Source: Luteimonas chenhongjianii
Lineage (GTDB): Bacteria > Pseudomonadota > Gammaproteobacteria > Xanthomonadales > Xanthomonadaceae
Direction of reading: 5' to 3'
Assembly (NCBI RefSeq): GCF_002327105.1
Contig: NZ_CP023406.1
Span: forward strand, 1,736,001 to 1,800,000
Length of the DNA: 64,000 bases
Positions 1 to 64,000 of the stretch are shown one piece after another. The position numbers and the translations under genes are program-made. The notes beneath the pieces were generated by a model that was not told where the DNA came from, ran no database searches, and was given only the letters and a program-made list of their open reading frames with translations. Positions within the stretch are counted from its first letter, which is position 1. Each line of letters starts with the position of its first letter.

Positions 1-1698
1 ATCCGCCTGGGGACCGAAGTCTTCGGCGATGGTCTGCTCGCAGTGCGCCTGCCTTTCATCGCGATCTCGGCGCTGGTCCCATGGCTGGTGGTGCGCCTGA
101 CCGCGCGCGAGTTCGATACCGAAGCGGCTTGGATTTCCGGCTGCGCCGCCTTGCTGATGCCGTTGCTGGGATCGCTCGGCGTGATGGCATTGCCCGATGC
201 GATGCTCGCCCTGGCCACGATGCTGTGCCTGGACGCCGGCGTGCGCCTGCTGCGCGGCGTGACCTATGGCGGCGCGCTGCTGCTCGCGCTGGGACTCTCG
301 CTCGGTGCACTGAGCCACTATCGCTTTATCGCCGTGATCGGCGTGGGCATGGTGGCACTGCTGCTGATCGCCAACGGGCGCGAGGCCCTGCGCGATCCCC
401 GGGTATGGATCGCCATCGCCGCAGGGGCGGCGGCGTGGATCCCGTTGCTGGTGTGGAACGTCGACAATGCCGAGGCGGGCCTGCGCTTCCAGATGGTCGA
501 CCGCCATCCCTGGGCGCTGCATGCCGACGGCTGGCAGTTCCTGGTGATCCAGGCGGTGATGGTCACCCCGTTGCTGTTTGCGGCGCTGCTGAGCGCCGCG
601 TGGCGTCTGCGCCGCGCGCCCGACGACGCAGCGCGGTTCCTTGCCCTGTGCGGCGGCCTGCTGCTGCTGGCGTTCTTCGTGCTGGGCTTCGTCGCCGATA
701 CCGAGCGCGCCAGCTTCCACTGGCCCTTGCCCGGCTATCTCGCGCTGCTGCCGCTGGTCGGCCTGGTGTTGATGTCGTGGCCACGCTGGCTGCGCGTGGC
801 GACCTGGATCACGCTGGCGCTCGGCTTCGTCGGCGTGGTGGGCTATTACGCCGCGGTCTCGGAGCCGGCGGTGCGCGAGCGCAGCGCCGGCCTGAAGTGG
901 TATCCCGCCAACTTCGCCGGTTGGGACACGCTGGCCGAGGCTGTGCGCGAGGAGCTGGCGACGATGCCGGCCGACACGGTCCTGATTGCCGACAACTTCA
1001 AGATCGGCGCCGAGCTGGGCTTCGCGCTCGGCGATGCAAACATCCGCGTGCTCGATCATCCGCTCAATCGCCATCACGGCCGCGCGCCCCAGCTGCAGCT
1101 GTGGGATCTCCAGCTCGACAGCCGCGACGAGCTGCAGGGGCGCCCCGCGCTTATGGTCATCGGTGCCAACGACGTCAAGTTCAGTGCACTGCTGCAGCGT
1201 TACCAGGCGGTCTGCGCGCGGATGGGCGAGCTGCCGGTATCGCGCGTGGTCAACGCCGATCGCGGGGCGCAGCGTTTCATCCTTGCGCACCTGGGGGCGG
1301 CTGCGCCCGCGGCCACCGGTGACTGCGTGCTGCCGGCGGTGGCCCATATCGACGCGCCGCTCGCCGGGGCGCGTGTCGATGCGCCGTTTGAAGTAAGCGG
1401 CTGGGCGGTCAAGGACGGCAGCGGGGTAGCGGAGGTGGTCATCACGATCGACGGTGGGCCCGTGGCGCGCGCGCGCTACGGCCTGCCCAATCAGTGGGTT
1501 GCCGAGCGTTTCCTGCGCGGGGCGTCGCGCGATCCGGCGCAGCCCCGCATCGGATTCACCGCGACGATCGATCCCGCGACGCTGGCGCCGGGTCGGCGCT
1601 GGCTGGGAATGGAGATCATCGGCGCCGACGGCTCGGTCGAGCGCTGGGCGGAGCAACCGGTCTGGATCGCGCCATCGCGACCGGCGTCTGCGCCCTGA
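1..1698 (+). CDS. GT39/ArnT-type membrane glycosyltransferase, 5' truncated by window edge
   Basis: The frame is open from base 1, so the start lies left of the window and the GTG at 43 is internal; 565 residues are visible. The first half is a series of hydrophobic membrane segments, and the opening stretch (LGTEVFGDGLLAVRLP) resembles the conserved early region of dolichyl-phosphate-mannose/ArnT-type (GT39) glycosyltransferases. These enzymes use polyprenyl-phosphate-linked sugars at the outer face of the inner membrane. After a soluble region comes a C-terminal segment of about 110 residues (from HIDAPLAG, with FEVSGWAVKD and ITIDGG) that reads as an Ig-like beta-sandwich, unusual for the family. 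The acceptor (lipid A, glycan or protein) cannot be read from the sequence. It ends next to the stop of the convergent maf gene. Confidence 0.75.
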   Translation: MRLGTEVFGDGLLAVRLPFIAISALVPWLVVRLTAREFDTEAAWISGCAALLMPLLGSLGVMALPDAMLALATMLCLDAGVRLLRGVTYGGALLLALGLSLGALSHYRFIAVIGVGMVALLLIANGREALRDPRVWIAIAAGAAAWIPLLVWNVDNAEAGLRFQMVDRHPWALHADGWQFLVIQAVMVTPLLFAALLSAAWRLRRAPDDAARFLALCGGLLLLAFFVLGFVADTERASFHWPLPGYLALLPLVGLVLMSWPRWLRVATWITLALGFVGVVGYYAAVSEPAVRERSAGLKWYPANFAGWDTLAEAVREELATMPADTVLIADNFKIGAELGFALGDANIRVLDHPLNRHHGRAPQLQLWDLQLDSRDELQGRPALMVIGANDVKFSALLQRYQAVCARMGELPVSRVVNADRGAQRFILAHLGAAAPAATGDCVLPAVAHIDAPLAGARVDAPFEVSGWAVKDGSGVAEVVITIDGGPVARARYGLPNQWVAERFLRGASRDPAQPRIGFTATIDPATLAPGRRWLGMEIIGADGSVERWAEQPVWIAPSRPASAP

Positions 1699-2277
1699 TC
1701 AGGGCACGGCGTAACCCGCCACGCGCAGCAGTCGCGCCGTCGCGATGAGCGGCAGGCCGATCAGTGCGGTCGGGTCTTCGCTGCGGATCGCATCGAACAG
1801 CGCGATGCCCAGGCCTTCGCACTTGAAGCTGCCTGCGCAGTCGAACGGCTGCTCGGCGTCGACATAGCGCGCGATCTCGCCAGGCCCGAGTTCGCGGAAG
1901 ACCACTTCGGTGCGGTCCTGCGCCTGCAGCGGCGGCTGGCCGTGGCTGACGATCGCCAGGGCGGTATGGAAGATGACGCTCTGGCCCGACATCGCCGACA
2001 GCTGGGCGATCGCGGTGGCGCGGTCGCCAGGCTTTCCAAGCGGCCGCCCGTCGAGCGTGGCGACCTGGTCCGATCCGATCACCCAGGCGCCGGGGTGGCG
2101 CGCCGCGACGTCGACCGCCTTCGCCAGCGCGAGGCGGCTGGCGAGCGCGTCGGGGCGCTCGCCATGCTGCGGCGTCTCGTCGACGTCCGGTCGTTCGCAG
2201 GTGAAGGGCAGGCGCAGACGCCCGAGCAGGTCGCGGCGGTATTGGGAGGTGGAGCCGAGGATCAGCGGCCGGCTCAC
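1699..2277 (-). CDS. maf: Maf-family nucleotide pyrophosphatase (YceF-like)
   Basis: A 192-residue protein of the Maf/HAM1-like family, which hydrolyses non-canonical nucleoside triphosphates; the YceF branch prefers 7-methyl-GTP. It starts with the family hallmark ILGSTSQYR and contains GSDQVATLDGRPLGKPG, with the acidic residue expected for metal binding. The frame is open further upstream, but homology begins at GTG 2277, which overlaps the stop of the upstream gene (GTGA), so I use that start. In E. coli yceF also sits beside yceD-rpmF-fab, divergently, so synteny supports the YceF subtype. Confidence 0.88.
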   Translation of the reverse strand: MSRPLILGSTSQYRRDLLGRLRLPFTCERPDVDETPQHGERPDALASRLALAKAVDVAARHPGAWVIGSDQVATLDGRPLGKPGDRATAIAQLSAMSGQSVIFHTALAIVSHGQPPLQAQDRTEVVFRELGPGEIARYVDAEQPFDCAGSFKCEGLGIALFDAIRSEDPTALIGLPLIATARLLRVAGYAVP

Positions 2278-2627
2278 GCAACGCCGCCTTCGATCGCCGA
2301 GGTCAGGTCGGCCAGATGACGGTCGATGCGGGCCTGGGCCTGTTCGATCGATACGCGCATCGCGTCCAGGGCGGCCACACCGGCAGACCCGCCGTGCTGT
2401 TGCAGCCACAACCGCTGACGCAGCATTTCCTGCAGGGCCTCGCGCACCGGATCGCCCTCCACCGTGCCGAGGCGCGCGCGGACGGTCCGCAGCCGGGCCT
2501 CGAATGCATCGGCAGCGTCGAGGACGCGCGCGAACGCTAGGCGGCGGCGCCGCCGGGCATGGCGCCAGAGCAGTACAATGGCGAGCGCCAGCAGGGTGGC
2601 CAGCGCCAGGCTCGGGATCGGTGGCAT
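2274..2627 (-). CDS. Small membrane-anchored protein, unknown function
   Basis: A 117-residue protein I do not recognise. It has one N-terminal transmembrane helix (about residues 3-22, alanine/leucine rich) followed by an arginine cluster (RHARRRRR), so the N terminus is probably outside and the helical, acidic C-terminal domain cytoplasmic. The ATG at 2627 is chosen over one 18 codons upstream because AGGAG lies eight bases before it. Its stop overlaps the GTG of maf, so the two are translationally coupled. Confidence 0.6.
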   Translation of the reverse strand: MPPIPSLALATLLALAIVLLWRHARRRRRLAFARVLDAADAFEARLRTVRARLGTVEGDPVREALQEMLRQRLWLQQHGGSAGVAALDAMRVSIEQAQARIDRHLADLTSAIEGGVA

Positions 2628-2722
2628 GCCTTGGGCTCCTGCTGGCGGTCCAGTCTGCCCGCGAGGACACGGCTGCGGCAATGGTTCCGGTCGACCGCTG
2701 CGCCGCCTCGTGCAGCGCCGGT

Positions 2723-2749
2723 TTGACAGGCCCCGATCACCTCTTTAAC
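2723..2749 (+). promoter_or_regulatory. Candidate sigma70 promoter for yceD-rpmF
   Basis: A perfect TTGACA at 2723-2728 is followed after 15 bases by TTTAAC at 2744-2749 (4 of 6 matches). Transcription would begin near 2756, just before yceD. The short spacer lowers confidence. Confidence 0.45.
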
Positions 2750-2761
2750 ATTCGGCGGCTT

Positions 2762-3280
2762 ATGTCCGCGAAAATGCCCGAGTTGGTAGACGCTTGGCGC
2801 ATGGTCGCGAGCAGCATGCGCCTTGACGGGCGCCTGCCGCTGGCGTCCCTGACGCGCCTGCGCGAAGTTCTGGCCGATGCCGATGGCGACGATGTGATCT
2901 GCTCGATCGAGTTCGGTCGCGACGCGCTGCAGCAGCCGTATGCGCTGCTGCGCGTGCAGGCCGGGTTGCCGCTGATCTGTCAGCGGACGCTCAAGCGCTT
3001 CGTGTTGCCGCTCGATATCGAGCAGCGGCTGGGTCTGATCCGCGACGAAGCGGAAGAGGCCGGTCTGTTGCCCGACTACGAATCGCTGCTGCTCGAGGGC
3101 GACGGCTCGCTGGCGCCGGCGGCGCTGGTGGAGGACGAACTGATTCTGGCAATACCCGCGATTCCGGTCGCACCTGGCTCCGAAGCGGTCGAACGCGACT
3201 GGCCGGTGTCGACCGAAGAAGAGACACGCGTCAACCCGTTCGCGGCGTTGGCGGGTTTGAAGAAAGATCGAAACAACTAG
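2762..3280 (+). CDS. yceD: YceD / DUF177 family protein (23S rRNA accumulation protein)
   Basis: A 172-residue acidic DUF177 protein. Bacterial YceD is linked to 23S rRNA accumulation and is almost always encoded just before rpmF, as here (20 bases apart). Visible hallmarks are the N-terminal [10 protein letters not shown], the central two-cysteine region ([13 protein letters not shown]) and the family signature [13 protein letters not shown]. The C terminus [10 protein letters not shown] is also typical. The frame stays open far upstream through the maf locus, but homology and the promoter both place the start at ATG 2762. Confidence 0.88.
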
Positions 3281-3300
3281 AACCTGTTGGAGCAACTCCC

Positions 3301-3495
3301 ATGGCTGTGCAGAAATCCCGCGTCACCCCGTCCCGTCGTGGCATGCGTCGCGCGCACGACAAGCTGAGCGCGAAGCAGCTGTCGACCGATCCGACGACGG
3401 GTGAGACCCATATCCGTCATCACATCACCGCCGACGGCTACTATCGTGGCAAGCAGGTGATCCAGCCGAAGACGCGCGTCGTCGAGGAAGATTGA
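3301..3495 (+). CDS. rpmF: 50S ribosomal protein L32
   Basis: A 64-residue basic protein with the L32 N terminus [20 protein letters not shown] and the [11 protein letters not shown]-terminal region. The zinc-ribbon cysteines found in some L32 proteins are absent, so this is the cysteine-free type. The ribosome-binding region TGGAGCAACTCCC just before the ATG is nearly palindromic and recurs in front of fabG. It is co-transcribed with yceD. Confidence 0.96.
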
Positions 3496-3505
3496 TTCCT
3501 GCTGT

Positions 3506-3589
3506 CCGGCGCTGCGGCGCCGGGCGCTCGATGCACTGGCGCAGCTGCCGTCCCTGACGGGCGGCTGCGTCTGCCGTCGGCACAGACGC
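3506..3589 (+). other. Structured rpmF-fabH intergenic region (hairpins, no gene)
   Basis: Within the 135-base gap are a 7-bp perfect hairpin (arms 3506-3512 and 3517-3523, loop TGCG), an imperfect hairpin around 3541-3567, and another 7-bp perfect hairpin (arms 3567-3573 and 3583-3589). None has a T-tract, so they are more likely RNA-processing or stability elements than intrinsic terminators. plsX normally lies at this position in gamma-proteobacteria. Confidence 0.4.
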
Positions 3590-3630
3590 CGCTTCACGAT
3601 CACGCGCACGACGCGAAGGCCGCCCAGCAG

Positions 3631-4614
3631 ATGACCAGCGAACGCATCTATTCCCGCATTGCCGGTACCGGCAGCTACCTGCCTGAAAAGGTGCTGACCA
3701 ACGACGATCTGGCCAAGTTCGTCGATACCAGCGATGAGTGGATCGCGTCGCGCACCGGCATCCGCGAGCGTCATGTCGCCGCCGAGGGCGAGACCACCAG
3801 CGATCTGTCCGTGCACGCCGCGACGCGTGCGATGGAGGCGGCCGGCGTGTCGGCTGCCGATCTCGATCTGATCATCGTCGGCACGACGACACCCGACATC
3901 ATCTTTCCGTCCACCGCCTGCCTGCTGCAGGCGCGACTGGGCGCCAACGGGTGCGGCGCGTTCGACGTCAACGCGGCCTGCTCGGGCTTTCTCTACGCGC
4001 TTTCGATCGGCGACAAGTTCATCCGCTCGGGCGATGCGAAGACCGTGCTGGTGGTGGGGGCCGAGACCCTGACCCGCATGGTCGACTGGAGCGAGCGCAC
4101 CACGGCCGTGCTGTTCGGCGATGGCGCCGGCGCCGTCGTCCTCAAGGCCGACAGCGAGACCGGGATCCTCAGCACCCATCTGCATGCCGACGGCGCGAAG
4201 AAGGAGTTGCTGTGGAATCCTGTGGGCGTGTCCGCGGGCTTCCGCGACGACCAGCCCAACGCCGGCGTGCGCATCCAGATGGCCGGCAGCGACGTGTTCA
4301 AGTACGCGGTCAAGGCGCTCGATTCGGTGGTCGAGGAAACGCTCGAGGCCAACGGTCTTGATCGCCACGATATCGACTGGCTGATCCCGCACCAGGCCAA
4401 CCTGCGCATCATCGAAGCCACGGCCAAGCGCCTGGACATGTCGATGGACCGCGTCATCGTGACCGTCGACAAGCACGGCAACACCTCCTCGGGCTCGGTG
4501 CCGCTGGCGCTGGACGAGGCGGTGCGTTCGGGTCGCGTGCAGCGCGGCCAGCTGCTGCTGCTGGAGGCCTTCGGCGGCGGCTTCACCTGGGGCTCGGCGC
4601 TGCTGCGCTACTGA
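3631..4614 (+). CDS. fabH: 3-oxoacyl-ACP synthase III (beta-ketoacyl-ACP synthase III)
   Basis: FabH starts type II fatty-acid synthesis by condensing acetyl-CoA (or another acyl-CoA primer) with malonyl-ACP in the cytoplasm. The 327-residue length is normal. The catalytic triad is visible as Cys117 in NAACSGF, His254 in PHQANLRI and Asn284 in HGNTSSGS; the C terminus [14 protein letters not shown] is diagnostic. It sits between rpmF and a kinase-like gene, separated from the rest of the fab genes by about 1.8 kb. Confidence 0.96.
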
Positions 4615-4694
4615 GTCCCGCGTGCGGCGCCGGTCGGCCCCGCAGGTGATTCCACTTCGCGGACTTCGCGTCCGCACGACACGGAGGCTCCCGC

Positions 4695-5486
4695 ATGGGC
4701 GTCGAATCCATGGTCGTGGCCGGGCGCGATGCCTGGCTCAAGGCGTACGCCGACGGCGACAGCCGCCAGTTCGGTCTCGGCATTCTCGATGCGATCGCAC
4801 GCGGGCTCGATATCGGCGCGCTGCGTCCGCCGCCGCATCCCGGTGGCGGCGAAGCCAAGCAGATCGAAGCACGCCGCCTGGCCGAACTTGGTGCCCAGGG
4901 CGTGCGCGTGCCGCGCGTGCTCGGTGAGGGCGCCTCCACGCTGTTGCTGAGCAATCTGGGCGACACGTTCGCCGCGCAGTTGCGTGCTGCCGATGGCGAT
5001 GCCGCGCGTATCGATGCACTGACGTCCGCGGTGATCGACGCGATTGCCGATGCGCATGCGCGCGGCGCCTATTTCGGTCAGCCGCTGCCGCGCAACATCA
5101 CGCTCGACGAGAGTGGCCGCGTCGGTTTCATCGACTTCGAGGAAGACCCGCTGGAAGTGATGTCGTTGCCGCAGGCGCAGGCCCGCGACTGGCTGATGTT
5201 CGCGTTCGGCATGGCGAAATACTATGACGGCCGCACCGATGCGCTCGCCGATATGCTCTCGCGCGTGATGCGGCGCGAACCGGAAGTGGCCGCCCATGCG
5301 GGCCGCGTCGGGCGATTGAAGGGTTTCGCGCAGCGTATCGGCTGGCTCGGTCGCTCCGCGCGCCACGTCGCGCATTCGATCCTCGTCGTGCGCGCGGCGA
5401 CGCTGTTGCCGATGCTGCTCGTGGCCGCTGTTCTTTGGGACTGGCTCGAAGACGGCGAGATCGAACTGCTGCGGATGATGTTCTGA
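4695..5486 (+). CDS. Kinase-fold protein (RIO/BUD32/lipopolysaccharide-kinase-like), membrane-tethered
   Basis: A 263-residue protein with a shrunken eukaryotic-type kinase fold. A glycine-rich stretch (PPHPGGGEAKQIEARRL, ~56-72) could serve as nucleotide loop with Lys and Glu. The catalytic loop reads DAHARGAYFGQPLPRNITL (~120-138), retaining His and the metal-binding Asn but without the usual catalytic Asp after His-Gly. The metal loop is GFIDFEED with Asp-Phe-Glu. Near the C terminus (~235-255) is one hydrophobic segment, so it may be anchored in the inner membrane. The start at ATG 4695 has ACGGAGG ten bases upstream. It lies 80 bases after fabH in the same direction. The substrate is unknown; a lipid or sugar kinase is as likely as a protein kinase. 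Confidence 0.6.
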   Translation: MGVESMVVAGRDAWLKAYADGDSRQFGLGILDAIARGLDIGALRPPPHPGGGEAKQIEARRLAELGAQGVRVPRVLGEGASTLLLSNLGDTFAAQLRAADGDAARIDALTSAVIDAIADAHARGAYFGQPLPRNITLDESGRVGFIDFEEDPLEVMSLPQAQARDWLMFAFGMAKYYDGRTDALADMLSRVMRREPEVAAHAGRVGRLKGFAQRIGWLGRSARHVAHSILVVRAATLLPMLLVAAVLWDWLEDGEIELLRMMF

Positions 5487-5509
5487 GCCGGAGCAGGCGC
5501 ATGCGTACG

Positions 5510-5527
5510 GCCCTTCCCGCGAAGGGC
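5510..5527 (+). other. Hairpin downstream of the kinase-like gene
   Basis: A perfect 7-bp stem (5510-5516 with 5521-5527, loop CCGC) lies 24 bases after the stop codon. The 3' arm can alternatively pair with a second GCCCTTC at about 5545. There is no T-run, so termination would need Rho; it may simply protect the 3' end. Confidence 0.3.
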
Positions 5528-5625
5528 TCGGGCAAGCGCTCGGGCCCTTCCGGCAGACGCAGCGTCGTCATCCTGGGAGATACCACTCGGAAGGGGCGTG
5601 GCAGCAACCGCGCCCTGGCGTTCTG

Positions 5626-6174
5626 TCAGGTGGCTGGAGTGACCGACAATGCTTTGCCGAGATTGCAGGCCTGGGGCGCTGTGCTGCCATGCACGATGGT
5701 CAGCGCATAGTCGCCGGGCTCCACACCCTGCAGCGACACGTCGATGTTGTAACCGGACAATCGCGCTGATTCGCTTGAAAGCGCGGCGGCCACGTCAGGA
5801 CGCTCTACGCCCGCAGGCAAGGCTCCCGAGTAGCTGCGCGAGGTTCCGGTCAGCACCAGCAGTGCGTCGCCGGGTACGCCGTTCGCGGCATCTGCAATCC
5901 ATCCCGACATGGAGACCTGGGTTCCGGTTGCGACGCTGGTGCCAGCCGACGGGCCGCCGTTTACAGCATCCAGCGCGCAGTTACCACCTGGCGTTGTGGC
6001 AGCAGCGACATAGTCCTGCAGCGAAACCGGCACGGCGGGGGCGGACACGGTCGCGGAGTCCGTTGCCGCAACCGCCGCAGTGTCTGTGGGGGAGGGTTCG
6101 GGTGCCTGGTTATTGCAGGCTGCCAGCAAGCTGGCAGCAATCAGCAGTGACGTCACTCGCCGGGCAGAGGTCAT
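5626..6174 (-). CDS. Predicted lipoprotein, unknown function
   Basis: A 182-residue protein starting at ATG 6174 with a lipoprotein signal peptide and lipobox LLAAC (acylated Cys at residue 21). A low-complexity Ala/Thr/Pro linker (~25-50) precedes a domain of about 125 residues with GGNCALDAVNG, VSMSGWIADAANG and YNIDVSLQGVEPGDYAL. The SGWIAD...GD pattern resembles the beta-sandwich at the end of the first gene of this window, a possible shared Ig-like fold. It lies on the strand opposite to the flanking fab genes. Function not recognised. Confidence 0.65.
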   Translation of the reverse strand: MTSARRVTSLLIAASLLAACNNQAPEPSPTDTAAVAATDSATVSAPAVPVSLQDYVAAATTPGGNCALDAVNGGPSAGTSVATGTQVSMSGWIADAANGVPGDALLVLTGTSRSYSGALPAGVERPDVAAALSSESARLSGYNIDVSLQGVEPGDYALTIVHGSTAPQACNLGKALSVTPAT

Positions 6175-6402
6175 GGGATGCTCGGTAGATGCGGGAGGTG
6201 TGGGGTGAATGCGCAGAATACTCCCGCGTGGGGTGAAAGCCGCTTTCCGTTGCGCTCGACGCGGTGTACGCCGGGCCGCGTGGGGCGGCGGCGCTCCGGC
6301 ATCCGGATGGCGGGGGGGCATGAGGCAGCGGCCATCGTGTTCGGTGGCCGCATCGGATTGACGAAAGAAAGGACGTGGGAGGCCCCCGCATACGCCCCGG
6401 TA

Positions 6403-6432
6403 CAGACAATGTCGCAGCTTCGCATTTATCAT
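6403..6432 (+). promoter_or_regulatory. Candidate promoter for fabD-fabG
   Basis: CAGACA (6403-6408, 4 of 6) and TATCAT (6427-6432, 5 of 6) are separated by 18 bases, giving a start near 6439 and a leader of about 23 bases before the fabD GTG. It explains how fabDG is expressed although the opposite-strand lipoprotein gene cuts it off from fabH. Confidence 0.45.
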
Positions 6433-6461
6433 CGGTGCCTGTTCTACGGCTGGAAACGCGC

Positions 6462-7409
6462 GTGACCGCATCCCAACTCGCATTCGTCTTTCCGGGGCAG
6501 GGCTCGCAATCGCTCGGCATGCTCGGCGATCTCGCGGCGCATCATCCGATCGTCGTCGACACGTTCAACGAAGCCTCGGAAGGCGCGGGCGTGGATCTGT
6601 GGACGCTCGCGCAGCAGGGTCCGGAGACGCAGCTCAACCAGACCGAGTACACCCAGCCTGCGCTGCTTGCCGCCGGCGTCGCCGTGTGGCGGGCGTGGCT
6701 GGAGCAGGGCGGCGCGACGCCGGCTGCGCTGGCGGGCCACAGTCTGGGCGAGTACACCGCGCTCGTCGCTGCAGGTGCTCTTTCGCTGACCGATGCCGCG
6801 CGCCTGGTGCGCCTGCGCGGGCAGCTGATGCAGGACGCGGCGCCCGCCGGAAGCGGGTCGATGGCGGCGGTGATCGGCGCCGAGGACGAGTTCGTGGACG
6901 AGGTCTGCCGCGACGCCTCGGAGGACGAGTCGGTCGTCGTGCCGGCCAACTTCAACTCTCCCGGCCAGATCGTGATCGGCGGCCACGTCGCCGCGGTCGA
7001 TCGTGCGATCGCGTTGCTTGGTGAACGCGGCGTGCGCAAGGTCGTGAAGCTCGCGGTCAGCGTGCCGTCGCACACGCCGCTGATGCGCGACGCCGCGGAC
7101 CGCCTCGGCGAGGCGCTGGCGACGGTGACCTGGAGCGAGCCGCGATTGCCGGTCGTGCAGAACGTGGACGCGATCGTCCACGAGAACACCGTGGCGATCC
7201 GCGACGCACTGGTGCGCCAGCTGTATCTGCCGGTGCAATGGACCCGTTGCATCGAAGCGCTGGCTTCACGGGGAGTGGTGCGGATCGGCGAATGCGGGCC
7301 CGGCAAGGTGCTCTCGAACCTGACGAAGCGTATCGACAAGTCGATCGAGACGCGTGCCCTCGGCGCGCCGGACGACTTCGACGCCGCACTGGCCGACTGG
7401 CCGGCCTGA
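6462..7409 (+). CDS. fabD: Malonyl-CoA:ACP transacylase
   Basis: FabD transfers malonyl groups from CoA to ACP to feed elongation. The 315-residue protein shows FVFPGQGSQ at the start, nucleophile Ser94 in GHSLGEY, and catalytic His203 in VPSHTPLM; these positions are shifted by two from E. coli FabD. The frame is open upstream of the lead sequence, but family homology begins at GTG 6462 (VTASQLAFVF). A 106-base gap to fabG follows. Confidence 0.95.
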   Translation: MTASQLAFVFPGQGSQSLGMLGDLAAHHPIVVDTFNEASEGAGVDLWTLAQQGPETQLNQTEYTQPALLAAGVAVWRAWLEQGGATPAALAGHSLGEYTALVAAGALSLTDAARLVRLRGQLMQDAAPAGSGSMAAVIGAEDEFVDEVCRDASEDESVVVPANFNSPGQIVIGGHVAAVDRAIALLGERGVRKVVKLAVSVPSHTPLMRDAADRLGEALATVTWSEPRLPVVQNVDAIVHENTVAIRDALVRQLYLPVQWTRCIEALASRGVVRIGECGPGKVLSNLTKRIDKSIETRALGAPDDFDAALADWPA

Positions 7410-7515
7410 CCCGGATTGAACCGTCGCACCGGGTGCGCGTGTCGGCGCGCCCGGTATCCTCGTCGGCGCGCGCCCGGTCGGCCGCGGTAGAACCGAATCC
7501 TCTGGAGCAACTCCC

Positions 7516-8259
7516 ATGAACACCCCCCTCTCGGGCGAAATCGTCCTCGTCACCGGCGCCAGCCGCGGTATCGGCGCTGCAATCGCCGACACGCTGGCCG
7601 CGCAGGGCGCGACCGTGATCGGTACCGCGACCACCGAAGCGGGCGCCGCGAAGATCGGTGAGCGGCTCGCCGCCCATGGCGGGCATGGCCGCGTCCTGGA
7701 TGTGGCGGAGCCCGGCGCGATCGAAGCGCTGGTCGAAGCGATCGCCGCGGAGTTCGGCGCGATCAGCATCCTGGTCAACAACGCCGGCATCACCCGCGAC
7801 AACCTGCTGATGCGAATGAAGGAGGAGGACTGGCAGGCGATCCTCGATACCAACCTCACCAGCGTCTTCCGCAGCTGCAAGGCGGTGATGCGCGGCATGA
7901 TGAAGGCGCGCCGCGGCCGGATCATCAACATCGCTTCGGTGATCGGCGTGACCGGCAATGCCGGGCAGGCGAATTACGCCGCGGCGAAGGCCGGGATCAT
8001 CGCGTTCTCGAAGTCGCTGGCCAAGGAAATCGGTTCGCGCGGGGTCACCGTCAATGTGGTCGCGCCCGGCTTCATCGCCACCGACATGACGCGTGACCTG
8101 CCGGAAGAATCCAAGGCCGCGCTGACCGAACGCATCGCGCTCGGCCGGCTTGGCGAGCCCGATGACATCGCCCAGGCGGTGGCCTTCCTGGCCGGCCCCT
8201 CGGCGGCCTACATCACCGGTGAAACCCTGCACGTCAACGGCGGTATGTACATGCCCTGA
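7516..8259 (+). CDS. fabG: 3-oxoacyl-ACP reductase
   Basis: NADPH-dependent short-chain dehydrogenase that reduces beta-ketoacyl-ACP. The 247 residues carry the Rossmann motif TGASRGIG (13-20), NNAG, and the catalytic triad Ser141, Tyr154 and Lys158 in YAAAK. The C terminus ITGETLHVNGGMYMP is the classic FabG end. The TGGAGCAACTCCCATG start region is identical over 16 bases to that of rpmF. Confidence 0.96.
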   Translation: MNTPLSGEIVLVTGASRGIGAAIADTLAAQGATVIGTATTEAGAAKIGERLAAHGGHGRVLDVAEPGAIEALVEAIAAEFGAISILVNNAGITRDNLLMRMKEEDWQAILDTNLTSVFRSCKAVMRGMMKARRGRIINIASVIGVTGNAGQANYAAAKAGIIAFSKSLAKEIGSRGVTVNVVAPGFIATDMTRDLPEESKAALTERIALGRLGEPDDIAQAVAFLAGPSAAYITGETLHVNGGMYMP

Positions 8260-8347
8260 GAAGGGCTGCGCCGGCATTTTAATTCAGAGGGCAAGCCGTT
8301 GAATGGCAAGGGCTTGATGGTGGTGCGCCCATCGCCCGGCTTTCCCT

Positions 8348-8353
8348 TACACT
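8348..8353 (+). promoter_or_regulatory. Candidate -10 element upstream of acpP
   Basis: TACACT lies 36 bases before the acpP ATG, in the 130-base fabG-acpP gap. No convincing -35 is seen. An extra promoter here would fit the much higher ACP demand compared with the neighbouring enzymes. Confidence 0.25.
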
Positions 8354-8389
8354 ATCCACCGAAACTCGCCTCCCCGGAGCAAACGACCC

Positions 8390-8629
8390 ATGAGCAACAT
8401 CGAAGAGCGCGTCAAGAAAATCGTCATCGAGCAGCTGGGCGTCAAGGAAGAAGAAGTCAGCAACAGCGCTTCCTTCGTCGACGACCTCGGTGCCGATTCC
8501 CTCGACACCGTCGAGCTGGTGATGGCGCTGGAAGAAGAATTCGAGTGCGAGATTCCGGACGAAGAAGCCGAGAAGATCACCTCGGTGCAGCAGGCGATCG
8601 ACTACGTCAAGGCGCACGCCAAGGGCTGA
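8390..8629 (+). CDS. acpP: Acyl carrier protein
   Basis: A 79-residue, strongly acidic carrier protein. The phosphopantetheine attachment site is Ser37 in [18 protein letters not shown], and the sequence is close to textbook AcpP throughout. It carries growing acyl chains for FabG, FabF and FabD encoded around it and for lipid A and phospholipid synthesis. A GGAGCAA ribosome-binding site precedes the ATG. Confidence 0.98.
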
Positions 8630-8712
8630 GCCCGCGCGCGCGTCTGCCCGCCCCGCTGGCGGGTCGCGCCACGGTCCCGGTCGCGTTGCGGCCGGACCGA
8701 CATGTTCCAGCA

Positions 8713-8733
8713 CGAGGCCGCCTAGCGGCCTCG
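8713..8733 (+). other. Strong acpP-fabF intercistronic hairpin
   Basis: A perfect 9-bp GC-rich stem (8713-8721 with 8725-8733) closes on a 3-base loop, CTA. No T-run follows, so it is probably an mRNA-stabilising or partial-termination element that lets acpP mRNA accumulate over fabF. Confidence 0.5.
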
Positions 8734-8782
8734 CGCGTATTGGCGGCGAGCACTGCCGCTACCGACTTCTCAGGAGTTGAAA

Positions 8783-10024
<1,242 letters not shown>

Positions 10025-10043
10025 CGGCAGCGCCTGCCCGACG

Positions 10044-10075
10044 CAGAAAAGGCCCGCGCAAGCGGGCCTTTTCTG
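10044..10075. terminator. Bidirectional intrinsic terminator after fabF
   Basis: A perfect 14-bp stem (10044-10057 with 10062-10075) closes on a GNRA-type GCAA tetraloop. Its outer part is A4 on one side and T4 on the other, so it can act in both directions, ending the fab transcripts and those of the convergent cysS. Confidence 0.85.
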
Positions 10076-10099
10076 TGCGTGCGGTCCCGCTCGCAGCTC

Positions 10100-10122
10100 G
10101 GCGACGGCGACGGCGACGGCGA
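10100..10122. repeat. Short tandem GGCGAC hexamer repeat
   Basis: About 3.8 copies of GGCGAC lie in the otherwise empty 263-base gap between fabF and cysS. I see no gene in this gap. Confidence 0.6.
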
Positions 10123-10287
10123 GGTCGCGCGGGCCGTGACGACGCGGCGGCGCGCGGAACGCCGGCTGTGTGCTGTCCGGCGCGTACTTTGGCGGTGCGT
10201 GTGTTCCGGGTTTCGCGGAGCTGCCGCTGGATGGTCACCGCACGCAGTGACCCGGCGTGTACCGGGTGGCGCGATCGGAAGATCCGA

Positions 10288-11655
10288 TCAGCCGCGTTTC
10301 CAGCGCACGCCCTGCGACGTGTCCTCGAGCACGATCCGCTCTGCCGCAAGCTGGTCGCGGATTGCATCGGCGCGGGCGAAGTCGCGGGCCTGCTTGGCGG
10401 AGACGCGCTCGTCGATCAACGCCTGGATGCGCGCATCGTCATCATCGCTGGCGCCCCGGGCGAACCAGTCTGCGGGCGCCTGCTGCAGCAGGCCCAGAGC
10501 CAGCCCGGCGCCCAGCAGTTCGGCCTTGAGGGCCGTGCGCGCCGACGCGTCGCTGGCCTTGCGCGCCTCGCCGGCGATGCGCGACAGCTCGGCCAGCGCC
10601 GCCGGCGTGTTGAGGTCCTCATCGAGCGCGCTTTCGATGCTGGCCGGAATGCGCGCCGCGGCGTCGACGTCGCCCAGATCGCGCAGCGTGCCGTAGAGCC
10701 GGTCCAGCGTACGCACCGACTGCTCGATCAGCCCGTCCGACCAGTCCAGAGGCTGACGGTAATGCGCAGACAGCAGGGCATAGCGCAGCGCTTCGGGCGG
10801 GTGCGCGCGGACCAGGTCATGGACCCGCTCGATGTTGCCGATCGACTTGGACATCTTGCTGCCGGCAAACGTCAGCATGCCGTTGTGCAGCCAGACCTTC
10901 GCGAACGGCGCGCCGCCGTGGGCGCACTCGCTCTGCGCGATCTCGTTCTCGTGGTGGGGGAACTGCAGGTCCACGCCGCCGGCATGGATGTCGATGGTCG
11001 GGCCCAGATGCGCAGCGGCCATCGCCGAGCATTCGATGTGCCACCCGGGCCGGCCCGTGCCCCAGGGCGATTCCCAGCCGGGCAGGTCGGGCGTGGAGGG
11101 TTTCCACAGAACGAAATCGCCAGGATCGCGCTTGTACGGCGCAACCTCGACCCGCGCGCCGGCGAGCATGTCTTCAGTGTCGCGGCGCGAAAGCTTGCCG
11201 TAGCCGTCGAAGCTGCCGACCGCGAACAGCACATGGCCCTCGGCGGCGTAGGCGTGGCCGCTGTCGATCAGGCGCTCGATCATCGCGATGATCTCGTCGA
11301 TATGCGCCGTGGCGGCGGGTTCGATGTCCGGCGGGGCGATCCCTAGCGCGGCCATGTCCTCGCGGTAGGCGGCGGCAAAACGGTCGGTGATCGTCGAGAT
11401 CGGCACGCCCTGTTCGCGCGCGGCGGCATTGATCTTGTCGTCCACGTCGGTGATGTTGCGCGCGTACTTCAGCGCGCCATGCCGGCGCCGCAGGAGGTCG
11501 GCCAGCACGCCGAACACGACCGGTCCGCGCGCGTTGCCGATATGCACGTAGTTGTAGACCGTGGGTCCGCAGACGTACATGGTCGGGCAGGCGGGATCCA
11601 GTGGCGCAAACGGCTCGACGCGTCGCGTGAGGCTGTTGAAGAGATGCAGGGACAT
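10288..11655 (-). CDS. cysS: Cysteinyl-tRNA synthetase
   Basis: Class I aminoacyl-tRNA synthetase charging tRNA-Cys. The 455-residue protein has the HIGH-type motif HIGN (38-41) after the zinc-ligand Cys29 in YVCGPTVYN, the second zinc region GWHIECSAM and [10 protein letters not shown], and the KMSKSIGN loop. The C-terminal DALR-type helical region is present. The frame continues upstream, but the homologous N terminus [12 protein letters not shown] places the start at ATG 11655; a TAGAAT -10-like hexamer lies 26 bases upstream of it (11682-11687). Confidence 0.96.
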
Positions 11656-11799
11656 GTCGCGCTCGCCGGGGAAACCGCACGATTCTACCGGCGGTCGGGC
11701 CGCCGCGCCCGATTCCGTCGGTGCGCTCGCTGGCGCGCCACGGCTGCGGTCAGGCAGGCGCACGACAGCGCCGATTCAGCCCGGGGACGGGGGGCGGCC

Positions 11800-11805
11800 T
11801 ACACT
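11800..11805 (+). promoter_or_regulatory. -10-like element placing a leaderless start
   Basis: TACACT ends exactly six bases before the GTG at 11812, and no Shine-Dalgarno is present. This spacing predicts that transcription begins at the start codon. Confidence 0.3.
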
Positions 11806-11811
11806 GGCCCG

Positions 11812-12300
11812 GTGTCCAATCCGTTTCGCGCCCACCTCTGCCCAAGCGCTGCACTGCCTGTCGTGGCGGTGCTGATGGCGTGTGCGTCGCCCGCGTTCGC
11901 GCAGGGCGCCCCCCCGGAAAATGCGCGGATGGAGTATGCCCAGGTGCTGCGCGCCGAGCCGGTCTACCAGACCCTGCGCGCAACCAGCATGGTCGAGCGC
12001 TGCGAAGCGACGACCCCGGTGAATGCCGACGATCAGCGGCGCGGGGTCGCGCGCTGGGTGGGCGCGGTCAAGGACGTGCTGCGTTCGGACGAGGATCTGG
12101 TGGAAGAGGTCGACCGCTCGGCAGGTGGCAATTGCCGCATGGTGCCGATCGAGCGCGAGTTCCGCCGGCCGATCGCCTACGACGTCGACTATGTGCACAA
12201 GGGCGTCAAGTACCGCTCGCGGTTGCCCTATGACCCCGGCAACCGCTTGCGCGTGCGGGTATCGGTGACGCCGGTGGTGCCGCCGGCCAGCGAACGTTGA
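11812..12300 (+). CDS. Small secreted protein, UmoD-like N-terminal region
   Basis: A 162-residue protein beginning at GTG 11812 with a signal peptide ending near CASPAFA (~residues 1-30). The mature part opens with MEYAQVLRAEPVYQTL, a pattern seen at the N terminus of periplasmic UmoD/glycine-zipper-type proteins; here no glycine zipper follows. Two cysteines (in VERCEAT and GNCRMV) may form a disulfide. It ends with the basic, beta-rich VKYRSRLPYDPGNRLRVRVSVTP. Function unknown. It is directly upstream of the arg leader, in the same direction. Confidence 0.65.
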   Translation: MSNPFRAHLCPSAALPVVAVLMACASPAFAQGAPPENARMEYAQVLRAEPVYQTLRATSMVERCEATTPVNADDQRRGVARWVGAVKDVLRSDEDLVEEVDRSAGGNCRMVPIEREFRRPIAYDVDYVHKGVKYRSRLPYDPGNRLRVRVSVTPVVPPASER

Positions 12301-12320
12301 ACCGCAGCGTCGTGGCGGTT

Positions 12321-12337
12321 GCAGCGCAGCGCGCTGC
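12321..12337 (+). other. Hairpin between the secreted-protein gene and the arg leader
   Basis: A 7-bp perfect stem (12321-12327 with 12331-12337, loop AGC) lies 20 bases after the stop and just before the Shine-Dalgarno of the leader peptide. No T-run follows. Confidence 0.35.
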
Positions 12338-12356
12338 GTGCGAGGATGCGCGCCTC

Positions 12357-12461
12357 ATGAACGCCCTTCGCACCGACGCCGACATCCTGACCTCCGCCCG
12401 TATGGCGTCGGGCATGACCTCGCGCGCGCGTCGACCGGAAGCCCACATCTTCCCGGGTTGA
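12357..12461 (+). CDS. Putative arginine leader peptide (34 aa)
   Basis: A short ORF starting at ATG 12357 with GAGGA ten bases upstream and ending at TGA 12459-12461. Five of its 34 codons are Arg; the last three are clustered in SRARR at residues 22-26 (codons CGC, GCG, CGT, CGA), eight codons before the stop. In-frame ATGs also exist at 12402 and 12414. It precedes an intrinsic terminator with the alternative pairing expected of ribosome-mediated attenuation, in front of the arginine operon. Arg codons are common in GC-rich DNA, so the argument rests mainly on the RNA architecture and location. Confidence 0.55.
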   Translation: MNALRTDADILTSARMASGMTSRARRPEAHIFPG

Positions 12462-12521
12462 TCGAACGCGCGTCGCTTGTGCGAGCTGTTCTGCAGAAAC
12501 CCGGCCGATGCCGGGTTTTTT
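12435..12521 (+). promoter_or_regulatory. Putative transcription attenuator of the arginine operon
   Basis: Four RNA segments can pair in mutually exclusive ways. Segment 1 (12435-12441), directly after the Arg codons, pairs with segment 2 (12449-12456) with one bulge. Segment 2' (12453-12459) pairs perfectly over 7 bp with segment 3 (12498-12504). Segment 3 extended (12497-12505) pairs over 9 bp with segment 4 (12510-12518), followed by T's to 12521, forming an intrinsic terminator. A ribosome stalled at the Arg codons covers segment 1 and frees 2 for 3 (read-through); one reaching the stop codon covers segment 2 and lets 3:4 terminate. The terminator itself is certain; the switch is inferred. 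Confidence 0.6.
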
Positions 12522-12588
12522 CGTTTTCCGGAACTCCGATCCGCCGCGTCAACCGATCCTTCCTTCCATCGCCTCCACGAGATTCCCG

Positions 12589-13599
12589 ATGACCGCGATC
12601 CGACACTTCCTCAACACGCAGGACTGGTCCCGACCCGACTTGGACGCCCTGCTGGCCGACGCTGCGCGCTTCAAGCGCGAGAAGCTCGGTGACGCGCTCA
12701 AGGGACGTTCGATCGCGCTGGTGTTCTTCAATCCGTCGATGCGCACGCGCACCAGCTTCGAACTCGGCGCCTTCCAGCTCGGCGGCCACGCCATCGTGCT
12801 GCAGCCGGGCAAGGACGCGTGGCCGATCGAGTTCGACCTGGGCACGGTGATGGACGGCGACACCGAGGAGCACATCGCCGAGGTCGCGCGCGTGCTCGGC
12901 CGCTACGTCGACATGATCGGCGTGCGCGCGTTCCCGAAGTTCGTCGACTGGTCGGTCGATCGCGAGGACCGCGTGCTCAGGGCCTTCGCGCATTACTCGC
13001 CGGTGCCGGTGATCAACATGGAGACCATCACCCATCCCTGCCAGGAGCTGGCGCACGCGCTGGCCCTGCAGGAGCATTTCGGCACGTCCGATCTGCGCGG
13101 CAAGAAGTACGTGCTGACCTGGACCTATCACCCCAAGCCGCTCAACACCGCGGTCGCCAACTCGGCGCTGACCATCGCCACGCGCATGGGCATGGACGTG
13201 ACCCTGCTGTGCCCCACGCCCGATTACGTGCTCGACGAGCGTTACATGGACTGGGCTGAAGCCAATGTGGCCGAGAGCGGGGGCTCGCTGCAGGTCAGCC
13301 ACGACATCGAAAGCGCCTATGCGGGTGCGGATGTGGTGTATGCCAAGAGCTGGGGCGCGCTGCCGTTCTTCGGCAACTGGGCGCCGGAGAAGCCGATCCG
13401 CGACCGGTACAGGCACTTCATCGTCGATGAGGCCAAGATGGCGCTGACCAACAACGGCGTGTTCTCGCACTGCCTGCCGCTGCGCCGCAACGTCAAGGCG
13501 ACCGATGCGGTCATGGATTCACCGCAATGCATCGCCATCAACGAAGCCGAGAACCGCCTGCACGTGCAGAAGGCGGTCATGGCGACCCTGATGCGCTGA
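12589..13599 (+). CDS. argF': N-acetylornithine carbamoyltransferase (AOTCase)
   Basis: This transcarbamylase makes N-acetylcitrulline from N-acetylornithine and carbamoyl phosphate, the variant arginine route described in Xanthomonas, and does not use free ornithine. The 336-residue protein has the carbamoyl-phosphate loop SMRTRTSF (50-57), HPCQELAHAL (149-158) and CLPLRRNVKATD. AOTCase-specific features are visible: the QPGKDAWPIEF loop (72-82), Glu145 in INMETITHP and Lys303 (the carboxylated lysine, K302 without Met). The start is ATG 12589. It is the first structural gene of the arg operon, 68 bases after the attenuator terminator. Confidence 0.94.
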   Translation: MTAIRHFLNTQDWSRPDLDALLADAARFKREKLGDALKGRSIALVFFNPSMRTRTSFELGAFQLGGHAIVLQPGKDAWPIEFDLGTVMDGDTEEHIAEVARVLGRYVDMIGVRAFPKFVDWSVDREDRVLRAFAHYSPVPVINMETITHPCQELAHALALQEHFGTSDLRGKKYVLTWTYHPKPLNTAVANSALTIATRMGMDVTLLCPTPDYVLDERYMDWAEANVAESGGSLQVSHDIESAYAGADVVYAKSWGALPFFGNWAPEKPIRDRYRHFIVDEAKMALTNNGVFSHCLPLRRNVKATDAVMDSPQCIAINEAENRLHVQKAVMATLMR

Positions 13600-13650
13600 C
13601 GCACGCCGCACCCGAAACCGAATTTTTCCGCATCCCCACGGACCATCTCC

Positions 13651-14856
13651 ATGACCAGCGTCAATACCTCCCGCGACATCGTCCTCGCCTTCTCCGGTGG
13701 CCTCGACACCAGCTTCTGCGTTCCCTATCTCAAGGAGCAGGGCTGGACGGTGCATACCGTCTTCGCCGACACCGGCGGCGTGGATGCCGAAGAGCGCGCC
13801 TTCATCGAGCAGCGCGCGGCTGAACTGGGCGTCGCCAGCCATGTCACCGTCGACGGCGGTCCCGCGATCTGGGAAGGCTTCGTCAAGCCCTTCGTCTGGG
13901 CCGGCGAGGCCTACCAGGGCCAGTACCCGCTGCTGGTCTCGGACCGCTACCTGATCGTCGATGCCGCGCTCGCGCGCGCCGCCGAGCTGGGCACCAATGC
14001 GATCGCGCACGGCTGCACGGGCATGGGCAACGACCAGGTGCGGTTCGATCTGGCGGTCAAGGCGCAGGGCGACTACCGCATCGTGGCGCCGATCCGCGAG
14101 ATCCAGAAGGAACATACGCAGACGCGCGCCTACGAGCAGGCCTATCTGGAGGAGCGCGGCTTCGGCGTGCGCGCCAAGCAGCAGGCCTACACCATCAACG
14201 AGAACCTGCTGGGCCTGACGATGTCGGGCGGCGAGATCGACCGTTGGGAAGCGCCGGGCGAGGGTGCCCGTGGCTGGTGCGCGCCGCGCGCCGAATGGCC
14301 GGAGGCACCGTTGCAGGTCAAGGTCCGTTTCGAGCAGGGCACTGCGGTCGCGCTCGACGGCGAAACGATGCCCGGTGCGCAGATCCTGGCCAAGCTCAAT
14401 GCACTGTTCGCGCCCTACGGCGTGGGCCGCGGCGTCTACACCGGCGACACCGTGATCGGCCTCAAGGGCCGCATCGTGTACGAGGCGCCGGGCCTGGTCT
14501 CATTGCTCGCCGCGCACCGCGCGCTCGAAGACACCGTGCTGACCAAGCAGCAGAACCGCTTCAAGCCCGAGGTCGCGCGCAAGTGGACCGAGCTGGTCTA
14601 CGAGGGCTTCTTCCACGATCCGCTCAAGGCCGATATCGAGGCGTTCCTCGCCTCCTCGCAGGCGAAAGTCACCGGTGAAGTGGTGCTGGAAACCCGCGGC
14701 GGCCGCGTCGATGCGGTGGCGGTGACCTCCCCGCACATCCTCAACGCCAAGGGCGCCACGTATGCGCAGTCGGCGGATTGGGGCGTGGAAGAAGCCGAGG
14801 GCTTCATCAAGCTGTTCGGCATGAGCTCGACGCTGTACGCGCAGGTCAACCGCTGA
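13651..14856 (+). CDS. argG: Argininosuccinate synthase
   Basis: ATP-dependent ligation of citrulline and aspartate. The 401-residue protein has the N-type ATP pyrophosphatase P-loop FSGGLDTS (~13-20), [16 protein letters not shown], and [13 protein letters not shown], which binds substrate and ATP. It is divergent from the E. coli enzyme, in keeping with the xanthomonad cluster. It follows argF' by 51 bases; 143 bases of palindromic repeat separate it from the next gene. Confidence 0.95.
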
Positions 14857-14863
14857 GTGCTTT

Positions 14864-14971
14864 CAGCCCCTCTCCTTCGGGAGAGGGGCTGAGGGACGCG
14901 CGACCAGTTCGATCGCGCGAGGTCGCGCCCCTCATCCGCCCCTTCGGGGCACCTTCTCCCCGCGGAGAAGG
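14864..14971. repeat. Composite palindromic intergenic repeat (REP-like) between argG and argE'
   Basis: A perfect 12-bp hairpin with TTCG loop (14864-14875 with 14880-14891) is followed by a 5-bp hairpin (14938-14942 with 14946-14950) and an 8-bp hairpin (14952-14959 with 14964-14971). The stretch between them is itself partly self-complementary. Such C-rich/TTCG palindromes are typical of dispersed repeats in xanthomonads and other GC-rich Proteobacteria. It lies inside the arg operon and could tune transcript levels. Confidence 0.6.
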
Positions 14972-14999
14972 GTTTGTCGTTCCAGAACCGTCCGACGCC

Positions 15000-16115
15000 A
15001 TGACCGACCTGCTGACCCACACTCTCGACCACCTCCAACAGCTGGTGTCCTTCGATACCCGCAATCCGCCGCGTGCGATTCCGGCCGAGGGCGGGATCTT
15101 CGACTACATCCGCAGCCGCCTGCCGGGCTTCGAGGTCGAGGTGATCGACCACGGCGCCGGCGCGGTGAGCCTGTACGCGGTACGCGGCACGCCGAAGGTG
15201 CTGTTCAACGTGCACCTCGACACCGTCCCCGACTCCCCCGACTGGAGCGCCGATCCGCATGTGATGCGGCGCCTCGACGATCGCGTGGTCGGTCTGGGCG
15301 TCTGCGACATCAAAGGCGCCGCGGCGGCGCTGATCGCAGCGGTCAATGCCGGTGACGGCGATGCGGCATTGCTGTTCTCGTCCGACGAGGAAGCCAACGA
15401 CCCGCGCTGCATCGCCGCGTTCCTCGCCCGCGGGCTGGACTTCGATGCGGTGATCGTGGCCGAGCCGACGAACTGCGAGGCCGTGCTCGCGCATCGCGGC
15501 ATCAGTTCGGTGCTGATGCGCTTCGCCGGCACCGCCGGCCATGCATCAGGCAAGCAGGATCCGGCGGCCAGCGCGCTGCATCAGGCGATGCGTTGGGGTG
15601 GCCGTGCCCTGGACCATGTCGAATCGCTGGACCACGCGCGCTTCGGGGGGCTGACCGGCCTTCGCTTCAACATCGGCCGGGTCGAGGGCGGCATCAAGGG
15701 CAACGTCATCGCACCGGCCGCCGAGCTGCGGTTCGGGTTCCGGCCGCTGCCGTCGATGGATGTCGACGACCTGCTGGCGACATTCGCCGGCTTCGCCGAA
15801 CCCGAGGCCGGCCATTTCGAAGAGACCTTCCGCGGGCCGAGCCTGCCGTCGGGCGCGGCTTCCGATGGGAGTGCTGCCAATGCCGAGGAGCGGCGTCTCG
15901 CCGCGCGCGACATCGCCGATGCCTTCGATCTGCCGATCGGCAATGCGGTCGATTTCTGGACCGAGGCGTCGCTGTTCTCGGCGGGTGGCTACACCGCGTT
16001 CGTGTTCGGACCGGGCGACATCGCCCAGGCACACACGGCCGACGAGTTCGTCACCCTGGCGCAACTGCAGCGCTACGCCGACGCCGTGCACCGGATCATC
16101 AACGCACCGGCCTGA
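15000..16115 (+). CDS. argE': N-acetylcitrulline deacetylase (ArgE-like M20 metallohydrolase)
   Basis: An M20-family zinc peptidase-fold enzyme of 371 residues. Metal-site motifs are visible: [11 protein letters not shown] (first zinc His and Asp), [15 protein letters not shown] (bridging Asp), and SSDEEANDP (catalytic Glu pair). The dimerisation domain begins at [17 protein letters not shown]. Because argF' makes acetylcitrulline, the expected substrate is N-acetylcitrulline, as in Xanthomonas ArgE'. The start is ATG 15000, after the repeat region. Confidence 0.9.
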
Positions 16116-16167
16116 GCCGGCCGACCTGTTTTTCCCCATTCGCCGTCCCATCCACACAAGCCGACCC

Positions 16168-17493
16168 GTGAACATTCCCGCCACCCACGTCCAGACCCGC
16201 CAGACCATCGTGCGCCTGCTCTCGAGCATGGCCAGCGCGAAGGAGATCAGCCAGTACCTCAAGCGATTTTCGCAGCTCGACGCCAAGCGCTTCGCCGTGG
16301 TCAAGGTCGGGGGCGCGGTACTGCGCGACGAGCTCGACGACCTGACGTCCTCGCTGTCGTTCCTGCAGGAAGTCGGCCTCACCCCGATCGTGCTGCACGG
16401 CGCGGGCCCGCAGCTCGATGCCGAACTCGCCGCGGCCGGCATCGAGAAGCAGACCGTCGACGGCCTGCGCGTGACCACGCCCGAGGCGCTGGCCATCGTG
16501 CGCCGCGTGTTCCAGGCGGCGAACCTGCGCCTGGTCGAGGCCCTGCAGCGAAATGGCGCGCGTGCAACCTCGATCACCGGCGGTGTATTCGAGGCGACGT
16601 ATCTCGACCAGGCGACCTACGGCCTGGTCGGCGAAGTGAACGCAGTGAACCTCGCGCCCATCGAGGCCAGCCTGCAGGCCGGTTCGATCCCGGTGATCAC
16701 CAGCCTGGGCGAAACCGCGTCGGGACAGATCCTCAACATCAACGCCGACTTCGCCGCCAACGAACTCGTGCGCGAACTGCAGCCCTACAAGATCATCTTC
16801 CTCACCGGCACCGGTGGCCTGCTCGATGCCAACGGCAAGGTCATCGATTCGATCAACCTGTCCACCGAGTACGACCATCTGATCGAGCAGCCATGGCTGC
16901 ATGGCGGCATGAAGGTCAAGATCGAGCAGATCAAGGCACTGCTCGAAGGGTTGCCGATGGCGTCGTCGGTCTCGATCACGCGGCCGGCCGACCTGGCCAA
17001 GGAGCTGTTCACGCACAAGGGCTCGGGCACCCTGGTCCGCCGCGGCGAGCAGGTGCTGCGGGTGACCGAATGGTCCCGGCTGGATCTGGCGCGGTTGAAG
17101 TCGCTGATCGAATCGAGCTTCGGCCGCGAACTCGCGCCGGACTACTTCGAGCGCACGCCGCTGCTGCGCGCCTACGTCAGCGAGAACTACCGCGCCGCGG
17201 TGATCCTCACCGAAGGCGACGGGATGGTGTACCTGGACAAGTTCGCGGTGCTCGACGACGCGCAGGGCGAGGGCCTGGGGCGCGCGGTATGGAACGTGAT
17301 GCGCGAAGAGACCCCGCAGCTGTTCTGGCGGTCGCGCCACGACAACGCGGTGAACATTTTCTACTACGCCCAGTCAGACGGCTGCATCAAGCAGGAAAAG
17401 TGGAAGGTGTTCTGGTACGGGCTCGACGGCTTCGAACAGATCCAGCGCTGCGTCGCCCATTGCGCGGCGCGCGTGCCGACGCTGGTCGGTTGA
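16168..17493 (+). CDS. argB: Bifunctional N-acetylglutamate kinase / N-acetylglutamate synthase
   Basis: A 441-residue fusion that covers the first two steps of arginine synthesis. Residues ~1-290 are an amino-acid kinase domain ([48 protein letters not shown]); residues ~295-441 are a GNAT-type acetyltransferase domain ([48 protein letters not shown]). This kinase-NAT fusion is known from Xanthomonas. GTG 16168 is chosen because the homologous N terminus ([20 protein letters not shown]) begins just after it; the frame is open much further upstream. In the fusion family, arginine inhibits the enzyme. Confidence 0.92.
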
Positions 17494-17503
17494 GGGCACT
17501 GCA

Positions 17504-18454
17504 ATGACCCAGAAGAAGACCATCGGCATCGTCGGCGCGCGCGGCCATACCGGCCGGGAGCTGATCCGCCTCGTCGCCGCGCATCCGGGCCTCGAGCTCG
17601 CATTCGTGTCCTCGCGCGAGCTGGGCGGCCAGCGCGTCTCCGACCACAACGACGGGTGGCAGGGCGATCTGCGTTTCGAGAACCTCGACGTCGATGCCGT
17701 TGCGGCAAAGCGTGCCGATGCGGTGATCCTCGCGCTGCCCAATGGCAAGGCCGCGCCGTTCGTCGCCGCGATCGATGCGGCCAAGCCGGACACCGTGATT
17801 GTCGACCTGTCGGCCGATTACCGCTTCGACGCCGGCTGGTACTACGGACTGCCGGAACTCACCCGCGGCCGCTACGCCGGCCAGCGCCGGATCAGCAATC
17901 CCGGCTGCTATGCGACCGCGATGCAGCTGGCGATCGCGCCGCTGGCGAGCCGGCTGGCCGGTCCGCCGCAGTGCTTCGGGGTTTCCGGGTATTCCGGCGC
18001 CGGCACGACCCCGTCGGACAAGAACAACCTCGAGCTGCTGGCCGACAACCTGATGCCTTACGCGCTGACCGATCACGTGCACGAGCGGGAGGTGTCGAAG
18101 CAGTTGGCGCTGCCTGTCGAGTTCATGCCGCACGTCGCGCCGCATTTCCGTGGAATCACGATGACGGTGAACATGTGGCTGTCGTCACCGATGTCGCGCG
18201 ATGCGGTCAAGGCGCTGTTCGAGGCGCGATATGCCGACGAACCGCTGGTCGAGGTCATCGACGATGCGCCGTGGGTCAGCCGCATCGCCGGTCGCCACGG
18301 CGCGCAGATCGGCGCGTTCACGATGGCGCCTGGTAACGGACGCGTGGTTGTCGTGGCGACGCTCGACAATCTGCTCAAGGGCGCGGCGACGCAGGCGATG
18401 CAGAACCTCAATCTCGCGCTGGGCTTCGACGAGCTCACCTCCATCCCGCATTGA
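17504..18454 (+). CDS. argC: N-acetyl-gamma-glutamyl-phosphate reductase
   Basis: NADPH-dependent reduction of acetylglutamyl phosphate to the semialdehyde. The 316-residue protein has an N-terminal Rossmann motif [16 protein letters not shown] and the active-site cysteine in [14 protein letters not shown], followed by [14 protein letters not shown] and the His in [13 protein letters not shown]. It starts ten bases after the argB stop. The next pathway enzyme, acetylornithine aminotransferase (argD), is not in the window. Confidence 0.95.
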
Positions 18455-18503
18455 TCCTCCTCCGCAGGCGTGCGCGCCTGCGGATCCGAAAACGGAATCC
18501 GAC

Positions 18504-19799
18504 ATGAGCACTCTCCTGTGGCAGAAGCCCGGCGTCGCCGTCGACACCAAGATCCAAGCGTTCCTCGCCGGTGACGACGTCATCCTCGACCGCGAATTCT
18601 TCCTGCACGACATCGCCGCGAGCGCCGCGCATGCGCAGGGCCTGCAGCGCGTCGGCATCCTCTCGGCCGATGAACTCGCTGGCCTCGAGCGCGAACTGGC
18701 CATGCTGGCCGAGGATTTCCGCAGTGGCGCCTTCGTACTCGACGAGCGTTTCGAGGACGGGCATTCGGCCATCGAGGCGCGCCTGACCGAACGTCTCGGC
18801 GATGCCGGCCGGCGCATCCACACCGGCCGCAGCCGCAACGACCAGGTGCTGGTCGCCACGCGCCTGTGGCTGAAGGAAAAGCTGGAGCGGCTGGCGACAC
18901 TCTCGCGCGAGATCGCGAAGGTCGCGCTCGACCGCGCCGAGGCCGAGCGCGCGCTGCCGATCCCCGGCTACACCCACATCCAGCGCGCGGTGCTGTCCTC
19001 GGGCGGCATGTGGTGGTCGGGCTGGGCCGAGGCCTTCATCGACGATGCGGTACGCGCACGCGACACGCTGGCGCTGATCGACTGCAATCCGCTCGGCACC
19101 GCCGCGGGCTATGGCGTGAACCTCGCGCTCGACCGTGACCACACGACCGCCGCGCTCGGCTTCGCGCGCCTGCAGGTCTCGCCGGTGTATGCCCAGCTCT
19201 CGCGCGGCAAGTTCGAACTGGCCGCGCTCGAAGCGCTGGGCAGCGCGACACTGGACCTGCGTCGCCTGGCCTGGGACCTGTCGCTGTTCACCAGCGCCGA
19301 ATACGGTTTCGTCGCGCTGCCCGCGCAGTACACCACCGGCAGCTCGATCATGCCCAACAAGCGCAATCCCGACGTCGTCGAGCTGATGCGCGCTACGCAT
19401 GCCAGCGTCGCCGCGGCGCGCACCGAGATCGAGCAGCTGCTGTCGCTGCCGTCGGGATACCACCGCGACCTGCAGAGTTCCAAGGGCGCGATCTTCCACG
19501 GTTTCGGTCGCGGCCTGGCCGCGCTGGAACTGCTGCCGGCGCTGCTGGCGAACCTGGAATGGCGCGAGGATCGCCTGCGCGCCGCGGTCGATTCGGGCAT
19601 GTACGCCACCGATGTCGCCGTCGAGGCTGCGATTGCCGGCGTGCCGTTCCGCGAGGCCTACCAGGCCGCCGCGGCCAGCACCGATACGGCCGGGCAGGGC
19701 CGCACGCCGGAAGGCAGTCTCGCCGCGCGCACGTCACCCGGCGGCGCGGCCGACCTGCGTCTGGACACGTTGCGCGCGCGCTGGGCTGCGCTGGCATGA
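18504..19799 (+). CDS. argH: Argininosuccinate lyase
   Basis: Cleaves argininosuccinate to arginine and fumarate. The 431-residue member of the fumarase/aspartase superfamily shows [10 protein letters not shown], the YTHIQRA region with catalytic His, and the signature [12 protein letters not shown]. The C terminus is slightly short compared with the E. coli enzyme. ATG 18504 matches the family N terminus ([17 protein letters not shown]); the frame is open into argC. Its stop overlaps the next gene's start. Confidence 0.95.
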
Positions 19800-20062
19800 C
19801 CACGACGGTGCGCTATCTCGTCATGGCAATGCGCCGGCCCGGCTTCGATGCAGCGGTCATCGCACCGCACCGGGCCTTCCTCGAAGAGCTGCGGACCCGC
19901 GGCCTGCTGGACATGGCCGGCGGCTTCGCCGACGGAAGCGGCGGCGCCTATGTGCTGCGCAACATCGAATCGCTTGCGCAGGCCCAGGCGATCGTGGCCA
20001 CCGACCCACTGGTGCTGCAGGGCGCGAGCGATCTCACCGTCCGTGCATGGCACGTGCACTGA
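19796..20062 (+). CDS. YciI-like (YCII domain) small protein
   Basis: An 88-residue protein of the YCII fold: a beta-alpha-beta dimeric domain with [32 protein letters not shown] and the closing [19 protein letters not shown]. The His near residue 22 and Asp near residue 82 are positions conserved in the family. The ATG overlaps the argH stop (ATGA), so it is the last cistron of the arg operon. No specific role is known; a link to arginine is contextual only. Confidence 0.75.
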
Positions 20063-20149
20063 GCGAGCACTGTCCGAACGTGGCGGGTGCACGGCGGGTG
20101 CCGCGTCCCCTGCAGGTCCGTTCCAGCGCGCAGCGTTTCGCGCGCTCGA

Positions 20150-20590
20150 TCAGCTGTCCGTCTGTACCGACACCGCTCGTGCGTCGTCGTCCACGACCAC
20201 CCGCATGATCCGTCCGTCGCGCAGCTTTGCCGCCAGTTCCGGCGTGGCCCCCAGTGCCAGGCGTACGTCGTCGTCGATGATGCTGGCACGGCGCTGGCGG
20301 CGGTCGGTCTTCGAGAAGCGGGCGCGGTTGTATTCCGCCCAGCCGATCAGCAGGACGGCACAGACCACGGCGATCAGCGGTAGCGACAACAGCAGGAACG
20401 GTTCGACCTCGTTCTGGTTGAGGTAGAGCCGCATGTACGCGGTGCGCGCGCCGACGTACCACGCCACCACGGTGACGAGCGGCACCCAGAGCCATACATA
20501 GAGTGTCCACGCGGCGGCAGTGAGCGCGCCCGATGCAAAGCGTTTGCCGGGGCCGCGACTCGGGCTGTGGTCGATGATGGGCGGGGTCAT
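20150..20590 (-). CDS. pgaD: PgaD-like poly-N-acetylglucosamine synthase accessory subunit
   Basis: A 146-residue inner-membrane protein with two hydrophobic helices (TAAAWTLYVWLWVPLVTVVAWY and LLLSLPLIAVVCAVLLIGW) and a basic then acidic cytoplasmic tail. PgaD supports the PgaC glycosyltransferase and, in E. coli, senses c-di-GMP. Sequence conservation is low, so the call leans on membrane topology and position: its ATG overlaps the pgaC stop. It is the last gene of the pgaABCD operon. Confidence 0.8.
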   Translation of the reverse strand: MTPPIIDHSPSRGPGKRFASGALTAAAWTLYVWLWVPLVTVVAWYVGARTAYMRLYLNQNEVEPFLLLSLPLIAVVCAVLLIGWAEYNRARFSKTDRRQRRASIIDDDVRLALGATPELAAKLRDGRIMRVVVDDDARAVSVQTDS

Positions 20591-21846
20591 GCGGTGGCGC
20601 CTCGGTCGGGGCTGGTCCATACCGCGCGTTGGCGGCGTCGCAGCAGGGTGCGGGGAAGGGCGACGACAGCGGTCAGCATGCCAAGCATCCAGAACGCGAT
20701 CGGGTACCAGATGACCCAGTAGAAGTGCCGGGCCATCTTGTCCTCGTAGCGCCGCTCGATGATCAGGCTGGTCGCAAACTGCAGCATGCAGACGAAGGCG
20801 AGCACCACACCATGCCAGCGCGGCAGGATGGATTCGACGTGGATGGCGGGCGGCAGCTGGATGAATTGCCCGACCAGCCACAGCACGATGATCGTCAGCA
20901 TGACGTAGGCCCAGGTCAGGCTCAGCAGATACTCGAGCAGGATCCCCCACATGCGTCGCTTCTTCCACGCGAGTACGTCGCGGCCGTGGCTGAGCAGCAC
21001 TTCCACGCCGCCACAGGCCCAGCGCAGGCGCTGCGCCCACAGGCCGCGGATGGTTTCGGGCATCAGGATCCAGCACAGCGCATTGGGCTCGTAGCGGATA
21101 TCCCAGCCGGCCAGCTGCAGGCGCCAGGAGATGTCGATGTCCTCGGTGACCATGCGGTCGGACCAGAATCCGACGTCGTGCAGCGCTGTTCGCCGGAACG
21201 CGCAGATCACACCCGAAATCGTAAACAGCCGGCCGTAGGTCCGCTGCGCGCGCTTGATCAGGCCGACGATCGCGGAGAACTCTCCGATCTGCATGCGCCC
21301 CATCAGTGTGGTGCGGTTGCGGATACGGGGGTTGCCGGTGACCGCGCCTACGCGCGGGCCGTCGACGAGCTGTCCGACCATCCAGCGCACCGCGTGCGGA
21401 TCGAGCACGGCATCGGAATCGACGCAGACCAGATAGTCCGAGGTCGCCGCGAGCGTGCCCATACGCAGCGCATTGGCCTTGCCCTGGTTCTGCGACAGAT
21501 GGATCACGCGCAACCGCGGATGGTCGGCGACCAGTGCAGCGAGCAGTTCCGGCGTGCGGTCACTGCTGCCGTCGTCGATCGCGATGATTTCGAAGTCAGG
21601 GTAGATCTGCGCCGACAGCGCGGTGATCGTCTCGACGACATGGTCCTGCTCATTGAAGCAGGGGACCAGGATGGATGCGAACGGGGCAGACGCCAGTGCT
21701 GGCGGTGCGTCCGGCCGCGGCTTTTTCCGTTCGCGGCGCAGGTAGTAGTACACGCCGCCGACGATCCAGAAGCACGCCATGACCATGGGATAGAAGAAGG
21801 CGAAATTGAACAGCCAGCGGATCCACGGAAGCGATGTCCAATCCAT
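20587..21846 (-). CDS. pgaC: Poly-beta-1,6-N-acetylglucosamine synthase
   Basis: A processive GT2 glycosyltransferase in the inner membrane, polymerising UDP-GlcNAc into PNAG. The 419-residue protein has an N-terminal membrane helix (~10-33), then the catalytic domain with ILVPCFNEQDHVVETI, the DDGSSD and DSDAVLD (DxD) motifs, EDIDISW and the processivity motif QRLRW, followed by three C-terminal membrane segments. It starts two bases after the pgaB stop. Confidence 0.94.
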   Translation of the reverse strand: MDWTSLPWIRWLFNFAFFYPMVMACFWIVGGVYYYLRRERKKPRPDAPPALASAPFASILVPCFNEQDHVVETITALSAQIYPDFEIIAIDDGSSDRTPELLAALVADHPRLRVIHLSQNQGKANALRMGTLAATSDYLVCVDSDAVLDPHAVRWMVGQLVDGPRVGAVTGNPRIRNRTTLMGRMQIGEFSAIVGLIKRAQRTYGRLFTISGVICAFRRTALHDVGFWSDRMVTEDIDISWRLQLAGWDIRYEPNALCWILMPETIRGLWAQRLRWACGGVEVLLSHGRDVLAWKKRRMWGILLEYLLSLTWAYVMLTIIVLWLVGQFIQLPPAIHVESILPRWHGVVLAFVCMLQFATSLIIERRYEDKMARHFYWVIWYPIAFWMLGMLTAVVALPRTLLRRRQRAVWTSPDRGATA

Positions 21847-21848
21847 GT

Positions 21849-23741
21849 TCAGCGCTCCAGGTAGGGGAAGGCACGGGCGGACATCGCGTCGCGTGCATCC
21901 TCGAGCGGCGGTTGCCCGCCGATGAAGTCGTCGGGGTAGTAGCCCAGATGGCGGACACCCAGCGCCTGCAGCATCCGCGATTGCGCGCGCAGGGCCGCGC
22001 CGGGCAGGGGCGCAGGCCCGCGCCAGTCCACGGTCTGCAGCTCGAACAGCGTTCTCTCCGCCCCTCCGGGAACGCGTAGCACCGCGTCCGCGAGCGTGCG
22101 CAGCCAGGCGTCGGCCCCACCGGCGTTCTCCATCTGTGGCATCGCCATCAGCGCGGTGACGTCGTAGGCGGCGAGAAAGGGCTCGAGCCGCTGCGCGAAC
22201 CAGGCTTCCGACACGGGCTCCAGCACCGGCCGCGCAAACAGGTTGCGTGCGGTCATGAGCTTCGGCCGCCCGCGCTCGGCCGCGGTCCTGAGTCTCATCG
22301 TGAAATCGATCAGGGCCTGTGTGCGCGCGGCGGGAATGCCATCGCCGTAGGCGGGGATCTCATCGTCGCGCAGGTAGGCATCGTCATGGAACAGCAGACC
22401 GTCGAAATGGCTGCTGGTCGCGAGTTCGGCGTAGATATCCGAGACGATCTCCAGGGTCCGCGGATCACCGGGGTCCAGGCGCGGAATCTCGTTGTCGCCG
22501 GTCGCTGCGATCTGCAGCTCGCGCTGCAGATCCGTGTCGGCCAGTTTGAAGCCGAGCACCGGCATCCAGGCATAGACACGCACCTGGGCACGCGTGCGCA
22601 GCTGCCACGCGACGCGGTTGAACAGGTCGGCGCGCATCGGCATGTGCCGGCTCGGGAAGTACACAGCTTCGGCGGCGCCGTCGCCGTCGGGGTCGGCGAA
22701 CGCCTGCAGCCACACGTGGCTCGGGCCGATGTCGTGGATGCGCTGCACCAGCACATCGACGTTGCGCGCCAGCTGCGCCGGGTCTTCGTCGTAGACGTAG
22801 TCCAGGTCGATCTGGATCGCGCGCATGCCGTCGAGCGACAGGTCGCGGCGCAGTTCTCCGGCCAGATCGCGCACGTCGGGGTTGCCGTGGATCAGCAGGC
22901 GCGCAAGGCTGGCCAGGGACGCCTGGTCGGCACTGTCCTCGCCCTGCAGGCCCAGATCGGCTTGCTGCGCGCGGCCTTCGAGATCGAACGACAGCGACAT
23001 GCCCAGCGCGGTGGCGATGCCATTGGCGGGATCGTTGTAGGCCGCGTAAGGCCACACGATCACCCGTGGTGCCTGGCCGATGTTGCGTTCGATCAAGGCG
23101 CGGCTGGTCTGCAGGTCGGCTTCTATGCGCGCGCGCCAGGCGGCGTCGCTCTCGTAGACGTGGCGCTCGCTCCAGACGCGCGTGACCGCGGCCGGCGTCT
23201 GGTTGCCGAACGGATTGCCGGGCACGCCGCGATGCAGGTCGTGACTATGCGACCCGATCTCGACCAGCCCGCTGTCATGCATCTGGCGCAATTGCGCCCA
23301 GGTGAGGAAGTCCTCGGTCGTCAGATCGGACGGGCCGTAGGGCACCCGCTGGTCCGCCGGCAGTTCGACCCAGCTGGTCACTGGGGCCACCAGCGCGGGC
23401 CAGTTGTAGGCACGCAGCAACGGGAATGCATGCGTGTAGACGCTGCGCAAGCCATCGTCAAAAGTCAGCAGCACGGCCTTGTCCGGCAAGGTGCCGCGTC
23501 CGGCTCGCGCATCGATGACCGCCTGCACGCTGACCGCCTGGTAGCCGTGTGCCCGCAGCCAGTCCAGGTGCTGGGCGAAATTGGTCGTGGACACCGCATA
23601 GGGATCGGGATCGCCCTTGGGCGCCACGTCGTCGCGGATGTCGTGATAGCTCAGCACCAGCAGCGAGGCCCGGGTTGGTGACAGGGCCGACAGCAGCGCC
23701 AGCAATCCGGCAGCGAGCCAGCCGCGTGCGGACGGCATCAT
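21849..23741 (-). CDS. pgaB: Poly-beta-1,6-GlcNAc N-deacetylase
   Basis: A periplasmic two-domain protein of 630 residues. After a signal peptide comes a CE4 polysaccharide deacetylase domain (LSYHDIRDD, LLTFDDGLRSVYTHAFPLL, GSHSHDLHRG) and a C-terminal glycoside-hydrolase-like PNAG-binding domain (IQIDLDYVYDEDPAQLARN, LVQRIHDIGPSHVWLQAFADP, FHDDAYLRDDE). No lipobox is visible, unlike E. coli PgaB, which is a lipoprotein. It partially deacetylates PNAG for export through PgaA; the start overlaps the pgaA stop. Confidence 0.93.
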   Translation of the reverse strand: MMPSARGWLAAGLLALLSALSPTRASLLVLSYHDIRDDVAPKGDPDPYAVSTTNFAQHLDWLRAHGYQAVSVQAVIDARAGRGTLPDKAVLLTFDDGLRSVYTHAFPLLRAYNWPALVAPVTSWVELPADQRVPYGPSDLTTEDFLTWAQLRQMHDSGLVEIGSHSHDLHRGVPGNPFGNQTPAAVTRVWSERHVYESDAAWRARIEADLQTSRALIERNIGQAPRVIVWPYAAYNDPANGIATALGMSLSFDLEGRAQQADLGLQGEDSADQASLASLARLLIHGNPDVRDLAGELRRDLSLDGMRAIQIDLDYVYDEDPAQLARNVDVLVQRIHDIGPSHVWLQAFADPDGDGAAEAVYFPSRHMPMRADLFNRVAWQLRTRAQVRVYAWMPVLGFKLADTDLQRELQIAATGDNEIPRLDPGDPRTLEIVSDIYAELATSSHFDGLLFHDDAYLRDDEIPAYGDGIPAARTQALIDFTMRLRTAAERGRPKLMTARNLFARPVLEPVSEAWFAQRLEPFLAAYDVTALMAMPQMENAGGADAWLRTLADAVLRVPGGAERTLFELQTVDWRGPAPLPGAALRAQSRMLQALGVRHLGYYPDDFIGGQPPLEDARDAMSARAFPYLER

Positions 23742-25846
23742 CGGGCACCTCCCCAGCGCAGTTCGATATCGAAGGCGACGCGCTGCTCGCGCAGGCCGTC
23801 ATAGACCGGACGCGACCATGCCACGCCGTATTCCAGCTCGTGTCCGTCGCGCCGCCACAGGTGGCGATAGCCCAGCGACGGCACCCAGTGCGTACCCGCG
23901 TCACGCTGCCAGTACGGGCCGGCCAGCAGCTCGATACGCTGCTGGAACGCGGTCTCGTAGCGCCGCCAGGTGATGTGGTCCAGGCGCAGGCCGAGGTGCG
24001 CCGACGCGTCGCGTTCGGGATTGAAGTAGCCCACCGTGTCGCCGCGCGAGCTCCGGCTGGCATAGACCGACAGCAGGCTGTCGACCATCAGGTGAGGTCG
24101 CGTCATCAGGCGCTGCGCGGCACCGACGCCGAGCTGGTCGCGCGTGTTGCCGTCGTCGTAGCGCAGCCGTGACAGCCGGCCCTGCAGCGCGAAGGTGTCG
24201 CTGGGTACATAAGACGCGGTAAGCATCGCGCTGTCGGCATCAATGCCCAGACGCCGGGCCTGCAGCGAGGTGTCCTGAGCGTTGCGCGCGAGTTCCACGC
24301 CGGTGCGCCAGGCATCGTTGAAGCGCCAGTCTGCGCCGAGTGTCCACGTCGCGCCGCTCGATGCGCCACCGGCTGCGCCGACCGTCGCCCATGCACCGAG
24401 CCTGTCGTGGCGATACCAGGTGCCGACGCCGGCGGCGCGATGCCGGACGCGGCCATCGATGAAATCGGCCCAGTCCTCGTGTGCGAACACGCCGGCCCGC
24501 CAGTGGTCGTCGATCAGCGGCGAACGCACTTCGAGCGCCCAGCCGCCATCGCGACTGCCGAACGGCGAGATCCAGGGGTCGGCGCCATCGCGCTGGCGGC
24601 TGCGACCACGGCGCGCCGACAAGGTTGCCTGCACCCCGCGGTGGCGGTCGAGATCGCGTTCGACACGGTCCAGTCGCGGGTCCTCGGGATGCGCCTGCCG
24701 GAGCGTGGCAACTGCCGAGCGCGCCTCCCCGATGCGATCGAGCGCGGACAACGCAGAGACCTGGCCGGCGAGTGCGTCGCGGGCGCCCGGCGTCATCGTC
24801 AGTGCCATCCTGTAGCGTTCCAGCGCCGCGCTCGGTCGCAGCCGGCGCGACTGCACGGCGCCGTATGCGGCCTGCAGCCCCGGATTGGCCGGTCCGATGC
24901 CGGTGAGTGGCTGCAGCATGGCCTCGGCGCGCGCATGGTCGTTGGCATAGGAATGCGCCAGCGCGTGGTTGAGATCGGCGCTGTAGCGGTCCCAGTTCTG
25001 GTACCCCGCGGCAGCGCCGGCCTGGCGCGGCCAGGCGGCCTGCGATGCGGCGAGGGTCTCCATCAGCGGCAGGGCGCGGTCGAAGCGCTCGGTCTCGATG
25101 AAGGCGTAACCGAGCAGGATGCGGACGTTGACGTCGTGCGGCTTGTGCGCGACCGCGGCCTCGAGCACGGGGATCGCGTCGGCCGGGCGGCGCAGCGCGA
25201 GCAGCGAATCGCCAACGGTGCCGAGGATGTACGCAGGAACCTCGATACCGTCATCGAGCAGTGCCTGGTAGCCGGCCACGACCGCCTCGTGCCGCTGCAG
25301 GTGGTTCAACGCCGACAGCGCATCCACACGCAGGCGCGTGGCTTCCCAGGTCGTGGCGCGCGGAGACTCGCGCTGCATGCGCTCGAGGGCGGCCAGCGCT
25401 GCCTGGCTTTCCGCCAGTCGCGCGGCCGGGGTTTCGGGCTCCACGCGCCCCCAGCCGATGGCGCGGGCGAGCGCATCGCCCTGGATGCGTTCCCGCTCGA
25501 AATCGGCAAACAGTTGCGGACGCTGCGCCATCGCCTCGGCCGCGAGCGCCGACGCGCCCAATGCGTCCAGGGCGAGGACCCGCTGACGGAAGGCGTCGTT
25601 GTCGCCGGGGTCTGCAGCCAGCCGTCCCTGCGCTGCATGCAGCGCGGTCGTGGGGCTGCGGGCGGCATTGTCCGGATCGGCCGCGGCAGGTGCCTCGGCC
25701 GCCAGAACGGGCGGAATCGACGACCACAGGGTGGCGGCAAGGACATGCGGAAGATACGCATGGCGCAACAGGGCGAAGGGCACGAAGGGGGCATCCGGAA
25801 GAGGGCGACGTCGAATCGCACTCCTCTGCGCTCCGACCGCACGCAT
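23738..25846 (-). CDS. pgaA: Poly-beta-1,6-GlcNAc export porin
   Basis: A 702-residue outer-membrane exporter: signal peptide (ending near PPVLAAEA, ~residue 52), a TPR superhelix (~60-400; e.g. HEAVVAGYQALLDDG, AIPVLEAAVAHKPHDVNVRILLGYAF), then a beta-barrel domain ending AFDIELRWGGAR. It is shorter than E. coli PgaA (807). I place the start at ATG 25846: an upstream in-frame ATG at 25921 would put an AT-rich, promoter-like tract inside the coding region. It heads the pgaABCD operon. Confidence 0.88.
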   Translation of the reverse strand: MRAVGAQRSAIRRRPLPDAPFVPFALLRHAYLPHVLAATLWSSIPPVLAAEAPAAADPDNAARSPTTALHAAQGRLAADPGDNDAFRQRVLALDALGASALAAEAMAQRPQLFADFERERIQGDALARAIGWGRVEPETPAARLAESQAALAALERMQRESPRATTWEATRLRVDALSALNHLQRHEAVVAGYQALLDDGIEVPAYILGTVGDSLLALRRPADAIPVLEAAVAHKPHDVNVRILLGYAFIETERFDRALPLMETLAASQAAWPRQAGAAAGYQNWDRYSADLNHALAHSYANDHARAEAMLQPLTGIGPANPGLQAAYGAVQSRRLRPSAALERYRMALTMTPGARDALAGQVSALSALDRIGEARSAVATLRQAHPEDPRLDRVERDLDRHRGVQATLSARRGRSRQRDGADPWISPFGSRDGGWALEVRSPLIDDHWRAGVFAHEDWADFIDGRVRHRAAGVGTWYRHDRLGAWATVGAAGGASSGATWTLGADWRFNDAWRTGVELARNAQDTSLQARRLGIDADSAMLTASYVPSDTFALQGRLSRLRYDDGNTRDQLGVGAAQRLMTRPHLMVDSLLSVYASRSSRGDTVGYFNPERDASAHLGLRLDHITWRRYETAFQQRIELLAGPYWQRDAGTHWVPSLGYRHLWRRDGHELEYGVAWSRPVYDGLREQRVAFDIELRWGGAR

Positions 25847-25884
25847 CCTGTTGTGACGTGCGTCAAGGATTCGTGTGTGGATCC

Positions 25885-25907
25885 TGTTAATTAACCAATT
25901 ATTCAGT
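25885..25907 (-). promoter_or_regulatory. AT-rich putative regulatory region of the pga operon
   Basis: The 132-base gap upstream of pgaA contains the only markedly AT-rich stretch in the neighbourhood, including a perfect 10-base palindrome GTTAATTAAC (25886-25895) and, on the minus strand, AATAAT at 25900-25905 as a possible -10. No matching -35 is clear. It is the likely control site of the biofilm operon. Confidence 0.4.
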
Positions 25908-25978
25908 TCTGCTCGCCGCACGGGGTACGACCTGCAAGGGCTTGGCCGGGGCGTGGCTGGTGCGACTATCCGCAGCGC

Positions 25979-27199
25979 TCAGCGCTCAGCGCGGTGCCAG
26001 CTGTCCTCGAGGACACGCGGCTGGCAGGCCAGCCAGCCACCGGTCAGCAACACGCCGACCACCAGGTACAGCATCGCGAACGGCCAGTGCCAGCCACCGG
26101 TGGCGGCATGCAGCACACCGAACAGCAGTGGCCCCGCGCAGCTGAGGGCATAGCCGACGCCCTGCATGAAGCCCGAGAGCGCCGCCGAACCGGCGGGCGA
26201 GCGGGTGCGCAGGTTGATCAGGGTCAGGCTGAGCGGGAAGGTGCAAGTGCCCAGACCGATCAGCATCACCCACACCACCGGGGCGGCGAGCGGGGCGAGC
26301 AGCAGCCCGGTGAACGCGACCACGTGACAGGCGGCGCACAGGGCCACCAGGACGAAGGGATTGCGCATCCGCACGGCGATCGAAGGCATGCCCAGCGCGC
26401 CGATCAGCCCGAAAGCGGCGAATACGGCCAGCATCGCACCGCCGAACGCCGGTGATGCGCCGGCCTGGCTCAGCAGCAGCGGCAGCCAGGTGAACATCGC
26501 ATAGGTGATCAGCGAGGTCGTGCCGAACATCAATGCCATGCCCCAGGCGATCGGCGAGCGGCTGGCCCGGCCGGGTGGCGTCGTGGTGGGCCCGGCCACC
26601 GGCGCGGGCGCCGCCAGCGCGTCCCGATGGTGCAGCAGCATCCACAGCCACGGCATGGCCGCGGCGACCGCCGTGACCGCCCAGGCGCCCATCGAAATGC
26701 GCCAGCCCAGCGCATCGGCGACCGGCACCGCCAGCAGCGCCGGCAGCATCGTGCCGAGCTGTAGCACGGTGATGTAGAGCGTGCTGACCGCGCCGACGCG
26801 GTCGGGGAACCAGCGCTTGACCAACGGAGGCAGCACCACGTTGCCGATGCCCATGCCGGCGAGCGCGATCACCGCCCCAAGAGCCAGCACGGCCACGTCC
26901 TGTGCCAGCGATCGCACCACCAGCCCCGCCGCGGCCAGCGACATCGCCAGCAGTGCCGTGCGTTCCAGTCCGATGCGGCGGGTGAGCGCCGGAGTGGCCA
27001 CGCCGAACACGGCGAAGGCCGCGGTCGGCAACATCCCGAGCAGGCCGGCCGTCGCCGCGCCGAAGCCGAACGCGAAGCCGAGCACGTCGAGCAGCGGCGT
27101 CAGTGACGTCACCGCGGTGCGCAGGTTGAACGCGGACAGTGCGATGCCGGCAAGCACGAGCGTAGGCAGCAGGCGCGGCGCGGTGGGGCGGAACGTCAT
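25979..27199 (-). CDS. MFS transporter, CynX/NimT family
   Basis: A 406-residue major facilitator with 12 predicted membrane segments. The first helix ends in [21 protein letters not shown], typical of the CynX/NimT (cyanate/2-nitroimidazole exporter-like) branch; the loop after helix 2 carries [15 protein letters not shown], the motif-A position. ATG 27199 is used as the start because the upstream in-frame extension runs through the tRNA terminator. Substrate unknown; no cynS or amino-acid operon is adjacent. Translated from the strand opposite to cydDC. Confidence 0.8.
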
Positions 27200-27250
27200 C
27201 GCGGCACGACACCGTCGAAGGCCGCGAACCGGGCGCGGCCGGAAAACGAA

Positions 27251-27274
27251 AAAACCGGCACGAGGGCCGGTTTT
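27251..27274 (-). terminator. Intrinsic terminator of the tRNA-Pro transcript
   Basis: On the minus strand a 9-bp stem (27266-27274 with 27251-27259, 6-base loop) is followed by T's, 28 bases beyond the tRNA 3' end and upstream of the MFS gene. Confidence 0.85.
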
Positions 27275-27301
27275 CGATATCACCTGCCGCATTGCTGCGG
27301 T

Positions 27302-27378
<77 letters not shown>

Positions 27379-27392
27379 AAGGTGAGCCGCGC

Positions 27393-27422
27393 ATTCTACT
27401 GATGCCCCCCGGATGAGGGCAA
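27393..27422 (-). promoter_or_regulatory. Promoter of tRNA-Pro
   Basis: On the minus strand TTGCCC (27417-27422) and TAGAAT (27393-27398) are spaced by 18 bases, and the bases after the -10 are GCGCGGC, a GC-rich discriminator like that of stringently controlled stable-RNA promoters. The tRNA begins 15 bases after the -10. Confidence 0.75.
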
Positions 27423-27436
27423 GCACTTCCTGAAAG

Positions 27437-27467
27437 AAAAAATCAGCGCCGGATGTATGCCGGCGCT
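27437..27467 (-). terminator. Leftward intrinsic terminator upstream of the tRNA promoter
   Basis: On the minus strand an 8-bp stem (27460-27467 with 27445-27452, 7-base loop) is followed by GATTTTTTC. No leftward gene lies to its right before cydD, so it appears to insulate the tRNA promoter from antisense transcription or to end an unseen short transcript. Confidence 0.65.
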
Positions 27468-27492
27468 CTGGGCCACGTCCGGCGCGGCGGCC

Positions 27493-27501
27493 TGCGATAA
27501 T
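27493..27501 (+). promoter_or_regulatory. Candidate extended -10 promoter of cydDC
   Basis: TGCGATAAT reads as an extended -10 (TGn followed by GATAAT, 5 of 6) with no clear -35. Transcription from about 27508 would give a leader of about 57 bases, containing a 5-codon ORF (27551-27568) that overlaps the cydD start. Confidence 0.45.
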
Positions 27502-27564
27502 GACGCCCTGCGATGCCGGCCTGCGGTGTCCGCGTTTTTCGGATTCCGCGATGACTTCTCCAGC

Positions 27565-29343
27565 ATGAGCCCCTCCTTGCCCGCCACGGACGTTGCAGCG
27601 CAGCGTCGTCAGCGCGGCCGCTGGCTCGACGCTCGGCTCGCACCGTTTCGAGGCCGCCACCGTGCTGCGTCCGCCTGCGTCGTGCTCGCGGGCTGGCTGT
27701 GGATCCCGCAGGCCGCGGCGATCGCCTGGGCGCTCGATGCGGTGTTGTTCGCCCATGCCGGTCTCGCCGCATTACCCGCGCCGCTGGGCCTGCTCGCCGC
27801 GACCCTGATCGCGCGCCCGCTGCTGACCTGGATCGGCCAGCGGCTGCAGGCGGACGTGGTCGAATCGGTGCTTGCGCAGCTGCGGGTCGGGCTCGCCCGG
27901 GCGGCGGCCGATCGCGGTCCGCTGTGGTTGCGCGGTCAACGCAGCGGCGCACTGGTCGCGCTGTCGACCGGGCATGTCGATGCGACCGCCGGCTACTACG
28001 GCGGCTATCTCACAGCGCGCGCCGAGACGATGGCCGTGCCGTTGGCGATTCTCGTCGCGGTGTTCGCGGTCGACTGGATCGTCGGGCTGGTGCTGTTGCT
28101 GACCGCGCCGCTCGCCCCGTTCTTCATGATGCTCATCGGCATGGGCGCTGAAAACGCCGGCCGCCGCCAGCTCGCCGCGCTCGCCCGCGCCGGTGCGCAC
28201 TTCACCGACCGCCTGCGCGGGCTCGATCTGATCCGTGTCTATGGTCGCGGCGAGGCCGAGCTCGCGCAGGTCGGGGAAGCCACCGAGACCATCCGCGTGC
28301 GCAGCATGCGCGTGCTGCGCATCGCCTTCCTGTCGTCGGCAGTGCTGGAGTTCTTCGCGTCGGTCAGCGTCGCCCTGGTCGCGGTGTACTTCGGATTCAC
28401 CTATCTGGGCATGCTGGACCTGCGGGGCGAAACGCTGAGCCTGTCGACCGGTCTGTTCTGCCTGCTGCTGGCGCCCGAGTTCTATGCGCCGATGCGGCGG
28501 CTCGCGGCGAACTACCACGATCGCGCCAACGCGCTGGCCGCAGTCGCTGAAATCGAGGCCACATTCGACGGGCTGCCGGAAATCGAAGCGGAACCGCTCG
28601 CGTCCCGGCGCATGGACGCGGACCTGGCCGAGGGCCAGGCAGTACCCCGGCCGTCTGCCTCTCCAGCGCCTGAGCCGCCCGGCGACCAAGGCGCCAAGGC
28701 GCATTCCCCGGCTCGACCGCTGGTCAGCGTCGCCAATGTCGTCCTCCGTCACCCCGGCGCGCGCGCGCCGGCATTGCAGGACGTTTCGCTCCAGGTCCCC
28801 GCCGGCGGTCGCCTGGCCCTCGTTGGTCCGAGCGGCTCGGGCAAGAGCACGCTGCTCGACGCACTGGCCGGATGGCTGCCAGCGGAGACCGGTCGCATCG
28901 ACGTCGCGCCAGGCACGCGCATCGCGCTCGCCAGCCAGCGGCCCTGGCTGTTCCACGGCAGCATCGCCGACAACCTCCGCATCGGTGCGCCCGATGCGAG
29001 CGACGTCGAACTCGCCGAGGCGGCGCGCGTGGCCCAGGTGACGCGGTTCGCTGCGCGGCTGCCCGATGGCTTGGATACGCCAATCGGCGAGCGCGGCTTC
29101 GGGCTGTCCGGCGGCGAGGCGCGACGCGTGGCTTTGGCGCGGGCCCTGCTGCGGCGTCCCCGTCTGCTGCTGCTCGATGAACCCACCGCGTTCCTGGATC
29201 CCGGCACCGAGGCCGACCTGCTCGCCGCGCTGGATGCGTATCTGGACGAGTGCACCGTCATCGTCGCGACACACAGCGATGCCGTCGTCGCCTGGGCGGG
29301 TGCGTCCTGGCAGGTGCCGTCGCCGACCGGGGCCGCGCCATGA
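27565..29343 (+). CDS. cydD: CydD, ABC exporter subunit for cytochrome bd assembly
   Basis: Half of the heterodimeric CydDC exporter, which in E. coli moves cysteine/glutathione to the periplasm and is needed for cytochrome bd assembly. The 592-residue protein has a six-helix ABC exporter membrane domain (~30-340), then an ATPase domain with Walker A GPSGSGKST, signature LSGGEARRVALARALL and Walker B RLLLLDEPTAFLD. A Pro/Ala-rich insert (~350-390) links the two. ATG 27565 fits the family; the frame runs back toward the tRNA. No cydAB is present in the window. Confidence 0.9.
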   Translation: MSPSLPATDVAAQRRQRGRWLDARLAPFRGRHRAASACVVLAGWLWIPQAAAIAWALDAVLFAHAGLAALPAPLGLLAATLIARPLLTWIGQRLQADVVESVLAQLRVGLARAAADRGPLWLRGQRSGALVALSTGHVDATAGYYGGYLTARAETMAVPLAILVAVFAVDWIVGLVLLLTAPLAPFFMMLIGMGAENAGRRQLAALARAGAHFTDRLRGLDLIRVYGRGEAELAQVGEATETIRVRSMRVLRIAFLSSAVLEFFASVSVALVAVYFGFTYLGMLDLRGETLSLSTGLFCLLLAPEFYAPMRRLAANYHDRANALAAVAEIEATFDGLPEIEAEPLASRRMDADLAEGQAVPRPSASPAPEPPGDQGAKAHSPARPLVSVANVVLRHPGARAPALQDVSLQVPAGGRLALVGPSGSGKSTLLDALAGWLPAETGRIDVAPGTRIALASQRPWLFHGSIADNLRIGAPDASDVELAEAARVAQVTRFAARLPDGLDTPIGERGFGLSGGEARRVALARALLRRPRLLLLDEPTAFLDPGTEADLLAALDAYLDECTVIVATHSDAVVAWAGASWQVPSPTGAAP

Positions 29344-31016
29344 ACGACCAGGACCTGGCCCGGATCGGATCGACACGGGAGCTGCTGCGCGCTCATCGGC
29401 GTGGCGTGCTGTTGGCGGTCGGGCTGATGCTGCTTACCCTGGCCGCGGGCATCGGCCTGCTCGGCCTGTCCGGCGGCTTTCTGACTGCGGCCGCGCTGAC
29501 TTACGGCACGCTGGGATCGTTCAACTTTTTCTCGCCCTCGGCCGGGATCCGCGGGCTGACCCTGGCGCGAATCGTCTCGCGCTATCTGGAAAAGCTGCTC
29601 GGCCACGACACCATGCTGCGGATCGCGCGCGATCTGCGCAGCTGGTTCTTCGCGCGCGCCCTGCGGCTGAGCCCTGCGCAGCTGGGGCGCCTGCGCACCG
29701 GGGACCTGCTGGCCCGGCTGCTCGATGACATCGATGCGGTCGACGGTCTGCTGCTGCGCGCGACCGGGCCCTTGCTGGCACTGCTCGGGATCGGCCTGCT
29801 GGGCCTGGGCGTCGTGGCCTGGCTGCACCCACCCAGTGGCGTCTGGCTGGCACTGGTCGCGGGCGCGCTGGCCCTGGTGGTGCCGGCGCGTGTGGCATGG
29901 CGACGCGAAGCCGTGGAAGCCGAGCGTGCACAGCGCCGCGGCGCCCTGCGCGCGCGCCTGCACGAGCTCTACGAAGGCCGCAACGATCTCGCCGCGCTGG
30001 ACGCCACTGCCGCGTGGCTGGCGCGGGTTGCGGACGACGCCGACGAAGTCGCGCGGATCGAGCGCGCGCGCCGCGGCCGGCTGGCCGATGCGCAGGTCCT
30101 GCACGGCGGCATCGCTGCGGTCGGGCTGCTGGGGTTGTTGTGGAGCGTGGCGACCGGCGTCACCACTGCCGGCCTGCCGGCCCCACACGCTGCGGCGATC
30201 TTCTTCATCGCCATCGGCCTGTTCGAGGCCTGGGCCGGCGCCGGTCTCGCGTGGCAGGCGCTGCGGGCCGCGCGCGCTTCGATCACCCGGCTCGATGCCG
30301 TTGCCGGTGCCGCGCCGGCGGTTGCCGATCCGCCGGAGCCTGTCCCGGTACCGGAGCGCGGCGCGCTGCGGTTCGAGGACGTGACTTTTGCATGGACGCC
30401 CGGGGCACCGCCGGTGCTGGATGGGCTCGCGCTCACCATCGCCCCGGGCGAGCGCGTCGCGATCAGCGGCGACAGCGGCGCAGGGAAATCCACGCTCAGC
30501 GCGCTGGTGCTGCGCAGCGCCGACGCGCAGTCGGGCCGGGTGACCTGGGGTGGCGTGGATCTGCGCGCGATGGCCCAGGCGGACTGGTATGCGCGCATCG
30601 GCTGGTTGCCGCAGAACGCGCCGATCTTTGCCGGCCGCGTCCGGGACAACCTCGGTTTTGGCGCCCCGCACGCCGACGACGCGGCGATGTGGGCGATGCT
30701 GGCCCAGGTCCGGCTGCGCGCCTGGGCCGAGCGTATCGGCGGCCTCGATGCCTGGATCGGCGAGTCGGGCGCGACGATGTCGGCCGGCCAGGCCCGTCGA
30801 CTCGCACTGGCGCGGGCGCTGCTGCGGGATGCACCGCTGATCGTGCTCGACGAGCCGACCGAAGGCCTGGACCACGACACCGCCGACGGGCTGCTGCGTG
30901 AACTGCCGGACCTGCTGGTCGGGCGCAGCCTGCTGCTGATCACCCATGGCACGTTGCCGCCGGGCCTAGTCGACCGCCATCTGTGGTTGCGCGACGGACG
31001 TCTGCACGACGCATGA
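29340..31016 (+). CDS. cydC: CydC, ABC exporter subunit for cytochrome bd assembly
   Basis: Partner of CydD, translationally coupled by an ATGA overlap. The 558-residue protein has six membrane helices, the CydC hallmark FNFFSPSAGIRGLTLARIVSR in the first third and an ATPase domain with Walker A GDSGAGKST, Walker B PLIVLDEPTEGLD and an altered signature MSAGQARRLALARALL. In the signature the second Gly is replaced (SAGQ), consistent with one weaker ATP site in such heterodimers. A GC-rich inverted repeat follows in the gap to hisS. Confidence 0.9.
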   Translation: MNDQDLARIGSTRELLRAHRRGVLLAVGLMLLTLAAGIGLLGLSGGFLTAAALTYGTLGSFNFFSPSAGIRGLTLARIVSRYLEKLLGHDTMLRIARDLRSWFFARALRLSPAQLGRLRTGDLLARLLDDIDAVDGLLLRATGPLLALLGIGLLGLGVVAWLHPPSGVWLALVAGALALVVPARVAWRREAVEAERAQRRGALRARLHELYEGRNDLAALDATAAWLARVADDADEVARIERARRGRLADAQVLHGGIAAVGLLGLLWSVATGVTTAGLPAPHAAAIFFIAIGLFEAWAGAGLAWQALRAARASITRLDAVAGAAPAVADPPEPVPVPERGALRFEDVTFAWTPGAPPVLDGLALTIAPGERVAISGDSGAGKSTLSALVLRSADAQSGRVTWGGVDLRAMAQADWYARIGWLPQNAPIFAGRVRDNLGFGAPHADDAAMWAMLAQVRLRAWAERIGGLDAWIGESGATMSAGQARRLALARALLRDAPLIVLDEPTEGLDHDTADGLLRELPDLLVGRSLLLITHGTLPPGLVDRHLWLRDGRLHDA

Positions 31017-31051
31017 ATCGGTGTGGACGGAGTAGCGGCCGTGCACGCCCT

Positions 31052-31092
31052 CGCGCGCCGCCGTAGTTCCACAGAGGCCACCGCGGCGCGCG
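31052..31092. repeat. 10-bp inverted repeat in the cydC-hisS gap
   Basis: Perfect arms 31052-31061 and 31083-31092 enclose 21 bases. It lies just before a TAGAAT hexamer (31105-31110) that may be the hisS -10; it could end cydDC transcripts or affect hisS. In such GC-rich sequence chance is a real possibility. Confidence 0.35.
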
Positions 31093-31147
31093 GCGGGGAC
31101 CGACTAGAATGTCCACCTCCATCCGCATCACGACAAGAGCGCCCCGC

Positions 31148-32536
31148 ATGATCAAGCCCCGGACCCCGCCCGGTGTCATGGAACTGTTGCCGCGCGACCA
31201 GATCGCGTTCCAGCGCATGCTCGATACGATCCGGCGCACGTTCGAAGGCTTCGGATTCCTGCCGATCGAAACGCCGGTGTTCGAACTGTCGGAGACGCTG
31301 CTGACCAAGTCCGGCGGCGAGACCGAGCGCCAGGTGTACTTCGTGCAGTCGACCGGCGCGCTGGCCAAGTCGTCCGAAAGCGGGCAGTCCGAGGCGCTGC
31401 CGGAGCTGGCGCTGCGCTTCGATCTGACCGTGCCGCTGGCGCGCTACGTCGCCGAGCACGAGCACGATCTCGCATTCCCGTTCCGCCGCTACCAGATGCA
31501 GCGCGTCTACCGCGGCGAGCGCGCCCAGCGCGGCCGTTTCCGCGAGTTCTACCAGTGCGACATCGACGTCATCGGCAAGGATTCGCTGTCCGCACGCTAC
31601 GACGCCGAGGTGCCGGCGGTGATCAGCGCGGTGTTCGCCGCGCTCGACATCGGCGAGTTCACGATCCAGCTCAACCACCGCAAGCTGCTGCGCGGATACT
31701 TCGAAGGGCAGGGCATCGACGATGCGCGCCAGATGACCGTACTGCGCGAGATCGACAAGCTCGACAAGCGGGGCGAGGACGCGGTGCGCGCGACCCTGAC
31801 CGGCGAGGGTTTCGGCCTGTCGGACGAGGTCGCCGAGCGCCTGCTCGCGTTCTCGCGCGTGCGCTCGACCGGCCACGAGGATGCGCTGGCCAAGCTTGAT
31901 GCGCTCGGCGCCGGCACCGCGCTGTTCGAGGAAGGCCGCAATGAACTGCGTGAACTGCTGGCGCAGCTGCGCGCACTCGGCGTGCCGGAATCACGCTACG
32001 CGCTGAACCTGTCCATCGCGCGCGGCCTCGACTACTACACCGGCATGGTCTACGAGACCGTGCTCGACGCGCATCCGCAGATCGGGTCCATCTGCTCGGG
32101 CGGCCGTTACGACAACCTCGCCAGCCACTACACCAGGTCGAAGCTGCCGGGCGTCGGTATCTCGATCGGCCTGACGCGTCTGTTCTGGCAGCTGCGCGAG
32201 GCCGGTCTGGTTGCGACCGCCGACAGCTCGGTCGACGTGCTGGTCACGCTGCTCGATGATGCTTCGTTGCCCCATGCGCTTGCGCTGTCGCAGCGTCTGC
32301 GCGGCGCGGGCCTCAACGTCGAAACCCAGCTCGAGCCGCGCAAGCTGGCCAAGCAGATGCAGTACGCCGACCGCGCCGGTATCCGCTTCGTGGTGATCCG
32401 CGGCGAGGACGAGGCGGCAAAGGGCGTGGTCGCGGTCAAGGACCTGCGCCGTGGCGAACAGTTCGAGGTCGCCGATGACGATCTGTCGCGGACGCTGCTG
32501 GTCGAGCGCGAGCAGGCGAGGTCGATGCCGCAATGA
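31148..32536 (+). CDS. hisS: Histidyl-tRNA synthetase
   Basis: Class II synthetase charging tRNA-His. The 462-residue protein contains the class II motif 2 region [20 protein letters not shown], the histidine-binding motifs [12 protein letters not shown] and GGRYDNL, motif 3 ([13 protein letters not shown]) and a C-terminal anticodon-binding domain. [15 protein letters not shown] marks the N terminus, giving ATG 31148. It sits between cydC and an ammonia-lyase gene, about 4 kb from the his biosynthetic operon. Confidence 0.96.
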
Positions 32537-32672
32537 TGCGCTGCCGGGTGATCGCGCCGGGCCCGTGATGGTGATGCGTCCGGTCATCGGCGTCGGCGCG
32601 CGGTAACGCGATGGTGGGGACGTGCCCGGCGCCTTGGATGCGGGCAATCGTGACTTGCAAGGGAGACGCACA

Positions 32673-34604
32673 ATGAAATCCATCCGCCTCGACGGCCGCT
32701 CGCTGACGCGCGCGCAACTGGTCATGGTCGCGCACGGCGCGCCGGTCGCGCTCGACGACACCGCACTGGCCGGCGTTGCCCGCGCCGCCGACTTCCTCGC
32801 CGAGCAGGTGCGCCGCGAGGAACCGATCTACGGCGTCTCCACCGGATTCGGCAGCAATGCCGACCGCCTGCTCGGCGCACGCCCGCTGCGCGACGACCTG
32901 CCGGGCGCGACGCCCTCGGGGCGTTCGCTGCACGAGGAACTGCAGGTCAACCTGATCGTCACCCACGCGGTCTGCGTCGGCGAGCCGCTGCCTGCGGACG
33001 TGGTGCGCGCGATGCTGTGCATCCGCATCAACACGCTGCTCAAGGGTCATTCGGGCATCCGCGTGCAGACCTTGCAGGCGTTGGCCGCGCTGCTCAATTC
33101 GGGCATCGTGCCGGTGGTACCGGCGTTGGGGTCTGTCGGGGCGTCCGGCGATCTCGCGCCGCTGTCGCACCTGGCGATCGTGCTGCTCGGCGGCGGCGAA
33201 GCCTTTGTCGACGGCGAACGGATGCCGGGCGCCGAAGCGCTGAAGCGCGCCGGTCTCGAGCCGGTCACGCTCTCGTACAAGGAAGGCCTGGCGCTCAACA
33301 ACGGCACCGCGCAGATGCTCGCCACCGGCGTGCTCGCGCTGCAGAAGCTCGACGCGCTGCTCGATACCGCCGATCTCGCCGCGGCGATGACGATCGACGC
33401 CTTCGCCGGACGCCTGGGCGCGTTCGATCCCGAGGTGCACGCGCTGCGCCCGCATCCGGGCCAGGTCGAAGTGGCCGCGCACCTGCGTGAACTGCTCGCC
33501 GGTTCCACGCTGGCCGACATCCCGTATCACCTGGTGCCGCGTTTCAGGCCCTGGCTGCCCTCCAGCTGGGACACCGCCGAGGCCCAGGCCCTGCGCTTCG
33601 ACATCGGCTGGGACTGGGTGCCAAGCGACCAGCGCCATGGCCGCGAGAAGTTCTACACGCGTTTCCGCCCGTTCCGTGGTGGCAAGAAGCACCAGCCGCA
33701 GGACAGCTATTCGCTGCGCTGCATCCCGCAGGTGCACGGCGCGGTGCGTGATGCGGTGGAACAGGCCAAGCGTGTATTCGAGATCGAGCTCAACGCGGTC
33801 ACCGACAACCCACTGGTGTTCCCCGACCGCGATGCCGAGCATGTCGAGGAGAAGGTGATCTCCGCCGGGCATTTCCACGGCATGCCGCTGGCGCTGGCGA
33901 TGAGCTACGTCAAGGCGGCGATCCCGGTGCTGGCCTCCATTTCCGAGCGTCGCCTCAACAAGCTCGTCGACCCCTCGACCAACGACGGCCTGCCGGGCTT
34001 TCTGATCGGCAACGAGGATGCGACCGAGTCGGGCTACATGATCGTGCAGTACACGGCGGCAGCGATCGTCAACGATCTGGCCACGCGTGCGCATCCGGCC
34101 AGTGTCTATTCGATCCCGACCAGCGCGAATGCCGAAGACCACGTATCGATGGGCACCAACGAAACCCGGCATGTGCTGTCGATGGCCGAGGATCTGGGCA
34201 AGGTGCTGGCGCTGGAGATCTACACCGCCGCGCAGGCGCTGGACCTGCGCGTGGACATGATCAACGCCGCGCGCGATCTCGCGCGGCGTGGCGATGCCGA
34301 AGCGCTGGCGGCGAAGGTGCAGGGCGGTCCGGCGTCCGATCGTCCGGGCCGCGGTGCCTTCGTCGACGAGGTCGAAGGCCTGTGTGCCGAGCTCGCCGCG
34401 TGCGAGCCCTTCCATCCGGGCGGGATCGTCGCCGAGGCGCATGCGATCGTGCGCGAGGCCATCCCGTTCCTCGACCGCGACCGCGCGCTCGACGGCGAAG
34501 TTGCCGCCGCAGTGAGACTCGTCGCCGACGGCGCGCTGCTCGGGGTATTGCCCCGCTGGCGCGTGCCGACCTCCAGCCCGGTGGGCGAGGGGCGCGCCCC
34601 TTGA
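32673..34604 (+). CDS. hutH: Histidine/aromatic amino acid ammonia-lyase, extended form
   Basis: A MIO-dependent lyase (deamination of histidine to urocanate, or of an aromatic amino acid). The MIO triad Ala-Ser-Gly is at 157-159 in GSVGASGDLAPLSH; the catalytic Tyr53 lies in PIYGVSTGFG. The selectivity position is Thr98-His99, close to the Ser-His of histidine lyases. The protein is 643 residues, while bacterial HutH is about 510: roughly 55 extra residues (~289-342, ending KKHQP) precede QDSYSLRCIPQ, and the C terminus is longer. There is no hutUIG nearby. ATG 32673 follows GGGAGA. Histidine specificity is likely but not proven. Confidence 0.8.
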   Translation: MKSIRLDGRSLTRAQLVMVAHGAPVALDDTALAGVARAADFLAEQVRREEPIYGVSTGFGSNADRLLGARPLRDDLPGATPSGRSLHEELQVNLIVTHAVCVGEPLPADVVRAMLCIRINTLLKGHSGIRVQTLQALAALLNSGIVPVVPALGSVGASGDLAPLSHLAIVLLGGGEAFVDGERMPGAEALKRAGLEPVTLSYKEGLALNNGTAQMLATGVLALQKLDALLDTADLAAAMTIDAFAGRLGAFDPEVHALRPHPGQVEVAAHLRELLAGSTLADIPYHLVPRFRPWLPSSWDTAEAQALRFDIGWDWVPSDQRHGREKFYTRFRPFRGGKKHQPQDSYSLRCIPQVHGAVRDAVEQAKRVFEIELNAVTDNPLVFPDRDAEHVEEKVISAGHFHGMPLALAMSYVKAAIPVLASISERRLNKLVDPSTNDGLPGFLIGNEDATESGYMIVQYTAAAIVNDLATRAHPASVYSIPTSANAEDHVSMGTNETRHVLSMAEDLGKVLALEIYTAAQALDLRVDMINAARDLARRGDAEALAAKVQGGPASDRPGRGAFVDEVEGLCAELAACEPFHPGGIVAEAHAIVREAIPFLDRDRALDGEVAAAVRLVADGALLGVLPRWRVPTSSPVGEGRAP

Positions 34605-34963
34605 ACCTGTCGCTGCATTTCGGCTGGCTCGGCGTCCTGGAAGCGGCGCTGATCGCGCTCGCCGTCGGCGCGCTGTGTTACCTGCTGTTCCACTGGATCG
34701 GCGCGCGCAACCGCTGGGCACATGGCCCGGCGATCGGCTGGGGGTGTCTGCTCGCGCTCGGCATTGCTACTGGCATCGACGCCTGGCATCTGTTCTACAT
34801 GGGCGTGGTGCGGCTGGAATCGCCGGTGTATGCGCGCATCGCGCTGCAGAAGATCCACGACCCGAACTTCCTCGCCGCCCGGGTGTTCATGTCGTCGGTG
34901 GGTGCGTTGTCGGGTGTCGCCCTCGCGTGGATGGCGATGCACGCGCGCAAACGCGCCGACTGA
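34601..34963 (+). CDS. Small polytopic membrane protein, unknown function
   Basis: A 120-residue protein with three predicted membrane segments (~7-29, ~42-64, ~93-112) and HLFYMGVVRLESPVYARIALQKIHDPNF between the last two. I do not recognise the family. The best start is TTG 34601, which overlaps the ammonia-lyase stop (TTGA) and has GCGAGGGG before it, implying translational coupling and a possible role in transport or anchoring for that enzyme. Confidence 0.6.
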   Translation: MNLSLHFGWLGVLEAALIALAVGALCYLLFHWIGARNRWAHGPAIGWGCLLALGIATGIDAWHLFYMGVVRLESPVYARIALQKIHDPNFLAARVFMSSVGALSGVALAWMAMHARKRAD

Positions 34964-35037
34964 GCCGGACGCAACCGCAGGATGGGTAGAGCGCGGCGAA
35001 ATCCGTCATCGCTGTCCTCTGGCGTTGTTCGTCCCGC

Positions 35038-35361
35038 TCAAGCGGCGGGCTGCCGACCGTGCTCGATCCGCCGCAGGAACACCGTCATCTCCTTCGACGA
35101 CTGCACATCGCCGCGCCGCGCCGCCGCATCGAGCCCGGCGCCCCACGCCGCTTCCGCCTCGTCTTCGTGCCCCGACGCCAGCAGCGCCTTGCCGAGCAGC
35201 TTCCACGCCGCCGAGTAATCCGGGCCGTGCCGCGTCGCCGCCGCCAGATGCGTCGCCGCCGCGTCCACGTCGCCTGCCTGCAGACAGGCATTGCCCAGTC
35301 CGAAGCGCAGCAGTGCATCGTCGCGCCCCGCATCGAGCAGCGCCTGCAGACGTTCGCGCAT
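35038..35361 (-). CDS. TPR-repeat protein
   Basis: A 107-residue cytoplasmic protein of tetratricopeptide-like helices (RFGLGNACLQAGDVDAAATHLAAATRHGPDYSAAWKLLGKALLASG, here quoted as two adjoining repeats by positions ~19-63), probably a protein-interaction module. It starts three bases after the stop of the thioredoxin-like gene and is its downstream partner. Confidence 0.7.
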   Translation of the reverse strand: MRERLQALLDAGRDDALLRFGLGNACLQAGDVDAAATHLAAATRHGPDYSAAWKLLGKALLASGHEDEAEAAWGAGLDAAARRGDVQSSKEMTVFLRRIEHGRQPAA

Positions 35362-35364
35362 GGG

Positions 35365-36609
35365 TCACCGGTGTCCGGAAGTCTCCTGCGGATTGTCGCC
35401 CGCGGATGGGGCGGCGCCGGTGGAACGCAGCAATCCGGCGCGCACGAGCATGGCGTGCACCGCGTCGCGACTGCTGCCGTCGCGCTGCCAGCCTTCGTAA
35501 CGCTCGACCAGTGCGCCATCCCGAAACGCCAGGAAATGCGGAGTGGCGTCGAACGAGGAGATGGGCCACTGATCGGCATCGAAGGCGATGTGGATCGGTG
35601 TAAGGGGCCGGCGGCGGTTCCAGTCGCGCAGCATGGATGCTTCGGCGATTGCAGTCGGCGCCATGAGCCAGGTCGCGTGCCGCGCGAACAGCGGGCCGAG
35701 TTCGGGATCGTCCGGAATCGCCGCGGCCGCAGCGTTGCTGAAACCGCAGCCAGGGGAAGACACTACGACGATGCGGGTTCGAAGGTCGATCGCTTCCAAT
35801 TGAAGGGTTGGGGCAGCAGCGTCGTCGTCGATGATCTTCCAGATGCCGACGTCGCTTTCGGTGAGCGCGTACGACGTGTCCAGATGCGGGACGGGCGGCA
35901 GCGCCAAGTCGGACAGACTCGCGGTGAAGGCGCGTGCTTCTTCGATGCGGCCGCTGCGGAGCAGGGCGCGCTGCATGTCGCGGTGATCGTTGCGTGTGAC
36001 GAGTCCGTGCGATTGCAGTCGCCCATGCAGGACGCTGGCCGCATCGACGTGCGTATCGCGACCGGTAGACTGCGCAAGTCCCATCGCCGCGCGATGCAAC
36101 AGACGCAGATCCTCGCCTCCGGTGGAGGCCGATGTAACCTCGTTCGCAATCAGTTGTTCGATGTTCGCAACCGCCGTATCGCCGTCGACAGCATCGGGCG
36201 AGGCGTCCTGCCAGTCGCGATACGCCGACACCATCGCATCCGTGGGTGGCGCAAGGCCGCCATCGGCGCGCGCTGCGCGCAGGCGCACCGCCTCGTCGGG
36301 AGCGAGGCCGGGGAAAGGATAAGTGTCCTCCAGCAGCAGGCGTTGGACTGCCAACGCTTCCTCGCTGGTCAGCTCGGCAAGCAGGATATCCACCGGCAGG
36401 GTATGCAACCCGCGCGGTCCGAATCTGAGCGAGTCGAGAAACAGCGCACGTGCGTACGGTGGCATCCGGTCCAGCGGCGATGCGTTGTGCGCGAGCCATT
36501 GCTCAAGTGCCGCTGCAGTCGTGAAGGGCGGTGTCGCATCCGTTCCGGCAGTACGTGCGGGCGCGGCCAGAAGCAGGGCGAGGCTGAGGACGAGCGCTGT
36601 TCGGTACAT
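35365..36609 (-). CDS. Secreted protein with C-terminal thioredoxin-like domain
   Basis: A 414-residue protein with a signal peptide (MYRTALVLSLALLLAAPART). Residues ~30-260 are a helical region I do not recognise. The C-terminal ~150 residues show a thioredoxin fold: strand VVVSSPGCGFSN with a single active-site cysteine in a Cys-Gly-Phe-Ser motif, and the cis-proline loop SFDATPHFLAFRDGALVERYEG. A monothiol active site would favour mixed-disulfide chemistry over disulfide exchange. ATG 36609 follows GAAGGAT. It is divergent from the yerC-his operon. Confidence 0.65.
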   Translation of the reverse strand: MYRTALVLSLALLLAAPARTAGTDATPPFTTAAALEQWLAHNASPLDRMPPYARALFLDSLRFGPRGLHTLPVDILLAELTSEEALAVQRLLLEDTYPFPGLAPDEAVRLRAARADGGLAPPTDAMVSAYRDWQDASPDAVDGDTAVANIEQLIANEVTSASTGGEDLRLLHRAAMGLAQSTGRDTHVDAASVLHGRLQSHGLVTRNDHRDMQRALLRSGRIEEARAFTASLSDLALPPVPHLDTSYALTESDVGIWKIIDDDAAAPTLQLEAIDLRTRIVVVSSPGCGFSNAAAAAIPDDPELGPLFARHATWLMAPTAIAEASMLRDWNRRRPLTPIHIAFDADQWPISSFDATPHFLAFRDGALVERYEGWQRDGSSRDAVHAMLVRAGLLRSTGAAPSAGDNPQETSGHR

Positions 36610-36672
36610 GGCGATCCTTCGCGCGGGCAGTCGCGCGATTGAAGCATGTTGCGTGTCGCGTGGCGCCGCGGT

Positions 36673-36712
36673 TTGACATCGGCCCGAATTGGAGTAACGT
36701 GATAGCACGTTA
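36673..36712 (+). promoter_or_regulatory. Promoter and palindromic operator of the yerC-his operon
   Basis: A perfect TTGACA (36673-36678) is followed after 16 bases by TAACGT (36695-36700). The -10 is embedded in a perfect 7-bp inverted repeat, TAACGTG ATAG CACGTTA (36695-36712). A repressor bound here would block the promoter. The encoded TrpR-like protein of the first gene is the obvious candidate; a related ATACGTTTAT lies 10 bases further on. Confidence 0.6.
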
Positions 36713-36737
36713 TTACATTGATACGTTTATCCGCCCC

Positions 36738-37061
36738 GTGAAGCAACGCCCCGAACCCCTGCCGGACCACGAAACCAGCGCATCGCTTGCGTCGCTCGCG
36801 CGCGCTTTTGCCGCGCTCGAGACGGCTGACGAGGTGGCCCGCTTCCTCGATGACCTGTGCACGCCGGCCGAACTGGAGGCGCTGGTCGACCGCTGGCGCG
36901 TGGTGCCGCTGCTGCAGCAGGGCGTGCCGTATCGGGAGATCCACGAGCGCACGGCGGTCAGCGTGACCACGGTCGGCAGGGTCGCACGCACCCTCGATCG
37001 TGGCGCCGGCGGCTATGCGATCGCCGCGCGCCGCGTCGCCGGCACCAACGAATCCCCCTGA
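36738..37061 (+). CDS. yerC: TrpR/YerC-YecD family transcriptional regulator (his operon head gene)
   Basis: A 107-residue DNA-binding protein related to the Trp repressor. The helix-turn-helix region reads [22 protein letters not shown] (~72-93); the conserved [19 protein letters not shown] precedes it. YerC-type proteins beside his genes are thought to repress histidine synthesis. The frame opens earlier, but homology starts at GTG 36738. It ends ten bases before hisG, so it is probably co-transcribed and autoregulated through the palindrome upstream. Confidence 0.82.
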
Positions 37062-37071
37062 GGTCATCCCC

Positions 37072-37986
37072 ATGAGTCCTGTGAACGGCGGCGCCACGCG
37101 CGACCGCCTGCGCATCGCCATCCAGAAGTCCGGCCGCCTGAGCGAGCCGGCGCGCGCGCTGCTGGCGTCCTGTGGCCTGTCCTGGCGCGAGAGCCGCGAC
37201 AAGCTGTTCTGCTACGGCGAGACGCTGCCGGTCGATCTGTTGCTGGTCCGCGATGACGACATTCCGGGCCTGCTCGCCGATGGCGTCTGCGACTACGGCA
37301 TCGTCGGTCGCAACGTGCTCGATGAAGTCGGCGCCGACCGGGCGCTGCGCGGCCTGCCGCAGGTGTCGAAGGCCGTGCGCGGCCTCGGCTTCGGCGGCTG
37401 CAGGCTCGACATCGCGATTCCCGAATCGACCGAATGGACCGGGCCAGCGCAGCTGCAGGGCAGCCGTATCGCGACCAGCTACCCGGGCCTGCTGCAGCAG
37501 TGGCTCGATGGCCAGGGCGTGCAGGCGACGATCGTCAACCTGTCGGGCTCGGTCGAGATCGCGCCGCGCCTCGGCCAGGCCGACTTCATCTGCGATCTCG
37601 TGTCCAGCGGCGCCACCCTGACTGCCAACCAGCTCAAGCCGGCGGTGACGCTGATGACCAGCGAGGCCGTGCTGGCGGGTCCGATCACGCCTTTTGCCGA
37701 CGTGCGCGGCGAGCTCGCATCGTTGTTGCTGCGCCGGCTCGATGGCGTACTGCGGCTGCGCGACAGCCGGCTGGTGATGTTCCAGGCGCGCCGTGATGGC
37801 GTGGACGCGCTGCTCAAGCTGCTGCCCGATGCCGAAGCGCCGACGCTGCTGCAGGTCGACGGCAGCGACCGCGTGGCGTTGCAGGTGCTCTGCCACGGCG
37901 AGATGACCTGGCCGCGCCTCGAGGCGCTGAAGCAGGCCGGCGCTGCCGGCGTGATGGTGCTCCCGGTGGAGCGGATGCTGGCATGA
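37072..37986 (+). CDS. hisG: ATP phosphoribosyltransferase, long form
   Basis: First step of histidine synthesis (ATP plus PRPP). The 304-residue length is that of the long, single-subunit form with a C-terminal regulatory ACT-like domain (~225-304), which mediates histidine feedback inhibition. Visible are [29 protein letters not shown] and the PRPP loop region [27 protein letters not shown] (in parts). The ATG at 37072 is followed by the operon hisDCBHAFIE with overlapping junctions. Confidence 0.96.
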
Positions 37987-39323
37987 GCGCCCCGACTTCC
38001 ACGACTGCCATCGACACCGCAATTCCGGCGATCATCGACTGGTGCGACGCCGATGCCGACGCGCGCACCGAGTTGTTGCGCCGGCCCACGCAGGCCGTCG
38101 CCGCGCAGACGCGCAGCGCGGTGGCCGACGTGCTCGACGATGTGCGCGCCCGCGGCGATGCCGCCTTGCGCGAGCTGACCCAACGCTTTGATCGCGTCAC
38201 CCTCGACGACTTCGAGGTGGGTGCCGATGAATTCGCCGCCGCCGAAGCGGCGGTGCCCGAAGCGTTGCGCGAGGCGATGGCCAACGCCGCCGCCCGCATC
38301 GAGCAGTTCCATGCGGCCGGCATGACCCCCGGCTACAACGTCGACACCGCCGAGGGCGTCAACTGTGCCCGCATCGTGCGGCCGATCCGGCGCGTCGGCC
38401 TGTATGTGCCGGCCGGCACCGCCCCACTGCCTTCCACCGCGCTGATGCTCGGCGTGCCGGCGCGCCTGGCGGGTTGCCGGGAGGTGGTGCTCTGCACCCC
38501 GCCGCGTCCGGATGGCAGCGCTGATCCCGCGGTGCTCGTCGCTGCGAGGCTCACCGGTGTGCACCGCGTGTTCAAGCTCGGCGGCGCGCAGGCGATCGCG
38601 GCGATGACCTTCGGTACGGCGCGCGTGCCGGCCTGCGACAAGCTGTTCGGGCCGGGCAACAGCTTCGTCACCGAAGCCAAGCAGCAGGTCGCGCAGTCGG
38701 GCACGGTCGCCATCGACATGCCCGCCGGTCCCTCGGAGGTGCTGGTGATCGCCGACGCGGGCGCCGATGCGGCCTTCGTCGCCGCCGATCTGTTGTCGCA
38801 GGCCGAACACGGCCCGGATTCGCAGGTGCTGCTGCTGTCCGACGACGACACCCTGCTGGAGAGGGTGCGCGCCGAGCTGTCGACGCAGCTGGCGACCCTG
38901 CCGCGGGCGGACATCGCCCGCCAGGCGATGGCGCGGTCGCGACTGCTTCGCGTGGAAACGCTCGAGATCGCGTTCGAGATCAGCAACCGCTATGCGCCTG
39001 AACACCTGATCCTGGCGCTGCGCTCGCCGCGCAACTGGCTCGATCGCGTAGAGGTCGCCGGCTCGGTGTTCCTCGGCGACTGGACGCCCGAAGCGCTCGG
39101 TGATTACTGCAGTGGCACCAACCACGTGCTGCCGACCGGCGGCGCGGCGCGCGCCTGGAGCGGGGTCAGCGTGGCGAGCTTCCAGAATACGGTCAGCGTG
39201 CAGTCGGCGAGTGCCGCGGGCATCCGCGCGATCGGTCCGGATGCGGTGACGATGGCGCGCGCCGAAGGTCTCGACGCGCACGCGAACGCGGTCGCCTTGC
39301 GCCTCGCGAAGGCGGCGGCATGA
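37983..39323 (+). CDS. hisD: Histidinol dehydrogenase
   Basis: Zinc-dependent oxidation of histidinol to histidine in two NAD steps. The 446-residue protein has [44 protein letters not shown], the zinc/catalytic region [17 protein letters not shown], and [14 protein letters not shown] C-terminal signature (here [18 protein letters not shown]). It overlaps hisG by ATGA. Confidence 0.96.
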
Positions 39324-40402
39324 GCGGCGTGCTCGATCTGATCCGCGAGGACCTGCGCGATTTCGCCGGCTACGCATCGGCCCGCACCCAGCGGCTTGAA
39401 GGCGAGGTCTGGCTCAATGCCAACGAGGCGCCGCTGGCTAATCCGGGCGATGTCGACGGCCGGTGCCGGCGGTATCCCGCGCCGCAACCACCCGAACTGC
39501 AGGCCCGCCTGGCGGAGGTCTACGGCGTCGGCACCGACCAGCTGCTGATCGGCCGCGGCAGCGACGAGGCGATCGATCTGCTGGTGCGTGCGTTGTGCGT
39601 CCCGGGCCGGGATGCGGTACTGGCGACGCCTCCGGTGTTCGGCATGTATGCCGTCAGCGCCCGCCTGCAGGGCGCCGATTTCATTGAGGTGCCGCTGGTC
39701 GATGGCGCAGACGGATTTGCGGTCGATATCGACGCGGTCCGCGCAGCGGCGCTCGCGGGCTCGGTCCGGCTCGTCTTTCTCTGCTCGCCGTCCAACCCCA
39801 CGGGCGGCCTGGTGCCGCTTTCCGCGGTCGCCAGCCTGGCGGTCGCGTTGGCAGGGAGCGCGGTCGTCGTCGTCGACGAGGCTTACGTCGAGTTCGCCGA
39901 CTCAGATTCGGCCGCGACCCTGCTCGGCGCGCACGAGAACCTCGTGGTGCTGCGCACGCTGTCGAAGGCGCACGCGCTTGCGGCTGCGCGCATCGGCGTC
40001 GCGATCGGCCACCCCGATCTGATCAAGGTGCTGCGGCGCTGCCAGGCGCCGTATCCGGTACCGACGCCGTGCGCCGATCTGGCGCTGGCCGGCCTGTCGC
40101 CAGCGGCGCTGGGCGTGACCCGGGCGCGGACCGCCGAAACGATCGCCGAGCGCGAGGCGCTGGCCGCAGCGCTGGCGACCACGCCGGGCGTGCGCCGGGT
40201 GTATCCATCGGCCGGCAACTATCTGCTGGTGCGCTTCGTCGATGCCGATCGCGCGTTCGCCGCGCTGCTCTCGGCCGGCATCGTCGTGCGCGACCAGCGC
40301 ACGGCGCCGCAACTGGGCGACGCGCTGCGCATCAGTCTCGGCACGCCGGTGCAGAACGCGCGCGTGCTCTCGGCCCTGCAAGCTCTGGAGATCGCGGCAT
40401 GA
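39320..40402 (+). CDS. hisC: Histidinol-phosphate aminotransferase
   Basis: PLP-dependent aminotransferase, 360 residues. It shows [48 protein letters not shown] (PLP Asp and Tyr) and the Schiff-base lysine in [15 protein letters not shown]. It overlaps hisD and hisB by four bases each. Confidence 0.95.
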
Positions 40403-41484
40403 GTTCGCGCGGCAAGAAGATCCTGTTCGTCGATCGCGATGGCACCCTGATCGAGGAGCCGGCGGATTTCCAGATCGACGCGTATGAGAAGCTGCGCTTC
40501 GTGCCCGGCGTCATTCCGGCGATGCTGCGCCTGCGCGATGCCGGCTACGAGTTCGTCATCGTCACCAACCAGGACGGCCTCGGCACCGACAGCTACCCGC
40601 AGGCAAGCTTCGACGGCCCGAACGACCTGATGCTCGGCATCTTCGAAAGCCAGGGCATCGTGTTCCGCGAGGTGCTGGTCGACCGCAGCTGGCCGGCCGA
40701 CAACGCGCCGACGCGCAAGCCTGCCCTGGGTCTGGTGATGCATTACCTGCGCGACCGCGGCATCGACCTCGACAACTCGGCCATGGTCGGCGACCGTGAT
40801 ACCGATATCCAGTTCGCCGACAACCTCGGCATCCGCGGCTTCAAGCTGCGCACCGCGCAGTTCGGCGGCGAGTGGGATTGGGCGGGTATCGCGCATGAAC
40901 TGTGCGACGCGCCGCGCCGCGCGACCGTCGTCCGCAATACGAAGGAGACCCGCATCCGGGTCGAGCTCGATCTCGACGCCGCGGCGGACGCGCGCGTATC
41001 GACCGGCCTGCCGTTCTTCGACCACATGCTCGACCAGATCGGCAAGCACGCCGGCATCTCGCTGGTCGTACAGGCCGAGGGCGACCTGCAGATCGACGAA
41101 CATCACACGATCGAGGACACCGGCATCGCGCTCGGCCAGGCGCTGCGCGAGGCGCTCGGCGACAAGCGCGGTATCGGGCGTTACGGCTTCACCCTGCCGA
41201 TGGACGAAACGCTGGCGAGCGCCGCGCTCGATTTCGGCGGGCGGCCGTACCTCGTGTTCGACGGCAGCTTCGTGCGCGAGCGGGTAGGGGACATGCCGAC
41301 CGAGCTGGTCGAGCATTTCTTCCGCTCGGTCTGCGACTCGGCCGCGCTGAACCTCAACCTGAAGGTCGAAGGCGACAACGACCACCACAAGGTGGAAGCC
41401 TGCTTCAAGGTCTTCGCCCGCGCGCTGGGACAGGCCGTGCGGCGCAGCGGCGACGCCTTGCCCAGTACCAAGGGGACACTGTGA
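40399..41484 (+). CDS. hisB: Bifunctional histidinol-phosphatase / imidazoleglycerol-phosphate dehydratase
   Basis: A 361-residue fusion typical of enterobacteria and xanthomonads. The N-terminal ~165 residues are a HAD phosphatase (FVDRDGTL at 10-17, [26 protein letters not shown]); the rest is the dehydratase with its metal-binding His motifs ([40 protein letters not shown]). The ATG overlaps the hisC stop, and the last base of the stop is shared with hisH. Confidence 0.96.
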
Positions 41485-42083
41485 TGCGCGTCGTCATCGT
41501 CGATGCCGGCGGCGCCAATACCGGTTCGGTTCGCTACGCGTTCGAGCGCCTGGACATCGACGCCACTCTGGTCACCGATGCGGCCAGCATCCGCGCCGCC
41601 GACCGTGTGATCCTGCCCGGCGTCGGCACGGCGGCGCAGGTCATGGCGCGGCTTGCGCAGCTGGATCTCGTCGAGGTGTTGCGTACGCTCGAGCGGCCCT
41701 TGCTCGGCATCTGCGTCGGCATGCAGCTGTTGTTCGATGCTTCCGACGAGGGTGAGGTGGCCGGTCTCGGCGTGCTCCCTGGACGGGTGTCGCGACTCGC
41801 CGGCGGCCCCGGCTTGCGGGTACCGCACATGGGCTGGAGCACGCTGCGCGCGCTACGCGCAGATCCCCTCGTCGAAGGCATCGATGGCGAACAGGCGTAT
41901 TTCGTCCACAGCTATGCCGCGCCGGTGACCGACGACTGCGTCATGGCCGGCGACCACGGCCAGGCCTTTGCCGCCGTCGTGCGACGCGGCCATATCGCCG
42001 GCACCCAGTTCCATCCCGAGCGCTCGGCCGGCATCGGCGCGCGCGTGCTGCGCAACTTCCTTTCTCCTGCGTTCGAGGCCTGA
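41484..42083 (+). CDS. hisH: Imidazole glycerol phosphate synthase, glutaminase subunit
   Basis: Class I glutamine amidotransferase of 199 residues that supplies ammonia to HisF. The triad is visible as Cys in [12 protein letters not shown] and His/Glu in [14 protein letters not shown] 41484 is chosen over the in-frame GTG at 41481 on homology. It forms a complex with the HisF product encoded downstream. Confidence 0.95.
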
Positions 42084-42086
42084 GGC

Positions 42087-42824
42087 ATGTCGTCGTTTAC
42101 CGTCTATCCCGCGATCGACATCCGCGACGGCCGTGTCGTGCGTCTGGCGCAGGGCGACTACGCGCAGGAAACCCACTACGGCGACGATCCTCTGGTGCAG
42201 ATCGAGGCCTATGCCGACGCAGGTGCCGAATGGCTGCATCTGGTCGATCTCGATGCCGCACGCGAGGGCGGCTACACGCTGGCGCCCCTGCTGGCCCGCA
42301 TCCGTGCCGATACCGGCCTGCGCGTGCAGACCGGCGGCGGCGTGCGCTGCGAAGACGACGTGCGCCGAATCCTCGATGCCGGCGCCGAGCGCGTCGTCGT
42401 CGGCTCGCTGGCGGTGCGCGAGCCGGCGCAGGTCATCCGCTGGATCGAGACCTTCGGCGCCGGGCGCATCACCGTCGCGCTCGATACCCGCCAGGGCCTG
42501 GACGGCGTCTGGCGCCTACCGGTGCACGGCTGGACCGAGACCGCCGCGGCCACGCTCGACGTGCTCGCGGCGCGCTATGCGCAGGGCGGCCTGTGCCATC
42601 TGCTGAGCACCGACATCGCCCGCGACGGCATGTTGTCGGGCCCCAATCTCGGTCTCTACGCGCACCTGAAGGCGCTGGCGCCCACGCTCGATGTGCAGGC
42701 CTCGGGCGGCGTGCGCGAGCTCGCAGACGTGCGCGCCGCCAAGGCCCAAGGCTGCGGTGGCATCGTGCTCGGTCGTGCGCTGCTCGAAGGCCGGCTGGAC
42801 CTGGCCGAGGCACTGGCATGCTGA
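42087..42824 (+). CDS. hisA: ProFAR isomerase
   Basis: A (beta-alpha)8 barrel isomerase, 245 residues. The catalytic aspartates are in [14 protein letters not shown] near the N terminus and in [15 protein letters not shown] at mid-length; phosphate-binding glycines are in QTGGGVR and QASGGVREL. It starts three bases after hisH; its end overlaps the hisF start by seven bases. Confidence 0.95.
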
Positions 42825-43591
42825 GCCGCCGCATCATTCCCTGCCTCGACGTGCGCGAGGGTCGTGTGGTCAAAGGCGTGCGGTTTCGCGACCACGTCGA
42901 CATGGGCGATATCGTTGATCTCGCACTGCGCTACCGAGACGAAGGCGCCGACGAACTGGTGTTCTACGACATCTCGGCCAGTCCGCAGGGCCGCTCCGTC
43001 GACCGCGGCTGGGTGGGGCGCGTGTCGCGCCTGATCGACATTCCGTTCTGCGTGGCCGGCGGCATCCGCGATGTCGACACCGCGCGCGCGGTACTGCATG
43101 CGGGCGCCGACAAGATTTCGGTCAACACGCCGGCGCTGGAACGTCCTGCACTGATCTCCGAACTTGCTGATGCGTTCGGCGTGCAATGCGTGGTCGTCGG
43201 CATCGATTCGATCCGCGAAGCCGACGGGCAATGGCGCGTGCGCAGCCATACCGGCGATCCGGACCGCACGCGCGAGCTGCCCATCCGTACGCTGGACTGG
43301 ATCGCCGAGGCGGTGCGGCTGGGTGCCGGTGAGATCGTGCTGAACTGCATGGACAACGACGGCGTACGCAGCGGTTACGACATCGCCCAGCTGCAGGCGG
43401 CACGCGCGGTCTGCCCGGTGCCGTTGATCGCATCCGGCGGGGCGGGCGAGGCCGGACACTTCGCCGCCGCTTTCCTGGAGGCCGACGTCGACGGCGCGCT
43501 TGCGGCGAGCGTGTTCCACAGCGGCCGCATCCACATCCCTGCGCTCAAGCGCGAACTGGCCGACCAGGCCATCGACGTCAGGCTCCAATGA
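42818..43591 (+). CDS. hisF: Imidazole glycerol phosphate synthase, cyclase subunit
   Basis: A (beta-alpha)8 barrel of 257 residues that makes IGP and AICAR with HisH-derived ammonia. Catalytic Asp residues lie in [14 protein letters not shown] and [14 protein letters not shown]; the phosphate sites are FCVAGGIRD and [12 protein letters not shown]. It overlaps hisA and hisIE. Confidence 0.96.
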
Positions 43592-44217
43592 AAGATCCGC
43601 AGAACAACACGACGGCCATCGCCCCCACCATCGACGCGCTTGACTGGTCCAAGGGCGACGGCCTGCTGCCGGTGATCGTGCAGGACGCTGCCACGCTGCG
43701 CGTGCTGATGCTCGGTTACATGGATCGCGCGGCCTATGCCGCCACCCTTCAGCAGGGGCTGGTCACGTTCTACAGCCGCAGCAAAGGGCGGCTGTGGACC
43801 AAGGGCGAGCAGTCCGGCCACGTGCTTGAAGTCGTCTCGCTGGAGACCGATTGCGACGCCGACACCCTGCTGGTGCTGGCGACGCCGCGCGGCCCCACCT
43901 GTCATCTGCAACGCGCAAGCTGCTTTCCGACCGCGCCTGCCGGCGTGCTCGCCGAACTCGACGCGCTGATCGAGACCCGCGAACGCGAGCGTCCCGAAGG
44001 CAGCTACACCACGCGCCTGTTCGACGGCGGCATACGCCGCATCGCGCAGAAGGTGGGCGAAGAAGGCGTCGAGACCGCGCTCGCCGGCGTGGTACAGGAC
44101 GACGAGGCACTGCTCGGCGAAAGCGCCGACCTGCTGTATCACCTGATCGTGCTGCTGCGCGCACGCGGTCTGTCGCTGGCGGACGTGGAGGCGGTGCTCC
44201 GTGCGCGTGGCGGATGA
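43588..44217 (+). CDS. hisI: Bifunctional phosphoribosyl-AMP cyclohydrolase / phosphoribosyl-ATP pyrophosphatase
   Basis: The 209-residue HisIE fusion catalyses steps 2 and 3. The N-terminal cyclohydrolase part has [18 protein letters not shown] and metal-binding residues in [12 protein letters not shown] and [11 protein letters not shown]. The C-terminal pyrophosphohydrolase part (~120-209) has [18 protein letters not shown] and [14 protein letters not shown] (MazG-like acidic metal site). It is the last his gene, followed 55 bases later by a GGDEF gene on the same strand. Confidence 0.95.
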
Positions 44218-44272
44218 CTTGCAGGTCGGGGCCCGAGAGTCGTGGAGCCCGACGTCCCAGCCGAGGACTGGC

Positions 44273-44947
44273 ATGGCCTCGGTGGGTTACTGGGCCCACA
44301 AGACCAAGCGTCTGCAGGTGCACCCCAAGCGGATGACCGAGATCGATGCGCTGACGGGCATATGCAACCGGCAGCACTTCTCCAAGCGCGCGAATGCGGC
44401 GCTCGTGCAGTGCCAGCGCGCCGGCGAGACTGCAGCGCTGCTCATGTTCGACCTCGACCACTTCAAGCAGGTGAACGACTGGTCGGGGCACGCCGCCGGC
44501 GACTGGGCCCTCCAGCAGGTGGCGGAAGCGGTGCGGCCGATGTGCCGCAGCGTCGACGCATTCGGCCGTCTCGGCGGAGAGGAGTTCGCGCTGTTCCTGC
44601 CGGGGTTCGACGCCGCCGCGGCGGTCCGTGTCGCCAACGACGTGCAGGCACGTTTCATGGCGATCAATGGCGCTTCGAAAGGCTATGCCTTTCGGATCAC
44701 CGCAAGCTTCGGCGTGGCCGAGCTCGGACCCGGCGGCGACGATCTGCCCACGCTGATGCGTCACGCCGACCAGGCCATGTATGCGGCCAAGCGGGGCGGG
44801 CGACGGCAGGTACGGGTATTCGATCCCGCGATGGCGGCCGAAGACGGTCTCGCGGACCCGCGCGACCGAGCACGTGGCGTCGCCAGGGAGCACGCGCCGG
44901 CGCAGGCCGCCGTGCTGGCCGAAGCCACGAGGCGCGCGACCGCCTGA
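44273..44947 (+). CDS. Sensorless GGDEF-domain protein (putative diguanylate cyclase)
   Basis: A 224-residue protein that is little more than a GGDEF domain: DALTGICNRQHFSKRAN (~25-41), LLMFDLDHFKQVND, and the active-site motif GGEEF in FGRLGGEEFALFLPG. It ends with RHADQAMYAAKRGGRRQVRVF and a short tail. The residues expected for c-di-GMP synthesis are intact; the inhibitory RxxD site is not obvious. The start ATG 44273 has GAGGA five bases upstream; an in-frame GTG exists at 44201. The first 20 residues (YWAHKTKRLQVHPKRMTEI) look like the linker normally found after a membrane sensor region, which is absent, so this may be a truncated gene. Confidence 0.7.
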   Translation: MASVGYWAHKTKRLQVHPKRMTEIDALTGICNRQHFSKRANAALVQCQRAGETAALLMFDLDHFKQVNDWSGHAAGDWALQQVAEAVRPMCRSVDAFGRLGGEEFALFLPGFDAAAAVRVANDVQARFMAINGASKGYAFRITASFGVAELGPGGDDLPTLMRHADQAMYAAKRGGRRQVRVFDPAMAAEDGLADPRDRARGVAREHAPAQAAVLAEATRRATA

Positions 44948-44980
44948 CGCCGTCGGCCGTGAGCGGGCCGAAACGCCTGC

Positions 44981-46450
44981 TCAGGCAGGGTCGCGGATCA
45001 CCAGCAGGCGTTCCTCGGTCATGTCGCGGATCGCGTACTTGACGCCCTCGCGGCCGATACCCGAGTCCTTGATGCCCCCATAGGGCATGTTGTCGACGCG
45101 GAAGCTCGGCACGTCGCCGACCACCACGCCACCGGCCTCGATCCGGTCCCAGGCGCGCATCGCGTTGGCGAGGTTGGCGGTGAACACGCCGGCCTGCAGG
45201 CCGAAATCGCTGTCGTTCACCCGGGCGATGGCCTCGTCGAAGCTGTCGACCGGTTCGAGGATCGCAACCGGGCCGAAGACTTCCTTGCGCTGCAGGTCGG
45301 CATCGCGTGGCACCTGTTCGAGCAGCGTCGCCGGGATGATGTTGCCCTCGCGCTTGCCGCCTGCGATCACCTTGGCGCCGCCCTTGCGCGCGGCTGCGAT
45401 CCAGGATTCGATGCGGTCTGCCGCGTCGCTGTCGATAACCGGGCCGACGAACGTGCGTTCGTCGCGCGGGTCACCGCTGCGCAGCCCGCCGATCGCCTTC
45501 TTGAGCTTGCGCCGCAGCGCGTCGTAGACAGTGCGATGCGCGTAGATGCGCTGCACGCCGATACAGCTCTGGCCCGACTGGTAGTAGGCCCCGAACACCA
45601 GGCGCTCGACCACCTTGTCCAGCGGCAGGCCGGGGTCCTCGTCGACGATGCACGCCGCGTTGCCGCCCAGTTCCAGCACGACCTTCTTCTTGCCGGCGCG
45701 CGCCTTGAGATCCCAGCCGATCAGCCCGCCGGTGAAGCTCAGCAGTGCGATGCGCTCGTCCTCGGTCAGCGCGGCAGCGTCCTCGTTGCTGCACGGAATC
45801 ACCGAAAACGCGCCCTTGGGGAGGTCGGTTTCGGCCAGGATCTCGCCGATGATCAGCGCCCCGACGGGCGTCTTGGCGGCGGGTTTCAGCACGAAGGGGC
45901 AGCCGGCCGCGATCGCCGGCGCGACCTTGTGTGCGACCAGATTCAAGGGGAAGTTGAAGGGCGTGATGAAGCTGCAGGCACCCACCGGAACGCGCTTGAC
46001 CATGCCGCGATAGCCGCGGGTGCGTTCGGAGATCTGCAACTCGACATACTCGCCCTCGGTGCGGGTGGCTTCGCCCGCCGCGATGCGGAAGGTGTCGATC
46101 AGTCGCGTGACCTCTCCGCGCGCGTCCTTGATCGGCTTGCCGGCCTCGATGCACAGCGCGAGCGCGAGTTCTTCGAAGCGCTCCTGGAAACGGCGCACGC
46201 AATGCTCGAGCACGTCGCGGCGCTTGTCGGGCGGAAAGTCCGCCATCGCGCCACGGGCCTTGTGCGCGGCGACGATCGCCTTGCGGATTGCGGTGGCATC
46301 ACCCATCGCCACGCGCGTGGCGACCTTGCCGCTGTACTTGTCGCGCACCTCCAGATCGGTGTTCGCGGCGACCGCGGCATTGGCGAGGTAGTAGGGATAG
46401 CTGGGGGCGAGCCCGGTGGGCGTGCGGGCGGCGGTCTTCTTCGTAGCCAT
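44981..46450 (-). CDS. NAD(P)-dependent aldehyde dehydrogenase
   Basis: A 489-residue ALDH-superfamily enzyme. The catalytic cysteine is in YYQSGQSCIGVQR, the general-base Glu in VLELGGNAACIV, and the cofactor-site motif in FITPFNFPLNLVAHK. The residues KKTAARTP at the N terminus are a basic extension. The C terminus MPYGGIKDSGIGREGVKYAIRDMTEERL is typical. It lies 38 bases downstream of the acetolactate-synthase-like gene on the same strand, so an operon is likely. The aldehyde substrate is not evident; the class resembles lactaldehyde/glyceraldehyde dehydrogenases. Confidence 0.85.
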   Translation of the reverse strand: MATKKTAARTPTGLAPSYPYYLANAAVAANTDLEVRDKYSGKVATRVAMGDATAIRKAIVAAHKARGAMADFPPDKRRDVLEHCVRRFQERFEELALALCIEAGKPIKDARGEVTRLIDTFRIAAGEATRTEGEYVELQISERTRGYRGMVKRVPVGACSFITPFNFPLNLVAHKVAPAIAAGCPFVLKPAAKTPVGALIIGEILAETDLPKGAFSVIPCSNEDAAALTEDERIALLSFTGGLIGWDLKARAGKKKVVLELGGNAACIVDEDPGLPLDKVVERLVFGAYYQSGQSCIGVQRIYAHRTVYDALRRKLKKAIGGLRSGDPRDERTFVGPVIDSDAADRIESWIAAARKGGAKVIAGGKREGNIIPATLLEQVPRDADLQRKEVFGPVAILEPVDSFDEAIARVNDSDFGLQAGVFTANLANAMRAWDRIEAGGVVVGDVPSFRVDNMPYGGIKDSGIGREGVKYAIRDMTEERLLVIRDPA

Positions 46451-46488
46451 GGGGCGCTCCGGAATCGAGGGGTAGGGATGCGCGCGGA

Positions 46489-48138
46489 TCAGATGATCGC
46501 AGCGCTGCGTTTGGGAATTTCGGTATTGAGCAAGGCGTCGTCATCGCCGTAGTCGATGGCGAGGTCGATCAGGTCCACGCCGGGGGTGTCCAGCGCGATG
46601 CGCAGGATCCCGGCAAACGACGCGGCGCTGTCGGGACGGTGGCCACGCGCGCCGTAGCTCTCGGCATAACGCACGAAGTCGGGATTGTCGTAGTCCATGC
46701 CGTAGACCGGGTAGTCCTCGTGCTGCTGCTTCCACTTGATCATGCCGTAGGCATCGTCGCGCAGCACGATCACCACGAGGTCGAGCTTGAGGCGCACCGC
46801 GGTTTCCAGTTCCTGCGAATTCATCATGAAACCGCCGTCCCCGCAGACCGCGACGACCTTGCGATCCCGATGCACGAGCTTCGACGCGATCGCCGATGGC
46901 AGGCCGGCGCCCATCGTGGCCAGTGCGTTGTCGAGCAGCAGCGTGTTCGGCTCGCGGCAGCGGTCGTTTCGGGCGAACCACAGCTTGTAGAGGCCGTTGT
47001 CGAGGCAGACGATGTCACGGGGATCGAGCGCGTCGCGCAGCGTCTTGACCAGGTGCGGGCCGTGCACGGGAAAGCGGTCGTCGCCGGCGAGCCGCGCGAT
47101 GTCCTCGCACAGCGCATCGCGCACCCGGTCGAAGAACGCGAAGTCCCAATGCGGCTGGGGCGCATCGAGGGCTTCGGCGAGTTGCCAGACCGTGTTGGCG
47201 ATGTCGCCGACCACTTCGATCTGCGGGAAATACACCTGGTCGACGACCGCGCTGGCGTAATTGACGTGGATGACCGTGCGCTCGCCGCGATGCATGAAAA
47301 ACGGCGGCTTCTCGATCACATCGTGGCCGATGTTGACGATGCAGTCCGCCGCATCGATCGCGCGGTGCACGAAATCGTGGTCCGACAGGGCTGCGGTGCC
47401 AAGCCACAGCGGATGGGTCTCGTCGAGCACACCCTTGCCCATCTGCGTACTGAAGAAGGGGATGCCGAGCCGGTCGACAAAGGCGCGCAGCATCTTCGCC
47501 GTGGTCTTGCGATTGGCACCCGCGCCGATCATCAGCAACGGATGCCGCGCGCTGCGGATCGCCTCGGCGGCCACCGCGACGGCCTTGTCCTCGGCCAGCG
47601 GCCGTCTCGTGAACGGCGCGGGGAGCAGGCGGGCGTCGGTCTCGTCGCCGGCGACGTCCTGCGGCAGTTCGATGTGGACCGCACCCGGGCGCTCCTCCTC
47701 GGCGCGCCGGAACGCATCGCGCACGCGCGCGGGAATGGCGTCCGCGGAGACCAGTTGCTGGGTCGATTTGGTCAGCGGACGCATCATGTCGACAATGTCG
47801 ACGATCTGGAAATGGCCCTGTTTGCTGGTGCGGATGGGCTTCTGCCCGGTGATCATCAGCATCGGCATCGCGCCTAGCTGCGCGTAGGCGGCGGCGGTGA
47901 CGAGATTGGTCGCGCCGGGGCCGAGGGTCGACAGACATACGCCGGCATTGCCGGTCAGGCGGCCATGGGTCGCGGCCATGAAGCCTGCGGCCTGCTCATG
48001 CCGGGTGAGCACCAGCTCGATGGCCGAGGCGCGCAGGGATTCGAGCAGGTCGAGGTTTTCCTCGCCGGGAATACCGAAGACGTGGGTGACGCCTTCGGCT
48101 TCGAGGGCCTGTACGAACAGGTCGGATGCCTTGGTCAT
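46489..48138 (-). CDS. alsS: Acetolactate synthase, catabolic AlsS-like (thiamine diphosphate enzyme)
   Basis: A 549-residue ThDP-dependent enzyme. The activating Glu is in LVLTRHEQAAGFMA; ThDP-binding motif GDGGFMMNSQELETAVRL begins with Gly-Asp-Gly. FGIPGEENLDLLESLR at the N terminus and the absence of an ilvN-type regulatory subunit fit catabolic acetolactate synthase (AlsS) or a related decarboxylase. No alsD (acetolactate decarboxylase) is adjacent; the partner here is an aldehyde dehydrogenase. ATG 48138 follows GAGGGAG; the frame is open further upstream. Confidence 0.8.
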   Translation of the reverse strand: MTKASDLFVQALEAEGVTHVFGIPGEENLDLLESLRASAIELVLTRHEQAAGFMAATHGRLTGNAGVCLSTLGPGATNLVTAAAYAQLGAMPMLMITGQKPIRTSKQGHFQIVDIVDMMRPLTKSTQQLVSADAIPARVRDAFRRAEEERPGAVHIELPQDVAGDETDARLLPAPFTRRPLAEDKAVAVAAEAIRSARHPLLMIGAGANRKTTAKMLRAFVDRLGIPFFSTQMGKGVLDETHPLWLGTAALSDHDFVHRAIDAADCIVNIGHDVIEKPPFFMHRGERTVIHVNYASAVVDQVYFPQIEVVGDIANTVWQLAEALDAPQPHWDFAFFDRVRDALCEDIARLAGDDRFPVHGPHLVKTLRDALDPRDIVCLDNGLYKLWFARNDRCREPNTLLLDNALATMGAGLPSAIASKLVHRDRKVVAVCGDGGFMMNSQELETAVRLKLDLVVIVLRDDAYGMIKWKQQHEDYPVYGMDYDNPDFVRYAESYGARGHRPDSAASFAGILRIALDTPGVDLIDLAIDYGDDDALLNTEIPKRSAAII

Positions 48139-48334
48139 CGTGCGACGCTCCCTCGTGACGTGACGGCGCAGCATCTCATCGATGGCGTCAGAGGAGAGTC
48201 GGGCAGCTGGAACGCTGCATCCGCCGGCCGCGTGTCGGGGAGCGGTGCCTGCGTCCCGTCGGAAACCCGCCCACGGCAGGCATTCTCGTGGCGGCGCACA
48301 GCGGCAGGCCGTCGCCCCGCACCCTGCGTCTACG

Positions 48335-49705
48335 TTACGTGCCCGGTGTCGACCGGGTGCCGGACTCCGCAGTCGCTGCTTCAACGCGTGCGTCGACGCT
48401 GCCGTCGCCGAGGCGGATCCGGAGCGCATCGCCCGGGCCAACATCGTCGACCCGCCGCACGATGCGGCCGTCGTCGCGCTGCACGATGCTGTAGCCACGC
48501 GCGATCGTCGCCAGCGGGCTTACCGCTTCGAGTGAACGGGCCAGGCCGCGCAGATGCAGTGCATCGCGCTGCAGCCGTCGCGCCAAGGCGGGGCGCAGAC
48601 GCGGGGCCAGCGCGGCCAGGCGTTCGCGCAACTGAAGCAGGCGGCGCTGCGGGGAATGCGCCCGCAATACCGCACCGGCATGGCGCAGAGCGGCCTCGCG
48701 TCGCTGCAGCTGCCGGCGCATCCCCTGCTGCAGGTTGCGCATCGCCTCGTCCTGGCGTCGGCGCAGCGCATCCAGGCGCGCCTGCGGGCGCTGGGCCTGC
48801 AGGCGCAAGGCCGCGCGATCGAGACGCTGGAAGCGCCCCTGCATCGCGCGCATCTGCGCGTCCTCGACATGACGCTGCAGGCGACGCACGCGCGTGAGCA
48901 GCTCGGTCCGGTCGGGCACCAGCAGTTCCGCGGCCACCGACGGGGTCGGCGCGCGAAGGTCCGCGGCGAAATCGGTCAGGCCGAAATCGGTCTCGTGGCC
49001 GATCGCCGAGACGATCGGGACCGGGCACGCGGCCACCGCGCGCGCAAGCGCTTCGTCGTTGAACGCCCACAGGTCCTCGAGCGAACCGCCGCCGCGCGCC
49101 AGCAGCAGCACGTCGTAGCGGCCGCTGGCACCGGCGCGCTCGAGCATCGCGACGATCTTCGGCGGCGCGTCAGCGCCCTGCACCGGGACCGGCAGAACCT
49201 CGACTTCGACCAGCGGCAGGCGCCGCGCCAGCACGCTCAGCACGTCGCGCACCGCCGCGCCGGTCGGGGAGGTGATCACGCCGATGCGTCGCGGGAACGC
49301 CGGCAGCGGGCGCTTGCGGTCCGCGTCGAACAGGCCTTCGGCCTGCAGGCGCGCTTTGAGCGCATCGAAGGCGCGGCGCAATGCGCCTTCACCGGCTTCT
49401 TCCAGTGAATCGAGGATCAGCTGGTAGTCGCCGCGCGCCTCGTACAGCGTGACCCGGCCACGCGCTCGCACCAGCATGCCGTCGCGCGGCGCGAAACGCA
49501 GCCACTGGCTCTTGGGCTTGAACAGCGCGCAGCGCACCTGCGCGCGTGCGTCCTTGAGGGTGAAATACATGTGTCCCGATGCCGGGCGCGAGACGTTGCA
49601 CAGCTCGCCTTCGACGACGACGTTCGGGAAGGTGTCCTCCAGCAGCCCCCGGGCCAGGGTGTTGAGCTGGGTCGGGGTGAGCACATCGGGTCGGGCATCG
49701 AGCAT
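48335..49705 (-). CDS. xseA: Exonuclease VII large subunit
   Basis: Large subunit of the single-strand exonuclease. The 456-residue protein has the N-terminal OB-fold ([20 protein letters not shown]), the catalytic domain with [23 protein letters not shown] and [41 protein letters not shown] and a long coiled coil (~285-410, very rich in Arg, Gln and Leu). The frame opens about 115 codons earlier, but homology starts at ATG 49705. A TATCCT hexamer lies exactly six bases upstream with no Shine-Dalgarno. xseB is not in the window. Confidence 0.93.
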
Positions 49706-50043
49706 CGGCACAGGATACCCGGGGCGGGTGGACCCCAGCTGCGGCAGCGTGTCGCATTGCCGGCCCGGCGCTGCGCATCCACGCTTGACGGCATGCCCCC
49801 CGGAGCCCGCATATCGCATCCCGCTGGTTGCTTCCGCCGTGCCTGCCGGGCCCGGGCGGCCTGGGACGGCCGGCATGCCGGTACGCCGGGTCGGCGTGGC
49901 ATCCACGGCGGGCATGCGCTGTCCACGGACAGGGGCGCCCGCGGCGGGCCACATCGATCGGGTGCGGCCTGCGCGCGTGGGCGCACGCGGCGATAATCGA
50001 TCCCCCATGCCGACTCCCGAGCGGCGCCCCAAGGAGCATTCCG
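49706..50043. other. Divergent xseA-copper chaperone intergenic region (338 bp, no gene)
   Basis: I see no gene. Contents: the TATCCT hexamer for xseA (49712-49717, minus strand), a TTGACG at 49785-49790 without a good -10, a perfect 12-base palindrome (49870-49881), an inverted repeat CTGTCC-AC-GGACAG near 49920-49932, and a GATAAT hexamer (49992-49997) that could be the -10 of the copper chaperone gene. Confidence 0.45.
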
Positions 50044-50583
50044 ATGTCACGAACGACCGTTCTCGCTGCGGGCCTGGCCACGCTTGTCCTCACCGCCTGC
50101 CAGCCTGGCGCCGAACAGGGCGGCGACCAGCGGCCGCCCCATGCGACCAGCGATGGCGACGCCGCTGCGGCGGTGGCCGAAGGGGTGCATGTCAGCGACG
50201 CGTGGATCCGCGAAACCCCGCCCACGGCGGCGGTCGCGGGCGGTTACGTCACGCTCAAGGCAACCTCGTCGGACCGCCTGGTCTCGGTGGATACCGAGGC
50301 AGCGGAGTCGGTGGAGATCCACGAGATGCGCCATGACGGCGGCATGATGCGCATGCGTGAACTGCCCGACGGCGTGGAACTTCCGCCCGGTGCGGAGATC
50401 GTGCTGCGTCCCGGCGGCAACCACCTGATGTTCATCAATCCGGTCGAGCCGATGCGCGCCGGCCAGACTGTCGAGGCAACGCTGCACTTCGCGCATGCGC
50501 CGACCCAGACCGTGGTCTTCGAGGTGCGCCCGCTGGCCGCCGAGACGGCTGCGCCGGACACGCAAACCCCGCCCGCGCAGTAA
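50044..50583 (+). CDS. Periplasmic copper chaperone, PCuAC family lipoprotein
   Basis: A 179-residue PCu(A)C protein, which delivers Cu(I) to cytochrome oxidase in the periplasm. The signal peptide ends in the lipobox LTAC (Cys19), so it is membrane tethered. The copper ligands form the family motif: His and Met in [14 protein letters not shown] and His and Met in [14 protein letters not shown]. The sequence opens with [20 protein letters not shown], typical of the family. The ATG follows AAGGAG by seven bases. A RegBA-type pair lies downstream on the other strand. Confidence 0.92.
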
Positions 50584-50772
50584 CCCTCGTGCGCGGCCGG
50601 AGAAGCGCGGGCCGCGGCCTGCGCCTGACCGGCCGGTTCCCTGCGTCGCGTCGTGGCCGGGGGCACGCCCGCGGTGGCGCAGGTTCCGCGCCATGCGTGC
50701 CTGGGCAGAGGCCGCGCGGTGCACGCATCGCCGCCGCCCCGCCGCCGGTGGTCGCTCCGTCCCCGCCCGTGC

Positions 50773-51348
50773 TCAGCCGTCGCCGGGTGGCCGTCGCTCC
50801 GGCCCCGGCCGCTTGGCGAGCTTGCGTTGCAGCGAGCGCCGGTGCATGCCGAGCAACCGCGCGGTCGCCGAGATGTTGCCGCCGGTTTCGGTCAGCGCCT
50901 GCTGGATGTGTTCCCACTCCAGCCGGTGCAGCGGGATCATCGTGGGACTCTCCAGCGTGTCCTCCTCCTCGCGCTCGGGCCCCGGCGCGCCGGGCGCGGG
51001 TTCCGTGTCGAGCAGGATGCGCTGCAGCGTGTCGGCCGACACCGGCTTGGGCAGATAGTCGTCGGCGCCGCGCTTGATCGCTTCCACCGCGGTCGCGATG
51101 CTCGCGTAGCCGGTGACCAGCAGAATGCGCATGTCGGCGCGGATCGCCCGCAGCGGCTCGATCAGCGACAGTCCCGAGGCTTCGCCGAGCTTGAGATCGA
51201 CCAGGGCGAAGTCCGGCGTCGTGCGCGCGGCGATGTCCAGCGCGGTGGCCATGTCGGCCGCGATCTCGCAGTCGATGCCGCGTCGGGTCAATGCGCGCCG
51301 CAACGCTTCCAGGTACAGGGTGTCATCGTCGACCAGCAAGCCCTTCAT
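50773..51348 (-). CDS. regA: RegA/PrrA/ActR-type response regulator
   Basis: A 191-residue response regulator. The receiver domain (~1-115) has the acidic pocket VDDD (6-9), phosphoacceptor Asp51 in LVDLKLGEASG, VTGY and the conserved Lys in LPKPVS. After an acidic linker (EREEEDTLES) comes a Fis-like helix-turn-helix (~150-185) with TGGNISATARLLGMHRRSLQRKLAKRP, the RegA/PrrA DNA-binding signature. It overlaps the sensor kinase gene by ATGA. RegA-type regulators control respiration, redox balance and sometimes carbon fixation. Confidence 0.9.
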   Translation of the reverse strand: MKGLLVDDDTLYLEALRRALTRRGIDCEIAADMATALDIAARTTPDFALVDLKLGEASGLSLIEPLRAIRADMRILLVTGYASIATAVEAIKRGADDYLPKPVSADTLQRILLDTEPAPGAPGPEREEEDTLESPTMIPLHRLEWEHIQQALTETGGNISATARLLGMHRRSLQRKLAKRPGPERRPPGDG

Positions 51349-52583
51349 CGCATCGTCTCCGTCGGAGTGCGGTCGCCTGCCTCGACGGGGATGCGGAAGT
51401 GCACCCGGGTGCCGCCGCCTTCGGCTTCCTCCATGTCCAGTTCGCCGTCGAGCTGCTCGATCACCGCGTGCGACAGCGCCAGGCCCACGCCCAGGCCGTC
51501 GGGCTTGCCGCTGCGGAAGAGCACCGGCAGGAACGGCGCCTGCGCATCGAAACCGGTGCCGTAGTCGCGGATCGCGCCGTCGAGCATGCCGGTCTCGATC
51601 TGCAGATGCAGGTCCACGCGGTTGCTGCCATTGCCTTCGCTGGCATCGGCGGCGTTGTTGAGCAGGGCCAGCAGCAGGTGGCCGATGGTGCGGTCGACGC
51701 GCTGGTGCACATCGACGTTGCCGCTGCGGCCCAGCGCGATGGCCGGGCGGACCAGCTGCCAGTGTTCGAGCACGCGGCCGATGTCGACCCGGGTGCTGGC
51801 GGAGGGATCGGCCGGATCGGCGAGCGAGCGTACCCGGTCGCGGCAGGTGTCGACGAGGCGCCGCAGCGTCGCCACGTCCGCCGCGCCGTCGCCGGCCATG
51901 TGGCTGGTGTCGAGATCGTCGAGCAGAAGGGTCATCGTCGCGAGCGGAGTATTGAGTTCGTGGGCGACCGAGGCAGCGTGGGTCGCCAAGGCCAGGATGC
52001 CTTCGTTGCGGACGAAGCGGTCACGCAGGGCGGCGAGTTCGCGCTCGCGGCGGTCGCGCGCGGCGGCCAGTCGGATCATGAAATACGACACCAGGCCCAC
52101 CGACAGGAAGAAGTTCACCGCCATCCCGGCCAGATGCAGGTTGTAGTGGTCGTGCAGGTGCGGCAGGGGCTGGCCGAAACTGATCGCGAGCATGTAGCCG
52201 CTGACGCAGGCCAGCGCAGCGGCGATCGCCCAGGCCCGCGGCAGGGCCATCGCGGTCAGCGCGATCGGCAGCAGGAACAGCGAGGCGAAAGGATTGGCGA
52301 TGCCGCCGGTCCAGGCCACCAGCCAGGCCAGCACCGCAGTGTCGACCAGCACATGGGCGAAGGCCTCGGCCGGCGTGGCGTCGCGGCTCTGGGTCAGGCG
52401 CACGTGGACCAGCACGTTGAACGCGGCCAGCAGCAGGACCGGGCCCCATAGCGGCCAGCGCGGCAGGTCCATCTCGAAGCCGTGGGTGACCCACAGGATG
52501 GTCAGCGACTGCCCGCCCACCGCGAACCAGCGCAGGCTGTACAGGGTGCGGAGCAGGGCGGTTGCGGGCGGCTGGGGCTGCAT
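51345..52583 (-). CDS. regB: RegB/PrrB-type redox sensor histidine kinase
   Basis: A 412-residue sensor with about six membrane helices (~12-170). The RegB-type quinone-binding motif GGIANPF is at 93-99, between helices. The H-box reads HELNTPLATM with His208, and the ATPase domain has LLNNAADAS (N-box), GTGFD and GLGVGLALSHAVIEQLDG. Cys247 in the cytoplasmic linker region (TCRDRV) sits where RegB carries its redox-active cysteine. The ORF remains open far upstream through ispG; ATG 52583 fits the family. It is coupled to regA. Confidence 0.9.
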   Translation of the reverse strand: MQPQPPATALLRTLYSLRWFAVGGQSLTILWVTHGFEMDLPRWPLWGPVLLLAAFNVLVHVRLTQSRDATPAEAFAHVLVDTAVLAWLVAWTGGIANPFASLFLLPIALTAMALPRAWAIAAALACVSGYMLAISFGQPLPHLHDHYNLHLAGMAVNFFLSVGLVSYFMIRLAAARDRRERELAALRDRFVRNEGILALATHAASVAHELNTPLATMTLLLDDLDTSHMAGDGAADVATLRRLVDTCRDRVRSLADPADPSASTRVDIGRVLEHWQLVRPAIALGRSGNVDVHQRVDRTIGHLLLALLNNAADASEGNGSNRVDLHLQIETGMLDGAIRDYGTGFDAQAPFLPVLFRSGKPDGLGVGLALSHAVIEQLDGELDMEEAEGGGTRVHFRIPVEAGDRTPTETMR

Positions 52584-52685
52584 CGCCCGCCATCCTAGTC
52601 CAGCGCGGCGCGGCCCGCGCTGCGGCCATTGGTCGCATTCGCGCGCGGTTTCGGCGCGCGTCACCGTCAGTCGGACGCGAACCGC

Positions 52686-52691
52686 TAAAAT
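52686..52691 (+). promoter_or_regulatory. -10 element predicting a leaderless ispG mRNA
   Basis: TAAAAT (5 of 6 matches) ends exactly six bases before the ispG ATG, and no Shine-Dalgarno is present, so transcription probably starts at the ATG. No good -35 is visible. Confidence 0.45.
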
Positions 52692-52697
52692 GCACGC

Positions 52698-53982
<1,285 letters not shown>

Positions 53983-53990
<8 letters not shown>

Positions 53991-54696
53991 CGGCGGGAGT
54001 GCCGTCGCCGAGGGCTCGCGCGAAGCCGGCGGTCTACTGCGTCGCCACGGCTGGAAGTTCCTGCTGCTGTTCGCCGGCGTGATGCTGCCGATGTGGGGCT
54101 TCATGGAGCTCGCCGACGAGGTCCACGAGTCGGAAGTCATCCCGTTCGACGAGCCGATCCTGCGATTCGCGCAGGAGGCCGCGCGCGATGGCTACACGCG
54201 GGTGTTCCTGTTCTTCTCCCAGATCGGCTACGCCAGGGGCGTGGTGCCGGTCGACATCGGGCTGGTTCTGGTGCTGCTGGCGATGCAACGCTGGCGCGAC
54301 GGTCTGTTCGCGGCGGTGGCGACGGGCGGCTCGGCGTTGTTGAACATCGGGACCAAGCAGCTGTTCGCCCGCGACCGGCCGAGCCTTTGGGAATCGATCG
54401 CGCCCGAGGCCACCTACAGTTTTCCCAGCGGCCATGCGATGGGTTCGATGACGCTGGCTGCGGTGCTGATCCTGCTGGCCTGGCCGACCCGCGCACGCTG
54501 GTGGGTGATCGCCGCGATGGTCGTGTTCGTCCCGATGGTCGGCCTATCGCGTGTGTATCTGGGCGTGCATTACCCGTCCGACATCCTCGCCGGCTGGGCT
54601 GCGGCGTCGGCGTGGGTGGTCGGGGTGTACCTGGTGATGTATCACCGGCCCGGTTGGGTCGGGGGCGCCAGGGACCGGCAAAAGCCCGCTGGGTAG
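53983..54696 (+). CDS. PAP2-family membrane phosphatase
   Basis: A 237-residue protein of the type 2 phosphatidic-acid-phosphatase superfamily with about six membrane helices. The three catalytic motifs are visible: [13 protein letters not shown] in [11 protein letters not shown], and [12 protein letters not shown]. Candidate substrates are undecaprenyl diphosphate (BacA-like role), phosphatidate or phosphatidylglycerophosphate. Overlap with ispG, an isoprenoid enzyme, makes a polyprenyl phosphate plausible. A GC-rich gap of 166 bases without a gene follows. Confidence 0.85.
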
Positions 54697-54862
54697 CACG
54701 GGCAGCGCTCCGCCGCAGTAGTACCGCGCGGCAAATCTTCGCTTGCACTGGAGTCTGGTGGGGGCGAATCGGGCGAAGTGTCTTTTCGTCCTGCCGCGCG
54801 CTCGCTCGTCCACTGGGTGCTTCGTAACCGCTCCCTGCGCTGCCGAAAAGAGAAGCGAAAGC

Positions 54863-55420
54863 TCAGCCGCCTGCCGACGCCACGTCCTGGAGGGGCAGGC
54901 GGATATCCGAGAGCCTCCATTGCAGCCCCCGCCGGGTCAGCACGAACTCGATCGGCCGGCTGCGGTCGTCGCGAACAGTCACAGTGAAACGCGACGGTGA
55001 GTGGTAGCGGTAATGCGCATCCTCGAGTGGATCGCCGGCCTCGGGATCCGGGCCCGTTCGCATCGGCGATGCGCCGCCGGCCAGGTTCCACAGTCGTTGC
55101 CCGCGCATCAGCGTGCTCAGGCCGACCGGCGTCACCATCATGTCCACGCCGGCGCCCGCGGCGCTGCCCGCGACGCGCAGGCCGATCGCGCCGAGCAGAC
55201 TCGACTGCAGTCCGGGCCCCGCTTCGCGGACCACCGCGTCGGCCAGTTGCACACGCAGGCTCTGACGCAGCGCCGGGAAGTCCACGTGCCGGGAGAGTGC
55301 GCGCGAGTCCTCTTCAAGCACCGCGTCGCGGATCGCGTGCACGGTCAGGAACGGGCCGGCTGCCACATAGCCGGCCAACAGCACGAACACTGCACAGAGT
55401 ATCCAGACGAGACGCTTCAT
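54863..55420 (-). CDS. DUF2939 family membrane-anchored protein
   Basis: A 185-residue protein with one N-terminal membrane helix (~3-25) and a periplasmic domain typical of DUF2939: FLTVHAIRDAVLEEDSRALSRHVDFPALRQSLR at ~25-60 (quoted by key residues), with two hydrophobic central segments (GLRVAGSAAGAG and VDMMVTPVGLSTLMRG). Function unknown. ATG 55420 is used; the frame extends a further 14 codons upstream. It is 82 bases from the DUF2461 gene on the same strand. Confidence 0.7.
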   Translation of the reverse strand: MKRLVWILCAVFVLLAGYVAAGPFLTVHAIRDAVLEEDSRALSRHVDFPALRQSLRVQLADAVVREAGPGLQSSLLGAIGLRVAGSAAGAGVDMMVTPVGLSTLMRGQRLWNLAGGASPMRTGPDPEAGDPLEDAHYRYHSPSRFTVTVRDDRSRPIEFVLTRRGLQWRLSDIRLPLQDVASAGG

Positions 55421-55502
55421 GGTTGCCGGGCTGCTGGAGACGCAGCGATTGTCGGCTGCCATGGCGCAGTCGCCGCTGAACGCATCGGGCGCGCGGCGAT
55501 GC

Positions 55503-56189
55503 TCAGAACTCCAGGTCCAGCGCCGCGCACAGGTAATCGACGAACGGGCCCAGTGTCACCAGATCGGCGGCGATCGTCTGCCGCAGCTGCGGCCCGGTCA
55601 TCGTGGCGTCGTCGAGCGTGCGCCAGAACACCCAGTTCTTGTGCTTGAGATCGTCGATGTACTCGAAGTCGGCAGGAAAGCCGCGCGGCGGACGCACCAG
55701 CATCTCGCTGGTTTCGAATTCGAAGCGCTTGCGGAGCCGGGGATCATGCGCCGCGCGCTTCCAGCTGCCCGGGTTGTCGACGATGAACTGCCTGAGCTTG
55801 CGCTGGGTGGGCGGTTCGGGATGCCACAGGCCGGCGCCGACGAAGCTCTCGCCCGGCTGCAGGTGCACATAGAACGAAGGCGCCGGCAGTTCGCGCCGAC
55901 GCACATGGAACAATCGCGCACCCTGCCATTGCTTGTAGGGCGACTTGTCGTTGGAGAAACGCGCATCGCGGTAGATGCGGAACAGCGAACCCCCCTGGGT
56001 ACGCGGATCGGCGCGGAATTGCGTGCTCACCGCGGCAAGGTCGGGTTGCAGATCGGTGATCAGCTGCAGGAAGGGCTGGCGCACATGCGCTTCATAGTCG
56101 GCCTTGTGCGCGGCGAACCATGGCTTGTCGTTGTTGCGGGCCAGGCCGCGCAGGAAGCGGAAGCTCTTGTCGCTGAAGTACGTGGTCAT
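55503..56189 (-). CDS. DUF2461 / TIGR02453 family protein
   Basis: A 228-residue soluble protein of the widespread DUF2461 family, function unknown. Family hallmarks: an N-terminal FRFLRGLARNNDKPWFAAHK, FRIYRDARFSNDKSPYK at ~70-86, and FYVHLQPGESFVGAGLW. Its ATG overlaps the sbcB stop, so it is the last cistron of a small group with the exonuclease. Confidence 0.82.
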   Translation of the reverse strand: MTTYFSDKSFRFLRGLARNNDKPWFAAHKADYEAHVRQPFLQLITDLQPDLAAVSTQFRADPRTQGGSLFRIYRDARFSNDKSPYKQWQGARLFHVRRRELPAPSFYVHLQPGESFVGAGLWHPEPPTQRKLRQFIVDNPGSWKRAAHDPRLRKRFEFETSEMLVRPPRGFPADFEYIDDLKHKNWVFWRTLDDATMTGPQLRQTIAADLVTLGPFVDYLCAALDLEF

Positions 56190-57655
56190 GCAGGCGCCGG
56201 GACAGGCGGATCGGAAGGTAGACGCGTGGCGAGGCCATGGCCCCAGTCGACGAGGGCGTCGAGCAGGCTGGCCCGGCGCGGATCGTGCGGATTCTCGGCG
56301 CGCAGCGTTTCGATCTGCGTGAAATAGCCGGCGAAGTCCAGCTCCGACTGGGTCGTGCCCGGGCCGAGGCGCTCGCAGCGATAGGCGTCCCAGCGCAGGC
56401 GCTCGTCGGCGCTTAGCGTGCCAGGCCAGTTGCGCGCGCGGTAGCGCATCAGCAGCGCATCGAAACGCGGATCCTCGAAGCCGAAGTCACGCGAGCCGAG
56501 CTGATCGGGTGGCGTCGCCCGGACCTGGGCCATGCGCCGCTTGTCGCCGTCGCCGGGAAAGCCGTCATAGAGGGCGCCGTCCGGATCGCAGGGTTCGAAG
56601 GCGCGTTCCACCGCGAACACCCGGCGGATCTTCTCGGCGAGCGCCGGACCTGCCGCGCGCAGGCGCGCTGCACGCCGCTCGATTTCAAGCGGCTCGATGC
56701 CGAGGCGCTCGAAATCCACGGGCCGAAGATGCGGCCAGGCCACGAGGGCGGGGCAGCGGTTGCTGTGCACTTCCTTGAGCGGGATGCGCGCCACACCCTC
56801 GGGCAGATCCTCGCGCCGTGCGAACACACGCGAGGCGATCGTCTCGGCGTCGAGATCGAGCAGCCAGTCCGGGTCGCCGTCGAGGTCGAACGCGATCACG
56901 CGGCTGTCGTAACGCGGGTGGCGGGCGAGCGGCAGCACCGCAGCGGCGCACATGCGCGCCGCCGGGTAGCGCTGCGAGACGTGCAGGACTGGGGTCATCG
57001 CGATGGTGTCGAGCATCGAGGCCGCGTGGCGCTTGTCGCGCAGCTTCGCCGCGTAATCCCACAGACGCGGCTGCGCGTTGCGGAACAAGCGCGCCAGGCC
57101 GATCAGTGCACGCACATCCGACAGCGCCTCATGCGCGTCACCGGTGCGCACGCCGTTGGCGGCCGCCAGGTGCTCGAGCTTGAACGAGGTCGCTCCGTCC
57201 TCGCGCGTCGGCCAGACCAGGCCTTCGGGACGCAGCGCGTGCCACAGCCGCATGACATCGAGCAGGTCCCACCGCGAATTGCCGCTGCGCCACTCGCGCT
57301 CGTAGGGATCATGGAAATTGCGGTACAGGCCGAAGCGGACGAATTCGTCGTCGAAGCGCAGCGAGTTGTAACCCAGCGTGCAGGTCTTCGGCCGTGCCAT
57401 CTCCTCCTGGATTCGCGCGAACGCCTCCGCCTCGGTGAGGCCGTGGGCAAGCGCATGCTGCGGCGTGATACCGGTGATCAGCGTCGCGACCGGAGAGGGC
57501 AGCAGGTCGTCGGCCGGGCGCACGAAAAAATCGATCGGCGCGTCGATCTCGTTGAGATCGGCGTCGGTGCGGATTGCAGCGAACTGCGCGATGCGCGTGC
57601 GGCGCGGGTCGGAACCGAAGGTTTCGAGATCGTAGAAAAGGAAACTGTCGGTCAT
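56186..57655 (-). CDS. sbcB: Exodeoxyribonuclease I
   Basis: 3'-5' single-strand DNA exonuclease acting in recombination and mismatch repair. The 489-residue protein has the DEDDh catalytic motifs: FLFYDLETFG (5-14), TLGYNSLRFDDEFVRFGLYRNF (in parts), and the last motif with DAHEALSDVRALIGL. SH3-like and C-terminal helical domains follow with DGFPGDGDKRRM. The length fits E. coli ExoI (475). It is coupled to DUF2461 and lies 82 bases after kmo. Confidence 0.93.
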   Translation of the reverse strand: MTDSFLFYDLETFGSDPRRTRIAQFAAIRTDADLNEIDAPIDFFVRPADDLLPSPVATLITGITPQHALAHGLTEAEAFARIQEEMARPKTCTLGYNSLRFDDEFVRFGLYRNFHDPYEREWRSGNSRWDLLDVMRLWHALRPEGLVWPTREDGATSFKLEHLAAANGVRTGDAHEALSDVRALIGLARLFRNAQPRLWDYAAKLRDKRHAASMLDTIAMTPVLHVSQRYPAARMCAAAVLPLARHPRYDSRVIAFDLDGDPDWLLDLDAETIASRVFARREDLPEGVARIPLKEVHSNRCPALVAWPHLRPVDFERLGIEPLEIERRAARLRAAGPALAEKIRRVFAVERAFEPCDPDGALYDGFPGDGDKRRMAQVRATPPDQLGSRDFGFEDPRFDALLMRYRARNWPGTLSADERLRWDAYRCERLGPGTTQSELDFAGYFTQIETLRAENPHDPRRASLLDALVDWGHGLATRLPSDPPVPAPA

Positions 57656-57737
57656 GCGTGTGGCAGCCGGTGGGTTGCCGTCGTGGCAGGCCGGGACGGC
57701 GGCACGGGGCCGGGATCAGGGAAGGAGGAACGTGCGC

Positions 57738-59113
57738 TCACGCGGGCACGTCCTCGAGCGGCGTCAGTTGCGCGAGCACTTCGGCATCGATCGCGTTCCA
57801 GTCCAGCGCCGCGAGTGAGGCATGCCCGGCGGTGGCCCGTTCGAGGATGCCGCGCTGGACGTCGGTGCGGCGCATCGCCAGCGAATAGGGGATGCGCATG
57901 AAGGTGACCATGGCGTAGTGCGGCACGAAGCGGCCGGGGTGACGGTCCTGCAGCGCGAGTTCGAGCTCGCGCTGCAGCAGGTAGTCGGCATCGTCGACGC
58001 GGTCGCGCATCTCCAGGTAGTTGTCGAGCGCCATGCGCTGGATCGCCGCGGCATCGGGTTTGCGTTCGGCCTCGAACGCGGCGAACGCGGTCGCGAGGTC
58101 GGCGTTCGCATCGAGGTGTCCGGCCAGCGCCACACAGTCCTCGAACGCGCAATTCATGCCCTGGCCGTGGAACGGCACCATCGCGTGCGCGGCGTCGCCC
58201 AGCAGCACCGCACGGCCGTCGAGATGCCAGCGCTCCAGATACAGCGTGGCCAGCTGGCCGACCGGGTTGCCGGCCCAGTCGCGGTCGAAGTCGGGAATCA
58301 GGGCCAGCGCGGACGGAAAGTCGCGTTCGAAGAACGCGCGCGCCGCATCGACATCGCCCAGCTGGTCGAACGCCGGCCCGCCGTCCGCGCCGGCCTGGTG
58401 CGGCAGGAACAGGGTGACGGTGAAGGTCTTCTCGTCGTTGGGCAGCGCGATGCACATGTAGTGCCCGCGCGGCCAGATGTGCAACGCATTGGGTTCGATG
58501 CGGAAGCCGCCGTCGCCGCGTGGCGGGATCTCGAGTTCCTTGTAGCCGTGGTCGAGGAAATCGCTGCGCTGCCCGAGATCGTGCACGCGGTGCATCGCCG
58601 CGCGCAGCGCCGAACCCGCGCCATCGGCGCCGACCAGCGCCTGGAACGGCACTTCCCGCGTGCTGCGGTCGCGCGGATCACGGAAGACCGCGCGCCGCGA
58701 ATCGAAGTTGACGGAGTCGAGGCCCGCATCGAAGTGCAGCCGCGCACCCGCCGCCTCGGCCAGATCGAGCAGCACGATGTTGAGGTCGCCGCGGTGCACC
58801 GACCAGATCACCTCGTCGTCGTCGCGACCGTAACGCTGCAGCACCGGCTCGGTGTCGCCCACATGCACCATGCGGCCGCGCATCATGATCGCGTGGCGCA
58901 TCACCGCGTCGTCCGCATCGGCGGCGCGCAGGGCATGCCGGCCACGTTCGGCCAGGGCCAGATTGATCGAACGGCCGCCGCCGTAGCCCTGCACGCGGGG
59001 ATCGCCGCGCTTCTCGTACAGATCCACGTCCCAGCCGCGACGCCGCAGCAGGATGCCGAGCAGGGCGCCGGCCAGGCCCGCGCCGATGATCGTCAGATGG
59101 CGCGCGGGTGCGT

Positions 59114-59117
<4 letters not shown>
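57738..59117 (-). CDS. kmo: Kynurenine 3-monooxygenase
   Basis: FAD-dependent hydroxylase converting kynurenine to 3-hydroxykynurenine with NADPH and O2. The 459-residue protein has the dinucleotide motif IIGAGLAGALLGILLRRRG (Gly12, 14, 17), GGRSINLALAERG, GADGAGSALR, and the flavin motif GDAAHAMVPFHGQGMN. A hydrophobic C-terminal segment as in mitochondrial KMO is absent. GTG 59117 overlaps the kynU stop (GTGA), fixing the start. It belongs to the kynurenine cluster. Confidence 0.93.
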
Positions 59118-60391
<1,274 letters not shown>

Positions 60392-60452
60392 GGAGTTCGT
60401 TCGGTCGGAAGGCCGCGCAGGTGCGCGGCAAGAGGGGAGCGGGGGCCCGCGG

Positions 60453-61463
60453 TCACGCGAAGCGGCCGGGCGACAGGCCCAGCCATTCGAGCGCTGTGCC
60501 GTGATACAGCCGTGCGCGCGAGGCGTCATCGAGCGGGATTTCCTCGATGCCGGCGCCGGGCACCTGTTCCCCGAGCGGGAACGGATAGTCGGTGCCGAGC
60601 ATCACGCGGTCCGTGCCGCAGGTGTCGAGCAGGTACTGCAGCGCACGCGGATCGGCCACCCAGGAATCGAAATACAGCTGCTTGAGATACCCGCGCGGAT
60701 TGTGCGGGTTATCGGTAGCGACGAGGTCGGGGCGCATGTTGAAGCCGTGTTCGATGCGGCCGATCGTGTACGGGAAACTGCCGCCGCCGTGCGCCATGCA
60801 GATCTTGAGCCTGGGCAGCCGCTCGAGCACCCCGCCGAAGATCAGGCAGCAGGCCGCGCGCGACTGCTCGGCCGGCATGCCCACCAGCCACGGCAGCCAG
60901 TACTTGGGCATCGACTCGCTGCCCATCATGTCCCAGGGATGGACGAGGATCGCCGCGCCGAGGTCCGCCGCGGCCTCGAAGAAGGGAAACAGTTCCGGCG
61001 CGTCGAGATTCCAGTCGCCGATGTGGCTGCCGATCTGCACGCCCTGCAGGCCGAGCTGGTCGACGCACCGCTCCAGCTCCTGGATCGCCAGCCGCGGCGA
61101 CTGCATCGGCACCGTGCCGATGCCGGCGTAATGGCGCGGATGCGCCGCGACCGTCGCGGCCATGTGGTCGTTGAGCGACTGGTGCAGTTCCAGCGCGTGC
61201 GCAGGCTTGGCCCAGTAACTGAACATCACCGGCACCGTGCTGATCACCTGTACCTGCACGCCGAACCGCGCGTAGTCGTCGATGCGCTCGCGCGCATCCC
61301 AGGTCTTGGACCAGATCTCGCGGAAGAAACGCCCGTCCTTGTAGATGCGGTGGCGACCATCGGCGGTGTGATGGATCACCGGGAAGCGCGCATCGCCATA
61401 CTTCGATGCCAGATCGGGCCAGTCGCGCGGCAGATAGTGGGCGTGGATGTCGATCTTCAGCAT
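60453..61463 (-). CDS. 2-amino-3-carboxymuconate-6-semialdehyde decarboxylase
   Basis: ACMSD, an amidohydrolase-fold zinc enzyme that diverts aminocarboxymuconate semialdehyde away from quinolinate/NAD formation. The 336-residue length matches the mammalian enzyme. Metal ligands: IDIHAHYLP at the N terminus (His7, His9), AILVHPWDMMG and GTDYPFPLGE. Also typical is SKTWDARERIDDY. Of two possible starts (61472 and 61463) I use 61463, which has AGGA eight bases before it. It lies upstream of kynU on the same strand. Confidence 0.92.
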   Translation of the reverse strand: MLKIDIHAHYLPRDWPDLASKYGDARFPVIHHTADGRHRIYKDGRFFREIWSKTWDARERIDDYARFGVQVQVISTVPVMFSYWAKPAHALELHQSLNDHMAATVAAHPRHYAGIGTVPMQSPRLAIQELERCVDQLGLQGVQIGSHIGDWNLDAPELFPFFEAAADLGAAILVHPWDMMGSESMPKYWLPWLVGMPAEQSRAACCLIFGGVLERLPRLKICMAHGGGSFPYTIGRIEHGFNMRPDLVATDNPHNPRGYLKQLYFDSWVADPRALQYLLDTCGTDRVMLGTDYPFPLGEQVPGAGIEEIPLDDASRARLYHGTALEWLGLSPGRFA

Positions 61464-61519
61464 GGTCGCCATCCTAGACGACCGGCCCGCGCCGATCACG
61501 CCGCAGGCGCACAGCCGGT

Positions 61520-62149
61520 TCAGGGCGCGGAGGTTTCGCCCGGGCGACGTTCCTGCCGCAGCTGCTCGATCGTCGGCGGGTCGGGGTGGACCTGCTGGCC
61601 CATCGCAGCCGCCATCTCACCGATTTTGGCCTGCGTCTCGGCCAGCGGCGGCACGCCCATGCGTACTCGCTCCGCATCGTCGACCGCGCCGTCGGCCATG
61701 GGATACAGGAACAGGCCGGCCTCGTCGCCGTGGAACTGGGTGCCGAACCACTGCGGTTGCAACTGGGTCGTCATGATGCGGTCCCATGACGCGGCGACCA
61801 GCCAGCGGTAGCGGATTTCGTCGGGGTCCAACGTGGAGGCCAGCGTCGAAAGCGCGTGCGCGATGCGGATGTCTTCCAGGCCCTTGCCGTGCTGGAACAC
61901 CATTGCCGCGTGATAGTGGTCTGCTGCAGTGCGCAGCGCACCCTCGCGCATCAACACGAGTACGCGCGCGCGCCGTGCGGCATCCTCCCGGTACACCACC
62001 GACCAGTCGATGTTCGCCGCGTCCGCGCGTGCCTGCTGATCCTCGTGATGGATCGATGCGAGTTCGGCGTTGTCGGAGACCTGCGCCTGCGCTGGGGCCA
62101 GCATGGCGAGCAGGCCGCACAGCAGCAGGATGGTCGGGCGCCTGGTCAT
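61520..62149 (-). CDS. Predicted secreted protein, unknown function
   Basis: A 209-residue protein with a clear signal peptide (MTRRPTILLLCGLLAMLAPA, cleavage near AQA-QV). The mature part is rich in helical charged segments and contains ADHYHAAMVFQHGKGLEDIR, ASTLDPDEIRYRWLVAASWD and QPQWFGTQFHGD. Similar Asp-Trp-Ser and Tyr-His motifs occur in small secreted proteins of unknown role; I cannot name the family with confidence. It lies inside the kynurenine cluster, 31 bases downstream of the dioxygenase gene. Confidence 0.65.
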   Translation of the reverse strand: MTRRPTILLLCGLLAMLAPAQAQVSDNAELASIHHEDQQARADAANIDWSVVYREDAARRARVLVLMREGALRTAADHYHAAMVFQHGKGLEDIRIAHALSTLASTLDPDEIRYRWLVAASWDRIMTTQLQPQWFGTQFHGDEAGLFLYPMADGAVDDAERVRMGVPPLAETQAKIGEMAAAMGQQVHPDPPTIEQLRQERRPGETSAP

Positions 62150-62180
62150 GTGCGGTCTCCAGTCTCTGGATCGGCAGGTG

Positions 62181-62729
62181 TCAGGTGATGTCGGCCAGCG
62201 TGTCGGGATCGGGATCGTAGCGGACAGGGCGAGGGTTGAGGTGGCCGCAGGCCTCGCAGCTGCGGTGCTCGATCGAGCCGTAGAACAGGTCGAACACCGG
62301 CGGGAAATCCTGCTCGATGTCGTGGAGATGGAAGTACCGCTCGAACAGCTTGTGGTTGCAGCGTTCGCAGAACCACAGCAGGCCGTCCTGCTCGTGCGGC
62401 AGGCGCTTGCGCTCGATGACCAGGCCGATCGAATCGGGGCCGCGCTGCGGCGAATGCGGCACCTTCGGCGGCAGCAGGAAGGTCTCGCCGGCGCGGATCG
62501 GAATATCGCGGACCTGACCGTCCTCCTGGATGCGCAGCACCATCTCGCCTTCGAGCTGGTGGAACCACTCCGGGCCTTCCTCGTAGTGATAGTCGGTGCG
62601 TGCGTTCGGGCCGCCGACCACCATGACGATGAACTCGCCGTCGTAGATGCACTTGTTGCCGACCGGCGGTTTGAGCAGGTGGCGGTGCTCGTCGATCCAC
62701 TTCTTTAGGTTCAGCGGTCCGGGGATCAT
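62181..62729 (-). CDS. 3-hydroxyanthranilate 3,4-dioxygenase
   Basis: Cupin-fold Fe(II) extradiol dioxygenase opening 3-hydroxyanthranilate to aminocarboxymuconate semialdehyde. The 182-residue protein carries the iron ligands His48, Glu54 and His92, substrate-binding Arg44 and Glu106, and a bacterial-type rubredoxin-like iron site with Cys121, Cys124, Cys158 and Cys161. It begins four bases after the RidA stop and feeds ACMSD. Bacterial form, like the Cupriavidus enzyme. Confidence 0.95.
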
Positions 62730-62733
62730 CCGT

Positions 62734-63276
62734 TCACTCCTGTGGCGCGTGTGGCGGGGAGTTGGGGTGGCCGGCGTCCGCTGCGCTCACCCCATCATCG
62801 GCTGCGCCGGTGGTCCCCGCCTCTCCAGCAGGGCGCGCGAGGGGCATCGGTTCGCGACCTGAGGTTGCGATGCACTTCATCTCGATCGCGATCGGCGTCG
62901 GCAGGGCGTCGATGCCAAGCGTCGTGCGGCAGGGCGCGGTGGCAGGATCGGGGAAATACTCGGCCCAGATCGCGTTGTAACCGGCGAAGTCACCGGCCAT
63001 GTCGGTGAGGTAGACGGTCACGTCGACCAGGTCTTCCCACCGCGCGCCGCTGGCCTCGAGCACCGCGCGCACGTTAGCGAACACGGCGCGCGTCTGCGCG
63101 GCGATGTCGTGTGCGACGACGCTGCCCCGATCATCGAACACGTTGCCCGGCACCGAATCGCTGGCCGGATCGCGCGGACCGATGCCCGACAGGAACAGCA
63201 GCCCGCCGGCGCGGCGTGCATGCGGATAGCGCCCGACCGGGCGCGGCGCGGCCGAGGCCTGGATGGCCTCAGTCAT
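62734..63276 (-). CDS. RidA/YjgF-family protein, probable 2-aminomuconate deaminase
   Basis: A 180-residue protein with a RidA-fold domain (~1-145): [24 protein letters not shown], the [14 protein letters not shown] strand-helix region and [17 protein letters not shown] with the conserved Arg (CRTT) of active RidA members. About 35 extra C-terminal residues (Ala, Gly, Pro rich) follow and are unusual. In the 3-hydroxyanthranilate pathway, RidA-type enzymes deaminate 2-aminomuconate, which fits the context. ATG 63276 overlaps the carbonic anhydrase stop by eight bases. Confidence 0.85.
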
Positions 63277-63943
63277 CGCGGCGGCCGCGGGCGACCACGC
63301 GCGCGATATCCGCCACCGCGGCGTCGTAGGCCGGGCCGATCTCGGCGTGCGAAGCGACGTCCATGCCGAGTTCGCGCACGCGGCCGTCACCCAGCGCGTA
63401 GACCCAGCCGTGCACGGCGAGCTTCTGCCCGCGCGCCCATGCGTCGCGGATCACCGTGGTCTGGCAGATGTTGAGCGCCTGCTCCACGGCATTGAGCTCG
63501 CACAGCCGAGCATGGCGCAGGTTGATGTCGTCCACGGCGGCCAGCAGACCGGCGTGTTTGTGATTGACGTCGGCCACGTGGCGCAACCAGTTGTCGACCA
63601 GGCCGACCCGCGCGCCGGTCATGGCCGCGTGCACGCCACCGCAGCCGTAATGGCCGACCAGCAGGATGTGTTCGACCTTGAGCACATCGACCGCGAACTG
63701 GATCACCGACAGCGCGTTGAGGTCGCCATGCGACAGCACGTTGGCAACGTTGCGGTGGACGAAGACTTCGCCCGGATCCAGGCCGAGGATCTGGTTGGCG
63801 GGTACGCGCGAGTCGGAGCAACCGATCCACAGGTACTTCGGCGTCTGCTGGTTCTCCAGCCGGTGGAAGAAATCCGGGTCGTCGCGCACCGCGCGCTCGG
63901 CCCAGTCACGGTTGTTCTGCAGCAGCTTGTCGAGTTCGCCCAT
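63269..63943 (-). CDS. can: Beta-carbonic anhydrase
   Basis: Zinc enzyme interconverting CO2 and bicarbonate, 224 residues. The zinc ligands are Cys42, His98 and Cys101, with the Asp44-Arg46 dyad in CSDSRVPAN and HYGCGGVHAAM. It is similar in length to E. coli Can (220). It lies between an aldehyde dehydrogenase and the RidA gene inside the kynurenine cluster, whose ACMSD releases CO2; co-location is notable but could be chance, since can is often solitary. Confidence 0.94.
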   Translation of the reverse strand: MGELDKLLQNNRDWAERAVRDDPDFFHRLENQQTPKYLWIGCSDSRVPANQILGLDPGEVFVHRNVANVLSHGDLNALSVIQFAVDVLKVEHILLVGHYGCGGVHAAMTGARVGLVDNWLRHVADVNHKHAGLLAAVDDINLRHARLCELNAVEQALNICQTTVIRDAWARGQKLAVHGWVYALGDGRVRELGMDVASHAEIGPAYDAAVADIARVVARGRRDD

Positions 63944-63950
63944 TGCGTGA

Positions 63951-64000
63951 TTATTCCAGAGACAGGCCGATGTTCTTCGGTTCGGTGAAGAAACGCATGG
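63951..64000 (-). CDS. Aldehyde dehydrogenase, C-terminal end only (runs off window)
   Basis: Only the last 15 codons are visible: the protein ends MRFFTEPKNIGLSLE, a C terminus typical of muconic/aminomuconic semialdehyde dehydrogenases. It precedes can by seven bases, so it heads or continues the same transcript. 2-aminomuconic semialdehyde dehydrogenase is the expected activity between ACMSD and the RidA deaminase, but 15 residues cannot prove it. Confidence 0.55.
   Translation of the reverse strand, partial: MRFFTEPKNIGLSLE

Follow-up and report, generated by a model that had tools for sequence, protein, structure and literature searches.

The window analyzed here (the whole stretch of DNA, 64,000 nt, to which all coordinates refer) contains an arginine biosynthetic operon of Luteimonas chenhongjianii that begins at 12589 and has the gene order argF'-argG-argE'-acetylglutamate kinase/synthase-argC-argH. 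A bifunctional acetylglutamate kinase/synthase is known from X. campestris (PMC1865377). The leader region lies between the end of the preceding ORF (12300) and argF'. The features of leader region and operon are as follows:

12319..12324, + strand: -35 hexamer TTGCAG (spacer of 17 nt here; TTGC at 17 or 18 nt spacing in 81/81 loci)
12342..12347, + strand: -10 hexamer GAGGAT, preceded by TGC (81/81 loci)
12355, + strand: predicted transcription start, 2 nt 5' of the leader ATG (start of the RF02242 match; RACE of sRNA-Xoo5)
12357..12461, + strand: leader ORF of 34 codons with the stop codon TGA at 12459-12461 (sequence, conservation, codon periodicity)
12423..12434, + strand: control codons CGC-GCG-CGT-CGA, encoding Arg-Ala-Arg-Arg (Arg in 81/81 at each of the three places)
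12435..12456, + strand: predicted protector hairpin, 12435-12441 with 12449-12456 (sequence, fold, ribosome-position profile)
12453..12459, + strand: predicted antiterminator strand (its start is 21 nt past the C of CGA; its last base is the first of the stop codon)
12495..12520, + strand: intrinsic terminator (strand 12498-12504 shared with the antiterminator)
12589..13599, + strand: argF', N-acetylornithine carbamoyltransferase, first gene of the operon (NF003384, above cut-off)
13651..14856, + strand: argG, argininosuccinate synthase (profile search)
15000..16115, + strand: argE', acetylornithine deacetylase (start approximate; profile search of 14991-16115)
16168..17493, + strand: acetylglutamate kinase/synthase fusion (the profile names acetylglutamate kinase; start approximate)
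17504..18454, + strand: argC (profile search)
18501..19799, + strand: argH (start approximate; profile search)

From the ATG at 12357 to the TGA, the leader ORF reads MNALRTDADILTSARMASGMTSRARRPEAHIFPG. The argF' frame is also open from an ATG within the terminator hairpin, which would lengthen the N-terminus (window 12508-12588; 363 aa vs 336), and automatic annotation could put the argF' start there.

A preliminary description of this DNA had pointed out the 34-codon ORF with its SRARR run and had made the proposal depend on its conservation in relatives. The ORF is present, and a homologous leader (M[T/A]SRARR) precedes argF' in 80/80 of the named relatives examined, which are the best 80 of 574 and consist mostly of Luteimonas, Lysobacter, Xanthomonas, Stenotrophomonas and Pseudoxanthomonas records together with some MAGs. 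With the window included (n = 81) and the Met of MTSRARR numbered 0, Met 0, Ser 2, Arg 3, Ala 4, Arg 5 and Arg 6 are invariant in 81/81 leaders, as are Ala -3 and Ala -6; Thr 1 is found in 80/81 and Pro 7 in 79/81. Near-identical rows were merged, leaving 67 of the 81 for codon analysis and 75 of the 81 for the covariation alignment (A1). Among the 67 distinct sequences, diversity at the first, second and third positions of the core codons was 0.080, 0.034 and 0.306, respectively, and departures from the core were synonymous versus non-synonymous in 212/48 cases in frame, compared with 20/237 and 3/250 in the other two frames. Based on these free third positions and the synonymous bias, the leader ORF is very probably translated and its peptide under selection. 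The exact leader core occurs a single time per genome in 21/31 genomes, and the other 10, one of them of the same genus, have no exact match. Searches of Pfam and NCBIfam gave no family for the leader peptide, with 0 Pfam families at E <= 1, a weak test with a query of 34 residues.

To follow the leader across the order, we used 108 regions upstream of argF', of which two (L149 and L166, in which the contig ends near the gene) were set aside, leaving 106 usable; the families within the order are numbered f1 to f12. An Arg-rich leader followed by a terminator was found in 88/106 of these order loci, which were chosen by coordinates and not at random and some of which may come from the same genomes as the named loci. 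Overall, the device (leader and terminator) is present in 169/187 usable loci. It is present in all loci of f1 (11/11), f12 (17/17), f7 (27/27), f8 (11/11), f3 (7/7), f2 (3/3), f4 (3/3), f6 (2/2) and f10 (1/1), and the leader is present in 6/21 f9 loci, 0/1 f5 loci and 0/2 f11 loci. Of 17 genomes without an argF' match (E <= 1e-30), 13 are f8, yet the gene and the leader are present in all 11 f8 loci examined. MTSRARR is kept in 38/38 usable f1, f2, f3 and f12 loci of the order set; in f4, f6, f7, f8, f9 and f10, the peptide differs and the Arg run remains. Because leaders in the diverged families were chosen by Arg content, other amino acids and shuffled bases served as the control. At least 4 Arg per 8 codons were present in 39/53 loci with a terminator (of 66), compared with 5/53 for the next amino acid, Val, and 3.35/50 for Arg after shuffling of the upstream bases. 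The mean of the best ORF per 8 codons was 4.13 for Arg and 2.00 for Val, again the next amino acid (53 loci), and 1.58 for Arg with shuffled bases (50 loci).

These patterns bear on whether the region encodes mainly an arrest peptide, in which the nascent ..MTSRARR chain would pause the ribosome, perhaps with arginine or ornithine as a ligand, and sensing of Arg-tRNA would be secondary. The conservation of M-[T/A]-S-R-A-R-R and of Ala -3 and Ala -6 in the 81 loci at the level of residues, with third positions left free, is what such a peptide would produce, and the same is true of MTSRARR in all 38 loci of the four families that keep it. However, f4, f6, f7, f8 and f10 keep the Arg run in unrelated peptides, and the residue following Arg-Arg is not always Pro, being C, T or R in f3. 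Moreover, arrest induced by a ligand at the Arg codons would be expected to raise expression when arginine is plentiful, which is the wrong sign for a biosynthetic operon. We therefore consider it improbable that the peptide is the main sensor, and favor a sensor of Arg-tRNA, in which the conserved peptide core may hide a nascent-chain component.

The hexamer GAGGAT (12342-12347) had been taken for a good Shine-Dalgarno sequence in the preliminary description; comparison with relatives identified it instead as the -10 hexamer of a promoter. The counterparts in relatives are GAGTAT, GAGCAT, AAAGAT, CACCAT and similar hexamers, and in 81/81 loci, a -10-type hexamer (A at position 2, A/T at 5 and T at 6) lies 7-10 nt before the start codon, start codon and hexamer having been picked jointly by the same scan. 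The start codon is ATG in 76 and GTG in five of the 81 leaders, and the spacer from TTGC to the -10 hexamer is 17 nt in 75 loci and 18 nt in six. A sigma-70 consensus scan of the window returned no promoter; the promoter emerged from the comparison of relatives. For the diverged families, the chosen start is preceded by a -10-like hexamer at 5-9 nt in 31/50 leaders and at 11-13 nt in 4/50; none was found in 15/50. Because the supposed Shine-Dalgarno sequence is a -10 box, translation of the leader very probably initiates leaderless and not by a Shine-Dalgarno interaction.

In searches of the window against Rfam, no leader match was obtained at the gathering threshold, and RF02242 (Xoo5) surfaced only in a permissive search, with a match that begins at 12355 and scores 31.5 bits against a gathering score of 50 (E 8.4e-05). 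Further weak matches in the window, to rnk_pseudo, BcKCsr7, RsmY, istR and anti-hemB, were all under their respective cut-offs. The gathering score of RF02242 was exceeded in 6/8 relatives tested, with the match starting 2 nt before the leader AUG. Because the locus and the peptide core are shared, the leader in the window is, as judged from its sequence, a divergent homologue of RF02242 below the member cut-off and not a listed member. In Xanthomonas oryzae, sRNA-Xoo5 has a RACE 5' end at 2045785 and a cloned 3' end at 2045908, giving 124 nt; Northern blots showed bands of ~130 and ~100 nt in early growth, of which the short one alone was seen later (PMC3039613). RF02242 was presumably built on sRNA-Xoo5, given the name and the common length of 124 nt. 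The gene 3' of sRNA-Xoo5, PXO_00353, encodes N-acetylornithine carbamoyltransferase; the main text of that paper has 0 occurrences of arginine, ornithine, argF and leader, and one of its tables lists sequence similar to sRNA-Xoo5 as not found in Xylella (PMC3039613). Thus, the short leader transcript that the preliminary description expected had already been cloned in Xanthomonas under the name sRNA-Xoo5, and its RACE 5' end makes the ORF leaderless; this end was determined by others in Xanthomonas and, by analogy, would lie at the corresponding position in the window. The reported sizes (~130, ~100 and 124 nt) fall below the ~160 nt that a terminated leader is predicted to have; trimming or gel error may be the cause of the shortfall. 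The RF02242 model ends before the terminator.

The description of an sRNA with two Northern bands that vary with growth phase (PMC3039613), together with the listing in Rfam as an sRNA, would fit a region that makes a trans-acting small RNA and lies before argF' incidentally. Such an RNA explains neither the codon periodicity, nor the linkage to argF' in 169/187 loci, nor a strand that competes for the terminator and keeps a roughly constant spacing from the Arg codons, and loss of Hfq is reported to affect Xoo1, 2 and 3, not Xoo5 (PMC3039613). We consider this explanation very improbable; the leader RNA may, nevertheless, have a side role in trans in addition to acting as a cis-acting leader of the arginine operon.

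The RNA pairings on which such a leader would depend were proposed in the preliminary description, which read the terminator directly as 12497-12505/12510-12518 (arms AAACCCGGC and GCCGGGTTT) with a T-run to 12521; we found it independently at 12495-12520. Among the 75 distinct sequences of the family, the core of its arms is 100% paired, and 2/7 pairs covary (22 cells; 0/500 shuffles). The antiterminator (12453-12459/12498-12504) holds as a perfect pairing of CCGGGTT with AACCCGG over 7 bp, and the protector as a pairing of CCGGAAG (12435-12441) with CTTCCCGG (12449-12456) with one bulge. The 167-nt leader RNA folds with -71.9 kcal/mol (z -2.94; 1/200 shuffles as good). In the alignment A1, 85.5% of the protector cells are paired with a covariation score of 0.136 versus 0.108 for shuffled alignments. 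For the antiterminator, 91.4% of cells are paired in the 75 sequences; the covariation expected within the family is absent in a fixed register (0/7 pairs with change on both sides, 500/500 shuffles as high), because Luteimonas-type loci pair one base out of register. Between families, however, the antiterminator changes in a compensatory manner. The conservation of the alternative pairing that the preliminary description had called for is thus seen between families and not in a fixed register within the family. Specifically, the three strands change together as GCTGGGT/ACCCAGC/GCTGGGT, GCCGGGT/ACCCGGC/GCCGGGT and CAGGTT/AACCTG/CCAGGTT. The fit of the strand to the terminator arm of its own locus is 17.76 versus 16.44 after swapping between loci (sd 0.16; largest of 300 swaps 16.92), a comparison uncorrected for kinship. 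A C-A mismatch, from the combination of CCGGG with CCCAG, occurs in 10/169 loci (three f1, five f7, one f3 and one f9).

The position of the antiterminator strand relative to the Arg codons provides a second line of evidence. The footprint of a ribosome reaches ~12-13 nt ahead of the A site codon. Counted from the first base of the last Arg codon, the distance to the start of the strand is 21 nt in 97/169 loci (sd 3.49), which is just beyond the leading edge of a ribosome whose A site contains that codon. In 99 of the 169 loci, the last base of the strand is also the first of the stop codon; the distance to the stop has an sd of 6.37, and in leaders that end earlier or later, the distance from strand to Arg codons shifts less than that from strand to stop. 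In six loci (L040, L043, L046, L060, L114 and L119), the leader stop precedes the antiterminator strand, and the strand still lies 18-22 nt from the last Arg codon. Because the spacing is kept where the leader stops short, the strand appears to be selected as RNA and not as peptide. The antiterminator match was equalled by <=5/100 shuffles in only 118/169 loci, and this test was passed by 2/11 f8, 2/7 f3, 0/3 f2 and 0/1 f10 loci. In the other 51/169 loci, >5/100 shuffles pair the terminator arm as well, as would be the case if a stable terminator had a complementary segment upstream by chance and the operon were controlled otherwise. Chance does not account for the conservation of the ORF, the Arg codons, CGA and the spacing, or for the covariation of three strands between families, and no ArgR that could control the operon otherwise was found (see below). 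We regard such a coincidence as extremely improbable and retain the antiterminator as a putative functional element of the leader.

Fold calculations with a placed ribosome, an equilibrium treatment of a kinetic process, support this assignment. With everything up to the leading edge of the ribosome masked, the terminator arm was paired upstream with a mean value across 92 f1 loci of 0.68 with the ribosome at the last Arg codon, 0.40 with the ribosome at the stop and 0.43 in ribosome-free RNA. A value of 0.5 was reached in 91/92 f1 loci in the stalled state, compared with 33/92 at the stop and 39/92 ribosome-free; in those 33 loci, a ribosome that has arrived at the stop leaves the terminator arm paired with some upstream segment. 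In the other families, the value in the stalled state was at least 0.5 in f12 (17/17), f2 (3/3), f3 (7/7), f4 (3/3), f6 (2/2), f7 (26/27), f8 (7/11), f9 (5/6) and f10 (0/1). When the ribosome was moved codon by codon and pairing with the antiterminator strand alone was counted, the value in the window was 0.00 with the first Arg codon in the A site and 0.76-0.77 with the codon after it, staying at that level through position +2 past CGA; it was 0.66 at +3 and had dropped to 0.00 at +4, where it remained up to and past the stop. The earlier proposal that stalling on CGC, CGT or CGA frees the antiterminator strand is thus borne out by the calculation for CGT and CGA and not for the first Arg codon, CGC. 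Across all f1 loci, the antiterminator peaks from CGA to +2 at 0.34-0.38 and is at most 0.05 from +4; these values are lower because RNA on the 5' side remained available for competing pairings. When the ribosome stands at positions further 5', the antiterminator forms as well in f7, in f12 and in f4, f6, f8, f9 and f10 taken together, which argues that the protector, clear in the window in these calculations, is not a general feature.

In many bacteria, ArgR would be the expected regulator; the remark in the preliminary description that arg operons are usually controlled by ArgR-type repressors turns out to favor the attenuator, given that the genome of L. chenhongjianii lacks a detectable ArgR. 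A search of this genome gave no match to PF02863 (ArgR_C), and PF01316 matched with E 0.62, below the cut-off; ArgR as controller of the operon was therefore rejected. Among order genomes, PF02863 was detected in 2/61 and 8/200, all of them f11, with E. coli and B. subtilis positive as controls. Coordinates were compared in two f11 genomes: ~1.4 kb separates the ArgR match from the argF homologue, and the leader is missing from both. Of the leader-bearing relatives, the ArgR comparison took in the 88 of the order set, none of which is among the ArgR matches. Neither a leader nor ArgR was detected in 15/21 f9 loci and in the f5 locus. In two f9 loci (L184 and L189), ~50 nt before argF', a promoter-like element almost abuts a CCCAGC-type terminator with no ORF between them; perhaps these are decayed attenuators that lost their ORF.

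The identity of the Arg codons suggests what is sensed. CGC, CGT and CGA make up all core Arg codons of the 81 leaders (243/243, three per leader), and the third (12432-12434) is CGA in 81/81. In argF' at these 81 loci, by comparison, CGA makes up 19/1436 Arg codons, and 65/81 of the genes do without it. In the best windows of the diverged leaders, CGC, CGT and CGA account for 212/219 Arg codons. The reference for both sets of leaders is argF', where these three codons account for 1236/1436 (Fisher 6e-15). Among 49 tRNA matches in the L. chenhongjianii genome, the anticodons assigned by ARAGORN give three tRNA-Arg genes, TCT, CCG and ACG, with one copy each. CGU, CGC and CGA are decoded by the ACG (inosine) tRNA (PMC10454642); thus, a single tRNA, with the anticodon ACG and one gene copy, serves the core Arg codons. 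In an assay based on the Salmonella his leader, CGU and CGC were translated faster than CGA, and Arg-Arg pairs with CGA caused high de-attenuation (PMC4046918). Because CGA is slow and read by the single ACG tRNA, we infer that the run ends on the codon most apt to sense a shortage of tRNA-Arg(ACG).

Based on these findings, we are confident that 12319-12521 acts as a transcription attenuator of the ribosome-mediated kind, with the charging of tRNA-Arg(ACG) as its signal and argF'-argG-argE'-argAB-argC-argH as the operon under its control, and the trp-type geometry originally proposed gains support from conservation, pairing potential and spacing. In this model, transcription would begin ~2 nt 5' of the leader AUG, and initiation by a ribosome would take place on the leaderless end. 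With ample Arg-tRNA, the ribosome would run to the stop codon and cover 12453-12459, such that the terminator (12495-12520) could form. With scarce Arg-tRNA, the ribosome would stall on CGT or CGA (12429-12434) with its leading edge covering the protector strand 12435-12441; in this state, the pairing potential, the folds and the conserved geometry suggest that 12453-12459 would pair with 12498-12504 and that the polymerase would read into argF'. Antitermination would then be the physiological response to arginine starvation, and the attenuator would do the job that ArgR does elsewhere. That the leader is translated in the cell, responds to arginine and replaced ArgR in evolution is what we infer from the comparative data. 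We tentatively raise a more far-reaching possibility, which we think is rather unlikely to hold in full: in the families with MTSRARR, the nascent chain and the codon may act jointly, the chain priming the ribosome to pause precisely on the invariant CGA, which a single-copy tRNA reads. The resulting leaderless sensor of arginine would be hypersensitive, would have displaced ArgR throughout the order and would have come to be catalogued as an sRNA.

Attenuators of the trp/his type are recognized by a leader ORF with codons for the end product, an antiterminator over the end of this ORF, an intrinsic terminator, a protector hairpin and a biosynthetic operon downstream. The Luteimonas leader has these hallmarks in common with the trp/his-type attenuators of Proteobacteria, although the protector hairpin, clear in the window, is weaker in relatives and weak in f7 and f12. 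It differs from them in that it senses arginine in our model, very probably starts leaderless and keeps a conserved peptide core, and its control codons are limited to those of one single-copy tRNA, the last being the slow CGA. The class of mechanism is old; the amino acid is new as far as openly licensed papers show, and the probable leaderless start is unusual. These papers yielded no description of a transcription attenuator with Arg codons before an arg operon, and the main text of a survey of premature terminators (PMC2965389) mentions neither arginine nor argF. If our interpretation is correct, arginine would join the end products whose own biosynthetic operons sense them through transcription attenuation, the control of arginine synthesis would be explained in an order where ArgR is rare, and an Rfam "sRNA" family would have a function. 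The leaders would, moreover, offer a natural series for testing the best codon and spacing of a ribosomal sensor.

Several described leaders share single traits with the Luteimonas leader. One, sRNA-Xoo5/RF02242, is the same locus in relatives with argF' downstream and has been described as an sRNA (PMC3039613). In the speF leader of Salmonella, consecutive Arg codons in a short ORF, orf34, also sense arginine; however, this leader controls a polyamine gene by way of Rho, RNase G and translation, and not by an intrinsic terminator switch ahead of biosynthetic genes (PMC6386406). The SpeFL/orf34 profile PF10940 did not match the Luteimonas leader, a weak test for a query of 34 residues. Similarly, rare Arg codons in the rbfL leader of Staphylococcus aureus sense arginine limitation by ribosome pausing, but what is blocked is translation of a biofilm regulator, and transcription is not attenuated (PMC13009471). 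Cys-rich small ORFs of mycobacteria, reported in a paper on leaderless transcripts, likewise place codons for the relevant amino acid before metabolic genes; these ORFs differ from the Luteimonas leader in amino acid (cysteine) and in being mycobacterial, and attenuation is called speculative (PMC4633059). Finally, the carA leader of Pseudomonas aeruginosa combines a leader peptide and suspected attenuation with a gene of arginine/pyrimidine synthesis, with the possible attenuation, unlike that in the Luteimonas leader, tied to pyrimidines (cited in PMC4997734). The carA gene of the L. chenhongjianii genome, inspected by eye, has no comparable leader and terminator. In a protein comparison for sRNA-Xoo1, argininosuccinate synthase and N-acetylornithine carbamoyltransferase have fold values of 3.25 and 1.7, respectively (PMC3039613), possibly reflecting a second layer of control over these enzymes.
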